Under the pieces are notes generated by a model, which was not told the DNA's origin, did not search any database, and worked only from the letters and a program-made list of their open reading frames with translations. The translations under genes and the position numbers were made by a program. Shown in pieces: positions 1-64,000 of a stretch of DNA of 64,000 nucleotides. Within the stretch, counting starts at the first letter, position 1; each line of letters opens with the position of its first letter. The stretch is from the NCBI GenBank assembly GCA_030538275.1, contig JAUNUH010000001.1:372001-436000 (forward strand), written 5' to 3'. Source of the stretch: Flavobacteriaceae bacterium (GTDB lineage: Bacteria > Bacteroidota > Bacteroidia > Flavobacteriales > Weeksellaceae).

Positions 1-177
1 ATTGAACCGAAAAATGTACAACTCAAAAGTAATAGTAATTTTTTCATAAAATATATATTTATTATGACGTACAAAATAAATATAAATTAATGATAAATAC
101 CCACTAAAATTGATTTTTTCAAATATTGATTAACCTATTGGTAATCAATAATTACGAAAATTACAATTGTTCTTTTA

Positions 178-213
178 TGCAAAAAAAAACACCCAATTAA
201 TAAAATTGGGTGT
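178..213 (-). terminator. Rho-independent terminator of tRNA-Ser
   Basis: A perfect 10-bp stem (189-198 with 204-213) closes a 5-nt loop. On the minus strand it is followed by a run of nine T (complement of the A run at 181-189). It lies about 48 nt beyond the 3' end of the minus-strand tRNA-Ser, so it should end that transcript. The flanking sequence 1-177 is AT-rich and shows no gene. Confidence 0.85.
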
Positions 214-260
214 AATTTTGGATGTAAACCTTGTAATGTTCTGATTATCAAGGTAATTAG

Positions 261-345
261 CGGAGAGAGAGGGATTCGAACCCCCGGACCTGTTACAGTC
301 AACGGTTTTCAAGACCGCCGCATTCGACCGCTCTGCCATCTCTCC
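261..345 (-). tRNA. tRNA-Ser (anticodon UGA)
   Basis: Read on the minus strand this is an 85-nt cloverleaf. It has a 7-bp acceptor stem (GGAGAGA with TCTCTCC), a G discriminator, a D arm starting at the usual GGCAGAGCGG-type segment, an anticodon loop CTTGAAA with anticodon TGA (complement of 309-311), a long class II variable arm, and a GGTTCGAATCC T-arm. The long variable arm together with UGA identifies serine. CCA is not encoded. A hairpin terminator follows at 178-213. Confidence 0.96.
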
Positions 346-563
346 AGTTGCTTTGTTTTTCGTAAAGCGGATGCAAATATAATTCTTTTATTTATTCAAA
401 TCCAAATAAAATAATTTAAAATAATTAATTTATACAACTCATCTATTCAAAAGTAAATTTAAGATTCAGTATCAATTGTATTTTAACCCTAAAATTTCAA
501 AAGATATTCATCAGATATTTTGTCGATTTTCTTCCTACCTTTAGCCCTTATAATTTTTACGTT

Positions 564-2537
564 TTGGAATTGAATAAATATGCTCCCGAGCAACTGATTG
601 AACTGTATAAAAAATTACTCTTACCCAGAATAATTGAAGAAAGAATGCTAATTTCTTTGAGACAGGGAAAAATTTCTAAATGGTTCTCTTCATGGGGACA
701 AGAAGGTATATCTGTAGGTTGTACTCTTGCCATGCAACCCGATGAATTCATGCTTACTATGCACAGGAATTTAGGCGTTTTTACGGCCAGAGATATTCCA
801 TTAAGAAGATTATTTTCACAATTTCAAGGGAAATTAAACGGTTTTACCCAAGGTCGTGACCGGTCATTTCACTTTGGAACGCATGAGTATAATATTGTAG
901 GTATGATTTCACATCTTGGCTCACAAATGGGTGTGGCAGATGGAATTGCATTGGCCAATAAACTAAATCAAAACGGAAAAACCACCCTTGTATTTACCGG
1001 TGATGGTGGTGCTAGCGAAGGAGATTTTCACGAAGCAGTGAATGTGGCCGCAGTGTGGCAACTACCTGTTATTATCATTGTAGAAAACAATCATTGGGGA
1101 CTTTCTACCCCAAGCAGTCAGCAGTTTAGAATGAAATCCTTTGCAGACAAGGGTATAGGTTATGGAATTGATGCGGTTTCTATCAATGGGAATAATTTTT
1201 TGGAAGTTTATGAAACGGTAAAGTTCTGGGCAGAAGAAATTCGAAAAAATCCAAGACCTGTTTTGATTGAATGTAATACCTTCAGACTTCGTGGACATGA
1301 AGAAGCCAGCGGAACTGCCTATTACCCAGAAGGTTTGATCGACAAATGGACACTCAAAGATCCAGTAGCTCAATTTGAAAATGAATTATTAAATAATAAA
1401 ATAATTACATCAGAATTTATCACAAATATCAAATCAGATTTTGGGAAAATAGTGATGGAGGAGTTCGAAATAGCCAATTCAGAGCCAAAAATTGTTCCCG
1501 ACCCAAATAAGGAATTACAAGATATGTACGCTCCTTTTGAAAATGCTGTACATCAACCTGCAAAATTAGAAGAACGGGAGTTGAGGATGATTGATGCGAT
1601 TGCAGAAGGACTAGACGAGGCAATGAAACAATATCCCAATCTCATTCTTATGGGTCAAGATATTGCACAATATGGTGGCGTTTTCAAAATTACAGAGGGA
1701 TTGATAGAAAAGTATGGCGAAGATCGCGTGCGTAACACACCTTTGTGTGAGGCGGCTATTTTGGGTTCTGCCCTAGGCCTGTCGATTATGAATTATAAAT
1801 CTATGGTTGAAATGCAGTTTTCTGATTTTGTAACCGAAGGATTTAATCAAATTGTAAATAATTTAGCCAAATCACATTACCGATGGAAACAAAATGCTGA
1901 TGTCGTGGTGCGTATGCCTACTGGAGCAGGTGTGGCTGCAGGCCCATATCATTCACAGAGTACAGAGGCTTGGTTTACACACACGCCTGGTCTAAAAGTA
2001 GTATATCCCGCCACGCCAGATGATGCCAAAGGATTGCTGTTACAGTCATTTGCAGACCCAAATCCTGTGATGTATTTTGAGCATAAAAAACTTTATCGTA
2101 GTATCAAATCCCATGTTCCTGCTGGATATTACACCATCCCCTTTGGAAAAGCCAGAATTCGTACAACAGGTAAGGATTTGACTATTGTAACTTATGGTTT
2201 GGGCGTACACTGGGCATTAGATATTATGAAAAAATATCCTGAAATTCAGGCAGAATTGATTGATTTGCGCACCTTGGTTCCTTGGGATAAAGAGGCAGTT
2301 TTGGAATCTGTAAGAAAAACAGGAAAAGTGTTGGTATTGCATGAAGATGTAGAAATTGGAGGATTCGGTGGAGAAATTTCTTCGGTAATTGCACAAGATT
2401 GTTTTGAATTTTTGGACGCACCAGTAATGAGAGTAGGAGCGATGAATACTGCAGTACCGTTTGATGCCGGACTCGAAATGCAATTTTTACCCACTACAGA
2501 ATTTGAGCAAAAATTATTAAAACTTTGGAAGTATTAA
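564..2537 (+). CDS. Fused alpha/beta E1 component of a 2-oxo acid dehydrogenase (branched-chain type)
   Basis: This is a thiamine-diphosphate E1 enzyme that decarboxylates a 2-oxo acid and acylates the lipoyl group of an E2 partner. The alpha half (about residues 1-320) carries the ThDP/Mg motif GDGG (146-149) through ENNHWG (174-179). The beta half starts near residue 340 and contains the transketolase pyrimidine-binding and C-terminal domains. In most bacteria the two halves are separate genes; the 657-aa fusion is common in Bacteroidota, where it is usually assigned to 2-oxoisovalerate (branched-chain) dehydrogenase. Substrate choice is inferred. The start is TTG, because the next in-frame ATG (residue 28) would remove conserved N-terminal sequence. 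No E2 or E3 gene is nearby. A separate pdhB lies at 23861. Confidence 0.9.
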   Translation: MELNKYAPEQLIELYKKLLLPRIIEERMLISLRQGKISKWFSSWGQEGISVGCTLAMQPDEFMLTMHRNLGVFTARDIPLRRLFSQFQGKLNGFTQGRDRSFHFGTHEYNIVGMISHLGSQMGVADGIALANKLNQNGKTTLVFTGDGGASEGDFHEAVNVAAVWQLPVIIIVENNHWGLSTPSSQQFRMKSFADKGIGYGIDAVSINGNNFLEVYETVKFWAEEIRKNPRPVLIECNTFRLRGHEEASGTAYYPEGLIDKWTLKDPVAQFENELLNNKIITSEFITNIKSDFGKIVMEEFEIANSEPKIVPDPNKELQDMYAPFENAVHQPAKLEERELRMIDAIAEGLDEAMKQYPNLILMGQDIAQYGGVFKITEGLIEKYGEDRVRNTPLCEAAILGSALGLSIMNYKSMVEMQFSDFVTEGFNQIVNNLAKSHYRWKQNADVVVRMPTGAGVAAGPYHSQSTEAWFTHTPGLKVVYPATPDDAKGLLLQSFADPNPVMYFEHKKLYRSIKSHVPAGYYTIPFGKARIRTTGKDLTIVTYGLGVHWALDIMKKYPEIQAELIDLRTLVPWDKEAVLESVRKTGKVLVLHEDVEIGGFGGEISSVIAQDCFEFLDAPVMRVGAMNTAVPFDAGLEMQFLPTTEFEQKLLKLWKY

Positions 2538-2701
2538 AGTAAATTTTTCAGTTTCGTATTATTGATTCCTAATTTATTTGATTTTTTTCGAATTCCTTTT
2601 ATTTGAAAAAGATAATTAACTATTTCTTTACATTAAATTAACCTACATTCAACAAATAATGGATAGTTTCGTTGGCTAATCTTTCAATAAGTAAGTAGCT
2701 T

Positions 2702-3643
2702 ATGGCCCAGACGAATATGAAAGCCGTGGTATGTAAATCTTACGGGCCGCCAGAAGTATTGGAAATCCAAGAGGTTCCGCTTGTGCAAATAAAACAAAAT
2801 GAAGTTCTTGTCAAAATAATTGCTACAACTGTTAATTCTGGTGATATCCGTGTTCGATCATTGGGTGTAAATGGACTCATGAGACTGATTATGAGGCTAA
2901 TAATGGGCTGGAGCAAACCACGAAAATCAATTTTGGGTACTGTATATTCGGGAATAATTACAGAATGTGGCTCATCTGTTTCGAATTTCACCACGGGGAA
3001 TGAGGTATTCGGTCTTACCAGATTTCGATTTGGTTGTTATGCAGAATATACTGCGGTAAATGCGCTTGGAAATATTTGTTTAAAACCAGTAAATGCCACA
3101 CATCAAGAGGCTGCTTCCGTCTTATTTGGTGGTCAGAGTGCCTATTATTTTTTGAAAAAATCAGGCATTTTTCAAATGCAAAATCCAGAGGTTTTGATTT
3201 ATGGAGCAACCGGAGCAGTGGGAAGTTCTGCAGTTCAAATTGCAAACTATTGCAATGCAAATGTATGGGCAGTGGGTAGCAGTCGCGGAAAAGAATTAAT
3301 CCAATTACTTCATCCAAAACATTATATTTTGTATGATAAAGAAGATTATACAAAATGCCATCAAAAATTTGATATTATTTTCGATGCTGTAGGCCATATC
3401 AACAAAAAGGAATGCCAACATTTATTAAAACCAAAAGCTAAGTTTTTGAGTGTAAAAGGTTTAGACATTGCCAGTGAAAGCCTAGAACAAATTCAATTTT
3501 TGAAGAAATTAGTTGAAAATAAAAATTTTATTCCTGTAATTGATCGGATTTTTCCATTATCTGATGTTGTAGAAGCCCATCGATATGTCGAAACAAATAG
3601 AAAAAAAGGAAGCGTAGTTTTAGAAATTCTGGATAAAATATAA
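2702..3643 (+). CDS. Zinc-independent MDR oxidoreductase (quinone reductase-like)
   Basis: A medium-chain dehydrogenase/reductase of 313 aa, expected to be a cytosolic NAD(P)H-dependent reductase of quinones or enals. An N-terminal GroES-like domain (about 7-130) is followed by a Rossmann domain with the nucleotide-binding motif GATGAVG (168-174). The Cys-rich structural zinc loop of zinc alcohol dehydrogenases is not visible, which places it with quinone oxidoreductase/zeta-crystallin-type members. Family proteins usually begin at the equivalent of MKAVV, so the second methionine (position 2717) is an alternative start. It lies 32 nt upstream of the serine hydrolase and may be cotranscribed with it. 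The physiological substrate cannot be told from sequence. Confidence 0.85.
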   Translation: MAQTNMKAVVCKSYGPPEVLEIQEVPLVQIKQNEVLVKIIATTVNSGDIRVRSLGVNGLMRLIMRLIMGWSKPRKSILGTVYSGIITECGSSVSNFTTGNEVFGLTRFRFGCYAEYTAVNALGNICLKPVNATHQEAASVLFGGQSAYYFLKKSGIFQMQNPEVLIYGATGAVGSSAVQIANYCNANVWAVGSSRGKELIQLLHPKHYILYDKEDYTKCHQKFDIIFDAVGHINKKECQHLLKPKAKFLSVKGLDIASESLEQIQFLKKLVENKNFIPVIDRIFPLSDVVEAHRYVETNRKKGSVVLEILDKI

Positions 3644-3675
3644 ATTGAAAAATTCATTATTAAAAAAAAACATTC

Positions 3676-4755
3676 ATGCTGTTAGAAAAGCCATTAATTG
3701 AAGATAAAAAAGGAAAAAAACTCCAACAAATTCTTGACAAAGCTGTTGACAATAAGCGAATATTCGGAACTTCTTTTGCATTGAAAAAAGATGATTATTA
3801 TTGGCAAGGTGCCTCTGGAAATCTCGAAATTGATCAAGCTTACTTTATTGCCAGTACAACCAAACTATTTGCCACAGCTATAATTTACAGGCTTTTTGAA
3901 ACTGGAGAATTAAAACCAGACCATAAACTGGGAGATTTCTTTGATGAAATATTCCTTTACGGACTTCATATTTTTGAAGATGATGATTGCGCTAGCCACA
4001 TTAGCATCAAGCAATTATTGTCTCATACCAGTGGTTTGCCAGATTATTTTCAAGACAAAGGCTCTATGGAAAAAAGCCTTGAACAAGAATTAATTTCTGG
4101 GAAAGATCAAATCTGGACCTTTGAGGATGTAATTATTCGGGTGAAAATGATGAATTCGTATTTTGTTCCTGGAGCCAAAAATAAAGGACACTATGCCGAT
4201 ACGAATTTTCAAATTTTAGGAAAAATAATTGAATTAGTTACTGGAAAATCATTTGATGAAAATTGTAATGAAATGATAATAAATCCATTGAATCTGTCTA
4301 ATACCTATATTTATAGAGACATTCAAGATGAAAATGTGTCATGGTTTTATTATAAAGAACAGGAGTTGAAAATTCCTAAAGCTATGACTTCCTTTGGTAT
4401 AGATGGTGGAATGGTCTCAACTTCTGCAGATATGATTGTCTTTTTGGAAGCATTTTTTGGTGGAAAACTTTTTTCAGAAAAATATATCAGTCAAATGCAG
4501 GAATGGAATCCTATTTTTTTTCCATTCAAATCTGGCGTAGGAATTCAATTATTCCGATTGCCTTGGTATTTCAATCCTGTGGGTTCGATACCAGATTTTA
4601 TTGGCCATTCTGGATTGTCTGGAGCTCTGGCATTTTATGCTCCACAAGAAAATATTTTCATTTCTGGAACGGTTAATCAATTGTCTTATAATGACTTATC
4701 ATTTCGTCTGATGATTAAATTAATTCAGAATTTATTAAAAACTAAAAAGGAATAA
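3676..4755 (+). CDS. Serine hydrolase of the beta-lactamase (class C/DD-peptidase) family
   Basis: This 359-aa protein has the serine beta-lactamase/transpeptidase fold. Visible are the SxxK motif STTK (Ser60, Lys63), a second-motif Tyr in YADTN (173-177), and HSG (311-313) in place of KTG. The YxD form of motif 2 and HxG form of motif 3 are typical of class C-like esterases, peptidases and DD-carboxypeptidase homologues, so it is probably not a true beta-lactamase. No signal peptide or lipobox is visible, so it appears cytoplasmic, which is unusual for a peptidoglycan enzyme and favours an esterase or peptidase role. Start: ATG after an A-rich stretch. Confidence 0.85.
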   Translation: MLLEKPLIEDKKGKKLQQILDKAVDNKRIFGTSFALKKDDYYWQGASGNLEIDQAYFIASTTKLFATAIIYRLFETGELKPDHKLGDFFDEIFLYGLHIFEDDDCASHISIKQLLSHTSGLPDYFQDKGSMEKSLEQELISGKDQIWTFEDVIIRVKMMNSYFVPGAKNKGHYADTNFQILGKIIELVTGKSFDENCNEMIINPLNLSNTYIYRDIQDENVSWFYYKEQELKIPKAMTSFGIDGGMVSTSADMIVFLEAFFGGKLFSEKYISQMQEWNPIFFPFKSGVGIQLFRLPWYFNPVGSIPDFIGHSGLSGALAFYAPQENIFISGTVNQLSYNDLSFRLMIKLIQNLLKTKKE

Positions 4756-4893
4756 ATTCAAAATCAAATTAGAATAATTATTTATTTTTCGTTTTCACAA
4801 ATCAACTTATAGCAGTAAGAGCAGATAAATATGTATTGAAATTGTAACGTTTTTTTTAAAACACCTACTTATAAGCCAAATTCGTTGATTCAA

Positions 4894-6261
4894 ATGAAGA
4901 AATATGTTACAATTCCAGCGCTTTTATTTTTTATTTTTTCCTATGCGCAGGAAGTGAGACAGTGGACTTTACAAGAAATGGTAGCTTATGCTGCACAGAA
5001 TAACCTTCAAGTAAAAAGTGCAGAAATCAATAATAAGTTGCTCGAAAATAATATTATTGCGGCACAGCGCCAACGACTTCCCGCTGTAAATGCAAATTTT
5101 GATAATTCCGTAATTATAGGTGTAGAAGGAATCCCGATTACCAACTCCAATCAACAAATCACCGGTCTCACCAGTGGCTACCAAATGTACCAAAACTCTT
5201 GGGGCGTGAGTGCAAATATGAATCTATTTAATCGTAGTAGATACCAATTAGACGAAAATAAGGCTCGTATAGATTTGGAGGCTGCTGAGCAGGAAGTTCT
5301 AGCTACGATAAATGATATTTCATTAAATATTGTAAATCAATATTTGAATATTTTACTCAATCGTGAGTTGGTTCAAACTGCAGAAGAACAGTTGAAAATC
5401 GCTCAAGATCAATTACAACGCAACAGAGTTTTATACGATGGTGGTGCCATTCCTTTGAGTGAGGTTTATGAATCTGAATCCTTGGTGGCGCAGAATAAAC
5501 AACGTGTTGCAACCTCTAACATAGAGGTAGAACAATCCAAATTCAACCTTGCTCAATTATTGCAACTCGATGATTATCGAGAATTTGATGTAATTCTAGT
5601 CGAAATGCCAGAAGAGCCAGATGCAGCCTTGATTGATATGCATTCGATTACGGAATATGCTTTTCATAATCAACCCAGAATTAAAAGTGCAGAACTGGCG
5701 GTAGAAAGTAATAAGGTTGATATCGATATTGCAAAAACAGAATATTGGCCCAAAGCCACGGCTTTTTATAATCTTGGAACCAACTACAGAGCATATTTGA
5801 ATGGAAATTTCGATTCAGACTGGCTATTTCAGCAATGGTGGGACAATCACACACATGCGGTTGGAGTAGAAATTAATATTCCGATTTTCAATAAATTTTT
5901 GACAGATTTGAATGTAGAAAATGCACAAATTCGTGTGCAAGCAGCAGAAAATCAAATCGAATTACAAAAACAAGCTTTGAAACAAGATATTCAAGCTGCT
6001 TATTTTTTAGTAAATTCTACTTATGAGCAGTATTTAGCCTCTCGCGAAGCTGTGCGATCGGCACAATTGTCTTTTGAATTTGCTGAAAAAAGTTTGAAAG
6101 CCGGGCGAATTACGATTTATGATTTCAATCAAGCTGCCAACAATTTGTTCAGCGCACGTTCTCAAATGTTACAAGCCAAATATAATTATTTATTTAGATT
6201 GAAAGTACTTGATTTTTATGGCGGAAAACCACTAACTTTTTCAGATGGCATTAATTCTTAA
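4894..6261 (+). CDS. TolC-family outer-membrane efflux protein
   Basis: This is an outer-membrane channel of type I export or multidrug efflux systems. A signal peptide (MKKYVTIPALLFFIFSYAQ) precedes two long alpha-helical OEP repeats separated by strand segments, giving about 455 aa, the usual family size. A TTG three codons upstream (4885) also opens the frame, but the ATG at 4894 directly precedes the basic start of the signal peptide and is preferred. No periplasmic adaptor or inner-membrane pump gene is adjacent, so its partners must be encoded elsewhere. The 3' end overlaps tsaB by 17 nt, suggesting cotranscription. Confidence 0.92.
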   Translation: MKKYVTIPALLFFIFSYAQEVRQWTLQEMVAYAAQNNLQVKSAEINNKLLENNIIAAQRQRLPAVNANFDNSVIIGVEGIPITNSNQQITGLTSGYQMYQNSWGVSANMNLFNRSRYQLDENKARIDLEAAEQEVLATINDISLNIVNQYLNILLNRELVQTAEEQLKIAQDQLQRNRVLYDGGAIPLSEVYESESLVAQNKQRVATSNIEVEQSKFNLAQLLQLDDYREFDVILVEMPEEPDAALIDMHSITEYAFHNQPRIKSAELAVESNKVDIDIAKTEYWPKATAFYNLGTNYRAYLNGNFDSDWLFQQWWDNHTHAVGVEINIPIFNKFLTDLNVENAQIRVQAAENQIELQKQALKQDIQAAYFLVNSTYEQYLASREAVRSAQLSFEFAEKSLKAGRITIYDFNQAANNLFSARSQMLQAKYNYLFRLKVLDFYGGKPLTFSDGINS

Positions 6262-6898
6262 TTTAGAATCTTCTACACGAAATTGCTCTGTATCCATCTC
6301 ATTGAACGGGGAAGAGCTGGTCCTTTGTGAAACGGCAACTCCAGATTACCAACACGCAGAAAAACTGCATGAATTTGTCTTATGGGCTTTTGAGGCTTGC
6401 GATTATCAACTTCAAGATTTGGACGCTGTGGCAGTAGGCAAAGGTCCTGGAAGTTATACCGGATTACGAATCGGAGTTGCTGCAGCCAAAGGATTCTGTT
6501 TTTCATTAGGAATCCCTTTGATCGCCTTGAACTCGCTGGAAATCATGGCAAATGCAAATCTTCCTGAATGTGATCTGATAATTCCAATGACAGATGCCCG
6601 CCGCAAAGAAGTTTATACAGCTGTTTTTGATAAAGAATTAAATATTATTTCGGCCACAGAAGCAAAAATACTAGACGAAAAGTCCTTTCAGGAATTTGAT
6701 GATAAACGTATAGTTTTTTTAGGAGATGGTGCAGAAAAAGCCAAAACCATTTTGAATTTATCTCATGCCACTTTTTTACCAGAAATTCTACCTTCTGCAG
6801 GCGATATGCATGCATTGAGTTTTAAGAAATTCCAGCAAGAAAAATTTGAAGATATTGCCTATTTCGAACCTTTATATCTCAAGGATTTTGTGGGATAA
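6245..6898 (+). CDS. tsaB: tRNA threonylcarbamoyladenosine biosynthesis protein TsaB
   Basis: TsaB is the inactive paralogue that partners TsaD in making N6-threonylcarbamoyladenosine at position 37 of ANN-decoding tRNAs. The 217-aa protein has an ASKHA fold beginning LILNLESST, and the hallmark GKGPGSYTGLRIG (residues 65-77). It lacks the metal-binding histidines of TsaD, as expected for TsaB. Its start lies inside the end of the TolC-family gene (17-nt overlap), a close arrangement that implies cotranscription although the functions are unrelated. Confidence 0.95.
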   Translation: MALILNLESSTRNCSVSISLNGEELVLCETATPDYQHAEKLHEFVLWAFEACDYQLQDLDAVAVGKGPGSYTGLRIGVAAAKGFCFSLGIPLIALNSLEIMANANLPECDLIIPMTDARRKEVYTAVFDKELNIISATEAKILDEKSFQEFDDKRIVFLGDGAEKAKTILNLSHATFLPEILPSAGDMHALSFKKFQQEKFEDIAYFEPLYLKDFVG

Positions 6899-6985
6899 AT
6901 TTTTCTTTATACATGGACATATTAGATTTGAATCATAATTTTCAGTATTTAACTGGAATTTTACGTTTTTAAATTATAAATTGGA

Positions 6986-6993
6986 TAAATTTG
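6986..6993 (+). promoter_or_regulatory. Bacteroidota -7 box (TAAATTTG) before the barrel gene at 7018
   Basis: A perfect match to the TAnnTTTG consensus ends 24 nt upstream of the ATG at 7018. It overlaps the in-frame TTG at 6991, so that upstream codon could not be transcribed as a start from this promoter. No clear -33 TTTG lies at the expected spacing. Confidence 0.55.
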
Positions 6994-7017
6994 AATCCAT
7001 ATGCAAATAAAAACGTA

Positions 7018-7638
7018 ATGAAAAAAATCAGCCTATTTTTCTTATTCCTCCTCATCTTTATAAGTCTGAAAATGCAGGCCCAAGTCAACGAAAAAGGAAG
7101 TATTGAATTATCTCCGGTTGTAGGATATATCATAAGTAATTCTTTGCTCAACTCCAATTTATACGCCTCGAGTGTTCCTGGTTTTCAAGCGGGTAGTTGG
7201 GTTAATTTTTTTCTAAATAATCGTTGGAGTCTTCGAAGCGGTTTATTTTATCAAAAGATGGGAACAGAAAACGATATTCTAATTTTTAATAAAACCTATT
7301 CGGAAAGAACCCAATATTTGACGGTACCTTTATTAATAAATTATCATTTTGGCTCACAACGAAATTGGTTTGTAAATTATGGTATCAACGCCAGTTCTTT
7401 ATTGAATATAGAAGCTGATGAACACGATGGTCTTGGCTTTGAAGAGGTTACAGACAATGTAAATTCACTTCAATTCGGTTTTAATGGTGGATTGGGCTGG
7501 CAATATAGAATAAATCCGCATCTCAAAATGGTATTAGAAATGGTATCAATGGTTGGATTGACAGATATTCGAGAGGATAAAATAGGTAAAAATTCATATA
7601 TAGGATTCAACGGTGGTTTGGTTTTTAAATTAAAATAA
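7018..7638 (+). CDS. Outer-membrane beta-barrel protein (PorT/OMP_b-brl-like)
   Basis: This small (206 aa) predicted outer-membrane protein has a signal peptide MKKISLFFLFLLIFISLKM ending at a QAQ cleavage site. The mature part is built of alternating aromatic/polar strands, with repeated Gly-Gly-Leu-type turns and a terminal strand ending in hydrophobic-Lys. This matches the generic outer-membrane barrel family common in Flavobacteriia; the exact role is unknown. The frame opens at a TTG at 6991, but the ATG at 7018 sits right before the basic signal peptide, and a -7 box covers the TTG, so the ATG is chosen. It is convergent with the glycosyltransferase at 7709. Confidence 0.8.
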   Translation: MKKISLFFLFLLIFISLKMQAQVNEKGSIELSPVVGYIISNSLLNSNLYASSVPGFQAGSWVNFFLNNRWSLRSGLFYQKMGTENDILIFNKTYSERTQYLTVPLLINYHFGSQRNWFVNYGINASSLLNIEADEHDGLGFEEVTDNVNSLQFGFNGGLGWQYRINPHLKMVLEMVSMVGLTDIREDKIGKNSYIGFNGGLVFKLK

Positions 7639-7708
7639 ATTTCAAACCATTATTAAAATGAATTATTTTTTTGCTGTTTATATCTATTTAAATTTTCAAG
7701 TTAAAAGT

Positions 7709-8662
7709 TTAAAAACCAGTACTTTCAGCTACTTCAAATGAATTTCCATTGGTGTTGTTGCGCACGATAAGTTCGCCCAAAAATCCAGCTAAAAAAAGTT
7801 GTAATCCAAACACCATGCACAACATGGCTAGATAAAACCAAGGGTTGTCTGTGACCAGTTTGGCAGATACAGATTTATAGACGTAATAGAGTTTTTCTGC
7901 GCCTATCCAGAATGCCATAAAAAATCCTATGATAAACATTAGCGTACCGATAGCACCAAAAAAATGCATGGGTCTATGTCCGAATTTTCCTACAAACCAG
8001 AGGGTTATAAGATCCAAAAATCCATGAACGAATCGACTACTGCCGAATTTGGATTCTCCGTGTTTACGCGCAGTGTGTTGTACTTTTTGTTCACCAATTC
8101 GCATGAATCCAGCATTTTTTGCCAAAACAGGTATGTACCTATGCATATCACTGCGTAATTTGAGTGATTTTACTACTTCTTTACGATAGGCTTTGAGCCC
8201 GCAATTAAAATCGTGCAAATCTAGACCACTGGTCTTACGCGCAACAGTATTGAAGAATTTGGAAGGAATATTTTTACTTAAAACAGGATCTTTTCGTTTT
8301 TGTTTCCAGCCCGAAATCAAATCCATGTTTTCTTCTTGTATTCTTTGGTATAATGTTGGAATTTCTTCCGGAAAATCCTGTAAATCAGCATCCATCGTTA
8401 TTACAACATCGCCTTGAGCGCGCTCAAATGCAGCATTGAGTGCTTGAGATTTTCCGTAATTTTTCCTGAATTTTAACGCCTTTACTTCTGGAAAAGAATT
8501 GGCTAAGATTTTGATAATTTCCCATGAATTATCGGTACTTCCATCGTCGATAAAAATTATTTCGTAGGAATATTTTCCATGAAGCACTGTAGCAATGCGC
8601 TGATGCAGCTCTTGCAATGATTCTTCTTCGTTTAATAAAGGAATTACAACCGAAATATCCAT
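7709..8662 (-). CDS. Membrane-anchored GT2 glycosyltransferase (DPM1/GtrB-like)
   Basis: A family 2 glycosyltransferase of 317 aa, expected to move a sugar from a nucleotide donor to polyprenyl phosphate at the inner membrane. The GT-A domain shows DDGSTDNS (39-46) and the metal-binding DAD (91-93) followed by LQD. Two C-terminal membrane segments (about 233-255 and 275-300) match the bactoprenol glycosyltransferase architecture. The donor sugar is unknown. Two nt separate it from the upstream DUF4199 gene on the same strand, so they probably form one transcript. No O-antigen or flippase gene is beside it. Confidence 0.9.
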   Translation of the reverse strand: MDISVVIPLLNEEESLQELHQRIATVLHGKYSYEIIFIDDGSTDNSWEIIKILANSFPEVKALKFRKNYGKSQALNAAFERAQGDVVITMDADLQDFPEEIPTLYQRIQEENMDLISGWKQKRKDPVLSKNIPSKFFNTVARKTSGLDLHDFNCGLKAYRKEVVKSLKLRSDMHRYIPVLAKNAGFMRIGEQKVQHTARKHGESKFGSSRFVHGFLDLITLWFVGKFGHRPMHFFGAIGTLMFIIGFFMAFWIGAEKLYYVYKSVSAKLVTDNPWFYLAMLCMVFGLQLFLAGFLGELIVRNNTNGNSFEVAESTGF

Positions 8663-8664
8663 AA

Positions 8665-9219
8665 TTATCTTCGTGGTGAGTTTCTAATTTTCCACAGAAA
8701 AGTTACCATAAGTGCCAAACTGAGATTAAAAAAAATAACAATACCCAGAATTAAGGTAAAAGTTCTGAAACTCAATAAATTGGTTCCGCGAACTTCTTTT
8801 GAATTTACTACTTTTTCTACTTCTTCATAGGCTTCGTTATCTTTTGCTTGTAGCAAACTATAATCTAGATATTCAGTTTTGAGCTGTTCTATTCCCGCAG
8901 GATCCACATATTCATACCAAGCAAAAACACTAATCAAAGTAAAAAATCCTGCCAAAACGCCTGGAATAAACGAAAGTTTGAAAATGTTCCAGAAACTGCT
9001 AGATTTGTTTCCATCCCATTTCAACATATTATAAGCAGCTACAATAGCAAATAAAGTTGTGATTACGAATGAATTACTCACACCCGTGGTCAAAATATAC
9101 TGAAAATCAGATATTTGAAAATAATTTTGATCCTTGAAGAAAAACTGTACGATAAAAAAAACCATCATCGCCAGTAGAAATAGATAAATTGTAGAACGCC
9201 AAATGGTGTTTCTGAGCAT
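8665..9219 (-). CDS. DUF4199 integral membrane protein
   Basis: A 184-aa protein with four hydrophobic helices (about 9-29, 45-65, 84-104, 152-175) and a charged loop between the third and fourth. It resembles the Bacteroidota family DUF4199, which is typically found directly upstream of a DPM1-like glycosyltransferase, as here. Its function is not known. A structural or regulatory partner for the glycosyltransferase is inference from this two-gene arrangement. A TATCTTTG promoter box lies upstream at 9240-9247. Confidence 0.8.
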   Translation of the reverse strand: MLRNTIWRSTIYLFLLAMMVFFIVQFFFKDQNYFQISDFQYILTTGVSNSFVITTLFAIVAAYNMLKWDGNKSSSFWNIFKLSFIPGVLAGFFTLISVFAWYEYVDPAGIEQLKTEYLDYSLLQAKDNEAYEEVEKVVNSKEVRGTNLLSFRTFTLILGIVIFFNLSLALMVTFLWKIRNSPRR

Positions 9220-9239
9220 ATTCAGAGAATTTCAATTTG

Positions 9240-9247
9240 CAAAGATA
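9240..9247 (-). promoter_or_regulatory. Bacteroidota -7 box (TATCTTTG) for the DUF4199-glycosyltransferase pair
   Basis: On the minus strand TATCTTTG fits TAnnTTTG exactly and ends 20 nt before the start codon at 9219. It lies in the 52-nt gap after the nucleoside phosphorylase gene, indicating that a new transcript begins here. Confidence 0.55.
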
Positions 9248-9271
9248 AAATTTTTACGTCAATTATAGGAA

Positions 9272-10126
9272 TTATTGAGTTGTTGCCATTTCAAGTGCTG
9301 TTTCAATCATTTGGTCCACATGACTTTTATAATCGTCCAAAAATTTGCCAGTTGTACGATTGGCTATGATACAATTGAGTGATAGTGCATCGTGTCCCAA
9401 CAAACTTGCAAGTGCATAAATGGCAGAAGTTTCCATTTCGAAATTATCGAGTCCGCATTGGTGCAATCGGTCCAGAAAAACAGGATCCATAGCGTGTAGC
9501 CTTACCTCTCTACCTTGTGGTCCATAAAAACCCGAAAGTGAACCTGTATTTCCTGCAACAAATCCTTGGTCAAAGTGAGAGAACAAATCTGGATTGCATT
9601 CAGAAAAATAGAGTAGAGGTAAAAGGTTGGAATATGGAAAATTTTTAATAAAATCATCTCTAAAATCAGCATCTTTATGCGCTGGATAAAATTGCATTAA
9701 TCCATCAAAACCCGTGCTATATCTAGATTTTACGAAACTACCTGCATCTATTTCTGGATTTACCGAGCCAGAGGTTCCCAAACGAATCAATCGTAATTTA
9801 GTTTTATTTTCTTTGATTTGACGTGTTTCTAAATCTATATTTACCAAGGCGTCGAGTTCGGTAAGTACGATATCAATATTATCAGTTCCTATACCGGTAG
9901 AAATCACAGTGAATCGCTTACCGTTTTTAGTTCCGGTGTGAGTCACAAATTCGCGTTTACTTTTTTGAATTTCAATTGTGTCAAAAAAGTTTGAAACTCG
10001 CGGAACCCTTTCTGGATCGCCTACCAAAAAAATGGATTCTGCTATATCTTCTGGTAATAAATTTAAATGATAAATACTTCCATCGTTATTTAATGGTAAT
10101 TCAGATGCTGCAATTATTTTATTCAT
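9272..10126 (-). CDS. Nucleoside phosphorylase (uridine phosphorylase-like)
   Basis: This enzyme cleaves a nucleoside with phosphate to base plus ribose-1-phosphate in salvage or catabolism. The 284-aa protein has the PNP/UDP family 1 fold: GDPERV (36-41, phosphate binding), GTSGSV (117-122) and NFEMET (228-233), whose Glu contacts the ribose. The phosphate-site and EMET motifs fit uridine phosphorylase better than purine nucleoside phosphorylase, but base preference is an inference. It is longer than E. coli Udp (about 253 aa). It lies 19 nt downstream of the SUI1 gene on the same strand. Confidence 0.85.
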   Translation of the reverse strand: MNKIIAASELPLNNDGSIYHLNLLPEDIAESIFLVGDPERVPRVSNFFDTIEIQKSKREFVTHTGTKNGKRFTVISTGIGTDNIDIVLTELDALVNIDLETRQIKENKTKLRLIRLGTSGSVNPEIDAGSFVKSRYSTGFDGLMQFYPAHKDADFRDDFIKNFPYSNLLPLLYFSECNPDLFSHFDQGFVAGNTGSLSGFYGPQGREVRLHAMDPVFLDRLHQCGLDNFEMETSAIYALASLLGHDALSLNCIIANRTTGKFLDDYKSHVDQMIETALEMATTQ

Positions 10127-10145
10127 ATTTCTTTTTTTTTCTCCA

Positions 10146-10472
10146 TTATCCGCCCACTCGTTTCACCTTCATCCCTAGGTCTGAAAGGAATTTCATGATT
10201 TTGTCACGATAATCTCCTTGTAAGATTATTTCATCATTTTTTACAGAACCTCCAACACCTAAAATTTTTTTTAAATCTGTTGCCAAATTTTTAAAATCTT
10301 CATCATGACCTGTGTAGCCTTTGATGATGGTTACAGGTTTTCCATTTCTTTTTTCGTAATGACAAGACAATGTTGTATCTGGAATCCACAAACCATCTTC
10401 GTCAGAAATTTCGGGGGTTTTCTTCGTTTCGTGTTCAGGAAAAAGTTTTTTCAATTGGTCTTTTAAATCCAT
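10146..10472 (-). CDS. SUI1/eIF1-like translation factor (YciH family)
   Basis: A 108-aa protein with a short charged N-terminus and a C-terminal SUI1 fold (about 40-105), recognisable by KPVTIIKGY, LKKILGVGG and the final Gly-x-Lys-x-Lys pattern. In archaea and eukaryotes SUI1/eIF1 guards start-codon selection. The bacterial YciH homologue can bind the 30S subunit, but its role is less settled. The frame ends in RVGG as is usual for the family. It is probably cotranscribed with the downstream nucleoside phosphorylase. Confidence 0.9.
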   Translation of the reverse strand: MDLKDQLKKLFPEHETKKTPEISDEDGLWIPDTTLSCHYEKRNGKPVTIIKGYTGHDEDFKNLATDLKKILGVGGSVKNDEIILQGDYRDKIMKFLSDLGMKVKRVGG

Positions 10473-10521
10473 ATCAAAGCGTAATCCATAAATTAAAAAT
10501 CAATTTTCTATTCAGATTAAA

Positions 10522-11475
10522 TTATTTAATCAATCCTATTTCACGCAATCGTTGATTCAGGAATTCACCTGCAGTAATATCATCAAACTGCTTTGGATTC
10601 TCTTCATTCACACAATTTTCTAGAACAGACAAGTCCATATCACTTATGGGGTGCATAAAAAATGGAATCGAATATCTAGGACTGTTCCATTGTTCACGAG
10701 GCGGGTTCACCACTCGATGTATGGTCGATTTGAGACGATTGTTGGTATGTCTGGACAGCATATCGCCAACATTTATGACCAATTCGTCTTTTTCTGGAAT
10801 CGCGTCCACCCATTCACCGTCATTTCTCAAAACCTGTAAACCACCGGCAGATGCGCCCATAAGAAGCGTTATGAGATTGATGTCGCCGTGCGCTCCTGCT
10901 CGTACCGCGCCATCGGGTTCACCCGTGATGGGAGGGTAGTGAATAGGTCGCAAAATGGAATTTCCGTTTTTTACTTTATCATCAAAATAAAATTCATCCA
11001 AACCTAAATGTAATGCCAAAGCACGTAATACATAAACGCCCGTTTTTTCTAATTGCTGATAGGCTTTTTTGCCCACGATTGCAAATTCGGGCGCTTCTTC
11101 CACATCTACATTTTCTGGATAATTGAATTTAGACAAGTTTTCCTCGTCCACATATTGCCCAAAATGCCAAAATTCTTTTAAATCTCCTTTGTTCGAACCT
11201 TTTGCATGTTCTTTACCAAAGGAAGTATATCCACGTTGTCCGCCAATTCCTTCAATTTCATATTTTGTCTTGATATCATCTTCCAAATCAAAGAAATTCT
11301 TTACTTCATCGTAAAGATTTTGGACCAAATTATCAGATAAAAAATGGTTTTTGAGTGAAACAAAGCCTATATTTTCATATGCTTCCCCTATTTCATCCAC
11401 AAATTTTTGTTTTCTGGCGGGGTCATTTGATAAAAAATCTGCTAAATCTACAGACGGAATTCCTTTTGTATTCAT
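10522..11475 (-). CDS. Fe(II)/2-oxoglutarate oxygenase of the isopenicillin N synthase-like family
   Basis: A non-heme iron oxygenase of 317 aa. The facial triad is His196-x-Asp198 (in GAHGD) and His253 (in HRVVNP), and the 2-oxoglutarate carboxylate site is Arg267-x-Ser269. An N-terminal DIOX_N segment (about 5-110) precedes the double-stranded beta-helix core. The family includes isopenicillin N synthase, ethylene-forming enzyme and plant hormone oxygenases; the substrate here is unknown. Its ATG overlaps the TGA stop of the upstream GH13 gene (ATGA), so translation of the two is likely coupled, although no shared pathway is evident. Confidence 0.88.
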   Translation of the reverse strand: MNTKGIPSVDLADFLSNDPARKQKFVDEIGEAYENIGFVSLKNHFLSDNLVQNLYDEVKNFFDLEDDIKTKYEIEGIGGQRGYTSFGKEHAKGSNKGDLKEFWHFGQYVDEENLSKFNYPENVDVEEAPEFAIVGKKAYQQLEKTGVYVLRALALHLGLDEFYFDDKVKNGNSILRPIHYPPITGEPDGAVRAGAHGDINLITLLMGASAGGLQVLRNDGEWVDAIPEKDELVINVGDMLSRHTNNRLKSTIHRVVNPPREQWNSPRYSIPFFMHPISDMDLSVLENCVNEENPKQFDDITAGEFLNQRLREIGLIK

Positions 11476-13295
11476 AATTTTTCTAATTTTAAATTGATTT
11501 CATCCTGCACCATTATAATTTTAAAACTTATTGGATCGAGTTGCCGCATATCATCTGAAGAAATAAAACCGTGGTTCCAAATATCGATACCAGATAAGTT
11601 GAGATGTTCCAAATATAATTCTTCTGCACTATTATTAAAAATCAAATATACCGTTTGTTCATGGTATTTTCGTTTGTAAATTAAAATATCATTTTTGGCA
11701 TAAATAAATTGTAGCGTACCGTGTATGAAAATAGGATAAAATTTTCTGATGTCTATTATTTTTTTATAGAATAAATTTAATTCCTGGTTAAATCCAACTT
11801 GTTCTTTTTCATGTTTTTTATCGGGATGAAACGGAAACTTTGTCTCTTGTTCAAAACTAAATTCTGGCCACCACAAGGGCTTTCTGCAATCAGGATCGTC
11901 TGCGCCCCACATTCCCATTTCGTCACCTGCCCAAATTTGAGGAGCGCCAGGCATGGAAAATTGAAAAATCAGAAAATTTTTGACTCTACGAAATGTTTCT
12001 TCATCGGGTTTTTGCGTTTTATAATCTTGATTCTCAATTGGTTTGGCGTGAAATTTATATTTTGTTTTATTATAAAAAGAGGTTAAAAGCCTGGGAGAAT
12101 CATGGCTTGCGCTCATCGTCATCAATGCTTTTAGGTTATTTTTTGGAATACCATCGGTAATTTCTTTCAAATGATTCAGCATTCCTTCGGCACCCATATA
12201 TTCTTCAGTTTTAGCAAAAAAAGCTCGAACGGGCTTATATGGCTGGTAAAACATGACAGAATCAAAAACGCCATTGCTGATATACGGCCGAATATTCATC
12301 ATGCGGTCGGGCCAGTTTTCCCACCAAATTTCGCCAACCAAAAAGGCCTCAGAATTAATGTTTTTTACATGTTTTCTGAAATCCTGCCAAAAGTCTAAAC
12401 CAATTTCATCGGCCACATCGAGCCTGAAACCATCTACACCACGAGAAATATCACCATCGGGTGCCAACCAGCGCCGAGTTACATCAAAAATGTGTTTTTT
12501 TACTTCTGAATGAATATCACCTCGATACGAAAATCCACGCTGATGCAGCGAATAATATTTTTTCCGAAATTGTGGCAGTTCTTTCACTCCAGACCATGAA
12601 TTAAAATGAATTTCGGGATAATTTGGATTATTTTTGATGAACATACTGATGTCGTACCAATCTGCAAAAGGAGAATTGATGCCGTTTACACGAATATCAC
12701 GCCAAGCCCAGAATTCGATTCCTGTATGATTAAATGAAAAATCCAAAATGATTTTCATATTTCTTTTATGCACTTCTTCTATGAGTTTTAGCAACAGCAA
12801 ATCTGCAGAAGTCCATTGCCAAGTAGAGGGTTCAGAAGGGTTTTCATGACTTATGGTTAATTTATCTTCTTCTGGATTGGGTCCAAAATGTATATCAACA
12901 TGATGGTAATTTCTTGTATCATATTTGTGCAGAGAGGGCGCATCATTTACAGGATTCAAATAGATAGCGTTCACCCCCAAAGATTCTATATAATCGAGTT
13001 TGTGAATCACACCCTGCAAGTCGCCGCCATATCTTCGACTTTGTAATTTGTCGTACCATTTTCTCATTTCTTGTGGCTCTTGAGAATGAGGTGCGTCCTG
13101 GTACCAGTCTGATGTCCAGGGCGTTATTTTCCAGTTTTCATCAACATCGCCTGGCCATGCTCCTTGCATACTGGCAGGAACAGGGTTATTTTTACTCAAA
13201 CCATTATAGAATCTTTCGACCATAATTTGGTACCAAATGGCTTCTTGCGCCCATTTTGGAGGCTTGCAAAATTCGTCTTCAGATTCATTAATCAT
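11472..13295 (-). CDS. GH13 alpha-glucan hydrolase (cyclomaltodextrinase/neopullulanase-like)
   Basis: A 607-aa alpha-amylase-family enzyme. The conserved GH13 regions are visible: DFSFNH (185-190), GFRLD with nucleophile Asp293, GEIW with acid/base Glu322, and SHD with Asp399. There is no signal peptide, so it should act in the cytoplasm on imported maltooligosaccharides or cyclodextrins. The usual N-terminal CBM34/CBM48 domain of neopullulanases is short or missing, and a small all-beta C-terminal domain closes the protein. A TAAATTTG box lies 16 nt before the start. The stop overlaps the next gene (ATGA). No other starch-use (sus) gene is adjacent. Confidence 0.88.
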   Translation of the reverse strand: MINESEDEFCKPPKWAQEAIWYQIMVERFYNGLSKNNPVPASMQGAWPGDVDENWKITPWTSDWYQDAPHSQEPQEMRKWYDKLQSRRYGGDLQGVIHKLDYIESLGVNAIYLNPVNDAPSLHKYDTRNYHHVDIHFGPNPEEDKLTISHENPSEPSTWQWTSADLLLLKLIEEVHKRNMKIILDFSFNHTGIEFWAWRDIRVNGINSPFADWYDISMFIKNNPNYPEIHFNSWSGVKELPQFRKKYYSLHQRGFSYRGDIHSEVKKHIFDVTRRWLAPDGDISRGVDGFRLDVADEIGLDFWQDFRKHVKNINSEAFLVGEIWWENWPDRMMNIRPYISNGVFDSVMFYQPYKPVRAFFAKTEEYMGAEGMLNHLKEITDGIPKNNLKALMTMSASHDSPRLLTSFYNKTKYKFHAKPIENQDYKTQKPDEETFRRVKNFLIFQFSMPGAPQIWAGDEMGMWGADDPDCRKPLWWPEFSFEQETKFPFHPDKKHEKEQVGFNQELNLFYKKIIDIRKFYPIFIHGTLQFIYAKNDILIYKRKYHEQTVYLIFNNSAEELYLEHLNLSGIDIWNHGFISSDDMRQLDPISFKIIMVQDEINLKLEKL

Positions 13296-13311
13296 AATGG
13301 AAAGTCAACAC

Positions 13312-13319
13312 CAAATTTA
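13312..13319 (-). promoter_or_regulatory. Bacteroidota -7 box (TAAATTTG) for the GH13-oxygenase operon
   Basis: Minus-strand TAAATTTG ends 16 nt upstream of the GH13 start codon at 13295. It is the left promoter of the 312-nt divergent region 13296-13607. The rest of that region is very AT-rich, with no gene-sized open frame and no recognisable RNA. Confidence 0.55.
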
Positions 13320-13593
13320 CAAAATATTAGGATAAAATTACCGGATTTTAATTTCGTCATAGAATGTAAAGAAAACCGTTGATGAAATGCATATATTATA
13401 CAAAATCAATAAAATAATTTGATATAGAATTATGAATAATAATTTTTTAATAATTTTATTGAAAGTTTATGAAAAGTTGGGGATGAAAAATAAATTGTAA
13501 TTATTTATAATTATCACAAAATCATAATGATAAAGAGGAATAAAGAAAACTAATTTAACTTTTTATTATTAGCTAAATAAACTTGGCTCAAGC

Positions 13594-13601
13594 TATCTTT
13601 G
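13594..13601 (+). promoter_or_regulatory. Bacteroidota -7 box (TATCTTTG), start-deciding for the MBL-fold gene
   Basis: A perfect TAnnTTTG box ends 6 nt before the ATG at 13608, which suggests a leaderless or nearly leaderless mRNA. The in-frame TTG at 13599 lies inside the box and so cannot be the start. Confidence 0.6.
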
Positions 13602-13607
13602 CAGCTT

Positions 13608-14726
13608 ATGATAAATTGGATAAAACCCATGTTGCTGATTCTAGTTTCGATAATTATTTTGTTGCTCGTGGCGGGATGTATAGTAACAAATCAATCGTCA
13701 TTTGGTAAAAAATCTACTGGTAAGCGACTTGATCGAATAAAGGCCTCACCGCATTATAAGGACGGAGCCTTTCATAATTTAGAAGAAACATCACAGTTTG
13801 CAGAAGATATTTCTGTAACTGGTATATTTTGGAAAATGCTTACCCAGCGTAGGAAAGATAAAAAACCCAAGCAAGCTATAAAATCTGAAAAAACAGATTT
13901 ACATCAATTATCTGTTGATGAAAATGTGTTGATTTGGATGGGACATTCAACTTATTTTATTCAATTGGATGGAAAAAGGTTTTTAATAGATCCGGTTTTT
14001 TCTGGTTATGCCGGACCTTTTTCATTTATGAATCATTCATTTGAGGGAAGTGATATTTATAAGGTTGAAGATATTCCAAAAATTGATTATTTGATTATTA
14101 CGCACGATCATTGGGATCATTTGGATTATAATACGGTGAAAAAATTATTTCCAAAAGTAGAAAAATCGATTACAGGATTAGGAACTGGAGCACATTTGGA
14201 ATATTGGGGACAGGATTCACAAAAAATTATTGAATTAGACTGGTTTGAGAAGGCAGACTTAGGAAATGGATTTAGAATTTCGGGGGAACCGGCACGACAT
14301 TTTTCTGGTAGAGGCCTGCGACGCAATGGAACTTTATGGATGAGTTTTGTTTTAGAATCTCCAACACAACGCATTTATATTGGTGGAGATTCGGGTTATG
14401 GAAAGCATTATAGCGAAATAGGAAATAGGTATGATTCTATTGATTTAGCCATTCTAGAGACAGGGCAATACAGTAACAACTGGCCCTATATTCATTTGTT
14501 ACCAGGTGAACACCAACAAGTTATCAAAGAGTTGAAAGCTAAAAGATTTTTACCTGTTCATAACTCCAAATTTTCGTTGTCACAGCATGCCTGGAACGAT
14601 CCTTTGGTAGAAACTTTGAAGCAAAATTCAAGTGATATTAAAATTTTAACTCCGCAAATCGGTGAAAAATTGATTTGGGTAAATGATGAAAAAGAATATC
14701 AAAAATGGTGGGAAGAATTAGAATAA
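13608..14726 (+). CDS. MBL-fold lipoprotein, NAPE-PLD/UlaG-like
   Basis: A predicted membrane-anchored metallohydrolase of 372 aa. A hydrophobic N-terminal segment ends in the lipobox LVAGC (Cys24 from this start). The metallo-beta-lactamase domain carries HDHWDH (166-171), an upstream GHSTYF segment and downstream GGDSGYG and HNSKF elements. The arrangement matches the family of N-acyl-phosphatidylethanolamine phospholipase D and UlaG-like lactonases. A phospholipase-type role at the inner face of the outer membrane is inference. The TTG at 13599 was rejected because it falls in the promoter box. Convergent with phhB. Confidence 0.88.
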   Translation: MINWIKPMLLILVSIIILLLVAGCIVTNQSSFGKKSTGKRLDRIKASPHYKDGAFHNLEETSQFAEDISVTGIFWKMLTQRRKDKKPKQAIKSEKTDLHQLSVDENVLIWMGHSTYFIQLDGKRFLIDPVFSGYAGPFSFMNHSFEGSDIYKVEDIPKIDYLIITHDHWDHLDYNTVKKLFPKVEKSITGLGTGAHLEYWGQDSQKIIELDWFEKADLGNGFRISGEPARHFSGRGLRRNGTLWMSFVLESPTQRIYIGGDSGYGKHYSEIGNRYDSIDLAILETGQYSNNWPYIHLLPGEHQQVIKELKAKRFLPVHNSKFSLSQHAWNDPLVETLKQNSSDIKILTPQIGEKLIWVNDEKEYQKWWEELE

Positions 14727-14752
14727 ATTCACAAAAAAACTGAAAAATTCGT

Positions 14753-14992
14753 TTATTTTTTATAAAATTCATCAATTTCTTGCGCTAAATCTTGGTCTTT
14801 TTGGGTTACCTTATTTCCAGCGTCGTGCGTTGAAAGTTTGATGGTAACCTGTTTGTAAACATTGTACAATTCTGGATGATGATTTGCTTTTTCTGCAGCT
14901 AATGCCACACGAGTTATAAATGCAAATGCTTCGCTAAAATCCTTAAATTCAAATTCTTTTACGAGTTTATTATTTTCTTCTTTCCAAGCCAT
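14753..14992 (-). CDS. phhB: Pterin-4a-carbinolamine dehydratase
   Basis: This enzyme dehydrates 4a-hydroxytetrahydropterin formed by aromatic amino acid hydroxylases, so that the cofactor can be recycled. The 79-aa protein carries the full family signature: EKANHHPE (about 34-41), a Tyr five residues on, and STHDAG (54-59), with the catalytic His pair at 38-39. Length is shorter than the usual 95-110 aa, missing the N-terminal strand region. With the BH4-type PTPS at 52012 and fumarylacetoacetase at 58736 it points to phenylalanine catabolism. Confidence 0.93.
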
Positions 14993-15151
14993 TTTTTATT
15001 TTTTACTTAATTATTGAACAAGATAGAATAAAAACTTGGATATAATCGAAATTTTAGAGTTTAAAAAAATACAATCAGACCTGTTTTGAATTGTATAAAA
15101 AACAAGTTTTTTTGAACTTCAACATAAATTTTTTCTTTAATCATCTTTACC

Positions 15152-15159
15152 TAATTTTG
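15152..15159 (+). promoter_or_regulatory. Bacteroidota -7 box (TAATTTTG) for serS
   Basis: A perfect TAnnTTTG match ends 26 nt upstream of the serS ATG at 15186. The region between phhB (divergent) and serS holds nothing else recognisable. Confidence 0.5.
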
Positions 15160-15185
15160 CTGACTTTAGATTAAAACACAGATTC

Positions 15186-16448
15186 ATGTTATTAGTTACC
15201 GACATTAGAGACCAGCGCGAACGTATAGAAACTGGATTGAGAAAACGTAATATCACCGATTTCAGCGTATTAGATCAAATTATAGAAGCAGATGATTTGC
15301 GCAAAAAAAGCCAATTCGAGCTAGATAATCTCTTGGCAGAGTCAAATCAATTGTCGCGTGAAATTGGGGATTTGTATAAATCAGGTAAAACTGAAGAGGC
15401 CAATCAAATCAAAGCTCAAACTACTCAATTAAAAGAAAAAACCAAGGAATTACAGGCAGAATTGAATGCTTATAAAGAAAAAATTGATGCACTTTTGTTT
15501 CAGATTCCCAACGCTCTTCATCCAAGTGTAGTGGCTGGGAAAGGAGAAGAAGACAATATTGTGGTTTCGACTTTTGGTAAGGCAGATCATAAAGACGGAT
15601 TGCCACATTGGGAATTGGCAGCCAAGTATAATATAATTGATTTTGAACTCGGGACTAAAATTACAGGAGCGGGTTTTCCTGTGTACAAAGGCAAAGGAGC
15701 CAAAATACAAAGGGCCCTAATCAATTATTTTTTGGATAAAAATACAGCAGCAGGTTACAAAGAAATTCTTCCTCCACTTATGGTAAATGAAGCGTCTGCA
15801 CGAGGAACAGGCCAATTGCCCGACAAAGAAGCGCAGATGTACGAGATTCCATTAGATGGATTTTATATGATTCCGACATCTGAGGTGCCTGTTACCAATA
15901 TTTATAGAGATGTAATTTTAGAAGATAAGGATTTTCCTATTAAAATGACCGCTTATTCACCTTGTTTTCGTCGTGAAGCAGGTTCGTATGGGAAAGATGT
16001 TCGCGGATTAAACCGCTTACACCAGTTTGACAAAGTGGAAATTGTTCGTATAGAAAAACCTGAAAATTCGTATCATGCTCTTGAAGAGATGAAAAATCAC
16101 GTCGCTGAAATTCTGAAAGAATTAGGTTTGACGTACAGAATTTTGCATTTGTGTGGAGGAGATACAGGTTTTGCCTCGGCATCAACTTTTGATTTTGAAG
16201 TATGGAGCGCCGCTCAGGATAGATGGCTCGAGGTGAGTTCGGTATCCAATTTTGAAACTTTTCAAGCCAATCGTTTAAAATTGCGTTATAAAACAGAAAA
16301 AGGAAACGAACTTTGCCACTCACTCAATGGAAGTTCTTTGGCATTGCCACGTGTTCTTGCCGCTGTTTTGGAACACTATCAAACAGAAAACGGTATAGAT
16401 GTGCCAGAAGTCCTAAAGCCATATACACAATTTGATGTAATTAATTGA
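15186..16448 (+). CDS. serS: Seryl-tRNA synthetase
   Basis: Charges tRNA-Ser, including the tRNA-Ser(UGA) encoded at 261-345. The 420-aa class II synthetase has an N-terminal antiparallel coiled-coil arm (about 30-105) that contacts the long variable arm of tRNA-Ser. The catalytic core follows, with motif 2 around SPCFRREAGSYGKD and motif 3 GSSLALPRVLAAVLEHYQ near the C-terminus. Full length for the bacterial family. Monocistronic by spacing, with its own -7 box. Confidence 0.97.
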   Translation: MLLVTDIRDQRERIETGLRKRNITDFSVLDQIIEADDLRKKSQFELDNLLAESNQLSREIGDLYKSGKTEEANQIKAQTTQLKEKTKELQAELNAYKEKIDALLFQIPNALHPSVVAGKGEEDNIVVSTFGKADHKDGLPHWELAAKYNIIDFELGTKITGAGFPVYKGKGAKIQRALINYFLDKNTAAGYKEILPPLMVNEASARGTGQLPDKEAQMYEIPLDGFYMIPTSEVPVTNIYRDVILEDKDFPIKMTAYSPCFRREAGSYGKDVRGLNRLHQFDKVEIVRIEKPENSYHALEEMKNHVAEILKELGLTYRILHLCGGDTGFASASTFDFEVWSAAQDRWLEVSSVSNFETFQANRLKLRYKTEKGNELCHSLNGSSLALPRVLAAVLEHYQTENGIDVPEVLKPYTQFDVIN

Positions 16449-16754
16449 TTTTTAAATAAATACAATTATTTAATCTAAAAATTTAATAATTTCTTATGAG
16501 TAATACTCGTAGTACATTATCGATTGTAATATAAGTTGCTAAATATCAGAATCTTCGATTTCGTGGCAAATATAAAATGCACTACGAGTTAGTAATTTTA
16601 ACTTTAATTTATTATTATCGTTCAGAAAAAAAATAAAAATTAGGTTTTTGAAGCAATTAAATGCAACCAGATTAAAGTCTGAACGTCATTTTATAGTCTC
16701 GTTTAGGTAATTACTTACATTTCAATTAATTTTGTAGAATGAAAAAATTCAAAA
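16449..16754. other. 306-nt intergenic region with a long-loop inverted repeat
   Basis: No open frame or known RNA is evident between serS and dapA. An inverted repeat has left arm 16505-16518 and right arm 16576-16589 (14 bp with one mismatch), separated by 57 nt. The right end contains the dapA -7 box at 16727-16734. There is no T run just after the repeat, so a simple terminator is not supported. Confidence 0.6.
16727..16734 (+). promoter_or_regulatory. Bacteroidota -7 box (TAATTTTG) for dapA
   Basis: A perfect TAnnTTTG match ends 20 nt before the dapA ATG. A weak TTTA-type -33 candidate lies about 21 nt upstream of it (16702-16705). Confidence 0.55.
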
Positions 16755-17639
16755 ATGAATAAAAATCTTATCGGAACAGGTGTCGCCTTAATCACTCCAT
16801 TCGATGCACATGGTAACATAGATCATTCAGGCTTGGCCAATTTAGTAAATCATTCCATTGATTGTGGTGTTGATTACTTGGTGTTGATGGGAACCACAGC
16901 AGAGTCGGTTACACTTTTGGAAAGTGAAAAAGAAGCTGCTTTAGAAACAATTATTGCTACCAACAACGGTAGAAAACCTTTAGTGCTTGGAATTGGAGGA
17001 AATAATACAGCAGATATAATTCAACAGATTCAATCAAAAGATTTGTCGATATTTGAAGCGATTTTATCTGTTTCACCTGCTTATAACAGGCCTACTCAAG
17101 AAGGAATTTACCAACATTTCAGAGCTATTTCTGAATCTACTGATAAGAGCATAATTTTGTACAACGTTCCTAGTCGTACAGCAACAAATGTAGAACCAGA
17201 AACCACCCTAAGGCTTGCACATGACTTCAAAAATATAATCGCAATCAAGGAAGCTGCGCCTGCTTATATGCAATCTTCATTTATTTTAAAGAACAAACCT
17301 CAAGATTTCATGGTTATTTCTGGAGATGATGCATTTGCGCTACCCATGGTTTTGGCTGGTGGGGCAGGAGTAATTTCTGTAATTGGTCAAGCAATTCCAC
17401 AATATAGCGAAATGATTCGTCTGGGAATCGCAAGAAAAGTGGATGAAGCTTACGATATTTTTTATCAAATTTTTGACCTTACAAACGCCATATACAAAGA
17501 AGGAAACCCTGCTGGTATCAAGGCATTGCTAGAAATTGTGGGAGTTTGCCAACGCGATACGAGATTACCTTTAATTTCTGCTTCTGATAAATTGAATCAA
17601 GAGATACATAGTCTATGGCAAAAGCTTTCTAGAGCATAG
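16755..17639 (+). CDS. dapA: 4-hydroxy-tetrahydrodipicolinate synthase
   Basis: Condenses pyruvate with aspartate semialdehyde, the first committed step to diaminopimelate and lysine. The 294-aa TIM barrel shows GTTAES (pyruvate carboxylate binding), YNVPSRT with the catalytic Tyr, and the Schiff-base Lys in AIKEAAP. Full length for the family. It opens a conserved Bacteroidota block: dapA, bamD, rpoZ, coaBC, DUF4835, recN. Confidence 0.96.
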   Translation: MNKNLIGTGVALITPFDAHGNIDHSGLANLVNHSIDCGVDYLVLMGTTAESVTLLESEKEAALETIIATNNGRKPLVLGIGGNNTADIIQQIQSKDLSIFEAILSVSPAYNRPTQEGIYQHFRAISESTDKSIILYNVPSRTATNVEPETTLRLAHDFKNIIAIKEAAPAYMQSSFILKNKPQDFMVISGDDAFALPMVLAGGAGVISVIGQAIPQYSEMIRLGIARKVDEAYDIFYQIFDLTNAIYKEGNPAGIKALLEIVGVCQRDTRLPLISASDKLNQEIHSLWQKLSRA

Positions 17640-17676
17640 AAAAAAACTATATTATAAACAATTCAATTAAATGTCA

Positions 17677-17684
17677 TATTTTTG
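17677..17684 (+). promoter_or_regulatory. Bacteroidota -7 box (TATTTTTG), start-deciding for bamD
   Basis: TATTTTTG ends 1 nt before the ATG at 17686 and 4 nt before the ATG at 17689. If used, the mRNA is leaderless and the upstream in-frame ATG at 17671 lies outside the transcript. In an AT-rich genome a chance match cannot be excluded. Confidence 0.45.
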
Positions 17685-17685
17685 C

Positions 17686-18519
17686 ATGATGATTAAAAAA
17701 GCCGTATGGGTATTTTTTTCGATGATGTTGTTGTTTTCATGCAACAAAACATACGAAAAAGCCATGAAAAGCAAAGAACCTGAATTCATTTTGAACGCAG
17801 CAGATGAGTTGTATGATTCAGAAAAATGGCCTTATGCTATAGAATTATATCAAAAAGTATCTTCTGCCTACGCAGGAACACAACAAGCAGAACATATCAA
17901 TTATCGTAGCGCTTATGCTAATTTTTATGATAAAAACTATGTGTTATCTGCTAGACAATTCAAGAATTTCTATACTGCCAATTTGCGCAGTGAAAAAGCA
18001 GAAGAGGCATTATTTATGTCGGCATATAGCTATTATATGGGTTCGCCAAAATATAATTTGGACCAAACCAATACCTACGAAGCTATAAGAGAATTACAAG
18101 GATTTATTGATGCATACCCAACTTCGAACAGAGTCAAAGACGCCAATAAATATATAAATGAACTTCAGCAGAAATTGGAAAGAAAGGCTTTTGAAATTGC
18201 TCAATCCTATCACAAGACACTTAAATTTCAAGCTGCATCGGTTTCATTTGCTAATTTTTTAGATGATTTTCCCGATTCAAAATTACGTGAAGAGGCTTTT
18301 ATGTATATGCTCAGAGCGCGTGCAGAACTTGGACTTCAAAGTGTTTTCAGCAAAAAAGAAAATCGTTTGAAAGACGCATTAACCACTTATAGACTTTTCA
18401 CACAGACATATCCTAATTCCAAATTCAGCAAGGAAGCAAATGATTTGCATCAAAAAATTGAAAAGGAATTACAAACACATGCCACACTTGTTGCACAATT
18501 GAAAGAAGAAAAAAAATAA
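17686..18519 (+). CDS. bamD: Outer-membrane assembly lipoprotein BamD
   Basis: BamD is the essential lipoprotein that works with BamA to insert beta-barrel proteins. This one has about 277 aa, with a short hydrophobic leader and lipobox LFSC, followed by tetratricopeptide repeats (SEKWPYAIELYQ, YVLSARQFKNF, then later helical pairs) across the rest of the chain, in the YfiO pattern. The frame also opens at 17671, but that adds five residues before two consecutive Met codons, and a -7 box sits between; starts at 17686 or 17689 are preferred. rpoZ follows after 7 nt. Confidence 0.92.
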   Translation: MMIKKAVWVFFSMMLLFSCNKTYEKAMKSKEPEFILNAADELYDSEKWPYAIELYQKVSSAYAGTQQAEHINYRSAYANFYDKNYVLSARQFKNFYTANLRSEKAEEALFMSAYSYYMGSPKYNLDQTNTYEAIRELQGFIDAYPTSNRVKDANKYINELQQKLERKAFEIAQSYHKTLKFQAASVSFANFLDDFPDSKLREEAFMYMLRARAELGLQSVFSKKENRLKDALTTYRLFTQTYPNSKFSKEANDLHQKIEKELQTHATLVAQLKEEKK

Positions 18520-18526
18520 AAACAAT

Positions 18527-18853
18527 ATGGATTACAAAAACGTAGATGCCGAATTAACTACAAAAACATACGACCGTGGAGAATTAGAAAAACGCACGGG
18601 GAATTTGTACGAAGCTATAGCTATTATGGGCAAAAGAGCAGAACAAATAAAAAGTGAATTAAAAACCGAATTACTCGAAAAACTCGATGAATTTGCCGCA
18701 CATTCAGATTCTTTGGAAGAAGTATTCGAAAACCGCGAACAAATCGAGGTTTCTAAATTCTATGAGCGTTTGCCAAAGCCTACAGCTATTGCCATCAAAG
18801 AATGGCTAGACGATGATATCTATTTCAGAAGACCTGAAACAGAAGAAAAATAA
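18527..18853 (+). CDS. rpoZ: RNA polymerase omega subunit, Bacteroidota type
   Basis: A 108-aa Rpb6/omega-like subunit that binds the beta-prime C-terminus and aids RNA polymerase assembly. The N-terminal half has the omega-type helix (TGNLYEAIAIMGKRAEQI), and the acidic C-terminal half is specific to Bacteroidota. It sits 7 nt after bamD, and a strong hairpin (18869-18921) follows its stop, ending the dapA-bamD-rpoZ transcript or attenuating readthrough into coaBC. Confidence 0.9.
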   Translation: MDYKNVDAELTTKTYDRGELEKRTGNLYEAIAIMGKRAEQIKSELKTELLEKLDEFAAHSDSLEEVFENREQIEVSKFYERLPKPTAIAIKEWLDDDIYFRRPETEEK

Positions 18854-18868
18854 TATTTTTTTTAAAAC

Positions 18869-18921
18869 AAAATTGTCTTATTTTTATTCGAATTCGTTAG
18901 AATAAAAACGAGACAATTTTT
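18869..18921 (+). terminator. Two-tier 52-nt hairpin between rpoZ and coaBC
   Basis: The outer stem pairs 18869-18878 with 18911-18920 (10 bp, perfect). After a 2-nt internal loop the inner stem pairs 18881-18889 with 18900-18908 (9 bp, perfect) around a 10-nt loop. Five T end the right arm. It is rho-independent terminator-like, and coaBC starts only 15 nt later. Confidence 0.75.
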
Positions 18922-18935
18922 AATTTAAATTTATT

Positions 18936-20144
18936 TTGTCAGTACTCAAAAACAAGAAAATTCTCTTGGCAGTTACGGCAGGAATAGCCGCCTACAAAAC
19001 GCCTTTATTGGTTCGTGAATTGGTAAAAAAAAATGCAGATGTTCGTGTAATTATTACGCCAGAAGCATTGGAGTTTGTAACACCACTCACACTTTCTACG
19101 CTTTCGGGCAAGCCGGTAGAATGGGAATTTACCAAAGAAAAAGGCCAGTGGAATAATCATGTAGAGATGGGATTATGGGCTGATTTGATGATTATAGCCC
19201 CACTCACTGCCAGAACTCTTTCTGCTATGGCAGATGGCTATTGTGATAATTTGGTTATGGCAACCTATCTATCTGCCAAATGTCCAGTTTTTGTAGCGCC
19301 AGCTATGGACTTGGACATGTATCAACACCCAAGCACGCAGAATAATCTTCAAAAGCTTATTGAGAATGGAAATCATGTAATTCCTGCTGCAAGTGGAGAA
19401 TTGGCAAGCGGTTTAATAGGTCAAGGCAGAATGGAAGAGCCTGAAAATATTGCACAATTCATCGAGGAATTTTTTCAAAAAAATCAGCCATTACAAGGAA
19501 AAAAGATACTGGTTTCTGCAGGTCCCACCTATGAGCCTATCGATCCTGTAAGATTTATTGGAAATCATTCATCAGGAAAAATGGGATTTGAAATTGCAAA
19601 AAAAGCAGAAGAAATGGGAGCAGAGGTTACCCTTGTAGCTGGGCCAACTTCATTATCTATTGATAATCAAAAAATTACGCGTATTGATGTCGTTTCTGCT
19701 TTGGAAATGAAAGATGCCATCGACGAAAAATTTGACCAACAAGACGTAATCATTATGGCTGCAGCCGTGGCAGATTATCGTCCAAAAGAAGTATTTGATA
19801 AAAAAATTAAGAAGAAAACAGACGAAATGTCGATAGAACTCGTTAAGAATCCTGATATCCTAAAATATTTGGGAACAAAAAAATCGGATAAATTCTTGGT
19901 GGGTTTTGCCCTAGAAACCAATAATGCTCTGGAACATGCCAAAGGAAAATTATTGAGTAAAAATGCTGATATGATAGTACTGAACAGCCTCGAAGACGAA
20001 GGTGCAGGTTTTGGGAAAGAAACAAATAAAGTAACTTTTGTTACCCGCGACCAACCAGCGCAGAGCTTTCCATTGAAATCAAAAGCTGAAGTTGCCGAAG
20101 ATATCCTTAACTTTATAGCTCAAAATCTAAAAAAGAATGCGTAA
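18936..20144 (+). CDS. coaBC: Bifunctional phosphopantothenoylcysteine synthetase/decarboxylase
   Basis: Catalyses the second and third steps of coenzyme A synthesis from phosphopantothenate: ligation of cysteine, then decarboxylation. The N-terminal flavoprotein decarboxylase domain (about 1-185) shows GGIA-type KILLAVTAGIAAYK, the catalytic-His region NHVEMG and APAMDLDMY. The C-terminal CTP-dependent ligase domain shows SAGPTYEPIDPVR and NHSSGKMG. The 402-aa length is normal. The start is TTG; homologues begin at the equivalent of MSVL, and the next Met is far inside. It overlaps the following DUF4835 gene by 8 nt. Confidence 0.95.
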   Translation: MSVLKNKKILLAVTAGIAAYKTPLLVRELVKKNADVRVIITPEALEFVTPLTLSTLSGKPVEWEFTKEKGQWNNHVEMGLWADLMIIAPLTARTLSAMADGYCDNLVMATYLSAKCPVFVAPAMDLDMYQHPSTQNNLQKLIENGNHVIPAASGELASGLIGQGRMEEPENIAQFIEEFFQKNQPLQGKKILVSAGPTYEPIDPVRFIGNHSSGKMGFEIAKKAEEMGAEVTLVAGPTSLSIDNQKITRIDVVSALEMKDAIDEKFDQQDVIIMAAAVADYRPKEVFDKKIKKKTDEMSIELVKNPDILKYLGTKKSDKFLVGFALETNNALEHAKGKLLSKNADMIVLNSLEDEGAGFGKETNKVTFVTRDQPAQSFPLKSKAEVAEDILNFIAQNLKKNA

Positions 20145-21039
20145 TTTTTTTATAATAACAGCCTTAATTTTATGTGCACAAAATTTTGCACAAGAACTAA
20201 TGGCCGAAGTACGTGTAGATTACACGCAGGTACAGGGTTCTAGTACAACCGCTTACCAAGCCTTGGAAAAAAGTTTAAAAGACTTTATCAATACTACCAA
20301 ATGGACTGACAAAAATTATAAAATTCAAGAACGAATTGAATGTAATTTTACCATTATAATCAGAGAAAAAATTGGTTCGAATCAATATCAGGCAAATCTT
20401 TTGGTACAAAGCCGAAGACCTGTTTTCAACACCAATTATTACTCACCTGTTTTGAATATCAATGACTCTGATTTTTCATTTGAATATACAGAGTTTGAAC
20501 AATTGATTTTCAATCCGCGTCGATTTAGCGACAAAAATCTCACAGATGTAATTGGATATTATATCTATTTGATTTTGGGATATGATGCAGATACCTTTGC
20601 GCGAGAAGGCGGAACAACATACTTTCAAACTGCGCAGAATATTGCCGGAAATTCAGAATCCTCCAGATATTCAGGTTGGTCGAGCATGTCAGGACCAAGA
20701 AGTCGCTCGGGATTAGTAAATGATATTTTAAATCCAAAAAACAAAGTTCTGCGTCAACTCTATTATACCTATCACCGAACAGGAATGGACATGATGGCCA
20801 AAAGTGAACTAAACGCTAAAAATGCCATGGGTAACGCATTATTGACTTTGGAGAATTTTCAAAAAAGCAATAATTACGCACAAAACTATCCATTAGATAT
20901 ATTTTTCCAAGCCAAGAAAAGCGAAATTGGTCAGGTGTATTCTGGCGGAATCAAACCAAGTATTCAAATTACAAAATTAAAGGACTTGCTCAATACGATT
21001 TCCCCAGGGAATAAATCCAATTGGAGCCAGATTCAGTAA
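20137..21039 (+). CDS. DUF4835 secreted protein (putative PorD-type T9SS factor)
   Basis: A 300-aa exported protein with a signal peptide (MRNFFIITALILCAQNFAQ). The body is recognised as DUF4835 by its length, the position between coaBC and recN, and segments such as RVDYTQVQGS and a YTEFEQLIFNP-type core. Some annotation pipelines name this family after the type IX secretion protein PorD; I recall that link but cannot verify it here. Functional role in secretion is therefore tentative. It overlaps coaBC by 8 nt and precedes recN by 3 nt, so all three share a transcript. Confidence 0.82.
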   Translation: MRNFFIITALILCAQNFAQELMAEVRVDYTQVQGSSTTAYQALEKSLKDFINTTKWTDKNYKIQERIECNFTIIIREKIGSNQYQANLLVQSRRPVFNTNYYSPVLNINDSDFSFEYTEFEQLIFNPRRFSDKNLTDVIGYYIYLILGYDADTFAREGGTTYFQTAQNIAGNSESSRYSGWSSMSGPRSRSGLVNDILNPKNKVLRQLYYTYHRTGMDMMAKSELNAKNAMGNALLTLENFQKSNNYAQNYPLDIFFQAKKSEIGQVYSGGIKPSIQITKLKDLLNTISPGNKSNWSQIQ

Positions 21040-21042
21040 AAT

Positions 21043-22689
21043 ATGTTAACGCATCTTTTCGTTTCTAATTATGCGCTTATCGACAAGCTTCAACTCGATT
21101 TTGGTCCTGGGCTCAGCATCATTACCGGCGAAACCGGTGCCGGGAAATCGATTTTATTGGGTGCTTTAAAATTAGTTTTGGGCAGCAGGGCAGATTTAAG
21201 CTCAATCAAAGATATTAATACAAAATGCGTTGTAGAAGCACATTTTGACATTTCTAAACTAAATTTAGAATGGTTTTTTGAAGAAAATAATCTGGACTTT
21301 GAAGAGATTTCGATTTTAAGGCGAGAAATTCTTCCAACGGGCAAATCCAGAGCCTTCATCAATGATGTTCCTGTACTTTTAGCTACACTTCAAACTTTTA
21401 GTAGTTTTTTAATCGATATACATTCTCAATTCCAAACGGCAGATTTATTAAAAGATAGTTTTCAATTCAACTGGATAGATGCTGTAGCGCAGCAACAGGC
21501 AGATGTTCAAAAATTTTATCATCAATGGCAGGAATGGAATCTTAACAAAAATGAATTAAAATCACTACAAGAAGAAAAATCAGCATTTTTGCAGGAATTC
21601 GAATATAATTCTTATTTATTTGAAGAATTACATCAAATTGATTTGAGACAAATTTCCATTTCAGAATTAGAACAAGAGCAGTTTAATCTAGAAAATGCAG
21701 AAGAAATATCCTTGGAAATGTCTGATGTCATTCAATTAATTGAAAATGAAGAAATTGGCGTTTTAGCGCAATTAAATGAAATTAATTCTAAATCTCGATT
21801 TTTTTCTGATTCTCTCAAAAACCGAATCAATACATTAAGAATCGAAATCAAAGATATTGTGATTGAATTGATTAGAGATTTGGAAAATATTGAAATGAAT
21901 CCGCAGAGATTATCCGAAGTTCAGACCCAATTAAACCAAATTAATTTATTGTTTCAAAAACATAGGGTTCAGGAAGTAGAGGATTTAATTCAAATTAAAA
22001 ATGAATTAGAAAAAAAACTCGAATCTACATTACAAATAGATGATACTATTTCAAAATTGAAAAATCAATTAAAGGATTTGGAAGAAAAGTTGAAAACCGA
22101 ATCTGAAAAAATTGCTCAACAAAGAAAAAAACAAATTCCATTAATTGAAAAAGAAATCGGAAATAGTCTTCAACAATTAGGAATGCCGAATGCCAATTTA
22201 AGCATTCTACAAACGACTTCCGACCATTTTAATGCTTTTGGAAAAGATAGTATAGAATTAAAGTTTTCTGCCAACAAAGGTATTGAGCCCAAAGATATTG
22301 ATAAAGCCGTTTCTGGCGGAGAAAGAAGTCGCTTGATGTTGGCTATTAAGCAATCGGTAGCGCAACACAAGGAATTACCTACTTTGATTTTGGATGAAAT
22401 CGACACAGGAGTTTCGGGAAAAATCGCACAAAGTGTGGGTGAAATTATGGCTAAAGCCGGTAAGAATTTACAAATTATTGCGATAACACATTTACCACAA
22501 GTTGCTGCCTTGGGTAATGCGCATTACAAGGTTTTGAAATTAGAGAAAAATCAAGTGACCACTACAGAAGTTGTAGCGTTGAGTGAGCAAGAGCGCATTA
22601 CAGAAATTGCACAAATGTTGAGTGGAAAAGAGGTATCTGCGGCGGCGATGGAACAAGCCTCCCAATTGTTAAAAACACAAGGCTCGTAA
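21043..22689 (+). CDS. recN: DNA repair protein RecN
   Basis: An SMC-like ATPase acting in recombinational repair of double-strand breaks. The 548-aa protein starts with the Walker A motif GETGAGKS (29-36). A long coiled-coil middle (about 160-400) follows, then the C-terminal ABC part with the signature VSGGERSRL, Walker B TLILDEIDTGVSG, and the D- and H-loops (ITHLPQVAA). Full length. It ends the coaBC-DUF4835-recN run. Confidence 0.96.
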   Translation: MLTHLFVSNYALIDKLQLDFGPGLSIITGETGAGKSILLGALKLVLGSRADLSSIKDINTKCVVEAHFDISKLNLEWFFEENNLDFEEISILRREILPTGKSRAFINDVPVLLATLQTFSSFLIDIHSQFQTADLLKDSFQFNWIDAVAQQQADVQKFYHQWQEWNLNKNELKSLQEEKSAFLQEFEYNSYLFEELHQIDLRQISISELEQEQFNLENAEEISLEMSDVIQLIENEEIGVLAQLNEINSKSRFFSDSLKNRINTLRIEIKDIVIELIRDLENIEMNPQRLSEVQTQLNQINLLFQKHRVQEVEDLIQIKNELEKKLESTLQIDDTISKLKNQLKDLEEKLKTESEKIAQQRKKQIPLIEKEIGNSLQQLGMPNANLSILQTTSDHFNAFGKDSIELKFSANKGIEPKDIDKAVSGGERSRLMLAIKQSVAQHKELPTLILDEIDTGVSGKIAQSVGEIMAKAGKNLQIIAITHLPQVAALGNAHYKVLKLEKNQVTTTEVVALSEQERITEIAQMLSGKEVSAAAMEQASQLLKTQGS

Positions 22690-22720
22690 CCAGAGTAACA
22701 TTCAATTATTTTTTTTGAAC

Positions 22721-22728
22721 TAATTTTG
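22721..22728 (+). promoter_or_regulatory. Bacteroidota -7 box (TAATTTTG) for the rhodanese pair
   Basis: A perfect TAnnTTTG match ends 18 nt before the ATG at 22747, in the gap after recN. Confidence 0.5.
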
Positions 22729-22746
22729 CCATCAAATTAATTAAAA

Positions 22747-23025
22747 ATGAAAAATTTCAAAACTATTTTAGACGTTCGCTCAATAGGAGAATATGCAGAA
22801 GGACGCGTAGAGTCAAGTATCAATATACCTTTGGATCAAATACAAGAAAGGTTGGATGAAATAAAATCTCTTGCACAGCCCATTGTTTTGTGCTGCCAAA
22901 GTGGTGGTAGGAGTGGTGTAGCAACAGAATTTTTGACGAAAGAAGGTGTAAATTGCTTTAATGGTGGCGGTTGGGAACAGGTAGATCAAGCCATAGAAAA
23001 CGGAGAATTATGTTTGGAAAATTAA
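22747..23025 (+). CDS. Single-domain rhodanese-like protein
   Basis: A 92-aa single-domain sulfurtransferase of the GlpE/PspE type. The active-site loop is Cys50-QSGG-Arg55, of the usual CxxxxR length, so it is likely catalytically competent in moving sulfane sulfur to an acceptor. No signal peptide, so cytosolic. Its 3' end overlaps the start of a second rhodanese by 16 nt. Confidence 0.9.
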   Translation: MKNFKTILDVRSIGEYAEGRVESSINIPLDQIQERLDEIKSLAQPIVLCCQSGGRSGVATEFLTKEGVNCFNGGGWEQVDQAIENGELCLEN

Positions 23026-23315
23026 TAAGCAGTTTGTTCAAAAAATCGGTTGATTTCAAACAATTGGTTCAAGAAGGTGCTTTGGTTTTAGATGTAAGAA
23101 CGCCACAAGAGTACAAAGCAGGCCATATAAAAGGATCAAAAAATATTCCTTTACAAAATATTAAAAATCAACTTAAAAATTTACCTGAAGATAAAGTAAT
23201 TATTACTTGTTGCAAATCGGGTATGCGTAGTGCAAACGCAAAAGCCATATTAAGCAAAGAAGGATACACGGTTTATAATGGGGGAGGATGGATGAGTTTG
23301 CGCGATAAATTGTAA
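23010..23315 (+). CDS. Second single-domain rhodanese-like protein
   Basis: A 101-aa rhodanese with active loop Cys68-KSGM-Arg73. It is similar in layout to its upstream neighbour (LDVRTPQEYKAGHI, IPLQNI, CC-K/Q-SG-R, YNGGGW), pointing to a tandem duplication. The frame is open further upstream from a TTG at 22971, but that would add an Arg-rich stretch absent from the family; the ATG at 23010 is preferred. A bidirectional terminator separates it from ppa. Confidence 0.88.
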   Translation: MFGKLISSLFKKSVDFKQLVQEGALVLDVRTPQEYKAGHIKGSKNIPLQNIKNQLKNLPEDKVIITCCKSGMRSANAKAILSKEGYTVYNGGGWMSLRDKL

Positions 23316-23342
23316 TTAATCTTTTGAAACTTATTTTAAATT

Positions 23343-23373
23343 AAAAAGCCGTTTATTTTCGAAATGGCTTTTT
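23343..23373. terminator. Bidirectional terminator between rhodanese and ppa genes
   Basis: A 12-bp stem (23343-23354 with 23362-23373, one G-U pair) with a 7-nt loop has A5 at one end and T5 at the other. This lets it work for both convergent transcripts. Confidence 0.85.
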
Positions 23374-23377
23374 GGTT

Positions 23378-23857
23378 TTATTCAGAATATCTTTCAAAAC
23401 TTTCCTTGATTATTTTTTCTGCTTCTTCCAGAGTTCCCCAACCTTTGACACTTACTTTCTTTTTTTCTAAATCTTTATAAACTCGAAAAAAATGTTCAAT
23501 TTCTTTCATTAAATGCGGGTTTATGTCATTGAGAGAATTCATTCGGTTCCAAACTGGGTCTGTGATCGGTACACAAATAATCTTTTCGTCGGAGCCTTTT
23601 TCATCTTCCATATAGAAAACTCCGATGGGTTTCACTTCAATTAAGCATCCAGGAAAAGTAGGTTCTGTTACCAACACCAAGACATCTAATGGGTCACCAT
23701 CCAGGCCTAAGGTATTTGGAATAAATCCATAATCGGCAGGGTAGTGCATAGAAGAAAAAATCGTTCTATCCAGTCTTATTCTTCCTGTTTCTTTGTCTAA
23801 TTCGTATTTGTTTCTGCTACCTTTTGGGATTTCTACAATAATATCGATTGGTTGCAT
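23378..23857 (-). CDS. ppa: Family I inorganic pyrophosphatase
   Basis: Hydrolyses pyrophosphate and so drives biosynthetic reactions. The 159-aa protein has IVEIPKGSRNKYE, HYPADYGFIP and the metal-binding DGDPLDVLVL, the defining signature of soluble family I enzymes. It is slightly shorter than E. coli Ppa (176 aa), as is common in this phylum. It starts 3 nt after the pdhB stop, so the two are cotranscribed. Confidence 0.96.
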   Translation of the reverse strand: MQPIDIIVEIPKGSRNKYELDKETGRIRLDRTIFSSMHYPADYGFIPNTLGLDGDPLDVLVLVTEPTFPGCLIEVKPIGVFYMEDEKGSDEKIICVPITDPVWNRMNSLNDINPHLMKEIEHFFRVYKDLEKKKVSVKGWGTLEEAEKIIKESFERYSE

Positions 23858-23860
23858 GTG

Positions 23861-24838
23861 TTATTTATAAGTTACAGATTTCACAGCGTTTATTACATCT
23901 TTGGCTTTTGGATACCAGGCTTCGAATAATTTAGAAGAAAATGGTGCAGGTGCATCTGGTGTAGTAATTCTTTTAATGGGCGCATCCAAGAAGTCAAATG
24001 CCTTTTGCTGAACCATATAGGCAATTTCTGTAGCTACAGAGCCAAATGGCCAAGCCTCTTCAAGTACTACAAGTCGATTGGTTTTTTTCACTGATTTCAA
24101 AACCGTATCATAATCCAATGGTTTCACCGTTCTCAAATCAATAATTTCGATGCTTATTCCATCTTTTTCCAACTCATCAGCAGCTTTGTATGCTTCTTTG
24201 ATTACTTTTCCAAAAGAAACAACAGTGCAATCCGTTCCCTCTCTTTTAATATCTGCTACACCAATAGGAATGGTATATTCTTCATCCGGAATTTCCATTT
24301 TGTCACCATACATTTGTTCTGATTCCATAAAAATAACAGGATCATTGTCGCGAATAGCAGATTTTAATAATCCTTTTGCATCATATGGATTTGACGGAAC
24401 AATCACCTTCAAGCCAGGACAATTGGCATACCAGCTTTCAAATGCTTGAGAATGTGTTGCGCCCAACTGGCCAGCAGAGGCGGTAGGTCCGCGAAAAACA
24501 ATGGGAATATTCCATTGACCACCAGACATTTGGCGCATTTTGGCAGCATTGTTTATAATTTGATCTATTCCGACCAAAGAAAAGTTAAAAGTCATAAATT
24601 CGATAATAGGCCGATTTCCATTCATAGCCGAACCAATTCCAATGCCCGAAAAGCCTAATTCTGAAATTGGAGTATCTATAATACGTTTAGGACCAAACTC
24701 ATCCAGCATTCCTTTGGAAGCTTTGTAGGCTCCATTATATTCTGCCACCTCTTCGCCCATGAGATATATGGATTCATCTCGACGCATTTCTTCACTCATG
24801 GCCTCTGCAATTACTTCTCTGAATGTTTTCTCACTCAT
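23861..24838 (-). CDS. pdhB: Pyruvate dehydrogenase E1 beta subunit
   Basis: The beta chain of the heterotetrameric E1 of pyruvate dehydrogenase, 325 aa, with the transketolase-like pyrimidine domain (GEEVAEYNGAYK, HSQAFESWY) and C-terminal transketolase domain (VVLEEAWPFGS). No alpha subunit or E2 gene is next to it, so the complex genes are split on the chromosome. It is distinct from the fused E1 at 564-2537, whose beta half is of the branched-chain type. A TAAATTTG box lies 20 nt upstream; ppa follows in the same transcript. Confidence 0.93.
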   Translation of the reverse strand: MSEKTFREVIAEAMSEEMRRDESIYLMGEEVAEYNGAYKASKGMLDEFGPKRIIDTPISELGFSGIGIGSAMNGNRPIIEFMTFNFSLVGIDQIINNAAKMRQMSGGQWNIPIVFRGPTASAGQLGATHSQAFESWYANCPGLKVIVPSNPYDAKGLLKSAIRDNDPVIFMESEQMYGDKMEIPDEEYTIPIGVADIKREGTDCTVVSFGKVIKEAYKAADELEKDGISIEIIDLRTVKPLDYDTVLKSVKKTNRLVVLEEAWPFGSVATEIAYMVQQKAFDFLDAPIKRITTPDAPAPFSSKLFEAWYPKAKDVINAVKSVTYK

Positions 24839-24857
24839 TTTTATAAAAATTATCTTA

Positions 24858-24865
24858 CAAATTTA
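24858..24865 (-). promoter_or_regulatory. Bacteroidota -7 box (TAAATTTG) for pdhB-ppa
   Basis: A perfect minus-strand TAnnTTTG ends 19 nt upstream of the pdhB start codon, in the 86-nt gap after the TlpA-type gene. Confidence 0.5.
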
Positions 24866-24924
24866 TTAAAATTAACTCTATTTTCTTCTATTAAAAGACC
24901 CAAAAAACAATTATAACTGTTTGA

Positions 24925-25944
24925 TTAAATTCCTAATTCATTAAATTGCTTTTTCAAATCTGGATCGCTTGGACGACTTGCATCTGGGTCTATAATAATA
25001 CCATTAGGATCTAAAAGAATGAATCTGGGAATTCCTCTAATTTCATAGGCTTTTACAAAATCTGAATTCCAATCATTATCTGCAAATAATTGAACGCCAG
25101 TTAATTGCTCGTCTTCAACAAATTTTTTCCATTTGTCTTTATCACCTAATTTATCAATTGAAATACTAATAATCTGAATATTTTTGCCTTCATATTCTTT
25201 TTCGAGTTGCTTCAATGCCGGAATTTCTCTTTTGCAAGGCCCGCACCAGGTAGCCCAAATGTCGAGATACACATATTTTCCTTTGAAATCTTCTAATTTT
25301 ACATTTTCACCATCAATACTTTCATAAGTAAAAGTAGGAGAGGCTTTGCCTATAAATTTTTCTGCAACCATATGTTTTTGGTTGATATATTCTTCAAATC
25401 CGCCGATAGCTTCATCGATTTCGGTATCGGAATCTTTCCAGAAAGAGGCATCCAAATTGGCATGTTTGGATTTCAATTCCGCATAATCCGTTCGCAATTT
25501 CTCCATTCTTTTTTTGAATTCTTCTTGAGAAAGTTTTGCAGATTCTGCAGACAATCCATCGATCATCAAATGCAATTTTTCTGTCTCTACTTGTGATTTG
25601 AGTACGCTCAATCCCTTTCCAGAGAATTGCAATTTTTTATCAAAGTCTTTATAATCGGTTTTTAAATGAATTTCATCATTATTTTCTAAATAAAAGGTAC
25701 CGTATTCATCACCAATTTTAAATCGATATTTTCCACTTTGAACTTTCATTGTATCTGAAAACTTTCCGTCGGTTTCAATAGCAATCCGGCGTTCAAAACC
25801 ATTTGGAATAAAAACTAAAACACTATCGATACCGGGTTCTAGTTGATGTATTTCACCCGAAAAACGAACATAATCCTTGGGTTCTTGTTGACAAGAAATC
25901 AGGACAAGAATTAGGCTTAAAGAAATAATTAATAAATTTTTCAT
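24925..25944 (-). CDS. TlpA-type thioredoxin-fold lipoprotein with DUF4369-like N-terminus
   Basis: A 339-aa envelope lipoprotein (lipobox LISC, Cys18). Residues about 25-110 are a beta-rich DUF4369-like domain, followed by a helical linker (about 115-195). A C-terminal AhpC/TSA-thioredoxin domain carries the redox motif WCGPC (233-237). It would reduce or isomerise disulfides in periplasmic proteins, perhaps for cytochrome maturation; the substrate is inferred only from the family. It precedes pdhB on the same strand with an 86-nt gap. Confidence 0.9.
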   Translation of the reverse strand: MKNLLIISLSLILVLISCQQEPKDYVRFSGEIHQLEPGIDSVLVFIPNGFERRIAIETDGKFSDTMKVQSGKYRFKIGDEYGTFYLENNDEIHLKTDYKDFDKKLQFSGKGLSVLKSQVETEKLHLMIDGLSAESAKLSQEEFKKRMEKLRTDYAELKSKHANLDASFWKDSDTEIDEAIGGFEEYINQKHMVAEKFIGKASPTFTYESIDGENVKLEDFKGKYVYLDIWATWCGPCKREIPALKQLEKEYEGKNIQIISISIDKLGDKDKWKKFVEDEQLTGVQLFADNDWNSDFVKAYEIRGIPRFILLDPNGIIIDPDASRPSDPDLKKQFNELGI

Positions 25945-25974
25945 TTTTTAATTTAATTAAATATGTATTGTAAT

Positions 25975-26832
25975 TTATGTTAATGGACGTATCAATCCTT
26001 CTTGTGTTACACTAGCAATTAACGTTCCGTCTGCGGTAAAAATATTTCCTCTGGTAAAACCCCTTGCCTCAGAAGCACTTGGGGAATCAATATTAAATAA
26101 AAACCAGTCATTGATATTAAAATCTCTGAAAAACCACATCGAATGGTCGAGAGTAGCCATATTAGTATTCCCAAAATGTGCCACATCTGCGTGGGGATGT
26201 AATGCAGTGGATAAGATATTGTAATCAGAAATATAGGACATTAAACTTCTGTTCATCACAGAATTATTTTCGGTTTCACCTTTAATTTTGAACCAAACAT
26301 TTTGAAAAGGTTCTATTTTTTTTCTTTCTGCCGGATTGAATATTAATGTAGGTTTAAATGTAATTGGGCGTTGAATAGAAAGAAATTCCCGCACTTCTTT
26401 GGGCATAAAATCTTTTAATTCCGAATACATATCATCCCAACTAAAAAGTTCGCTATGATGTGGGACCTCAGGTGCTTGAATTTGATGGTCGTATCCTTGT
26501 TCAAAAGCATGAAAACTGGCTCCCATAAAAAAAATTACTTTATTGTTTTGCAGAGCTGTTACTCGTCTTACAGAAAAGCTGCCTCCATCACGAATATGTT
26601 GAACTTCATATAAAATTTCTTGACGCAAATCTCCCGGCAGGATAAAGTAGGAATGATAGGAATTACATAATCTATCCTCTGGCACTGTTTGCGCCATGGC
26701 ATATAATGCCTGAGCCAAGACCTGTCCTCCAAAGACATTGGCACTGCCAATTGGTTCGCTTTTACCAGAAAAAATATTATCGTTTATCCGTTTAAGTTCA
26801 ATCAAATCAACCAATTCCGAAATATGGTTCAT
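25975..26832 (-). CDS. tesB: Acyl-CoA thioesterase II
   Basis: A double-hotdog thioesterase of 285 aa that hydrolyses acyl-CoA esters. Features are the GKSEPIG start of the first hotdog, FGGQVLAQAL, SYHSYFILPGD, and a C-terminal DHSMWFFRDF and ARGFTRGNIF, matching TesB. The frame stays open to 27057, but that extension overlaps the divergent lipoprotein gene and lacks family similarity. The start is placed at the ATG giving MNHISELVDL. A TATCTTTA near-match promoter box sits at 26850-26857. Confidence 0.93.
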   Translation of the reverse strand: MNHISELVDLIELKRINDNIFSGKSEPIGSANVFGGQVLAQALYAMAQTVPEDRLCNSYHSYFILPGDLRQEILYEVQHIRDGGSFSVRRVTALQNNKVIFFMGASFHAFEQGYDHQIQAPEVPHHSELFSWDDMYSELKDFMPKEVREFLSIQRPITFKPTLIFNPAERKKIEPFQNVWFKIKGETENNSVMNRSLMSYISDYNILSTALHPHADVAHFGNTNMATLDHSMWFFRDFNINDWFLFNIDSPSASEARGFTRGNIFTADGTLIASVTQEGLIRPLT

Positions 26833-26958
26833 ATTCTCTAATTTGGATGTAAAGATAAAAGATTCTGGTCTGTTCGAATCAGAAAATAAAACAATAATAT
26901 TTATAATGTGATAAACTTTTGGTACTTGTTTTGTTAAGTCCTTAATTAAATTAGAATT

Positions 26959-27435
26959 ATGAAAAAATTTATTGTTCTGGCAGCGGCAAGCATGTTTATT
27001 TTTACCAGCTGTGAAAGAAAAGCAGAAACGATACAAGAAGAGGACACAACCTCTCAAAAAGTGTTGAGCAACAACGAAACTCCTTCACAATATCAAGGTA
27101 GTACAGGAGTTGATGAAGGAAATAATAATATGGTAGCAGACGAAAACATTGCCCTTAAAAAGCAAGACTTCAAAGGTTCATTCCAAAGTGTACAAACCCA
27201 AACCTATACTTTTACCGTTCTCGATGCACAAGATTATAGTTTTTCTATTGAATCAGAAAATCCTGAAATTCAATACATTGTATCTCATAGAAACGGAGAG
27301 GCCATTGCAAAAGCTACAAGAGAAAATCAAACATTGCGTTTAGAACCAGGGGAATACACAGTTGTAGGCACTTTACCCACAGGTTCTACTCAAATGGCTG
27401 ATCCTACGACAGAATTCACAGTTTTTATTGAATAA
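26959..27435 (+). CDS. Predicted lipoprotein of unknown function
   Basis: 158 aa with a lipoprotein signal ending in lipobox FTSC. An Asn/Gln/Glu-rich, likely disordered linker (about 20-70) follows. The C-terminal region (about 75-158) has short alternating strands (TYTFTVLDAQDYSFSIE, LRLEPGEYTVVGTLP), in the style of PPC-like beta sandwiches. I do not recognise a named family. Monocistronic, ending at a strong terminator, and divergent from tesB. Confidence 0.75.
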   Translation: MKKFIVLAAASMFIFTSCERKAETIQEEDTTSQKVLSNNETPSQYQGSTGVDEGNNNMVADENIALKKQDFKGSFQSVQTQTYTFTVLDAQDYSFSIESENPEIQYIVSHRNGEAIAKATRENQTLRLEPGEYTVVGTLPTGSTQMADPTTEFTVFIE

Positions 27436-27460
27436 AAAATTTTAATTTATTCTTTAAATG

Positions 27461-27498
27461 AATCCGTTCAATATTTTTCTTATTGAGCGGATTTTTTT
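27461..27498 (+). terminator. Rho-independent terminator of the lipoprotein gene
   Basis: A 13-bp stem (27461-27473 with 27481-27493, one G-U pair) closes a 7-nt loop and runs into seven T. It lies between the convergent lipoprotein and ung genes. Confidence 0.9.
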
Positions 27499-28159
27499 AC
27501 CAATTCACCAGAGTTTTATGATGTAACAGCAAATATGAATTTGCTTGTGAAAAATGTTGGCAGCCAAAAAATCCTTTGCGCGCTGATAGTGGAGATGGGT
27601 GAGATGCTGTGAGAATAAGATGCTTTTGATCATCAATTAATGGTAATTTTTGAAGAGCGAAATTTCCCCAAAGCATAAAAACCACATTTTGCGTCTTCTC
27701 CGAAATCAATTGAATAACTTGATTGGTGAATTTTTCCCAAATTTTATAATGGCTCATAGGCTTATTTTCTTCTACCGTGAGAGCAGTGTTCAGTAAAAAA
27801 ACACCTTGCTTGGCCCATCTTTCCAAATTTCCATTTTCGGGTTGAATATTTCCGATATCATTTTCTATTTCTTTGAAAATATTTTTCAAACTACGAGGGA
27901 TTTTTTCATCCATTGGAACAGAAAATGCCAAACCATGCGCCATTTTGGGTTTGTAATAGGGATCTTGACCTAAAATTACTACTTTAATTTTATCTATAGG
28001 TAAATCATGAAAAGATTTGAATATCAAATCTTTATTAGGATAAATAATTTTTTCTAAATAAGCAGAATCGAGATATTGAATTATTTTGAGAAAATAATCT
28101 TGTGAAAATTCATTTTTCAAAATTTCTTTCCATTGTGGATGAATATTATCAGTCAACAT
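27497..28159 (-). CDS. ung: Uracil-DNA glycosylase
   Basis: Removes uracil from DNA at the start of base excision repair. The 220-aa family 1 enzyme has the water-activating motif GQDPYY (64-69, Asp66) and the DNA-intercalating motif HPSPLS (187-192). Length and motifs are complete. Convergent with the lipoprotein gene and divergent from mutS2. Confidence 0.97.
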   Translation of the reverse strand: MLTDNIHPQWKEILKNEFSQDYFLKIIQYLDSAYLEKIIYPNKDLIFKSFHDLPIDKIKVVILGQDPYYKPKMAHGLAFSVPMDEKIPRSLKNIFKEIENDIGNIQPENGNLERWAKQGVFLLNTALTVEENKPMSHYKIWEKFTNQVIQLISEKTQNVVFMLWGNFALQKLPLIDDQKHLILTASHPSPLSARKGFFGCQHFSQANSYLLLHHKTLVNW

Positions 28160-28241
28160 GCATATGATTTATTCAAAATTACTCGAATTATCATTTATCC
28201 CAAGCATTTGAATTAATTAATTAAAAATCTGTAGAAGATTG

Positions 28242-28249
28242 TATTTTTG
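28242..28249 (+). promoter_or_regulatory. Bacteroidota -7 box (TATTTTTG) for mutS2
   Basis: A perfect TAnnTTTG match ends 5 nt before the mutS2 ATG at 28255, so the message is probably leaderless. Confidence 0.55.
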
Positions 28250-28254
28250 CAAGA

Positions 28255-30402
28255 ATGAATATTCCGCAAAAAACCTTGGATGATTTAGAATTACAAAAAG
28301 TTTTGTTAGAAATTGAAAAATTTGCCAAAACAGAACGAGTAAAACGAGTCATTCAAAGAACTAAGCCCATAGAAAATTATAATCAACTCATGTTCAGGCT
28401 CAAGGCTACGGATGAATTTCTATCTGCCTTGCAAGGTGCCAATCGTTTTCCATTTGGCGATTATAGTGATATTCGTGATGAGCTAGAAAAATTAGAAATT
28501 GAAAATTATAGATTATCTGCTTCTTCTTTTCTTTCTATTCGCTCACAAATGCTTCAAATTTTAGAATTAATTCGATTTTTGAATAAATTTGAATCATATT
28601 ACCCTGTTTTTCACCGATATATTCAAAAAATTGATTATAAACCCGAAATTTTAAGCAATATTGAAAGGGTATTTGATAAACATGGTGAAATAAAGGATAA
28701 TGCAAGTCCAACTTTAAAAAATATTCGAAAAAACCTGAAGGAAAAATCTCAGCAACTCAGCGAAACATTTTCGAATACCATGAGGGCCAATCGTGAATAT
28801 TTGGATGACATTGGAGAATCTGTCATCGACGGCAAACGCGTGTTGGCGGTAGCAGCGATGCACAGGCGCAAAGTGGCCGGTCGATTGCTCGGAAACAGTA
28901 AATCTGGTTCGATTTCTTATATTGAACCGGAGTCAGTATTAAGAATTCAACGTGAATTTGATGAATTAATAGAAGAAGAAAAAAGAGAAATTGATAAAAT
29001 ATTACTTGAATTAACAGATTTGATGCGTGATTTTCAATTTGAATTAATTTCATATCAAAATTTTCTATTTCAGTTGGATTTAATTTCCTCTCAAGCACAA
29101 TATGCCTATGAATTGAATGCAATTTTGCCAAAAATCAACGAGGAAAAACATATACATTTAATCGATGCCTATCATCCTATACTTTTGTTGAAGCACAAAA
29201 AGGAACAGAAAAAAATCATTCCTCAAACTTTAGGTTTAGATTCAAATAACCGAATTTTGGTAATTTCTGGACCTAATGCAGGGGGTAAAAGTATCACCTT
29301 GAAAACAATAGGACTCTTGCAACTCATGCTACAAAGTGGAATTTTGATTCCGGTTCATGAAAATAGCGAAATGAGTATTTTTAGTTCTATTTTTACAGAT
29401 ATTGGAGATAATCAATCTATTGAAAATCAATTAAGTACATATTCCTACCGATTGAAGCAAATGCAATATTTTTTAAAAAAATCGGATGAAAATACACTTC
29501 TTTTAATAGATGAATTTGGTACAGGTTCAGACCCGGAATTAGGCGGTGCACTTGCAGAAGTTTTCTTGGAGGAGTTTTATGAAATGGAAGCTTTTGGGGT
29601 TTTCACAACGCATTATACCAATATCAAAATTTTAGTTGAAGATTTGGAATCAGCACAAAATGCTTCTATGCTTTTTGATGAAAAAACGCTGGAACCAATG
29701 TATTTATTAGAAACTGGACAAGCAGGGAGTTCGTTCACGTTTGAGGTAGCTCAAAAAAATCATATTCCTTTTCGTTTGATTAATCGTGCCAAGAAAAAAA
29801 TTGAACGCAATAAAGTGCGATTGGATAAAACTATTCTGAAACTTCAGCAAGAAAAGTTTGACGTACAAAAAACCAAAAATCAATTACAAGAGCTCAAAAA
29901 TAAATCAGAAGAAAAGCAAGACCAACTTGAGCAAACTCAGGATAAAATTCAATCAAAACTGGTTGATTTTCAACGACTTTATGAAAGTGAGCAAAAATAT
30001 GTGCAGATGGGAAAAAAGATAGATGAAATGGCCGATGAATATATGCGCAAGAAAAGCCGAAAAAAATTGATTTCAGACTTTTTGAAAATGATTGAAATGC
30101 AAAATGCGTCAAAAACCAAACAACATTTTACAGAGAAGCGAAAAGAACGATTGGTTTTGAAAAAATTGCAAGTTGATTTGGACAAAAATGCAGATAAAAT
30201 CGAAGAAGCAAAGGAAAAATTGGTTGAAAAAGAAAAAGAAATTACCAAAAATAAAATTGCTTCGCTCAAGATTGGAGATCGTGTAAGAATAAAAGGTAGC
30301 GTGAGTTCTGGAACCGTGGAAAAGGTCGAAAATCAAACTATTACCATTAATTATGGAAAATTTCGCACAAAAATAAGTATCTTTGACGTTGAAAAAATTT
30401 AA
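28255..30402 (+). CDS. mutS2: MutS2-type ATPase lacking the Smr nuclease domain
   Basis: A 715-aa MutS-family protein without the mismatch-recognition domain. The MutS core (about 1-320) is followed by the ABC ATPase with Walker A GPNAGGKS (339-346) and Walker B LLIDEFGTGSDP (near 420). A long coiled coil (about 510-660) and a short beta tail (IGDRVRIKGS) close the chain. Typical MutS2 (about 780 aa) ends with an Smr endonuclease domain; here the chain stops without it. MutS2 suppresses recombination or rescues collided ribosomes in other bacteria; without Smr, which of these applies is unclear. The S8 protease gene follows after 6 nt. Confidence 0.92.
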   Translation: MNIPQKTLDDLELQKVLLEIEKFAKTERVKRVIQRTKPIENYNQLMFRLKATDEFLSALQGANRFPFGDYSDIRDELEKLEIENYRLSASSFLSIRSQMLQILELIRFLNKFESYYPVFHRYIQKIDYKPEILSNIERVFDKHGEIKDNASPTLKNIRKNLKEKSQQLSETFSNTMRANREYLDDIGESVIDGKRVLAVAAMHRRKVAGRLLGNSKSGSISYIEPESVLRIQREFDELIEEEKREIDKILLELTDLMRDFQFELISYQNFLFQLDLISSQAQYAYELNAILPKINEEKHIHLIDAYHPILLLKHKKEQKKIIPQTLGLDSNNRILVISGPNAGGKSITLKTIGLLQLMLQSGILIPVHENSEMSIFSSIFTDIGDNQSIENQLSTYSYRLKQMQYFLKKSDENTLLLIDEFGTGSDPELGGALAEVFLEEFYEMEAFGVFTTHYTNIKILVEDLESAQNASMLFDEKTLEPMYLLETGQAGSSFTFEVAQKNHIPFRLINRAKKKIERNKVRLDKTILKLQQEKFDVQKTKNQLQELKNKSEEKQDQLEQTQDKIQSKLVDFQRLYESEQKYVQMGKKIDEMADEYMRKKSRKKLISDFLKMIEMQNASKTKQHFTEKRKERLVLKKLQVDLDKNADKIEEAKEKLVEKEKEITKNKIASLKIGDRVRIKGSVSSGTVEKVENQTITINYGKFRTKISIFDVEKI

Positions 30403-30408
30403 AATTTA

Positions 30409-32379
30409 ATGAATAAACTCTTTATTTTCCTATTAACAGCTTCATTTTCAATTGCCTTTGCTCAAGAAACAGATTTACAAGCACTGCAAAAATTAAGTCA
30501 ACAATTTCAATTGGAGTATGAACAAAATCAAATATTTATAGAAAATCGTGCGGCCGAGAAAGGTATGGATGCCGCAGAGCTCAAAAAATATTTAGTAGGG
30601 AAGATAGGAAATCAATTGGTCTATATTGACAATCTAGATCAAAGTCAACAAGCTGCTACCAATGTGGATTTATTGTATAACAACGCGTTGCCAGGTGTAG
30701 CTGTGACAGGACTGGGAATGACTGTATATCAATGGGATGGTGGTCGAGTAGATGCAGGAAGTAATGAAATGACGGGACGTGTAACCAATATGGAAGATAC
30801 AACTTCCCCTTTGTCAGACCATGCCACGGGTGTAGCAGGAATTATGATAGCCTCTGGTATTGCGCCCAGTGCACAGGGAATGGCACCAGATGCAGATGTT
30901 ATTGCCTATGATTATAATAACAATTTTAATGAAATGTCTTTGGAATCTGCTAATAATCAAAATTATATGATTTCAAATCATTCCTACGGATATCAAGCCG
31001 GTTGGAGGTATGGAGAATATGATGCTGGATTGGGTGAGGGATGGTATTGGTTTGGATTTCCCTCTCTTGGTGAAAATGAATCTGCATTGCACGGCGTTTA
31101 TACGCAAGCAGATGGTTATCTAGACCAGATTTCACGTGCTGCACCTTTTCATTTAATTATTAAAGCGGCAGGAAATGATAGAAATCAAGGTCCAAACTTT
31201 CCTACTGAACATGCGGTTTTGGACGATAATAACGAATGGACAATTGCCGAAGGTATCAGACCAAAAAATTGTGCACAAACTGGTTATGACTGTATTCCCT
31301 ATGGAGCAATGGCCAAAAATATTCTTACCGTAGGTTCAGTAAATCCGTTGGCTGGAAATGGTAGATATACAGGACCGCAAAGTGTTGTTGCTTCTGGCTT
31401 CAGTGCATTTGGCCCAACCGATGACGGTAGAATCAAACCCGAAATTGTAGCGCAAGGAGCTATGGTGACAATTCCCATGAATAATAATACGTATTATACC
31501 TCTAGCGGAACTTCGCTTTCAACGCCAAGTATTTCTGGGATAGCACTTTTGTTACAACAACTATATCATCAAATCAATGGAAATTACTTGAATTCAGCTT
31601 CATTGAAAGCATTATTATTAAATACAACCAATGAAGTAGGATTATATCCCGGACCTGATTACCGATTCGGATTTGGTCTTGCAGATGCTTTTAAAGCTGC
31701 AAGTCTGGTAGTAGATGAACAAAATAATGATGCAGTAATTATGTCGGGTATTAAAATGGCGAACCCAATAAATATCGGCCTTGAACCTATTGGAAATCAA
31801 CCTATAAGAGCCACGCTCGTATGGATGGATCCTGTTCCTTCCATTCAAAATATGGAATTGACATTGAACGATAGAACGCCTATGTTGGTAAACGATTTAG
31901 ATATGAGAATTACAGATAATATAAGTTTTACTGAGCATATGCCTTGGGTATTGGATGTAGAAAATCCCGCTGATGCAGCTATTCGCGCTGATAATGTTTT
32001 GGATAATGTAGAGCAAATTTTAATTGATAATCCTGCACAAGGATCGCACACGCTCACAATAACACATAAAAACTCGCTTAGAGGATTGGGTCAACATTAT
32101 GCTCTTGTAATTTCTGGAGCAAGACTCGCCAATACTTCTACGAATGATGTGGTAAGTAAAAACTTGAATATTTATCCAAATCCAACCAAAGACATCTTAC
32201 ATATCAATGGATTAACAGGAAAATCACAAATTCAAATTATTAATATGGATGGTAGAATTATTCAAAATGAATCCATGGAATCCAATAATATTAATGTTTC
32301 TCATTTAGAAACAGGATCTTATATACTTTTAATTTCGACTGATGGTGTAACCACAGCTAAAAAATTTATTAAAAAATAA
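30409..32379 (+). CDS. Secreted S8 (subtilisin-like) protease with T9SS sorting domain
   Basis: A 656-aa exported serine protease. A signal peptide (to FAQ, about residue 19) is followed by a helical propeptide-like stretch and the S8 catalytic domain with Asp110 (WDGG), His138 (DHATG), oxyanion Asn256 (AAGND) and Ser369 (GTSLSTP). The contexts DGG and HAT deviate from the usual DSG/DTG and HGT. A beta domain follows, and the last 80 residues form a type A sorting domain (IYPNPTKD, then GSYIL and a Lys-rich end), which directs export by the type IX system. It begins 6 nt after mutS2 and ends at a terminator. Confidence 0.93.
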   Translation: MNKLFIFLLTASFSIAFAQETDLQALQKLSQQFQLEYEQNQIFIENRAAEKGMDAAELKKYLVGKIGNQLVYIDNLDQSQQAATNVDLLYNNALPGVAVTGLGMTVYQWDGGRVDAGSNEMTGRVTNMEDTTSPLSDHATGVAGIMIASGIAPSAQGMAPDADVIAYDYNNNFNEMSLESANNQNYMISNHSYGYQAGWRYGEYDAGLGEGWYWFGFPSLGENESALHGVYTQADGYLDQISRAAPFHLIIKAAGNDRNQGPNFPTEHAVLDDNNEWTIAEGIRPKNCAQTGYDCIPYGAMAKNILTVGSVNPLAGNGRYTGPQSVVASGFSAFGPTDDGRIKPEIVAQGAMVTIPMNNNTYYTSSGTSLSTPSISGIALLLQQLYHQINGNYLNSASLKALLLNTTNEVGLYPGPDYRFGFGLADAFKAASLVVDEQNNDAVIMSGIKMANPINIGLEPIGNQPIRATLVWMDPVPSIQNMELTLNDRTPMLVNDLDMRITDNISFTEHMPWVLDVENPADAAIRADNVLDNVEQILIDNPAQGSHTLTITHKNSLRGLGQHYALVISGARLANTSTNDVVSKNLNIYPNPTKDILHINGLTGKSQIQIINMDGRIIQNESMESNNINVSHLETGSYILLISTDGVTTAKKFIKK

Positions 32380-32397
32380 AACTATTTTTTAGTCAAT

Positions 32398-32435
32398 AAA
32401 AAACTGCTTAGATCAATTTCCAGGCAGTTTTTTTT
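32398..32435. terminator. Bidirectional terminator between protease and lipoprotein genes
   Basis: A 10-12 bp stem (about 32398-32409 with 32422-32433) has an A run before it and eight T at and after the right arm. It serves the convergent genes ending at 32379 and 32440. Confidence 0.8.
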
Positions 32436-32439
32436 ATTT

Positions 32440-32964
32440 TCAATGGATTGTATCTAGTTTAATTGTATCCATTGGTTCTTTTAATAAGTCATAATCTCCA
32501 ATAAAATTTCCACCGCCAGAACAGTAAAACATCAATTTCTGATCATCTTCTTTTGAAGCAGTTCCAATATGTAATTTTTCTCCATCCAGCGTTAACAAAA
32601 CCACAGGGTCTGTATGAATCGATTTATAAATTCCTTTTTCCAGCTCATAAGCTTTTGAATAAAAATTACAAGTGGCTTTTTTGATATCATTTCGTGCAAA
32701 CACTTTGAAAGAAACAGTATCTGGCGCAATAGAATCTACATCTATGGCAATCCAGTCGCTGCCCTCATGTCTTTTGGAATAACCCGCATCGACAAATGTT
32801 CGCTTTTTTATAATAAAAGTGGTATCCACTTCTTTTTCCAAATCTTTTTGTAAAATTTCGGAATTATTGGAATTTACATTTTTTTCAAAACTCCTTTCAT
32901 CGGCGGTTTTTACACATGAAATCAAAGTCCATAAAATAAGGATGGTGAAGCTTAATTTATACAT
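32440..32964 (-). CDS. Predicted lipoprotein, unknown function
   Basis: 174 aa with a signal peptide and lipobox (LISC, Cys17), a charged linker (about 20-50), and a beta-rich remainder with two Cys (CNFYSKAYE and YCSGGGN). No family is recognised. It is separated by 74 nt from the larger lipoprotein gene upstream, on the same strand. Confidence 0.7.
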   Translation of the reverse strand: MYKLSFTILILWTLISCVKTADERSFEKNVNSNNSEILQKDLEKEVDTTFIIKKRTFVDAGYSKRHEGSDWIAIDVDSIAPDTVSFKVFARNDIKKATCNFYSKAYELEKGIYKSIHTDPVVLLTLDGEKLHIGTASKEDDQKLMFYCSGGGNFIGDYDLLKEPMDTIKLDTIH

Positions 32965-33038
32965 AAATTAATATTTTTCGGAATTTATTCAATTATAATA
33001 CCATTAATTTTCAGGTTAAATTATTAAATGTCAATCAA

Positions 33039-34205
33039 CTAAAATTTTCTTTTCAACATTTGACGTAATTGACTTTTCAAATCTTCACCACAATCATAAA
33101 CCATTTGTTCATGAGATGGAAAAGGTAGCATTCGATTTTGTGCCAGCATCATGGCTTCTTGATCCAATGCACGACGATCTCCGCGATATCGCGCAAAATG
33201 ATTCCTGAATCCATATTGGCTATAAAGTCTTTCGTAGTCCAAAACTCTATTATTTTTCAAATCAATTAAATTCACCCGACCTTCTACCAAAGCATCTTTT
33301 TCTTGAAAAATTTCTTCTAAATCGGCTCGTACGATAATATATTTATCAACTTTTATGGGATTTCCCAAACTATCACGCACTTGTTGACCATTTTCGTACA
33401 AATATTCCCAGCCATCTTTAATTTCTTTTTCTAATCTATGATGAGAAGAATTCAATCTTTCCGGACTCACCATAATTCTATGAATGTCGAATCTCATTAA
33501 ATAATCATAGGTGATTTTTTGCTGTTTTATATTATGAAATTCTGTCCAAAAGTCGTCTAATCCATTGGTTCTTAATTCTAATAATTCATTTTCTAATCTT
33601 CTGGGTAACATTTGATTACTTTCATTATTGATGTCTACTAATATAAAATCTGTACCATGAAAATGCGATTCTGAAAGCATCTTATTCACATCACCAAATC
33701 CTGGAATCAATTCATTTACTTTTTTAAAGTTGTAATAAGCTTTTCTGAACTCTGGTTTGGTATTGCTCAACATTTGCGTACTAGCTTGATTGTACAAATA
33801 TTCTGTATATTCTAATTTGGCATTTTCTATGGCGTCTAGATAATTTTTGGTCGTAATTTCTACTTTTTTTCCATTATGAAATAGGGGTAACAAGGATTTC
33901 AATTTGGATTGACGATTATTTAATTGAATCAGTCTTTCATAGATTTCTTTGTAGTTTGCAGGATTATTTGTTTGTCGCAAATATTCAATTTGGGTCTCTT
34001 CTTGGTTTACCATTCTATAATATGCCTCTTGAAGAGAGGATAAATACTGGGTAAACTTCTTATCGGACAATCCTTTTTGATAACGCGTTACCAAAATATC
34101 AAATGCACGGTTATAATCACCAGAATTCAAGGATTTCTCTGCACGTTTCAGCGTATTACAAGAAGCTAAAAGTGCAATTACTAATAAAAAATAAAACTTT
34201 TTCAT
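33039..34205 (-). CDS. Predicted lipoprotein with TPR-like N-terminus
   Basis: 388 aa with lipobox LLASC (Cys16). The first 170 residues are helical and resemble tetratricopeptide pairs (RAEKSLNSGDYNRAFDIL, RKAYYNFKKVNELIPGFGDV). The second half is mixed alpha/beta with conserved-looking strands (IIVRADLEEIF, DALVEGRVNLIDL). The pattern suggests an envelope scaffold or assembly factor, but I do not recognise a named family. It lies downstream of the SurA-like operon, separated from it by that operon's terminator, so it has its own transcript. Confidence 0.72.
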   Translation of the reverse strand: MKKFYFLLVIALLASCNTLKRAEKSLNSGDYNRAFDILVTRYQKGLSDKKFTQYLSSLQEAYYRMVNQEETQIEYLRQTNNPANYKEIYERLIQLNNRQSKLKSLLPLFHNGKKVEITTKNYLDAIENAKLEYTEYLYNQASTQMLSNTKPEFRKAYYNFKKVNELIPGFGDVNKMLSESHFHGTDFILVDINNESNQMLPRRLENELLELRTNGLDDFWTEFHNIKQQKITYDYLMRFDIHRIMVSPERLNSSHHRLEKEIKDGWEYLYENGQQVRDSLGNPIKVDKYIIVRADLEEIFQEKDALVEGRVNLIDLKNNRVLDYERLYSQYGFRNHFARYRGDRRALDQEAMMLAQNRMLPFPSHEQMVYDCGEDLKSQLRQMLKRKF

Positions 34206-34319
34206 GACTTTAGCTATTAAAGGATTATGAGTATAAAGCCAAAGGATGTGCCAAATTTGTTAAGGTTTTTTTAACATGCAGAAATCAATGATTTATTTTT
34301 TCATATTTAAATAAAATTT

Positions 34320-34356
34320 AATAAAAAATTCCAAATATTTTTAGTATTTGGAATTT
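34320..34356 (-). terminator. Terminator of the SurA-like operon
   Basis: A perfect 12-bp stem (34326-34337 with 34345-34356) has a 7-nt loop. On the minus strand it is followed by a T-rich run. It is located 25 nt after the stop of the last foldase gene. Confidence 0.8.
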
Positions 34357-34380
34357 ATTTGTGATTATTTTATAAAATAA

Positions 34381-35721
34381 TTACTTTTTAAGCCAATTAA
34401 ATTCATATTCACAATTTTGAAAATCTTCATGAATTTTCACAAATGTATCGGGAAGATGATTATCAATCCATTTGAAAAGTTTTTCTTGCTGTTTTTGCTG
34501 AATCGCCATATTTTTCAATCGTGTATAATCGGTATCCAATGCAATTTGATGGGCAGGAATTACGGCATCCAATCTTAAAATTTCCAAAGCTTTTTTATTT
34601 TCAAAATCTGTCTCAAAGGGTTCAGAAATTGATTCTGCTTGCAATCCTGCAATGGCATAAACTTGTTTCATAGGTAGTTTACTACGCTCAAATCGGTTTT
34701 CACCGGTTTGCGGATTTGTCAATTTACCTGCATTGTATCGTGTGTATTTATCTACAGAATAGGTGAGGGCGGCCTCCTTGAAGCTGAGTGTTCCATTTTC
34801 TATCTTGGATTTTATAGAATCCATGAGATGTCTTGCTGCGCGCATTTCCTCATCATTTGGTTTGGGAATCATAAGAATATGCCGCACATCAATAGCTTGT
34901 CCCAAACGACGATCGAGTTGAATAAGATGAAAACCGAATTTGGTTTCGATGGGATCAGAAATTTCACCTTCTTCTAGATTGAAGGCTACAGCATCAAACT
35001 CGGGAACAAAAGTACCTCGTCTAATGTTTTGATACAACCCGCCTTTGCTGCTAGAACCTGGATCTTCTGAGAAAAGTATGGCTTTGGTTTCAAAACTGGC
35101 TCCATCTAGAATTTCTTCTTTAATTTTTAATAATTCATTTCGAATTTTTTGTTTATGATCCTCTGTGATTTCGGGATGAATTACAATATGAGACATTTCT
35201 ACCTCTTCGTTGACATTGGGTAATTCATGACGATAGGTATTGAAAAAGTTTTTCACATCTTCTGGAGAGGCATCTGTTCCATCTTCTATCATACTTCTTT
35301 TTCGTTGAACCAACTGATTTTCTCTTACCAAAATTTCGAGTTCATTTTGTAGTTCTGCCATTGTGCGCACACCATATACGGCCAAAATCTCTTCGTCAGA
35401 ACCACGGGTTTTGAAATCTTCTAAAACGCTGCGTGCTCTATCTTTTACCTGTTCATTTGAAACACGCACCAATGTATCTGATTTGGCATGAGTTAACACC
35501 ATTTTTTGAACCAGAATATTGCTCACAAATGCACATTTATCATCGACTTGCATCCCTTGTTGTTTGGCCAAAATATAGTCACGCTGAATGTCAGAATCCA
35601 AAATCACTTCATCTCCAATTACTGCGGCTACGCCATCTATCTTTTGTTCTTGAGAAATTCCCAGTACTGGAAATAGCAAAACAAGACCAAAGAATAATTT
35701 ATTTACGTTTAATTTCATCAT
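34381..35721 (-). CDS. SurA-type periplasmic peptidyl-prolyl isomerase with two parvulin domains
   Basis: A 446-aa exported chaperone for outer-membrane proteins. After a signal peptide (to GISQ), a SurA N-domain (VAAVIGDEVILDSDI, about 30-160) is followed by two parvulin PPIase domains. The first (about 175-275) has MSHIVIHPE, GSSSKGGLY and KFGFHLIQL; the second (about 280-385) has VRHILMIP and SVDKYTRYNAG. This matches the SurA order. It is the last of three overlapping foldase genes; its start overlaps the preceding gene by 23 nt. Confidence 0.93.
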   Translation of the reverse strand: MMKLNVNKLFFGLVLLFPVLGISQEQKIDGVAAVIGDEVILDSDIQRDYILAKQQGMQVDDKCAFVSNILVQKMVLTHAKSDTLVRVSNEQVKDRARSVLEDFKTRGSDEEILAVYGVRTMAELQNELEILVRENQLVQRKRSMIEDGTDASPEDVKNFFNTYRHELPNVNEEVEMSHIVIHPEITEDHKQKIRNELLKIKEEILDGASFETKAILFSEDPGSSSKGGLYQNIRRGTFVPEFDAVAFNLEEGEISDPIETKFGFHLIQLDRRLGQAIDVRHILMIPKPNDEEMRAARHLMDSIKSKIENGTLSFKEAALTYSVDKYTRYNAGKLTNPQTGENRFERSKLPMKQVYAIAGLQAESISEPFETDFENKKALEILRLDAVIPAHQIALDTDYTRLKNMAIQQKQQEKLFKWIDNHLPDTFVKIHEDFQNCEYEFNWLKK

Positions 35722-36523
35722 TTTCTAAAGCTTTATCGTACAGTTCATTTTTCTTTTGCGACAGCAAATTTAACTTTCTTTTATTTAGTAAAACGCTTTT
35801 TATAGTAGGTTTTATATAGGAATAGGGTGCAGGAGAACCTGATTTGCCAAATTCTAGCGTTTGAAACACAATCGTATTATCATTTTTGGCGTCTGTAATA
35901 ATTTGATTTTCAATCATTAAATTATGTTTTTTGATTTTTTCTGGCAAAATATCCGTTGACAGTAATTTTTCCTTTTCAATCCAATTATTCAATTTAAAAT
36001 CGTAAAAAGAACCTAATTCTTTCAATTTTTTTTCTAATTTTTCCATTTCATTATTGCGTAAAAGTTCCCTGAACTTCTTCAATGAATCTGTAGGAATCTC
36101 CATGATTCTATAAGATAGTACATCATTTTTCAAAATGAAAGTATCTGGTACATCTTTATAATATTGCATCATTTCATCCTCTCTGATGGAATCATTAAAA
36201 GTCAAAACCCATTTATCTTCAATCATGTTTGCGGTAAGATCTTCACGATATTTTTCAATTTTCCTTTCGAGTATGAGCAGCTCTTCATCTGAAAGTAAAT
36301 TTTCTTTTTCTGAAATTAAAACTTTGGTTTTTACCCATTTTTTAATATATAGATTTACGAAGTTGATACTGTCTTCGGCCGACAATCCTTGTGGCAAAAT
36401 TTCATTTAATTCACTTTTTGCAAGTGTGAAATCCTTGTATTTTACTACCCAAGCATCATTGGATTCTCTTTTACAGGATATCAAACACATCAAACAAATA
36501 CCAATTTTGAAACAATATTTCAT
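35699..36523 (-). CDS. SurA-like foldase lipoprotein without a clear parvulin domain
   Basis: 274 aa with lipobox LISC (Cys17) and a SurA-type N-terminal fold (VVKYKDFTLAKSEL, then a long helix pair). The C-terminal half keeps a vestigial parvulin-like layout but lacks the characteristic H-x-L/I and GG-x-L-G motifs, so isomerase activity is doubtful. It lies between two fuller paralogues with a 4-nt overlap upstream and 23-nt downstream, indicating coupled translation. A holdase or assembly partner role is inferred from context. Confidence 0.8.
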   Translation of the reverse strand: MKYCFKIGICLMCLISCKRESNDAWVVKYKDFTLAKSELNEILPQGLSAEDSINFVNLYIKKWVKTKVLISEKENLLSDEELLILERKIEKYREDLTANMIEDKWVLTFNDSIREDEMMQYYKDVPDTFILKNDVLSYRIMEIPTDSLKKFRELLRNNEMEKLEKKLKELGSFYDFKLNNWIEKEKLLSTDILPEKIKKHNLMIENQIITDAKNDNTIVFQTLEFGKSGSPAPYSYIKPTIKSVLLNKRKLNLLSQKKNELYDKALENDEIKRK

Positions 36524-38367
36524 GGAGAAAACGTATCTGGAAGGCTAATGGTTGCGTTGTTTTTGAGAGATTTTAATTTTTGATCATAATAATAGGAGCG
36601 GTATTCTTGCTGAAAAGCAGTTCCCGCTTCTGAAATGGTTTTTAAAGATGGTTGTAATTTGGATATTTTTCTTACGATTACATGTTGGTTGAACATAGGG
36701 ATTTCCTGTATTTTTTTTGCCGGATTGAATTCTTTGGGTAAATAACCATCATCGTAATAGAATTTATCTTTGATCAAATTTACCGCAATTCCGCCTTTTT
36801 CATTGAGTTCACCTTCAAATTGTTTCATAATTTCCGATGCTTTTTTCCCTTTTTTCATCATTTTTAGAATTTTTTTTCTTTGCTCATCTGTACTATATCG
36901 AATCACTTCTAGCTCATATCGTACAGGCCAAGAAAATCGGTCACGATTCGTTTTTAAGAAATTATTTTTGCCCAAAGAATCCATATCGGCTTCGTAATAG
37001 ATATAATTATCCAAATAATGATTTACAAGAATGGCTCTATGCATCAAGAGGGCTTCTTGTTCCAAGCTTGGCTCATATTTTACCAGATTTTCTATATAAG
37101 AATTCAGAATAAATTGTTTTTTGAAACGAGGAATTACATCTTTTATAAATAATTCAAAATCAGTTCCTTTACCCAAATACATTTTAGAAAGATTCAATTC
37201 TTTTACCAAATCAGACTGATGATAATTATTAAAATCAGCCTTCCAAATGAGCTTATTTTCAGCAAAAATTAATGATTCTTCATGATCAAAATAATTTTTA
37301 CCAGCAGCAGAGAGAACAGCGTTCAAGGCAGTTTCATTTTCAGAAACTTCAACTTTTTTCAAAGCAATTTGCTCATTATTTTTTACGTATTCCAAGGCAT
37401 AATCACTTTGTTTTAATTTTTCTGTAATCCAATCCTTCCATTCTGCCAGATTTTCGGGTTTTTGTTGATTTTGTACCTGAATCAAATACCAACCATTATT
37501 ATCAGCAAAAATTTCTGTTAATTCATTTGAATCCAAATGCTTTATGGCCTTATAAAAAGAATCGGGTAAATCTGCTCCAAATCTGGGTTTTTCTGAATAT
37601 GAATTTTTCGGCTCTCGAATTCCGTATTTCTGCTTTATTTTAGAAAAGTTTTTACCCGCTTTCAAAGAATCTAGAGCGGTTTCTAACTTGGATTTATCTG
37701 TATTATACATATATTCCAAGAAAACAACTCCTGCAGAGGCTCGCTCATCCACAACTTTTACAAAGAATTTTCCATTTTCTGAATCCTGCATTTGAGAACA
37801 AGATCCAAGCTTGGTATCAAAAACTACTTTTTCGATTTCTGCAGAAATAACAAATGGCCTCAACCATAGATTTTTGGTCGGGAAATCTTGTAAAAATTGA
37901 GCAGCTTGTGGTGTTTTTGTCTTGTTCTTGCAAACATGTGCATAAATATCATGGGCAATTTTTTCCCGTTCTTGAACAAGTTTAGGATTATAGGGATTTG
38001 AAATTCCTACCGTATAAATTTCGGCTTTTTTATCAAATTGTAATTTGGGCCAAATTTCCTCAACCAATCGATCTGTAACCTCTGAAGAATAAAGATATTT
38101 ATCATAAAAAATCTGCATATTTTGTTGATAAACATTTTTAAAAACTTGTGAAGTATCAATTTTTGTTTTTTCGGCTTCTTGTTTGAGTAAAGTAAATTCT
38201 ATATAGGTATTCAGTGCTTCATCAAAACCTTCATTTTGGATATTCAACGCATAAGAATTTTCAAAATCTTTACGAGATATACTATCATGATTTACAACTA
38301 AATATGGACTTTGACCTAAACCAAAACCTCCAATAAGAAGTGCGCTAATAATCAATAAATTTTTCAT
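36520..38367 (-). CDS. Large SurA/PpiD-like periplasmic peptidyl-prolyl isomerase
   Basis: A 615-aa exported protein with a signal peptide (to GLGQ), a SurA N-like start (LVVNHDSISRKDFENSY) and two parvulin-like segments (about 110-210 and 215-320, the latter with GADLPDSFYKA and NNGWYLIQV). The C-terminal region is helical. Parvulin motifs are weak, so it may act mainly as a chaperone. It is the first gene of the three-gene foldase operon. A near-consensus TATCTTCG box lies upstream at 38383-38390. Confidence 0.85.
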   Translation of the reverse strand: MKNLLIISALLIGGFGLGQSPYLVVNHDSISRKDFENSYALNIQNEGFDEALNTYIEFTLLKQEAEKTKIDTSQVFKNVYQQNMQIFYDKYLYSSEVTDRLVEEIWPKLQFDKKAEIYTVGISNPYNPKLVQEREKIAHDIYAHVCKNKTKTPQAAQFLQDFPTKNLWLRPFVISAEIEKVVFDTKLGSCSQMQDSENGKFFVKVVDERASAGVVFLEYMYNTDKSKLETALDSLKAGKNFSKIKQKYGIREPKNSYSEKPRFGADLPDSFYKAIKHLDSNELTEIFADNNGWYLIQVQNQQKPENLAEWKDWITEKLKQSDYALEYVKNNEQIALKKVEVSENETALNAVLSAAGKNYFDHEESLIFAENKLIWKADFNNYHQSDLVKELNLSKMYLGKGTDFELFIKDVIPRFKKQFILNSYIENLVKYEPSLEQEALLMHRAILVNHYLDNYIYYEADMDSLGKNNFLKTNRDRFSWPVRYELEVIRYSTDEQRKKILKMMKKGKKASEIMKQFEGELNEKGGIAVNLIKDKFYYDDGYLPKEFNPAKKIQEIPMFNQHVIVRKISKLQPSLKTISEAGTAFQQEYRSYYYDQKLKSLKNNATISLPDTFSP

Positions 38368-38417
38368 GGATAAAAATTCCTGCGAAGATAAAATTTATAG
38401 CTTTCCTACACAATTTA

Positions 38418-39269
38418 TCAACCTGCAAACAATGTTAAAGCCTTATTAAAAGCCAATTGAAAAGCCGACATATTGATTTGTGATTCCAAATTATTTTGAT
38501 GAATAAAAGTGATTAATTTTTCGGTAGGCATATTTCCCACCATATCACTTTGCGACATAGGGCAGCCGCCATATCCCTGTATAGCACCATCAAAATTTCT
38601 GCAACCATTCTCAAAAGCCGTGTTAATTTTGGAAAACCAATCCGAATATACGGTATGAAAATGTGCACCAAAGATTATTTCGGAATATTTTGGAATTAAA
38701 TGACTGAAGAGCGCAGCAATATCATTATCCTTGGCTGCGCCAATTGTATCTGAAAGTTTAATTTGTGTAATGCCCATTTTGGCAAATTCAGCTACGTATT
38801 CCTCTACCATTTGCGTGGACCAATCTTCACCATAGGGATTCCCAAATCCCATCGAAATATAGATTAAAAGTTCTTTTCCAGATTTTTGAACTATTTCTTG
38901 AATTTTATTAATTCTTTCCAGCCCTTCCTGCCTCGTTGCATTGGTATTATAATGCTGAAATTTCTCTGAAACAGAAAAAGGAAATCCCAAAATATCCACT
39001 TTTTCTTCTGCACATGCCTGTTCTGCACCTTGCTCATTGGCTACTATTACAGATAATTTTGTATGCGAATCCGTGAGATCAAGCTCAGACAAAACTTCGT
39101 GCGTATCTGCCATTTGTGGAATAGCACGAGGTGAAACGAAACTACCACAATCAAGTACATCAAAATTGACGTCGATCAAGGATTGAATATATTGAACTTT
39201 ATCTGCTGTTTTTATTAAATTTTTGATGCCTTGCATGGCATCTCTAGGACATTCGGTTATTGAAATCAT
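38418..39269 (-). CDS. Hydroxymethylglutaryl-CoA lyase
   Basis: Cleaves HMG-CoA to acetoacetate and acetyl-CoA, the final step of leucine breakdown. The 283-aa TIM barrel belongs to the HMGL-like family: ITECPRDAMQG at the start (catalytic-Arg motif), KLSDTIGAA, HFHTVYSDW (metal His pair) and the glycine-rich loop YGGCPMSQ with the reactive Cys. Together with the branched-chain-type E1 at 564 it supports leucine degradation. Divergent from pepT. Confidence 0.9.
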   Translation of the reverse strand: MISITECPRDAMQGIKNLIKTADKVQYIQSLIDVNFDVLDCGSFVSPRAIPQMADTHEVLSELDLTDSHTKLSVIVANEQGAEQACAEEKVDILGFPFSVSEKFQHYNTNATRQEGLERINKIQEIVQKSGKELLIYISMGFGNPYGEDWSTQMVEEYVAEFAKMGITQIKLSDTIGAAKDNDIAALFSHLIPKYSEIIFGAHFHTVYSDWFSKINTAFENGCRNFDGAIQGYGGCPMSQSDMVGNMPTEKLITFIHQNNLESQINMSAFQLAFNKALTLFAG

Positions 39270-39311
39270 GATTTTTATTCGTTTGACTAAGGTAATAAAA
39301 ATTTATATTAT

Positions 39312-39319
39312 TAATTTTG
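39312..39319 (+). promoter_or_regulatory. Bacteroidota -7 box (TAATTTTG) for pepT
   Basis: A perfect TAnnTTTG match ends 15 nt before the pepT ATG, within the 65-nt divergent gap to HMG-CoA lyase. Confidence 0.55.
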
Positions 39320-39334
39320 GAAAAATATTGATTT

Positions 39335-40585
39335 ATGAACGAACAATGGAGTGAAAAACTTCTTACAAGATTTTTACATTATGTTAAAACATATACTGAA
39401 AGTAAACCAGGTGTTGAGCAAATTCCCAGTACTCCGCAACAATGGGATTTGGCCAATTATCTCAAGGATGAACTCGAAAGAATAGGTCTAGAAGATGTAT
39501 CGATTGATGAGCATGCCTATGTGATGGGATATTTGCCTTCGAATGTGTCTGAACACCTGCCAACTATAGGTTTTATTGCTCATTTTGATACATCTCCAGA
39601 TTTTTCTGGAAAGGATGTAAATCCCCAAATTCATCACAATTATCATGGTGGAAACATCATGTTGAATAAAGAGCAAAATATTGAAATGCTTGTCAGCGAA
39701 TTCCCTGAATTACGAGATTTTGCCGGCCAAACTCTGATTACAACCGATGGAACTACGCTGCTAGGAGCAGATGATAAAGCTGGCTTGGCCGAAATCGTAA
39801 CCGCTGTAGAGTATTTAATTCAACATCCAGAAATTCCACGTCCACGAATCGCTGTAGGATTTACTCCAGATGAAGAAGTAGGTAAAGGAGCCCATTTATT
39901 TGATGTAGAAAAATTTGGTGCAGACTGGGCTTATACCATGGATGGCAGTTCGGTAGGCGAATTGGAATATGAAAATTTTAATGCAGCTTCTGCAAAAATT
40001 ACCTTCAAAGGAAAAGTGGTACATCCTGGTTATGCCAAGAATAAAATGGTGAACGCTATTCATATTGCCAGAGATTTTTCTGCAGCTTTACCCGCCGATG
40101 AAGTTCCGGAACTCACAGACAATCGACAAGGATTCTATCACCAGCATACCATTTCTGGAGATGTGGATGAAGTGGTTTTAGATTTGATAATTAGAGATCA
40201 CGACGAAGAACTTTTTCAAAGAAGAAAGGACTTTGTATTGAAAATTGCCCAATCCATGAACAAAAATTTTGGTCAAGAAAGGGTAGTGGTAGAGCTCAAC
40301 GACCAGTATTTCAATATGTTTAAACAAATTAAAGATAAAATGCATATTGTTGACCTGGCGCGAGAAGCGATGGAAAACATTGGCATAACTCCAGATATCA
40401 AGGCTATTCGTGGAGGTACAGATGGTGCACAGCTATCTTACAAAGGATTGCCATGTCCCAACATTTTTGCAGGTGGACAAAATTTTCATAGCCGCTATGA
40501 ATATGTAACTTTAGAATCTATGGCCAGAGCCACAGAGGTTATAATAGAAATTGCTAAACTAGCCACGCAAAAGTTTGCAAGATAA
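39335..40585 (+). CDS. pepT: Peptidase T (tripeptide aminopeptidase)
   Basis: A cytosolic M20-family dizinc aminopeptidase that removes the N-terminal residue of tripeptides. The 416-aa sequence shows IAHFDTSPDF (metal-binding His83, Asp85), GADDKAGLAEI with the bridging Asp, FTPDEEVGKGA with the catalytic Glu pair, and a distal metal-binding His in GGQNFHSRYEY. Full length. The stop codon abuts the ATG of the M15 peptidase (TAAATG), so the two are cotranscribed. Confidence 0.96.
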   Translation: MNEQWSEKLLTRFLHYVKTYTESKPGVEQIPSTPQQWDLANYLKDELERIGLEDVSIDEHAYVMGYLPSNVSEHLPTIGFIAHFDTSPDFSGKDVNPQIHHNYHGGNIMLNKEQNIEMLVSEFPELRDFAGQTLITTDGTTLLGADDKAGLAEIVTAVEYLIQHPEIPRPRIAVGFTPDEEVGKGAHLFDVEKFGADWAYTMDGSSVGELEYENFNAASAKITFKGKVVHPGYAKNKMVNAIHIARDFSAALPADEVPELTDNRQGFYHQHTISGDVDEVVLDLIIRDHDEELFQRRKDFVLKIAQSMNKNFGQERVVVELNDQYFNMFKQIKDKMHIVDLAREAMENIGITPDIKAIRGGTDGAQLSYKGLPCPNIFAGGQNFHSRYEYVTLESMARATEVIIEIAKLATQKFAR

Positions 40586-41347
40586 ATGGAGCAGACTAGA
40601 AGAAAATTTGTGAAGAACGGATTGTTGTTTTCTGCAGCAATCGGTTCTTCTTTCATTTTTGCCAATTCCATCAATTATAAGTTGAAATCAGAACAAGAAT
40701 TCAGTGTTGATGAGTTGACAGGAAAAGCATCGCCTTTTTTGATTGGAAATCATTATAAATTAAGAAAAGAAACCTCCGAAGCTTTGGAAACTTTAATAAA
40801 AGATGCCAAAAAAGTAGGTTTCAAGCCACAAGTTTTATCTTCTTATCGGAATTATTCTCATCAAAAAAGAATTTGGGATAATAAATTTGAATCATTTACC
40901 AAGCAAGAAAAATTATCACCACAAAAGGCTATTCAAAAAATCATTGCTTACAGCACAATTCCTGGAACCTCTAGACATCATTGGGGAACCGATTTTGATA
41001 TGGTAGATGCGGCAAAAGGTATTCCTACCAATCCATTGAACGAAAAACATTTCAATCCGGGTGGTATTTATTATGATTTCAAAATTTGGTTGAATGAAAA
41101 TGCAGAGAAATACGGATTTTTTGAAGTTTATACCAATGAAAAAGGTAGAAAAGGCTTCAAATATGAACCATGGCATTTCTCTTATTTGCCTATAGCCTGC
41201 GAAATGATGCGTCAATATATGAACAAAAATCTCATTTTTGAAATTAGAAAGTCTGATATTAAAGGAGCTTCCTACTTAAATGATGAATTTATTTCAAATT
41301 ACTATAAAAATAATTTTTTGGATATTAATCCTGATTTAATTCCATAA
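40586..41347 (+). CDS. M15 D-alanyl-D-alanine carboxypeptidase (VanY-like) with Tat-like leader
   Basis: A zinc peptidase of 253 aa that trims D-Ala from peptidoglycan stems. The VanY-family signature is Ser129-x-His131-xx-Gly-xxx-Asp138 (zinc ligands His131, Asp138), with the C-terminal EPWHFSY supplying the catalytic Glu194 and zinc ligand His197. The N-terminus TRRKFVK followed by a hydrophobic run resembles a twin-arginine signal, implying folded export. It directly follows pepT with no gap and ends at a bidirectional terminator. Confidence 0.9.
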   Translation: MEQTRRKFVKNGLLFSAAIGSSFIFANSINYKLKSEQEFSVDELTGKASPFLIGNHYKLRKETSEALETLIKDAKKVGFKPQVLSSYRNYSHQKRIWDNKFESFTKQEKLSPQKAIQKIIAYSTIPGTSRHHWGTDFDMVDAAKGIPTNPLNEKHFNPGGIYYDFKIWLNENAEKYGFFEVYTNEKGRKGFKYEPWHFSYLPIACEMMRQYMNKNLIFEIRKSDIKGASYLNDEFISNYYKNNFLDINPDLIP

Positions 41348-41378
41348 AAAATGGTCTTCGCAATTGAAGACCATTTAA
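41345..41378. terminator. Bidirectional terminator after the M15 peptidase
   Basis: An 11-bp stem (41348-41358 with 41365-41375) has a 6-nt loop, preceded by an A run and followed by a T-rich stretch. It serves convergent transcripts. Confidence 0.85.
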
Positions 41379-41398
41379 TTTCATTAAAATAAAATAAA

Positions 41399-41812
41399 TT
41401 AAAACTGCTCTAATTCAGCTTGAATTTCTTTATAATAAGCCTCAGCTTTAGCAAAATCAGCGTCTGCTGTAAAGTTTTTCAACGACTCTGCCAAAGAAGT
41501 AATGCTGGCTACAGCTTCATTTAATTCTGATTGATTACCTGCAACTGAAGCAGCTTTTGCTTTTGCAGCTTCATCATGTAATTTGTTTGCCCACTCTTGT
41601 AATTCTGGGTTAGAAATTTGAGGTGCATCTGTGATAGCAGCTTTTGCCGACTCAAATCCTTCATCCAGAATATTAGCAGCATCTTGTCCTGTTTCTACAA
41701 TTACGTTTCCTGCTTCTTGCGCAGTAGTTTCTACTTTTTCAGTAGTTTCTTTTTTACATGAAGTTACAGAAACCATACCTGCAACAACAGCTAATAACAA
41801 TACTTTTTTCAT
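41399..41812 (-). CDS. Small Ala/Glu-rich lipoprotein
   Basis: 137 aa with a lipoprotein signal (lipobox SVTSC, Cys19). The chain is rich in Ala, Glu and Thr and predicted mostly helical (EKVETTAQEAGN, ASITSLAESLKNF), suggesting an amphipathic or coiled helical bundle. No family is recognised. It has its own promoter box at 41848-41855 and is flanked by a terminator, so it is monocistronic. An abundant envelope lipoprotein role is speculation. Confidence 0.72.
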   Translation of the reverse strand: MKKVLLLAVVAGMVSVTSCKKETTEKVETTAQEAGNVIVETGQDAANILDEGFESAKAAITDAPQISNPELQEWANKLHDEAAKAKAASVAGNQSELNEAVASITSLAESLKNFTADADFAKAEAYYKEIQAELEQF

Positions 41813-41847
41813 AATAAATTTATTTTCTAAAATTTTATTTACGGCTA

Positions 41848-41855
41848 CAAAGTTA
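41848..41855 (-). promoter_or_regulatory. Bacteroidota -7 box (TAACTTTG) for the small lipoprotein
   Basis: A perfect minus-strand TAnnTTTG ends 35 nt upstream of the start codon at 41812. Confidence 0.5.
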
Positions 41856-41929
41856 TAATTTTAAAATTAAAAAAATGTTAAAGATTTTTGAATTGTCAAC
41901 AATTCATTAACAGGCCTTTGCTTAAGAGG

Positions 41930-43681
41930 TCATGCAGAGTTTTTGAACTGCGCATGGTACAATTTCGAGTAATAACCATTTTTTTCAAGTAAATCCTGAT
42001 GTTTGCCTTGTTCTACAATTCTGCCTTGATCCATTACCAAAATTTTATCGGCATTTTGAATTGTGGCCAATCTATGAGCAATTATTATAGAAGTACGATT
42101 CATGGTTAATTTTTCTGTTGCATTTTGAATAAGCGTTTCAGAAGCTGAATCAATCGAAGATGTAGCTTCATCCAAAACCAGAATTTCTGGTTTGTACACA
42201 TAGGCCCGCAAAAAAGACAACAATTGCCTTTGTCCTACAGACAGTGTACTGCCACGTTCTGCAACTTTGTAATCAAATCCATTTGGCAAACTTTCTATAA
42301 AATCAAAAATCTCTATTTCGCGTGCAGCGTTCATTACCTCTTCTCTTGAAATTTGGTCATTACTCAAGGTAATATTATTCATAATCGTATCATTGAACAA
42401 GAAAACATCTTGTAAAACCAATGCGATATAACTACGTAAGTGGTTTAATTTCAAATCTCTAATATCAACATTGTCAATTTTGATAGAGCCAGATTTAATG
42501 TCATAAAAACGAGTGAGTAAATTAATAATTGTGGATTTACCAGCTCCGGTTGCGCCTACAATGGCTATTTTTTCACCCGCCCCGGCATAAAACGAAATTC
42601 CCTTTAACACTTCTTCACCTTCCACATATTCAAAGTGAACATTAGAAAACTCAATTTCTCCTTTTATTTTCGGCAATTCTTGGGTTCCATTATCTGGTAG
42701 AAGCTCGTCCAAATCCATCATTTTGAATACTCTTTCCGAACTCACCAATCCTCTTTGTAGATTATTATATCGTTCGGCAATTTGTCGAATCGGACGCACA
42801 AGCATAGGAATAAACATGATAAATGCTATGACTTGTCCTGCAGTAACATCACCAAATTCTGTTGTACTATAACCACCAACAATTATTACCAAACCCAGTG
42901 CGAGCGCAGAAACAACCTCTACGACAGGAAACAATAAAGAAAAATAAAATATAGTGGCCAGATAGGCTTTCTTCAAATTATGATTTATAATTTTGAATTT
43001 TTCGAATTCGGCCTCTTCGCGGTTGAATAGTTGAATGATTTTCATTCCGCTTAATCTTTCTTGAACAAAACTATTGAAAATTGCAGTTTGTGTTCGCTCT
43101 TCGGCGAATGTTCTTTTTATAGATTTCTGAAAAATATTGGTAATAATAATCATTAAAGGTAAAATCACAATCACCACCAAGGCCAGTTTCCAATTGGTTG
43201 CAAACATAGCCACGACGATGAATAGAATTTTCAAAATATCACCCAAAATAACCAAAATTCCATCTGTAAAAACTTGAGAAACTGTTTCAATATCGGATAC
43301 AGAGCGGGTGACAAGTGTTCCGTTTGGAGTTTTGTCAAAGAAACTAAGTTTATAGTTTATAATTTTATCAAATAATTTAACTCTAATTTTCTCAATTACA
43401 GTTTGAGCAATTATATTAGAATAAAGTATAAAAACATATTGTAAAATGATTTCTGCTAAAAGAATTCCGCATAAAATAAGTGAAAGTTGTAAGAGTAATT
43501 CATAATTTTTGGGTTTAATGTATAGATCAATCGCATTCCCTACAAGTATGGGTCTTACAGAAGACAAGACAGCCAAAAGAATGGCTACAGAAGTCACAAG
43601 AATGAACATGGGTCGGTCTTCCATACCGATTTTAATCAGTCTTTTGAATTCAGATAAATTAAACTTTGATTCTTTACTCAT
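41930..43681 (-). CDS. ABC exporter half-transporter (MsbA/LmrA type)
   Basis: A 583-aa fused membrane-ATPase half-transporter that should dimerise. Residues about 25-310 form six membrane helices; the ATPase follows with Walker A GATGAGKST (about 378), Q-loop VLQDVFLF, signature LSVGQRQ, Walker B ILVLDEATSSID and the H-loop in IIIAHRL. The substrate could be lipid A/phospholipid or a drug; sequence does not decide. It overlaps the truA stop by 4 nt, so it is translated from the same message. Confidence 0.93.
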   Translation of the reverse strand: MSKESKFNLSEFKRLIKIGMEDRPMFILVTSVAILLAVLSSVRPILVGNAIDLYIKPKNYELLLQLSLILCGILLAEIILQYVFILYSNIIAQTVIEKIRVKLFDKIINYKLSFFDKTPNGTLVTRSVSDIETVSQVFTDGILVILGDILKILFIVVAMFATNWKLALVVIVILPLMIIITNIFQKSIKRTFAEERTQTAIFNSFVQERLSGMKIIQLFNREEAEFEKFKIINHNLKKAYLATIFYFSLLFPVVEVVSALALGLVIIVGGYSTTEFGDVTAGQVIAFIMFIPMLVRPIRQIAERYNNLQRGLVSSERVFKMMDLDELLPDNGTQELPKIKGEIEFSNVHFEYVEGEEVLKGISFYAGAGEKIAIVGATGAGKSTIINLLTRFYDIKSGSIKIDNVDIRDLKLNHLRSYIALVLQDVFLFNDTIMNNITLSNDQISREEVMNAAREIEIFDFIESLPNGFDYKVAERGSTLSVGQRQLLSFLRAYVYKPEILVLDEATSSIDSASETLIQNATEKLTMNRTSIIIAHRLATIQNADKILVMDQGRIVEQGKHQDLLEKNGYYSKLYHAQFKNSA

Positions 43682-44421
43682 ATAAATAATTCGTCGGGAT
43701 ATTTTACATCCAATAAAAATAATCCATGCGCTGGTGCCGAAGCAGCTGCAAATTTACGGTCTTTTTTTACGATAATTTCTTTAAAATCACTTTTGCTTAA
43801 CTTTCCGCTTCCTACTTCTACCAAGGTTCCTACAATAGAGCGTACCATATTACGCAAAAACCGATCTGCACAAATAGTAAAAATCAGATTTTCATTTTGT
43901 TGAATCCATTTTGCCGTTTTTACTTGGCAAATATTGGTTTTATTATCAGTATGTAATTTGGCAAAACTCGTGAAATCAGTCATTTCATATAAAATCTCTG
44001 CCGCTTCATTCATTTTATTCACATCCAGTTTTTGATAATTCCAATACCAACTCACTTCGGATAAGAATGGATTTTTTTGATAATGAATGAAATATTGATA
44101 AGTTCTTTCTATGGCATCAAATCGGGCATGTGCCTCTTTTTTCACTTGTTTTATGGATTGAACTGCAATGTCTTGCGGCAAAAATGCATTTATTCTATAA
44201 ACAAAATCAGAACGAATTTCTATTTCAGTATCGAAATGAGCTGTCATTTGCTTAGCATGTACGCCTGTATCAGTACGGCCTGCAGCGGTAAGTATTGTCG
44301 TAACTCCCAATATTTTTGAAACTCTATCTTGTAATATTTCCTGAACACTGGTAGCATTGGGTTGAATTTGCCAGCCGTGATAATTTTTTCCCAGATATGA
44401 AAAGTTCAGAAAATATCTCAA
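43678..44421 (-). CDS. truA: tRNA pseudouridine(38-40) synthase TruA
   Basis: Makes pseudouridine in the anticodon stem-loop of tRNAs. The 247-aa protein has the catalytic motif AGRTDTGVHA (Asp51), an N-terminal YLGKNYHGWQIQ start, and the C-terminal FLRNMVRSIVGTLVEVGSGK. The start is TTG, 35 nt from the divergent phosphoesterase; no ATG is available upstream of the conserved first strand. Followed, with a 4-nt overlap, by the ABC exporter. Confidence 0.95.
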   Translation of the reverse strand: MRYFLNFSYLGKNYHGWQIQPNATSVQEILQDRVSKILGVTTILTAAGRTDTGVHAKQMTAHFDTEIEIRSDFVYRINAFLPQDIAVQSIKQVKKEAHARFDAIERTYQYFIHYQKNPFLSEVSWYWNYQKLDVNKMNEAAEILYEMTDFTSFAKLHTDNKTNICQVKTAKWIQQNENLIFTICADRFLRNMVRSIVGTLVEVGSGKLSKSDFKEIIVKKDRKFAAASAPAHGLFLLDVKYPDELFI

Positions 44422-44426
44422 TTGCG

Positions 44427-44434
44427 TAAATTTG
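44427..44434 (+). promoter_or_regulatory. Bacteroidota -7 box (TAAATTTG) for the phosphoesterase
   Basis: A perfect TAnnTTTG match ends 22 nt before the ATG at 44457. It is interlocked with the opposite-strand box at 44439-44446 in a 35-nt divergent gap. Confidence 0.5.
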
Positions 44435-44438
44435 AATG

Positions 44439-44446
44439 CAAAAATA
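44439..44446 (-). promoter_or_regulatory. Bacteroidota -7 box (TATTTTTG) for truA
   Basis: A perfect minus-strand TAnnTTTG ends 17 nt before the truA TTG start, only 4 nt from the divergent box at 44427-44434. Confidence 0.5.
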
Positions 44447-44456
44447 ACACGATTTT

Positions 44457-44951
44457 ATGACAAAAATTTTGCTCTTGTCTGACACGCATCATTATATTGA
44501 TGAAAGAATTTTAAATTTTGCCCAAAAAGTAGATGAAATATGGCATGCTGGTGATATAGGAGATATAAAAGTAACAGATGCTTTGCGTAAAATTAAGCCT
44601 CTACGTGCGGTTTATGGTAATATCGACAATCAAGAAATTAGAGCTGAATTTCCTTTAAATCAAATTTTTGAAGTTGAAAAAGTTAAAGTTTTTATGACGC
44701 ATATTGGCGGATATCCACGTTACAGCCAGCGTGTAAGAGATATATTAATCCAAGAAAAACCCAAATTATACATTTGCGGGCATTCGCATATTCTGAAAGT
44801 GATGTATGATAAAAAAATGAATTTTCTACATATGAACCCAGGTGCAGCTGGGAATTACGGTCAACAAAAAGTAAGAACAATGCTCAGATTTTCAATGGAT
44901 GAGGAGCGTATAGAAAATTTGGAAATTATAGAATTAGGGAAACTTTTGTAA
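44457..44951 (+). CDS. Calcineurin-like metallophosphoesterase (YfcE/MJ0936 family)
   Basis: A small dimetal phosphodiesterase of 164 aa. Metal-binding motifs are LLSDTHH, WHAGDIGD, GNID, THIGGYP and CGHSHI, in the family order. Family members hydrolyse model phosphodiesters; the in vivo substrate is unknown. It ends 9 nt from the convergent rnz stop, too close for a dedicated terminator. Confidence 0.92.
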   Translation: MTKILLLSDTHHYIDERILNFAQKVDEIWHAGDIGDIKVTDALRKIKPLRAVYGNIDNQEIRAEFPLNQIFEVEKVKVFMTHIGGYPRYSQRVRDILIQEKPKLYICGHSHILKVMYDKKMNFLHMNPGAAGNYGQQKVRTMLRFSMDEERIENLEIIELGKLL

Positions 44952-44960
44952 AAATATATC

Positions 44961-45884
44961 TTAAACTCTTTCTAGTGTGAATTCTTGTAAAGTTTTGGGT
45001 AATATTGAATTGGGAAAAACTTCTTTGGCTTCATTCAACAATTGATTAAATTCTCGATATCTATTAGAAAAGTGGCCTAAAATCAATTGACCTGCATTGG
45101 CTTCGCGTGCTATGAGGGCTGCTTGACGGGCAGTAGAATGTCCTGTTTTTTTTGCCATTTCTTCGAGTTCGCTGCCAAAAGTTGCTTCGTGATACATCAA
45201 ATCTACATTTTGAATTAAATCCACCAACTCTCTGCGATATCTGGTATCTGAACAAAAGGCATACGACAAGGGTTTTTCTTGGGGATAGGTGAGAAGTTCA
45301 TTGGGAATAATTTGGCCAGAAGACAATTTAAAATCCTTTCCTAATTTGAGATTGAGATAATCGCAAGTTTCAATTTCTGGAAATTTCAACACTTCCTGGA
45401 TTTTCAGATTTTTCAATTTTGGTTTTTCTTTAATCAAAAATCCATTACAATAAATACGATGATCTAGTGGCAGATTATAAACTTCTACTTTTTTGTCTTC
45501 AAAAATCAATCTGGAATCAAAAAAATCCATTTCATAAAAAATCAAATCAAAATTACAATGTGATTGTGTGTGTTTTAATTGATTTTCAATAAAATCTTTT
45601 ATACCCAAAGGACCAAAAATATGCATTGGAGTTGTCTTGCCTAGTAACATAAGGCTGGAAATGAATCCGATAAGTCCAAAAATATGATCCCCGTGTAAAT
45701 GAGAAATAAAAACATGGTTGATTTTGGAAAATTTGGCCTTAATTTTACGTAATTGCACTTGTGTACCTTCCCCGCAATCGATTAATATCAACCTTTCATT
45801 CACATTAATCAATTGTGCGGTAGGGTGTGAATTTACCGTAGGTAATGCCGAATTATAACCTAATATATGAATTTGAAACGCCAA
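44961..45884 (-). CDS. rnz: Ribonuclease Z
   Basis: Endonuclease that trims the 3' trailer of pre-tRNAs; needed here because the visible tRNA-Ser lacks an encoded CCA. The 307-aa MBL-fold enzyme has DCGEGTQVQLRK, the zinc motif SHLHGDHIFGL, HEATFGSE and HSTARQAA. Length is normal. It is the last gene of the rsfS-ftsH-LUD-cdsA-psd-rnz run, 3 nt after psd. Confidence 0.95.
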   Translation of the reverse strand: MAFQIHILGYNSALPTVNSHPTAQLINVNERLILIDCGEGTQVQLRKIKAKFSKINHVFISHLHGDHIFGLIGFISSLMLLGKTTPMHIFGPLGIKDFIENQLKHTQSHCNFDLIFYEMDFFDSRLIFEDKKVEVYNLPLDHRIYCNGFLIKEKPKLKNLKIQEVLKFPEIETCDYLNLKLGKDFKLSSGQIIPNELLTYPQEKPLSYAFCSDTRYRRELVDLIQNVDLMYHEATFGSELEEMAKKTGHSTARQAALIAREANAGQLILGHFSNRYREFNQLLNEAKEVFPNSILPKTLQEFTLERV

Positions 45885-45887
45885 ATT

Positions 45888-46544
45888 TTAATCTTTGAGT
45901 CGGGCAATGATATCTGTGGCACCTTTGGTTTTATCACCGAGTTTACATAAAATTTCTGTGTCTGTAGGTAGAAAAATATCCAATCTGGAGCCAAATTTAA
46001 TAAAACCGTATTCCTCACCTGCAGTAGCCTTGTCATTGAGCTTGGCATATAAGACAATTCTTCTGGCAACAGCACCTGCAATCTGTCTGAATAGAACTTC
46101 CGCGCCGTTTTCTGCTTGTACTGCAACACTTGTTCTCTCATTTAGCTCAGAAGATTTGGGATGAAAAGCAACCATAAATTTACCTGGATGATATTTGGTA
46201 TAGGTTACATCCCCAGTTAGTGGATAACGACAAACGTGCACATTGAGCGGACTCATAAAAATAGAAACTTGAATTACTTCTCGCTTCAAATATTCTTTTT
46301 CATAGGTTTTTTCTATCACAACCACTTTTCCATCAACCGGTGCTACAATATCCAAAGGATGGGCAAGGCTGTTTCTTGGTGGATTTCTGAAAAACCAAAT
46401 TATAAAACCAAAAAGTATGAGTAATAAAATCACTGCAGGCCAAGCGTAAATTGCAGGAAGAAATAAAATGAAAGCAATTGAAATAGCTGTTATTAATAAA
46501 AATGTTACAATCAAAATTGTAATTCCTTCGCGGTGAATTCTCAT
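45888..46544 (-). CDS. psd: Phosphatidylserine decarboxylase proenzyme, short type
   Basis: Converts phosphatidylserine to phosphatidylethanolamine at the inner membrane. The 218-aa proenzyme has two N-terminal hydrophobic segments (about 10-50), the IVAPVDGKV and MSPLNVHVCRYP motifs, and the self-cleavage site Gly185-Ser186 in KFGSRLD, which yields the pyruvoyl group. It belongs to the short archaetidylserine-type subclass; the classical LGST site is replaced by FGSR. Placed directly after cdsA, its pathway predecessor. Confidence 0.94.
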   Translation of the reverse strand: MRIHREGITILIVTFLLITAISIAFILFLPAIYAWPAVILLLILFGFIIWFFRNPPRNSLAHPLDIVAPVDGKVVVIEKTYEKEYLKREVIQVSIFMSPLNVHVCRYPLTGDVTYTKYHPGKFMVAFHPKSSELNERTSVAVQAENGAEVLFRQIAGAVARRIVLYAKLNDKATAGEEYGFIKFGSRLDIFLPTDTEILCKLGDKTKGATDIIARLKD

Positions 46545-46547
46545 AAT

Positions 46548-47363
46548 TTAGATAAATAAAAAATACAAATAAAGTGCTACCGATGACGTTAAAAAACTAT
46601 CTAGACGGTCCAGAAAACCTCCATGTCCAGGTAATAAATTTCCGCTGTCTTTTATTCCAAATATACGTTTTAATTTAGATTCGGCGAGGTCGCCAATCGG
46701 AGCTGTAAGTGCTACAATAATTGCAATTACAATCCAGTTTCCACGCATTTGTGGAATATTGTAATTCAGAATTATTCCGGCTATGATGGTAAAAAAGATG
46801 CCACCTATCAAGCCTTCTACGGTTTTCTTTTCTGAAATTGAGCTTAATTTTCTTGTCCCGAAATATTTTCCTGTGAGATAAGCAAACGTATCACTGCTCC
46901 ACAACAGAATAAACAAACCAATGACGGCATTCATCATTTGAAAATTATCGACTTCGAAATTTCTTACCGTGCTCATAATCAATCCAAAAGGTAAGGCTAC
47001 ATATACCACAGAAAAAATAAGTTTGGACGAATCATAGGCGAGTTCGTCTGGCCTTTTGAAAATTATAAATAACGCTATTAAAAATAGAAAAGCAGGTAAA
47101 ATCGTCACCAATTGAAGCCTATAACCACCTGCAGCAAAATAAAAATCCGAGGCATAAGTATAAAATAAATAGCCAGAGGCAAGTAGGGTGGCAAGGATAT
47201 AAAATTTATTATCAAAATCAAGAATTTTGATAATTTCAAATAAACACAAGGCTAGAAATACGCCAAGCATTATTAATAAAGAAATGGGAGAATACAGACT
47301 GCAAAACAGAATTACCGCCACATACAGCAACCCAAAAATAGCTCTCGTAACAATATTCGGCAT
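46548..47363 (-). CDS. cdsA: Phosphatidate cytidylyltransferase
   Basis: Makes CDP-diacylglycerol, the precursor of all phospholipids. The 271-aa polytopic protein has about eight membrane helices and the signature near the C-terminus: GDLAESKLKR, then KDSGNLLPGHGGFLDRLDS. Five nt separate it from the LUD gene upstream and 3 nt from psd downstream, consistent with one lipid-synthesis operon. Confidence 0.95.
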   Translation of the reverse strand: MPNIVTRAIFGLLYVAVILFCSLYSPISLLIMLGVFLALCLFEIIKILDFDNKFYILATLLASGYLFYTYASDFYFAAGGYRLQLVTILPAFLFLIALFIIFKRPDELAYDSSKLIFSVVYVALPFGLIMSTVRNFEVDNFQMMNAVIGLFILLWSSDTFAYLTGKYFGTRKLSSISEKKTVEGLIGGIFFTIIAGIILNYNIPQMRGNWIVIAIIVALTAPIGDLAESKLKRIFGIKDSGNLLPGHGGFLDRLDSFLTSSVALYLYFLFI

Positions 47364-47368
47364 AAAAT

Positions 47369-47950
47369 TTATTCTACAATAAGCAAATATATGTTTTTTG
47401 CAGCAGTAGGTTCGTTCATAGGATTTGAATCTACACCTCCTATAGAAGTAATTCCTGTGGGTAAACGATGTGTTTTGGTTCGGTTCAAATGTTGCATGGC
47501 CTCGCTCAAATTTCCAACAATTTGGGCATAATTTGCATAAATGATGTAATTATCAGGTAATTCGGCGATTTTTCTTCCCGACATCACGTCAGAAGACAAA
47601 ACAATTGAGCCATTATAGGCTACAAGATTTTCGCAGGTAAGAAAGTTGAAATCTGCTGTAGCAGAGGGATAATCTATAAAGTTGGCGCCAACAGATTTCA
47701 ACATTTTTTGAAGATTTGAATCAAAACATATCAATCTACTAATATGTTCGGTTTCGATAATTTTTTTAATATAACCCAGTGCTTCAGCTTCATTTTCACA
47801 ATAAAAAAAGTGCCCTCCAGCTTCACTGAAGAATTTGGCAAACTTTTCATCGGGTGCCATTTCTTTTGGAAAGGTTAATTCCATGCCCTCTTCTCCAGAA
47901 TCCTGTTCGGGCTGAAAGATTTCTTTTATCCTGTTCCAAAAATTGGTCAT
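47369..47950 (-). CDS. LUD-domain protein (LutC/YkgG-like)
   Basis: A 193-aa cytosolic protein of the LUD fold (DUF162), with a Gly-rich end (GITSIGGVDSNP) typical of LutC. LutC belongs to a lactate-oxidising complex elsewhere, but no lutA or lutB lies nearby. In Bacteroidota this gene sits between ftsH and cdsA, so its true role may differ. Function is not established. Confidence 0.8.
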   Translation of the reverse strand: MTNFWNRIKEIFQPEQDSGEEGMELTFPKEMAPDEKFAKFFSEAGGHFFYCENEAEALGYIKKIIETEHISRLICFDSNLQKMLKSVGANFIDYPSATADFNFLTCENLVAYNGSIVLSSDVMSGRKIAELPDNYIIYANYAQIVGNLSEAMQHLNRTKTHRLPTGITSIGGVDSNPMNEPTAAKNIYLLIVE

Positions 47951-48044
47951 AAAAATTTTATACGAAATTATAAAAATATTTGTAAAATATACAATTTATT
48001 TTCAGCAATAGCTTAAATAAGAAATAGTTATCACAAATCTATAA

Positions 48045-50102
48045 TTATTTTTGATAATTAGACGAATTATCAATTAAAAAATTCTCATCAGAATCAATTG
48101 AATCAGTAGAATTTTCGCTGGAATCGAGTAGGTGATCACTTTTCTTTTCGTCTTCAATTTCTGCTTGTTTCTGAATAGAATTCAATTCTTCATCAAATTC
48201 TCTTTTACCAAATATTTTCTCTAAATCTTCTCTGAAAATTACTTCTTCCACCAACAATTTTTCGGCAAGCATTGTGAGCTTATCCTTATTAGTAGTTAAT
48301 AATTGTACACAACGGTTATATTGTTCATCGATGATTCTTCGAATTTCACTATCAATTTTTTCTGCTGTTTTTTCAGAATATGGTTTTGAGAATGTAAAAT
48401 CTGATTGACCAGTAGAATCATAATAAGATACATGACCTACTTCTGGGCTCAATCCATAAATGGTCACCATGGCCATAGATTGTTTATATGCACGTTCCAG
48501 GTCATTTTGCGCACCTGTAGAATAATCTTTGCCAAACATTACTTCCTCTGCGGCGCGCCCACCGAGTAGGGCACACATCTCGTCTAGCATTTGGCTTTCT
48601 GTGGTTATTTGCCTTTCTTCTGGCAAATACCATGCAGCCCCCAGTGAGCGGCCACGTGGTACTATTGTTACTTTGACCAATGGTGATGCGTGTTCCAGTA
48701 ACCAAGAAGTTGTAGCGTGACCTGCTTCGTGAAAAGCGATTCGCCTTTTTTCTTTGGGTTTTATAATTTTTCCTTTCTTTTCCAATCCACCAATTATTCG
48801 ATCTACAGCATCCAGAAAATCTTGACGATCGATGGCGTCTTTTCCTTTACGTGCTGCAATTAATGCAGCTTCATTGCACAAATTGGCAATATCTGCACCA
48901 CTGAATCCAGGTGTTTGTCTAGCCAGAAAATCTAAATCTAAAGTTTCTTTGATTTTTAAATTTCTCGTATGTACTTTAAAAATTTCTTTTCTTTCATGAA
49001 TTTCTGGTAAATCGACATAAATTCGACGGTCAAATCGACCCGCACGCATCAATGCAGAATCCAAAATATCGGCTCGGTTGGTAGCTGCCATTACAATGAC
49101 ATTGGTATCAGTCCCGAATCCATCCATTTCTGTAAGTAACTGATTGAGTGTGTTTTCGCGCTCGTCATTACCACCAGTAATATTATTTTTTCCGCGTGCA
49201 CGGCCTATGGCATCAATTTCATCAATAAATATAATAGATGGAGATTTTTCCTTGGCCGTTTTGAACAAATCCCGAACTCGGGAAGCGCCTACACCTACAA
49301 ACATTTCGACAAAATCTGAGCCTGATAGAGAGAAAAACGGTACTTTTGCTTCACCTGCCACTGCCTTTGCCAATAAGGTTTTCCCTGTTCCGGGAGGTCC
49401 AATTAGTAGCGCACCTTTGGGGATTTTACCACCCAAACGTGTGTATTTTTCTGGATTTTTAAGAAATTCCACAATTTCCTGAACTTCTTCTTTGGCACCT
49501 TCTAGACCTGCAACATCTTTGAAATTGACTTTTACTTTGCTGTTTTCGTCGTATAATTTGGCTCGAGATTTTCCAATATTAAAAATTTGCCCGCCAGGAC
49601 CACCAGCACCACCCGCCATTCGTCGAAAAATAAACATCCATAACAAACCAAATAAGGCAACCCAAATCAAAATCTGAAATAGAATTTCAATAAACGGATT
49701 GTTTTCTGTAATTTCTCTTTTTACATCCGTGGTGATTTCATTCGGTAATTTGTCCAGTTTTTCTATAAAGTAGGATTGATTCGCCACTTTGAAATAACGA
49801 TCTGGCGGCGTACTCATCAAATTTGGAGTTTGTTTACTCCATTCTGGATTTTCATTAAATGCTTTTTCAGTAAAATAAATTGAAACGGTTTCGTCATCCT
49901 TGTTCAAAGAATATTTTTGAATGTATCCTTTCTCCAGATATTCAAAAAATTGCCTCTCTTCAATTGATTCGCCTTTGCCACTCAATCCGCCAGTCATAAG
50001 AAAAAACCAGCCGGCCAAAAATAAAGCTATGGCGGTGTATAACCAGTTCAGATTAAAAGGACGTTTATTATTATTATTGGAATTTTTATTATTCGGTGTC
50101 AA
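48045..50102 (-). CDS. ftsH: ATP-dependent zinc metalloprotease FtsH
   Basis: A membrane-bound AAA protease that degrades misfolded membrane and regulatory proteins. The 685-aa chain has two membrane segments (about 18-38 and 137-160), Walker A GPPGTGKT (235-242), Walker [10 protein letters not shown], the SRH region ([19 protein letters not shown]), and the zinc-protease motif HEAGH (458-462). An Asn-rich N-terminus and a Ser/Asp-rich C-terminal tail are lineage additions. It lies 33 nt after rsfS. Confidence 0.97.
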
Positions 50103-50135
50103 ATTAATGTAATTTTAATATGTATAATTTTGATA

Positions 50136-50492
50136 TTAGGCAGAAATATTCTTGGCATCGCCCCACATGCTTTCCAGATTGTAATATTCTCTTACGGGTT
50201 TTTGAAAAACGTGAACCACCACATTGCCGTAATCTAGCAAGACCCATTTGGCAACTTCTGCGCCTTCTACATTAATCGGGCGTTCCTTGACCAAATTTCT
50301 TACTTTTTTTTCTATATTAGCCGCAATTGCAGCAACCTGAGTGTTGGAATTTCCGCTGCAAATAATAAAATATTCGCTAACGGCGTTATCAATTTCCTTT
50401 AAATCGAGAATAGTAATATCTTCACCTTTTATATCATCTATGCTGTCTACAATCGTTTCTACCAGTTTGTTGGTGACAGTTTTTTTTGTCAT
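50136..50492 (-). CDS. rsfS: Ribosome silencing factor RsfS
   Basis: A 118-aa DUF143 protein that binds L14 and blocks subunit joining during starvation. It contains the family core (GEDITILDLKEI, YFIICSGNSNTQVAAIA, WVLLDYGNVVVHVF) and the C-terminal YYNLESMWGDA. Divergent from birA and the likely first gene of the ftsH run. Confidence 0.95.
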   Translation of the reverse strand: MTKKTVTNKLVETIVDSIDDIKGEDITILDLKEIDNAVSEYFIICSGNSNTQVAAIAANIEKKVRNLVKERPINVEGAEVAKWVLLDYGNVVVHVFQKPVREYYNLESMWGDAKNISA

Positions 50493-50513
50493 TCAGTTTT
50501 CTTTAATTTTAAA

Positions 50514-50527
50514 CCTACAAAAGTAGG
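50514..50527. repeat. Small palindrome CCTAC-AAAA-GTAGG in the rsfS-birA gap
   Basis: Perfect 5-bp arms around four A, covering the rsfS -7 box. It could be an operator for a dimeric regulator or chance; no T run follows, so it is not a terminator. Confidence 0.5.
50518..50525 (-). promoter_or_regulatory. Bacteroidota -7 box (TACTTTTG) for rsfS-ftsH
   Basis: A perfect minus-strand TAnnTTTG ends 25 nt before the rsfS start codon and lies inside the palindrome at 50514-50527. Confidence 0.5.
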
Positions 50528-50565
50528 CAAATTTAACCTTATTTTTATAAAATACCTATGTAATT

Positions 50566-51309
50566 ATGCTTGATCGTGTTTATAATATCAAATATTTCCA
50601 TTACCAGGAACTCGATTCTACGAATCAAAAGATATACCAACTGGCAATTGAAAATGCAGATGACTGGAGCGTTGTCTGGTGTGATAGACAAATTCATGGT
50701 CGAGGATATGGATTAAATCATTGGATATCTGAGCCTTATCAAAACGCTACCTTTAGTTTTTTGCTTAGAAAACCATTCGAAGCAGAAAAGGATTTACCGA
50801 TTTTGAATATGTGGATTTCACTCAAAATTGTAGAATTCTTGACAAAGTGGCAGATTCAAGCGCATGTGAAATGGCCAAATGACATATGGGTGGGTCGAAA
50901 AAAAATTTCGGGAATTTTGATACAAAACAAACTTACGGGAAGTAGGGTGAAATTCACTATTATTGGAATTGGGATTAATTTAAACCAAATCGAATTCAAC
51001 GGAATTTCTGCTACTTCTATTCAACTCGAAAATCCAGCTGTACACATTGTTCCACAAGAATTTATTAAAAATATTATGGAGTTTTTTTATGATGAATTTA
51101 TCACATTTACACCAATGAATTATGATAAAATTTCCCAAGCCTATAATGCTAATTTATTACGTATTAATCAAATTTCTGTATTTGAAAAAGAAGGAAAAAA
51201 ATTTATGGGAATTATTAGAAAAGTTACGCAAAACGGAGAAATCATCATAGAAACAGAAAATGGCAGCCTGAACGCTTTTAAACACAAGGAAATTTCTTTA
51301 ATTCATTAA
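50566..51309 (+). CDS. birA: Biotin--protein ligase (catalytic domain only)
   Basis: Attaches biotin to carboxylase carrier proteins via biotinyl-AMP. The 247-aa protein shows the biotin/ATP loop GRGYGLNHW (45-53; usual form GRGRxGRxW) and KWPNDIWV. It lacks the N-terminal winged helix of repressor-type BirA, so it should be an enzyme only and not a biotin-operon regulator. A C-terminal SH3-like domain (about 190-247) is present. Confidence 0.94.
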   Translation: MLDRVYNIKYFHYQELDSTNQKIYQLAIENADDWSVVWCDRQIHGRGYGLNHWISEPYQNATFSFLLRKPFEAEKDLPILNMWISLKIVEFLTKWQIQAHVKWPNDIWVGRKKISGILIQNKLTGSRVKFTIIGIGINLNQIEFNGISATSIQLENPAVHIVPQEFIKNIMEFFYDEFITFTPMNYDKISQAYNANLLRINQISVFEKEGKKFMGIIRKVTQNGEIIIETENGSLNAFKHKEISLIH

Positions 51310-51499
51310 TCTTTCATTATTTATAAAAAAATCAAAGAACTTTTTTGTAAAATATAAAAATTAAATGTTAGTTTATTATTGAAAAGTTAAAATACTTGAT
51401 TGAAAATTAAAATTCGATAATATGTGAAAATTATTTTGCTTAAAATCCTGATGTTTTCATCCTATTCATATCATTTAATAGTTGTAAATTTACCCGATT
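51310..51499. other. 190-nt AT-rich intergenic gap between birA and idi
   Basis: No gene, RNA or strong hairpin is seen. A near-match promoter box (TAAATTTA) occurs shortly before the idi start. The long gap suggests that idi starts a new transcript. Confidence 0.4.
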
Positions 51500-52012
51500 A
51501 TGACAGAAGAAAAAGTGGTTTTAATTAACCGAAATGACGAAGTTTTGGGTTTGATGGAAAAACAACAAGCGCATATTGCTGGTTTGCTACACCGCGCTTT
51601 TTCCGTATTTATTTTTAATGAAAAAGGCGAATTACTTTTACAACAACGCGCGCTAGAAAAATACCATACACCAGGTTTATGGACCAACACATGTTGCAGC
51701 CATCCACGTGAAGGCGAATCCTATCTAGATGCAGCCAACCGTCGTTTGATGGAAGAAATGGGAATTGCATGTAATCTAGAATATTTGTTTGAATTTATTT
51801 ACAAAGCAGATGTAGGCGAGGGGCTTACAGAGCACGAGCTTGATACGGTTTTTCGCGGAGTCTATAATGACGAACCTGTGATAAACCCTAGCGAAGTTGC
51901 CAATTATAAATGGATGGATTTTGAAGAATTAAAAAAGGATATCGTAGAAAATCCAGAAAGATATACGCCGTGGTTCAAAATTATTTTTAATCAATATTTA
52001 GAACATTTATAA
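51500..52012 (+). CDS. idi: Isopentenyl-diphosphate delta-isomerase (type I)
   Basis: Interconverts IPP and DMAPP for isoprenoid synthesis. The 170-aa Nudix-like type I enzyme contains the catalytic Cys in NTCCSHP, the Nudix box (REGESYLDAANRRLMEEMG), and a conserved acidic ELDTVF segment. Its TAA overlaps the ATG of the next gene by 1 nt (TAATG), so the two are translationally linked. Confidence 0.96.
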   Translation: MTEEKVVLINRNDEVLGLMEKQQAHIAGLLHRAFSVFIFNEKGELLLQQRALEKYHTPGLWTNTCCSHPREGESYLDAANRRLMEEMGIACNLEYLFEFIYKADVGEGLTEHELDTVFRGVYNDEPVINPSEVANYKWMDFEELKKDIVENPERYTPWFKIIFNQYLEHL

Positions 52013-52422
52013 TGCGTGTAACGGTTCATAGAAAAGCCCATTTCAACGCAGCACATAGACTGTATAATTCTGCATGGGACGACGAAAAGAACTTTAAAAC
52101 ATTTGGTAAATGTTCCTACCCAAATTATCACGGTCATAATTATGAAATGATAGTAAGTGTAACAGGTGAAATCGACCCTGTGACGGGTTTTGTAATAAAT
52201 CTGGATGTATTGAAACGAATTATTTATGAAGAAATTGAAGTGTATTTTGACCATAAAAATTTGAATCTGGATTTAATAGAATTCAAAGATAAAATTCCAA
52301 CAGCAGAAAATATTGTCGTATTGATTTGGAATAGAATTCGTTACCGACTTGATGATCATATTGATTTGAAAATTACCCTGTATGAAACACCAAGGAATTT
52401 TGTAACTTACGATGGAAATTAA
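52012..52422 (+). CDS. 6-pyruvoyl-tetrahydropterin synthase family enzyme, BH4-type motif
   Basis: A 136-aa zinc enzyme of COG0720. Zinc ligands are His15 (FNAAH), His40 and His42 (HGH). The catalytic Cys34 lies five residues before HGH (C-x5-HGH), the spacing of mammalian-like PTPS making tetrahydrobiopterin precursors; QueD of the queuosine pathway has C-x3-HGH. Automated pipelines would often call it queD. Since phhB (14753) recycles the hydroxylase cofactor, I favour a tetrahydropterin role; dual function is possible. It overlaps idi by 1 nt and precedes gcvT by 15 nt. Confidence 0.85.
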   Translation: MRVTVHRKAHFNAAHRLYNSAWDDEKNFKTFGKCSYPNYHGHNYEMIVSVTGEIDPVTGFVINLDVLKRIIYEEIEVYFDHKNLNLDLIEFKDKIPTAENIVVLIWNRIRYRLDDHIDLKITLYETPRNFVTYDGN

Positions 52423-52437
52423 AACATATATATATTT

Positions 52438-53514
52438 ATGAAAAAAACAGCATTGAATGAAGTGCACAAAGATTTAGGTGCTAAAATGGTTGATTATGCC
52501 GGGTTTGAGATGCCTGTACAATATGCCGGTGTAACCCAAGAACATATGGCAGTGAGGGAAGGCGTTGGAGTTTTTGATGTAAGCCATATGGGACAATTTA
52601 GAGTATCTGGAGAAAATGCCGAAACTTTTTTACAGAAAATTACCACAAATGATGTTTCAAAGGTAAAAATCGGGCAGGCGCAATACTCGTGTATGACCAA
52701 TGAACATGGTGGAATTATTGATGATTTGATCATCTACAAAATGGATAATTCTGATTATATGCTGGTTGTAAACGCTGGTTGTCTAGATAAGGACTGGGAA
52801 TGGATTAACAAACAAAATACAGAAGGTGCCTTTATAGAAAATCAAAGCGAAAACACGGCATTACTCGCAATCCAAGGTCCAGATGCCATCAAATCAATGC
52901 AAGCCTTGACAGATGTAAACCTATCAGAAATCAAATTTTACAACTTTGTAGTTGGTAATTTTGCAGGAATTGAAGATGTTGTGATCTCTGCCACTGGCTA
53001 TACGGGATCTGGCGGATTCGAAATTTATTTTGCTCGAGAAGATGCTGCTCAAATGTGGGAAAAAGTTTTTGAGGCAGGAAAAGAGTATAATATAGTTCCA
53101 TGCGGTCTGGCGTCTAGAGATACCTTGCGCCTAGAAAAAGGCTACTGTCTATATGGCAATGATATAGATGAAACTACAACACCACTAGAATCTGGATTGG
53201 GATGGATTACCAAATTGAACAAAGATTTTATTGGAAAAGAAGAACTTGTAAAACAGAAGGAAGAAGGGTTGAAGCGTAAATTAGTCGCTTTTAAAATGAT
53301 TGACAAAGGTGTGCCTAGAAAAGATTATGCTATTGTAGATAATCAAGGAAACCAAATAGGTCAAGTAACTTCTGGTACACAGTCTCCAATATTGAAAGAG
53401 GGAATAGGCATGGGATATGTTACAATAGAAAATGCAGAGCCAGGTAGAGAAATATTTATCCAAGTGAGAAATAAAAATTTGAAAGCAGAAGTGGTTAAAA
53501 CGCCTTTTCTGTAA
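52438..53514 (+). CDS. gcvT: Glycine cleavage system T protein (aminomethyltransferase)
   Basis: Transfers the aminomethyl carbon of glycine from the lipoyl H protein to tetrahydrofolate, releasing ammonia. The 358-aa protein has FEMPVQY, FDVSHMGQF, YSCMTNEHGGIIDD and GLGWITKLNK, the GcvT folate-binding pattern. gcvH and gcvP are not adjacent. It is followed by a strong terminator at 53537-53573. Confidence 0.96.
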   Translation: MKKTALNEVHKDLGAKMVDYAGFEMPVQYAGVTQEHMAVREGVGVFDVSHMGQFRVSGENAETFLQKITTNDVSKVKIGQAQYSCMTNEHGGIIDDLIIYKMDNSDYMLVVNAGCLDKDWEWINKQNTEGAFIENQSENTALLAIQGPDAIKSMQALTDVNLSEIKFYNFVVGNFAGIEDVVISATGYTGSGGFEIYFAREDAAQMWEKVFEAGKEYNIVPCGLASRDTLRLEKGYCLYGNDIDETTTPLESGLGWITKLNKDFIGKEELVKQKEEGLKRKLVAFKMIDKGVPRKDYAIVDNQGNQIGQVTSGTQSPILKEGIGMGYVTIENAEPGREIFIQVRNKNLKAEVVKTPFL

Positions 53515-53536
53515 TTTTATCTAAAAAGTAATTCAC

Positions 53537-53573
53537 AAAACGTGCGTTTTTCAATGAGAAATGCACGTTTTTT
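53537..53573 (+). terminator. Rho-independent terminator after gcvT
   Basis: A 13-bp stem (53537-53549 with 53559-53571, one G-U pair) closes a 9-nt loop and continues into a T-rich tract. It ends the idi-PTPS-gcvT transcript. Confidence 0.88.
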
Positions 53574-53641
53574 ATTTTTTAGAAATAAAAAAAATCCGTG
53601 ATAAAATTATCCGGACAGCATTAAAAAAAAGTTTAGTGTAT

Positions 53642-54268
53642 CTATATGATAGGTGGTCTGAATACTGCCGTCAGACTTTGAAACTCGTAAAGTTCAGCGT
53701 AGTCCAAAAAACGCTTGTCGTTAAGTGTAAAACTATAAATTGGTAAATTATAGTAAGGATAAAATTCGATAGCATAGGATTGCATAATTTCAGTAATTAT
53801 AAATCCATGATGCACATCGTTTGGCAGACTATTATATACTGCCAGTTGAGTTTCAGAATCTTCTATATCGTACACTATACCTTCGGTATTAATGTATATT
53901 ACAGGTAATTCTTCATTTTTGATATCTTGTACCAGAAGCGGCTCAACTCTATTTAAATCAGGAGAAAACAATTTCGCCAAATTTTCGCTTTTACTACCAT
54001 TCCATTGGATTTTTTCTGATAGAATTTCGATTTCGACTTTACTTTGTACCGCCTGATTTACTGTAATTTTTTGATTATTATCATTGGAAATCACCAATTT
54101 ACCTTCGCCTTTAATTTCTTCTGTATCTATTATGATATCCTGATTTTTGATAACGAAGGAGGTTCCTTTTTCAATTTTCAATCCATCCCCAATCATTACC
54201 TGCGCTTTTGCTGAAATTAACAGCAATAGCAAAATGCAAGTTGATATGAACCGAATGTTTTGAAACAT
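53642..54268 (-). CDS. Predicted exported protein, unknown function
   Basis: 208 aa with a signal peptide ending at SAKA-QV. The mature region begins with short beta strands typical of extracellular parallel-beta or head-type domains (IEKGTSFVIKNQDIIIDTEEIKG), then mixed alpha/beta sequence. No lipobox and no type IX tail. I do not recognise the family. Its promoter box is TAATTTTG at 54277-54284, divergent from agmatinase. Confidence 0.7.
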   Translation of the reverse strand: MFQNIRFISTCILLLLLISAKAQVMIGDGLKIEKGTSFVIKNQDIIIDTEEIKGEGKLVISNDNNQKITVNQAVQSKVEIEILSEKIQWNGSKSENLAKLFSPDLNRVEPLLVQDIKNEELPVIYINTEGIVYDIEDSETQLAVYNSLPNDVHHGFIITEIMQSYAIEFYPYYNLPIYSFTLNDKRFLDYAELYEFQSLTAVFRPPII

Positions 54269-54276
54269 AATAAAGA

Positions 54277-54284
54277 CAAAATTA
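54277..54284 (-). promoter_or_regulatory. Bacteroidota -7 box (TAATTTTG) for the exported protein
   Basis: A perfect minus-strand TAnnTTTG ends 8 nt upstream of the start codon at 54268. Confidence 0.5.
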
Positions 54285-54344
54285 TAATTAAATTTTGATT
54301 CAAACTAAAATTATTAACTATTTTCGCAATTCAAATTTGAAATC

Positions 54345-55193
54345 ATGAGAATTTTTGCCGACGTTGATGAAAAATATGGAGAGTATTCCACCGCCAAAGC
54401 TGTTTTGATTCCTGTACCCTATGATGGAACTTCTACCTGGGGAAAAGGTGCTGATAAAGGTCCTGACGCATTTTTGGATGCAGCAGACAATATGGAAATT
54501 TATGATATAGAAACACAGTCTGAACCTTATAAATTCGGTATTTTTCTAGATAATCCAATTACAGAAAATTCTTCACCAGAGGCTATGACCGATGCCGTAC
54601 ACAAAAGAGTTTCAAAATATTTGAATGATCAAAAATTTGTTACACTTTTTGGGGGTGAGCATTCCATCTCAATTGGAAGTATTCGAGCGTTTGGAGAAAA
54701 ATATGGTAAAATTACTGTATTGCAATTAGATGCACATACAGATTTGCGTCCAGAGTATCAAGGAAGTAAATGTAATCATGCTTGTGCGGTTTTTGAAGCC
54801 AATCAAAACCATCATTTGATACAAGTAGGAATTAGAAGCATGGATACGGTCGAAGTAGAATATTTGAAAAGAGAAAATGTATTTTTTGCGCATGAAATTG
54901 CCGAAAATCCAAATTGGATCGAGGATGTTTATGCATCTTTAGGTGATAATCCGATTTATATTACCATTGATCTCGACGGATTCGATCCCTCGATTTGTCC
55001 TTCTACAGGAACGCCAGAACCCGGCGGACTAGAGTGGTATCCAACGCTCAAATTATTGCGTAAAGTTCTGCAAACCAAGAATGTAGTGGGTTTTGATATT
55101 GTGGAATTAATGCCCAATCCAAAGGAAAAATCATCAGACTTTTTAGCCGCCAAACTGTATTATAAAATGTTAGCCTATCACTTTACTAAATAA
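54345..55193 (+). CDS. speB: Agmatinase (ureohydrolase family)
   Basis: Hydrolyses agmatine to putrescine and urea. The 282-aa dimanganese enzyme has GGEHSIS, DAHTDLR and the LDGFDPS element followed by the PEPGGL loop, the three ureohydrolase signatures. Agmatinase is favoured over arginase by overall length and by similar Bacteroidota sequences; the arginine decarboxylase gene often found beside it is not here. PorQ follows 48 nt downstream. Confidence 0.9.
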   Translation: MRIFADVDEKYGEYSTAKAVLIPVPYDGTSTWGKGADKGPDAFLDAADNMEIYDIETQSEPYKFGIFLDNPITENSSPEAMTDAVHKRVSKYLNDQKFVTLFGGEHSISIGSIRAFGEKYGKITVLQLDAHTDLRPEYQGSKCNHACAVFEANQNHHLIQVGIRSMDTVEVEYLKRENVFFAHEIAENPNWIEDVYASLGDNPIYITIDLDGFDPSICPSTGTPEPGGLEWYPTLKLLRKVLQTKNVVGFDIVELMPNPKEKSSDFLAAKLYYKMLAYHFTK

Positions 55194-55241
55194 TTCTGAA
55201 TTTATTTATACGAAATCACAACTAAATCAGTTAATAAGCTG

Positions 55242-56249
55242 ATGTCGAAATTCGGATTGGCATTTTATTTAATTTTTTCTGTAATCTATCTTGTCGATGC
55301 GCAGGACGGAACCCGTGTTTATGAATTTTTGAACATTACAACATCACCACGACAGGCTGCGCTAGGCGGAAATGCGCAATCTATGTGGGACGCAGATCCC
55401 AATATGGCACTCTGGAATCCTGCATTGATGAACCCCGAGTCACATAATAAACTGGCTATAAATTATGTAAATCATCTTACTGATATTCAGTTTGGTAACG
55501 CATCTTATGTATATCAATGGGACAAGTATAATTTTTTTTCGGTTCATGCTCAATATGTAGATTATGGTAAATTCATTGCGGCGGATGACATTGGAAATGT
55601 TACGGGAGATTTTTCGGCCAAAGACGCTGCCATTACCTTAGGATATGCGCATAATTTGAGCGATTTTTTCACCGTTGGGGCCAACCTGAAGTATATTCAT
55701 TCACAAATCGAAACTTATACGAGTTTTGCCGCTGCCGCCGATTTGGGAATTGTTTTTCATGATATTGATTATGAGACCAATGTAGCCTTATCTATAAGAA
55801 ATATTGGAACTCAGTTCAAAGTTTATGACAACGAAAGAGAATCACTGCCCGTGCAGGTGAATTTAGGAATTTCTCATAAATTAGAACATGTTCCATTGGA
55901 GATATCTGCCACTTTGCATGATTTACAAAAATTCGATATTTCTGAACAAACACGAGATGATGGACGAGAAGTTCCAAGGATTAGAAAAATAATTGATCAT
56001 GTTTCACTGGGAGCAGAACTTTTTCCGCAAAGAGGATTTAATTTGAGATTTGGTTATAATTTCAAACGAGGAAATGAACTCAATACAGATCTTACACGTA
56101 ATTTTTCTGGTCTTACAGCGGGTTTTGGCATTAGAATCAGTTCTTTCAGACTCGAATATGCACATGCCCAATATCACGCCTCGTCGAATACAGATCACTT
56201 TGGTCTAATAATCGATTTAGAAAATTTCCTTCAAAGAAGATATTATTAA
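55242..56249 (+). CDS. porQ: Type IX secretion system outer-membrane protein PorQ-like
   Basis: A 335-aa FadL-like barrel with a signal peptide (to VDAQ). The start of the mature protein (YEFLNITTSPRQAALGG, then WNPALMN) is characteristic of the PorV/PorQ family. Length and the C-terminal FGLIIDLENF suit PorQ rather than PorV (about 390 aa). In Porphyromonas PorQ joins the attachment complex that anchors CTD cargo. Together with the sorting domain on the protease at 30409 it shows that a type IX system operates here. Stop codons of this and the ATP-grasp gene are 1 nt apart (convergent). Confidence 0.82.
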   Translation: MSKFGLAFYLIFSVIYLVDAQDGTRVYEFLNITTSPRQAALGGNAQSMWDADPNMALWNPALMNPESHNKLAINYVNHLTDIQFGNASYVYQWDKYNFFSVHAQYVDYGKFIAADDIGNVTGDFSAKDAAITLGYAHNLSDFFTVGANLKYIHSQIETYTSFAAAADLGIVFHDIDYETNVALSIRNIGTQFKVYDNERESLPVQVNLGISHKLEHVPLEISATLHDLQKFDISEQTRDDGREVPRIRKIIDHVSLGAELFPQRGFNLRFGYNFKRGNELNTDLTRNFSGLTAGFGIRISSFRLEYAHAQYHASSNTDHFGLIIDLENFLQRRYY

Positions 56250-56250
56250 T

Positions 56251-57456
56251 TTATTCTGTAGCGTAGGATTTGGGCGGAATTATATTCAAAATATTTTCAC
56301 TTACATAGGTTGAATATTGTTGAAGTAAGGCTTGAATTCTATCATATGAATTGGATTTAAACATCAATCCAATATGATATTTCTTGTCAATTTTCTCTAC
56401 AAATTCAACATCATTTACAAAAGATAAATCTGGGTTTTCTTCTTTACTCAAAGCAATCAACAGACCCGCAAAATGATTTTGAATATCGGGTAATATATAT
56501 TCCTGCTCGTTTAATAATGCAAATTCAATTCGTGCCCATTCTTTCCACAAGTTAATTCCAGTGGCATGTTCTACCATATTAGAAATATATGCGCCTCCCA
56601 CGCGCGAGGCAGTTTCTAGAAAATACCAATTGCCAGTTTCTTTATCTTTAATAAATTCTGAATGTGTGGCGCCGTTTTGCAATCCAAATTTTTGAAGTAA
56701 TTCATTATTAAAATGTAATAAATCTTGCGTTTCTTTTTCATTTGGGTCTAATGTCGTACTCATAAAAACACCGCCACCATGTGAAACGCTCAAAGGTGGA
56801 TTCAAATAACGAGAAGCACAAGCAAAATGAATTTCACCTTTATATACTAACGAATCAACATGATACACATCTCCTGGCCTGAATTGCTCTAGCAAATAAT
56901 TATGCCTTTCGTCTCCCAATGCATGAATGCATTTCCACAAATCATTTGCATTATCAAACTTTTTGATACCGGTAGCAGAGGCTTCACTTCTGGGTTTCAA
57001 TACCCAGGGCGCTTCTACAGATTCAATGAATGTATTTATAATTTCATTATTAAATATAGACGTAAATGTCGGACATTGAATACCTTCTGCTTCTGCCTTG
57101 GAACGCATGGCCAATTTATCCCTGAAATAGCGATGTGTAGTTTGTCCCATTCCTGGAATTCGAAATATTTCTCGAACTTTTGCCGCTTTTTCTACATCAA
57201 AATCATCCAATGCTACAACTGTATCGATATTCCTATGCCGCATATAAGCAGCAATTCCCAATATCAAATGATCCATATTCCATTTGAATGGCTCAACTTC
57301 TGACATATAAAAAACTTCATCAAGACTTTCCCAAGGCCACTTGTCGTGCTTCAACGAGGCAGATGTAATGAGCGTAACATGATGGCCAAGCGCCTTGGCT
57401 TCCCTCATGAACTCCACACCTTTAAAATAACTGGAAATACATAAAATTGTATGCAT
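56251..57456 (-). CDS. ATP-grasp ligase of unknown substrate
   Basis: A 401-aa cytosolic enzyme. An N-terminal Rossmann-like PreATP domain (about 1-110) is followed by an ATP-grasp core with PWVLKPRSEASATG (glycine-loop lysines), FRPGDVYHVDSLVY and FLETASRVGGAYI (metal-binding Glu and following Asn-like site). It should activate a carboxylate as an acyl phosphate and join it to an amine. It resembles L-amino acid ligases and biotin carboxylase-like enzymes, but the product is unknown. No biosynthetic partners are adjacent. Confidence 0.82.
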   Translation of the reverse strand: MHTILCISSYFKGVEFMREAKALGHHVTLITSASLKHDKWPWESLDEVFYMSEVEPFKWNMDHLILGIAAYMRHRNIDTVVALDDFDVEKAAKVREIFRIPGMGQTTHRYFRDKLAMRSKAEAEGIQCPTFTSIFNNEIINTFIESVEAPWVLKPRSEASATGIKKFDNANDLWKCIHALGDERHNYLLEQFRPGDVYHVDSLVYKGEIHFACASRYLNPPLSVSHGGGVFMSTTLDPNEKETQDLLHFNNELLQKFGLQNGATHSEFIKDKETGNWYFLETASRVGGAYISNMVEHATGINLWKEWARIEFALLNEQEYILPDIQNHFAGLLIALSKEENPDLSFVNDVEFVEKIDKKYHIGLMFKSNSYDRIQALLQQYSTYVSENILNIIPPKSYATE

Positions 57457-57622
57457 ATTTTTTCGCTGCTTTTAAATTCAATATTCAATAAATCAACTAA
57501 AACTAAGCAATATTTATGAACATGACAATAGTAGATATGTAATTTCTGCCCTAAAAAATTAAATTAAATAAAAGTTTTCTGTAGATTCATATATTTTCTA
57601 TTCAATAGAATTATGTTTGAAT

Positions 57623-57652
57623 AAAAAAAGTGCAACTCAAAGCTGCACTTTT
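57623..57652 (-). terminator. Terminator of the YtxH-like gene
   Basis: A 9-bp stem (57626-57634 with 57644-57652) has a 9-nt loop. On the minus strand it continues into a T run (complement of the A run 57623-57629). It lies in a 219-nt gap (57457-57675) that otherwise holds nothing recognisable. Confidence 0.8.
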
Positions 57653-57675
57653 CTAGTTTAGGTTAATTAAATGAT

Positions 57676-57951
57676 TTAGTTATAAGACTGTGTTTCGTCT
57701 TTAATATCTTCAATTCCTTCTTCTACTTGATGCTTTGTTTGGTTGAATTTGGTTTCAACAGCACCTTTGGCTTCGTTGAATTTACTTTCCGCTTGATTTT
57801 TCAAATCTTGTCCAGCTTCAGTGAATTTTCTTTTGGCATCATTGAATTGGCTTTTTACTTTGTCTTGCTCTTCTGGTGACATATTTTTATATTTCCAAAA
57901 AGCAAGTGCGCCAACGCCTAATAGAGCTAATAATCCGTTTCTTTTTTTCAT
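57676..57951 (-). CDS. YtxH-like small membrane-anchored coiled protein
   Basis: 91 aa: a short N-terminal hydrophobic segment (LLALLGVGALAFWKY) and a long amphipathic helix of repeated Lys/Gln/Glu-rich 11-mers (NDAKRKFTEAGQDLKNQAE, NEAKGAVETKFNQ), like YtxH and LEA-type stress proteins. Its role is unknown; stress-linked membrane protection is an inference from the repeat style. Monocistronic with its own terminator. Confidence 0.75.
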   Translation of the reverse strand: MKKRNGLLALLGVGALAFWKYKNMSPEEQDKVKSQFNDAKRKFTEAGQDLKNQAESKFNEAKGAVETKFNQTKHQVEEGIEDIKDETQSYN

Positions 57952-58057
57952 AATATTATTTTTTAATTCAAATTAAAATTGATGCTATATAAATAGAAAA
58001 TTTTGTGCCAAAAAATACAATTTCAGATTTTTTTCCTATTTTATTTTTAATCGAGAT

Positions 58058-58669
58058 TTAATCCATTAAAAATAAAATTACGATTTGAAACAATCCAATG
58101 ATAAATCCTAACACGGCACCTGTAAGTTCTATAAAACCCAATTCAGACTTCAAAATTTGGTTCATCAGATTATTTACCTGATCAGAGTCTAATCCATTGA
58201 TTCTTTGAGCGACTAAACTTCTAATATTTACCTTATTTTCGACATAATCATGAAAATTATCACTTATATCATCCAAAGATTCATATAATTTACGCTCCAA
58301 TTCACTTTTCATTTTTGTTTTGGTACCATCGCCTACAAAAATACTCAAGAACCAATGTTGCTCTTTAAATTCGGTTTCTAGATAATTATCTACTTTTTGC
58401 AAAACAAAATTTACAATTCCCGAAAGGTTTTCATCTGTAAAAATCTGCTGCTTAATAGAAACAGAAGATAGCAATTCATCTGCCACCAAATCTCCTATAC
58501 GTTCTGCAATTGCAGATTGACGTTTGGGGAAAACCCCTTGAAAAGTCCAGAACAAAATACGTGTAGGATTTTTTGGATTAAATAACAGCCAAACGGCTAT
58601 TTTATTTGTAATCCAGCCTATTAGCCCCGAAATGAGGGGAATTAAAATAAGTTTTAATATGAACATCAT
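58058..58669 (-). CDS. DUF445 membrane protein, short form
   Basis: 203 aa with membrane segments at both ends (about 3-23 and 180-202). The typical DUF445 start (GLIGWITNKIAVWLLF, then PKRQSAIAERIGDLVADEL) is followed by a helical extracytoplasmic middle. Most DUF445 proteins are about 400 aa; the Bacteroidota short form is half as long. Function unknown. Confidence 0.85.
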   Translation of the reverse strand: MMFILKLILIPLISGLIGWITNKIAVWLLFNPKNPTRILFWTFQGVFPKRQSAIAERIGDLVADELLSSVSIKQQIFTDENLSGIVNFVLQKVDNYLETEFKEQHWFLSIFVGDGTKTKMKSELERKLYESLDDISDNFHDYVENKVNIRSLVAQRINGLDSDQVNNLMNQILKSELGFIELTGAVLGFIIGLFQIVILFLMD

Positions 58670-58735
58670 GGTTTAATCCTGTAAAATGATTATTTTCACA
58701 GCTTGAAACTAACAAATAAAATACCATAATTTTTT

Positions 58736-59980
58736 ATGAAATCATTTATTCCTTATGCATCCGATTCGGATTTTTCCATTTACAATATACCATTTGGGGT
58801 AGCTTATATAGAAGATGAGTACCCTGCATGCGTTACTAGAATAGGAGATACTGTTATAGATTTGTCCTATTTGTTTGACGAAGGATATTTTGATGAATTC
58901 GAATTGGAAGAAAATGTTTTTGAAGCACTTGTATTGAATCCATTCATCGAATTAGGAAAGAAGATAACGGTTCCGATGAGAGAAAAAATTCAACAATTAT
59001 TGTTGGAAGGTTCTGCCCTAGAAAACGATTCGGAAACCAGGGAAAACGCATTTTTTGCTATTGAAAATGTTGAAATGCTTTTGCCTGTTCACGTTCCAAA
59101 TTATACTGATTTTTACAGTTCGGTAGAGCATGCCACCAACGTAGGAAAAATGTTTCGTGATCCAGAAAATGCACTTTTACCCAATTGGAAACACCTACCT
59201 GTGGGATATCATGGCAGAGCCTCGTCCATAGTTGTGAGCGGCACGGCATTGCGCAGACCCAATGGGCAAACTCAACCTCAAGCCAATCAGCCACCGGTAT
59301 TTGGAGAAAGCAAAAGACTGGATTTTGAATTGGAAATGGCATTTATCACTTCTACTTATACCAATTTGGGCGAATCCATCTCAACTGAAGATGCAGAAAA
59401 TCATATTTTTGGAATGTTGATTTTTAATGATTGGAGCGCCAGAGATATTCAAAAATGGGAATATGTTCCTTTGGGACCATTCTTGGCCAAAAATTTCGGT
59501 TCTTCTGTTTCTCCTTGGATTGTTACTTTGGAGGCGCTTGAGCCATTTCGTGTTGCAGGACCGGTTCAGGAACCAGAAGTTTTGGATTATTTAAAATACG
59601 AAGGAGACAAAAATTTTGATATCAATTTACAAGTCGGTATTTCTCCTCAAAATCAAGCTGAAAGCATTATTTGTAATTCTAATTTCAAATATATGTATTG
59701 GAATATGTCGCAACAATTGGCACATCATACCATCAATGGGTGTAATATAGAAGTGGGTGATATGTATGCCAGCGGCACCATTTCGGGTAAAGATGAAAAC
59801 AGCTATGGATCTATGCTGGAGCTGAGCTGGAGTGGAAAAAATCCTCTCAAATTACAAAATGGAGAGGAGCGAACTTTTATCGAAGATTATGATACTGTGA
59901 GTATGTATGCTTGGTGCGAAAAAGATGGGAAAAGAATAGGTTTTGGAAAAGTTGAAACCCAAATTCTACCTGCAAAATAA
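58736..59980 (+). CDS. fahA: Fumarylacetoacetase
   Basis: Cleaves fumarylacetoacetate to fumarate and acetoacetate, the last step of tyrosine breakdown. The 414-aa enzyme has an N-terminal SH3-like domain (about 1-115), then DFYSSVEHATNVG, the catalytic-His motif PVGYHGRASS, RLDFELEMAF with metal-binding Glu residues, and DWSARDIQKWEY. Full length. Other pathway genes (hpd, hmgA) are not beside it. The FMN reductase gene follows after 11 nt. Confidence 0.95.
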   Translation: MKSFIPYASDSDFSIYNIPFGVAYIEDEYPACVTRIGDTVIDLSYLFDEGYFDEFELEENVFEALVLNPFIELGKKITVPMREKIQQLLLEGSALENDSETRENAFFAIENVEMLLPVHVPNYTDFYSSVEHATNVGKMFRDPENALLPNWKHLPVGYHGRASSIVVSGTALRRPNGQTQPQANQPPVFGESKRLDFELEMAFITSTYTNLGESISTEDAENHIFGMLIFNDWSARDIQKWEYVPLGPFLAKNFGSSVSPWIVTLEALEPFRVAGPVQEPEVLDYLKYEGDKNFDINLQVGISPQNQAESIICNSNFKYMYWNMSQQLAHHTINGCNIEVGDMYASGTISGKDENSYGSMLELSWSGKNPLKLQNGEERTFIEDYDTVSMYAWCEKDGKRIGFGKVETQILPAK

Positions 59981-59991
59981 TTTTTAATAAT

Positions 59992-60528
59992 ATGAAGATA
60001 CAAATTATTTCGAGCAGCATTCGTGATGGAAGAGAAAGTCACAAAGTTGCATTGTTTTTAAAAAGATGGATTCAAGAAAATACCGATTCAGAGGTAAATA
60101 TAATTGATCTCAAAGCAAGGAATTATCCACTTTTTAATGAAAGATTGAGTTGGATGAAAGAGAAACATCCAGATGCGTTGGAGCTCTCAGAAGAAATCCA
60201 AAATGCAGATGCGGTCATAATAATTCTTCCCGAATACAATGGTGGATATCCTGCCAGTCTGAAGAATGTTGTGGATGTTTTATATGCGGAATGGCAAAAC
60301 AAACCCATAGGATTGGCACCAATTTCTAGTGGTGATATGGCAGGAGCGCAGGTAACGACTCAATTCGAATTTATAATGTATAAAATAGGAGCAAGGGTTG
60401 TAAAACCCAGATTTCATGTAGCAAGGGTTCAAGAAAATTTTGCATCACTCGACGAAATAAAAAATCTTTCCTTTTATGAAAAAAATGCTCAAAATCTGTA
60501 TAATGGCTTGAAAGAAGCACAAAGATGA
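59992..60528 (+). CDS. NADPH-dependent FMN reductase family protein
   Basis: A 178-aa flavodoxin-like reductase. The FMN phosphate loop is near the start (SSSIRDGRESHK), and the flavin-facing motif PEYNGGYPASLKN lies near the middle. Family members reduce FMN, quinones or azo compounds with NAD(P)H. Being 11 nt downstream of fahA suggests cotranscription; a link to aromatic metabolism is possible but not shown. Confidence 0.9.
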   Translation: MKIQIISSSIRDGRESHKVALFLKRWIQENTDSEVNIIDLKARNYPLFNERLSWMKEKHPDALELSEEIQNADAVIIILPEYNGGYPASLKNVVDVLYAEWQNKPIGLAPISSGDMAGAQVTTQFEFIMYKIGARVVKPRFHVARVQENFASLDEIKNLSFYEKNAQNLYNGLKEAQR

Positions 60529-60561
60529 TTCTATAATATTCATTTTTGAAAAAAAATCATT

Positions 60562-60608
60562 GCAAGACTCAGAATTGGATTTGTTAAAAAGACTTTCTGA
60601 GTCTTTGC
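60562..60608. other. Strong hairpin between FMN reductase and uvrA
   Basis: A 13-bp stem with a 1-nt bulge (60562-60574 with 60595-60608) closes a 20-nt loop. On the plus strand no T run follows; on the minus strand eight T lie just after the stem. It ends 27 nt before the uvrA -7 box. It could be the end of the fahA transcript or a processed element. Confidence 0.6.
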
Positions 60609-60635
60609 TATTTATAAAACTTCTTTTAGTTTTCG

Positions 60636-60643
60636 TAAATTTG
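60636..60643 (+). promoter_or_regulatory. Bacteroidota -7 box (TAAATTTG) for uvrA
   Basis: A perfect TAnnTTTG match ends 14 nt before the uvrA ATG. Confidence 0.55.
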
Positions 60644-60657
60644 TTGTTTATTTTTTT

Positions 60658-63483
60658 ATGGAAAATGACAGTATTCAGATTTATGGTGCAAGAGAACATA
60701 ATCTAAAAAATATCAATGTAGAAATTCCTCGTGACAAACTGGTTGTAATTACTGGCTTGAGCGGAAGTGGAAAATCCTCATTAGCTTTTGATACCATTTA
60801 TGCAGAAGGTCAACGGCGATATATCGAAACTTTCTCTGCCTATGCCAGGCAATTGCTGGGCAATATGGAACGCCCCGATGTAGATAAAATTGATGGATTA
60901 TCTCCTGTGGTGGCGATAGAACAGAAAACAACATCTCGAAATCCGCGATCTACCGTAGGCACGATTACAGAAATTTACGATTTTTTGCGCTTACTATTTG
61001 CTCGCGCATCTGTTCCCTATTCCTACGTTACGGGAGAGCGTATGATTAGCTATACGGATGAAGAAATTCGAAATTTATTAAGAGCTGAATTTACCGATAA
61101 AAAAATAATCATTTTAGCTCCTGTTGTTCGCGCTAGAAAAGGGCATTATAGAGAATTATTCGAACAAATTGCCAAAAAAGGCTTTCTAGAGGTACGAATC
61201 GATGGTGAAATTCAAGAAATTGAGCCTGGAATGCAAATCGACCGCTACAAGACACATGATATAGAAATTGTAGTTGATAAATTGAAATTGAGTCCATCTA
61301 TAGGAAAAGAACGCCTTCAACATTCGTTGGAAACCGCTATGTATCACGGTGATGACGTAATGATGGTTTTGGATTTGGAGACAAACTCTGCTCGTTATTT
61401 TAGCCGAGCCATGATGTGCCCAACCTCTGGAATTTCATATCCCGTTCCAGAACCCAATACATTTTCTTTTAATTCGCCAAAGGGCGCATGTGAAACTTGT
61501 AATGGAATCGGAAAAATCAAAATAATTGATAAATCTTCCATCATTCCAAACGAAAATCTGAGTATTAGTAAAGGAGCCATTGCACCACTAGAGGAGTTGA
61601 AAAAAGTTAGCTGGATTTTTAAACAAATTTCCTCTATTTTATCCATCAATTACGATGATGAAAAAAATCCTTGGAAAAAATTAAGTGAAAAATCACAACA
61701 GGATATTTTGTACGGAAGTTTTGAAAAAGTTGATGTTAAACTCAAATTCGCAGATATTTCAAAAACGTATAAAATCGATTTTGAAGGTGTAATTCCTTAT
61801 TTGGAAAGAATTATCAATGATAAAAACAATCCGAAAAATCGGGTTATCAGCAATAAATACGCTACCGAAATCACTTGTCCACAGTGTAATGGAAAAAGAT
61901 TGAAACAAGAATCTCTTTATTTCAAAATAGATAATAAAAATATTGGCGAAGTAGGAGAAATGGATTTCAAAAATTTAAAAATATGGCTGGATGAATTGTT
62001 ACATAAACTCGAGAAAAGAGAGAAATTAGTTGCTGGAGAAATATTAAAAGAAATTTCACAACGATGTCAGTTTTTGCTTGATGTTGGCTTGGACTACCTA
62101 TCGCTCAACCGAGAATCAAAATCCTTGTCGGGTGGTGAAGCACAACGCATACGACTGGCCACGCAGATTGGCACACAGCTGGTTAATGTGCTGTACATAC
62201 TGGACGAGCCATCCATTGGCCTGCATCCACGAGACAATGCGCGTTTAATTAAATCATTAAAAGATTTACGCGATATCGGAAATTCGGTCATTGTAGTAGA
62301 GCATGACGAGGAAATGATTTTAGAAGCGGATGAAGTGGTGGATATGGGTCCAAAAGCGGGAAAACATGGTGGTGAAATCGTGTGGCAAGGTAGCCCAGAT
62401 GGAATAAAAACGGCAAATACTTTAACCGCAAATTATATCAATCAGGTAATTAAAATTGATATTCCGATTGAAAGAAGAAAAGGAAATGGAAATTTTCTTG
62501 AATTGAAAGGAGCTACAGGAAATAATTTAACAAATGTAAATATCAAAATTCCACTAGGTACGCTTTGCGTAGTTACCGGCGTTTCGGGCAGTGGAAAATC
62601 AACTTTGATTAATGAAACTTTGTATAGAATATTAAATCAACATTTTTTTCATGCTATCAAAAAACCTATGCCGTACAAAAGTATTTCAGGACTGGAATAT
62701 ATAGACAAGGTAATTGATATTGATCAATCTCCAATTGGCCGAACACCCAGAAGTAATCCTGCTACTTATACAGGATTGTTCTCTGAAATTAGAAATTTAT
62801 TTGCCAATTTACCCGAGTCCAAAATACGTGGATACAAACCAGGTAGATTTTCTTTTAATGTAAAAGGTGGAAGATGTGAAACCTGCCAAGGTGCTGGATT
62901 GCGCGTCATTGAAATGAATTTTTTACCCGATATATATGTCAATTGCGAAACCTGTCATGGTAAAAGATTTAATCGTGAAACCCTTGAGGTGAGATACAAA
63001 GGAAAATCCATATCCGATGTATTGGAGATGACTGTAGAAGAGGCTGTTAGCTTTTTTGAAGCAATACCCAATATTTATCGAAGATTAAATATGTTATACG
63101 AAGTTGGACTGGGATATATCACCATAGGACAACAATCAACAACACTGAGCGGAGGAGAGGCACAACGTGTAAAATTAGCAACAGAATTGAGTAAAAAACA
63201 AACAGGAAATACATTGTATATCCTCGATGAACCTACAACGGGTTTGCATTTCGAAGATATTAGAGTATTAATGGATGTTTTGCAAAAACTGGTAGATTTA
63301 GGAAATACGGTAATTATTATAGAACATAATTTGGACGTGATAAAAGTTGCTGATTATATTATCGACATCGGCCCTGAAGGTGGAAAAGAAGGAGGAAAAA
63401 TAGTTGCCAAAGGAACTCCAGAAGAGATTATAAAATCTAAAAATTCTTATACAGGAAAATTCTTGAAAACGGTAATGAAATAA
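60658..63483 (+). CDS. uvrA: Excinuclease ABC subunit A
   Basis: The damage-recognition ATPase of nucleotide excision repair. The 941-aa protein has two ABC modules: Walker A GLSGSGKS (33-40) and GVSGSGKS in the second half, two signatures ([13 protein letters not shown] and [13 protein letters not shown]), and zinc-binding CxxC pairs (CETCNG, CPQCNG, CETCQG, CETCHG). Full length. No LexA-type operator could be identified by eye. Followed by a bidirectional terminator. Confidence 0.98.
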
Positions 63484-63488
63484 ATAAA

Positions 63489-63522
63489 AAAAAAGACGAA
63501 TACCTTGATATCCGTCTTTTTT
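63489..63522. terminator. Terminator between uvrA and the zinc peptidase gene
   Basis: AAAAAGACG (ending 63498) pairs with CGTCTTTTT (from 63113+400, i.e. 63513) around an imperfect inner part. The A run on the left and T run on the right allow both convergent genes to use it. Confidence 0.75.
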
Positions 63523-63540
63523 AAATTTATTTTAATTTTT

Positions 63541-64000
63541 CTAATCTCTATTCCCCAACAACATACTTGCAAAGTAAGCTAATTGAGCCAATGAGCCAAT
63601 TGCTGCAACCAAATAAGTTCTAGCAGCCCATTTCAAAGCATCTTTAGACATAGCCAATTCGTTGGGCTGAACAATATTTTTTTCTCTCAACCATTTTAAT
63701 GCTCTATTGCTGGCGTCATATTCAACAGGTAAGGTAACAAAAGTAAATACCGTTGTAACAGCAAAAGCTAAAACACCCAATGCCAAAACCCAAGGAATTT
63801 GAGAAGTTGCATAGACCGCAATACCACCCATTATCAAAAACATGGATAATTTGGAAGCAATATTTACTGTTGGAACCATTTTCGATCTGAATTCCAACCA
63901 ACTATATCCAACCGCATGTTGTATAGCATGTCCACATTCATGCGCAGCTACAGCAGCCGCCGCTGCGTTTCTTTCAAAGTAAACCGATTCTGATAAATTT
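63541..64000 (-). CDS. Neutral zinc metallopeptidase (YugP family), 5' part outside the window
   Basis: The minus-strand frame ends at 63541 and runs off the window at 64000 without a start, giving at least 152 residues. It contains the zinc motif HECGH, preceded by an Ala-rich AAAAAVAA stretch and followed by AIQHAVGYSW. Three membrane helices come after (about the last 110 residues). This matches the membrane-bound Zn_peptidase_2 family (YugP). An internal ATG at 63897 gives a shorter frame lacking the HEXXH motif and is not the true start. Substrates are unknown. Confidence 0.9.
   Translation of the reverse strand, partial: NLSESVYFERNAAAAAVAAHECGHAIQHAVGYSWLEFRSKMVPTVNIASKLSMFLIMGGIAVYATSQIPWVLALGVLAFAVTTVFTFVTLPVEYDASNRALKWLREKNIVQPNELAMSKDALKWAARTYLVAAIGSLAQLAYFASMLLGNRD

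Follow-up and report, generated by a model that had tools for sequence, protein, structure and literature searches.

The window, by which is meant the whole stretch of 64,000 nucleotides analysed, contains a complete gene for a 136-residue protein that is assigned here to the 6-pyruvoyl-tetrahydropterin synthases (PTPS) of type II. Its ATG start shares one base with the stop codon of idi, the gene that precedes it (Table 1). Placement of idi within 200 bases of the PTPS-II gene, on the same strand, recurs in 76 of 80 named loci (the best 80 of at least 587 matches), and to our knowledge no metabolic link connects idi with PTPS-II or the pterin pathway. Among those same 80 best matches the nearest named relative is from Empedobacter brevis (71%), and neither a gene for aromatic amino acid hydroxylase (phhA) nor the reductase clade described below lies near PTPS in any of the 80 loci, some of whose flanks end at contig ends. 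A pterin-4a-carbinolamine dehydratase and a fumarylacetoacetase, which an earlier note on this DNA had placed in the window, are both confirmed by their profile scores.

Table 1. Positions of the genes and motifs discussed, in window coordinates or, where a contig (C) is given, in the genome that holds the window (G000)
Feature	Position	Strand	Evidence
idi, type I isopentenyl-diphosphate isomerase, directly upstream of PTPS	51500..52012	+	NF002995, 172.4 bits (cut-off 127)
PTPS-II-type 6-pyruvoyl-tetrahydropterin synthase (putative)	52012..52422	+	PF01242, solved relatives, trees, predicted model
Cys34 codon, presumed catalytic cysteine	52111..52113	+	translation; invariant in 22 relatives
H40-G41-H42 codons, presumed zinc-binding motif, 5 residues past Cys34	52129..52137	+	translation; invariant in 22 relatives
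gcvT, downstream neighbour, outside the pathway	52438..53514	+	NF001567, 475.3 bits (cut-off 300)
Pterin-4a-carbinolamine dehydratase, 79 aa, cofactor recycling	14753..14992	-	PF01329, E 1.6e-27; NF002017, 82.4 bits (cut-off 80)
Fumarylacetoacetase, last step of tyrosine breakdown	58736..59980	+	TIGR01266, 543.9 bits (cut-off 375.3)
Long-form aromatic amino acid hydroxylase, phhA	C11, about 111.8-113.6 kb		NF010657, 840 bits (cut-off 346)
HPPD	C11:345517-346596		458.6 bits (cut-off 277)
Candidate short-chain reductase	C5:127698-128396	-
FolB	C9:27859-28188		102.8 bits
C-x3-HGH paralog of COG0720	C2:238244-238699 (L002:1486-1941)		85.4 bits (QueD cut-off 89.25)

Motif, fold and tree position of the window PTPS

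The window PTPS is a full-length member of PF01242 (E 1.1e-30, 106.5 bits against a cut-off of 22.4), and its motif is therefore properly placed in a real homologue and is no chance match. The translation bears out the five-residue spacing between Cys34 and HGH (40-42) read earlier: the motif is FGKC34-SYPNY-H40GH42-NY, that is, C-x5-HGH, a spacing also found in all 80 of the named relatives (again the best 80 of at least 587 matches). Seven residues (H15, C34, H40, H42, D80, H81 and E125) are kept in alignment with rat and human PTPS and are invariant among 22 aligned relatives; in the rat enzyme we take them to be zinc ligands, catalytic residues and the pterin anchor.

By sequence the best solved relatives are human (E 6.7e-37), rat (4.6e-35) and Caenorhabditis elegans (6.6e-27) PTPS, and a Foldseek search with an AlphaFold2 model of the window PTPS (mean pLDDT 96.7) ranked human PTPS first (TM 0.95, rmsd 1.1, 46% identity in the Foldseek alignment). 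The mammalian enzymes (human 3i2b, rat 1b66) share with the window protein its length, fold and C-x5-HGH, with the histidines, the D-H pair and the glutamate aligned and kept. Unlike them, the window gene is bacterial and stands beside idi, and it belongs to a set of 59 related genomes in which no gene passes the NCBI sepiapterin reductase cut-off. A parallel in setting, by description rather than by sequence, is the PTPS-II of Synechococcus PCC 7942, for which passages of PMC5041015 report C-x5-HGH together with a second COG0720 paralog in the same genome, as is found here. The product of cyanobacterial PTPS-II goes to pterin glucosides, according to passages of PMC3546692, whereas the present genome instead has a phenylalanine hydroxylase.

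The family label would make the gene a QueD (PTPS-I), producing 6-carboxy-tetrahydropterin for preQ0 and queuosine. QueD belongs to the same superfamily, shares the fold and, as stated in passages of PMC5041015, uses the same substrate as PTPS; the match of the window protein to E. coli QueD structures is weaker but significant (about E 1e-6, and a TM of about 0.77 for the predicted model). The E. coli enzyme (6-carboxy-tetrahydropterin synthase, 4ntk) nonetheless differs in motif spacing, C-x3-HGH rather than C-x5-HGH, and in tree position, QueC was not found in the genome, and a separate C-x3 paralog is present there. The window PTPS also scores below the cut-off of the NCBI QueD equivalog model TIGR03367 (59.8 against 89.25 bits), as it does with the NCBI general family model (88.2 against 125.5), and thus the QueD model alone would not call the gene queD. 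The earlier suspicion that a default queD label would be wrong is upheld in that the gene does not appear to be QueD, but the QueD model by itself produces no such label. Motif, QueD model score, tree and missing QueC together speak against the label, and the QueD reading is very improbable.

Placement in trees was based on 73 PF01242 matches in 54 of the 59 related genomes (the present one included), of which 25 proteins in 19 genomes read C-x5-HGH, 47 read C-x3-HGH and one is degenerate (L107, a C-x3-HGY protein of G045, used in neither tree). The first tree unites 44 C-x3 proteins, each from a different genome, in a group (99/95) that is joined at 94/87 by E. coli QueD, which like L106 has a very long branch; the window PTPS and mammalian PTPS fall on the C-x5 side, which has little resolution within it. 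The second tree was built with the motif removed and without the long branches (L106, E. coli QueD, C. elegans PTPS and L105); from the 43 rows then left in the large C-x3 group, 22 were sampled. In this tree the branch that parts these 22 C-x3 proteins from the 29 others, among them mammalian PTPS, has support of 100/100. The window PTPS is thus placed on the side of the mammalian enzymes, separate from the group of C-x3 proteins that E. coli QueD joins, and no clustering with proven QueD enzymes was seen in the tree.

The use of spacing as a subfamily marker, for which passages of PMC5041015 define PTPS-II by C-x5-HGH and link it to tetrahydrobiopterin, fits the window PTPS but fares less well as a general rule. 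Two C-x3 proteins, L013 (of G040) and L030 (of G053), nest within PTPS-II in each of the two trees, where the support is starred; they likely became C-x3 by loss of two residues within PTPS-II and would be exceptions to the published motif rule. A single C-x3 clade is not rejected by the AU test (p 0.113), which leaves them likely, unproven exceptions, and the proposition that spacing alone decides the subfamily is weakened accordingly. These two genes (L013:1498-1893 and L030:1498-1911) are the only COG0720 genes found in their genomes, which are 88% and 86% complete, respectively, and have both phhA and the reductase.

Some bacteria use COG0720 proteins in place of FolB (passages of PMC5041015), and a protein of this PTPS-III type would make 6-hydroxymethyl-dihydropterin for folate synthesis. 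Four related C-x5 proteins do carry E-x2-HGH as well, but the window protein reads P37-N38-Y39-HGH, with P where E is expected, and FolB is present in its own genome and in 56 of the 59 genomes searched. The motif and the presence of FolB speak against a FolB bypass, which is very improbable and the least credible of the readings considered.

The window gene therefore most likely makes the precursor of the cofactor that human PTPS serves and not the tRNA-modification precursor of the family label. In passages of PMC5041015, COG0720 is given as a standard case of wrong labels; for the window gene the evidence supports 6-pyruvoyl-tetrahydropterin synthase (PTPS-II), rather than queD, as the probable proper label. 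Judged by its sequence, the protein is an unremarkable addition to a known subfamily, and the result would be an annotation correction and no new system. Among the papers listed in literature searches that largely left out subscription journals, none dealt with flavobacterial PTPS-II or with how flavobacteria make tetrahydrobiopterin, which does not prove that there is none.

Hydroxylase and reductase in the genome and its relatives

The genome that holds the window (2.49 Mb in 20 contigs, 95% complete) has the aromatic hydroxylase that a tetrahydropterin cofactor could serve. Its long-form phhA is well above the model cut-off, with the phenylalanine-4-hydroxylase 7vgm as best solved relative (E 4e-155), and the refuting case named in the earlier note, a genome without an aromatic hydroxylase, does not apply. 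HPPD lies on the same contig as the hydroxylase, which makes a route from phenylalanine to fumarylacetoacetate plausible. As a marker of the pathway HPPD was rejected, for it is over its cut-off in 43 of the 59 genomes.

The best explanation, and a highly probable one, is that PTPS-II supplies 6-pyruvoyl-tetrahydropterin for the synthesis of tetrahydrobiopterin used by an aromatic amino acid hydroxylase. In this scheme the zinc-dependent PTPS-II encoded in the window would convert dihydroneopterin triphosphate, the FolE product, to 6-pyruvoyl-tetrahydropterin, which the candidate reductase on C5 would reduce to a tetrahydrobiopterin. The cofactor would serve the long-form hydroxylase in turning phenylalanine into tyrosine and would be recycled by the dehydratase of the window, and HPPD and fumarylacetoacetase would break the tyrosine down.

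Co-occurrence among the 59 genomes argues for the scheme. PTPS-II is present in 21 (19 by motif, together with the two nested C-x3 proteins) and phhA in 15; a PTPS-II-clade protein accompanies phhA in every one of the 15, and 38 genomes are without both (Fisher p 1.4e-9, which for kindred genomes is not a true probability). The six PTPS-II genomes in which phhA is missing are G009, G022, G039, G041, G049 and G054, of which G009 is only 83% and G039 only 76% complete; given these six, the cofactor may have users besides the hydroxylase. The dehydratase was discarded as a pathway marker: it is found in eight of the 59 genomes, in only three of the 15 with phhA (p 0.41) and in neither congener.

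A wider sample comprised 395 genomes of the phylum, 98 of them of the same class, with counts made by hand from tables. In the class, the PTPS-II profile matches 85 of the 98 genomes, and phhA is found in 60, all with a PTPS-II profile match, and in none of the 13 without one. In the phylum the profile matches 369 of the 395 genomes (the motif in these being read solely at the loci fetched), phhA is found in 128 and the reductase clade in 103; three of the 128 phhA genomes (G278, G342 and G437) are without a PTPS-II match. With 369 profile matches against 128 hydroxylases other uses must exist, and the phylum-level association says little. An apparent PTPS fusion in G061, a frame of 641 aa, was dismissed, as the frame merely extends upstream of an ordinary PTPS start.

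Such counts give some weight to the view that the window gene is a genuine PTPS whose tetrahydropterin goes mainly to another use, such as a monooxygenase, a pterin glycoside or a redox pool, which the hydroxylase merely shares; the six PTPS-II genomes that are without phhA, yet keep the reductase, point the same way. Set against it are the presence of PTPS-II in every phhA genome of the 59 and the gene clusters that join these functions in some relatives, and a different main use is unlikely. Synthesis of tetrahydrobiopterin for the hydroxylase, which the earlier note had proposed, is thus favoured by the hydroxylase gene, by co-occurrence and by the clusters. If tetrahydrobiopterin synthesis is indeed the role of PTPS-II, the pathway would be common in much of the phylum, as against the only about 50 COG0720 proteins predicted for it in passages of PMC5041015 (2016).

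The step after PTPS calls for a reductase, and the sepiapterin reductase model TIGR01500 names none: its cut-off of 206.55 is reached by no gene in the 59 genomes, the candidate of the present genome scoring 59.2 bits. The earlier note had suggested a search for sepiapterin reductase-like genes. A candidate clade, defined by a gene of the G012 cluster described below, has members in 20 of the 21 genomes with PTPS-II, against none of the other 38 (p 7.5e-15, again among kindred genomes). The sole PTPS-II genome of the 59 without it is G038, and a comparison of its TIGR01500 match (L043) with the stretch of 2bd0 gave nothing at E 1e-5. The sepiapterin reductase structure 2bd0, from Chlorobium tepidum, is only distantly similar to the present candidate (29% over 194 residues), whose best solved relatives are other, general short-chain reductases.

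In the class sample the clade (E 1e-40 or better) occurs in 53 of the 85 PTPS-II-positive genomes and in none of the 13 negatives; all 40 genomes of one family (f3) have it, as do 12 of the 44 positive genomes in other families. The 32 positive genomes without the clade would use another reductase, or none. Elsewhere in the phylum two genomes (G174 and G389) carry the clade without a PTPS-II match. From co-occurrence and gene clusters we infer that the clade acts in this pathway. That it is kept in the six phhA-less genomes speaks, if not decisively, for a part in synthesis, as sepiapterin reductase, over one in recycling; if the former holds, the clade would be a candidate for the missing sepiapterin reductase.

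Gene order in some relatives joins the same functions. The surroundings of the window gene itself, with idi and gcvT, and of its 80 best named matches, where idi and no pterin gene is the regular neighbour, speak against the scheme. In G012 (L053) the reductase (9160-9927), PTPS-II (8732-9160) and phhA (6955-8715) adjoin on one strand, and phhA adjoins the reductase in G040, G042, G053 and G055; in G038 PTPS-II and phhA are about 3.4 kb apart with two opposite-strand genes between them. Twenty more distant loci, 15 outside the class and five inside, were hand-picked from the list of profile matches, four of them for a nearby phhA. Close to PTPS in 19 of the 20 is folE; the C-x5 motif is present in 14 and the order PTPS-folE-reductase in 13 of the 15 loci outside the class, and the reductase in none of the five inside (tblastn E 1e-15). 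A folE gene near a COG0720 gene fits QueD equally, and the telling partners are the reductase and phhA. Both are present at L117, in the order phhA, two peroxiredoxins, PTPS, folE, reductase, with FolE and the hydroxylase confirmed by Pfam; the best solved relative of its reductase is the sepiapterin reductase 2bd0 (E 3.4e-34, 34% identity).

Several of the picked loci have features of their own. Two peroxiredoxin-like genes lie between phhA and PTPS-folE-reductase at L117 (3100-4043, both Pfam AhpC-TSA), and two precede PTPS-folE-reductase at L123 (682-1645, the first Pfam AhpC-TSA and the second identified by eye). At L131 (G202, about 1713-2111) a PTPS-like gene in a PTPS-folE-reductase locus has aspartate in place of the cysteine (GKDNNPNW-HGHNY), and a tandem pair of differing C-x5-HGH PTPS genes stands near folE at both L132 (G324) and L133 (G308).

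The C-x3-HGH paralog and QueC

The earlier note had proposed a search for a second COG0720 gene with C-x3-HGH beside queC and queE. Such a gene does exist in the present genome, falling just under the QueD cut-off (Table 1), but it is not beside queC, and a PF06508 search of this 95% complete genome did not find QueC. The one gene that PF06508 matches there (20.8 bits; 23.7 with neighbours, which formally passes the cut-off of 22) proved to be TilS (182.3 bits, cut-off 93.6). With QueC missing, the C-x3 paralog is not shown to be QueD. Among the 59 genomes PF06508 is formally over 22 bits in 41, mostly through partial matches in longer frames, and exceeds 100 bits only in G019 and G052; the G052 gene is under the NCBI QueC cut-off (94.3 against 150.3).

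A queC-queD-queE cluster does occur in G019 (L109, 73-3193), next to genes that resemble queuine transferase and ParB; all of these genes match phage families, and the cluster looks like a phage-type deazaguanine cluster. The common C-x3 gene is also present in that genome (L099), apart from the QueC cluster. It is possible, if somewhat doubtful, that neither COG0720 gene of this lineage is QueD, that the window gene feeds a tetrahydrobiopterin pathway in which the reductase clade does the work of sepiapterin reductase as an unrecognised non-orthologue, and that the widespread C-x3 paralog has an undescribed pterin-related function. The paralog without QueC is one of three notable aspects of the analysis, with the commonness of PTPS-II in the phylum and the candidate reductase.

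Of the 59 genomes, 44 keep a C-x3-HGH protein, about 150 aa long, although QueC-like matches above 100 bits occur in only two and FolB in 56, and the paralog of this large group is absent from 10 of the 21 with PTPS-II. An LpxH-like gene lies in the flank of 30 of the 44 C-x3 loci.
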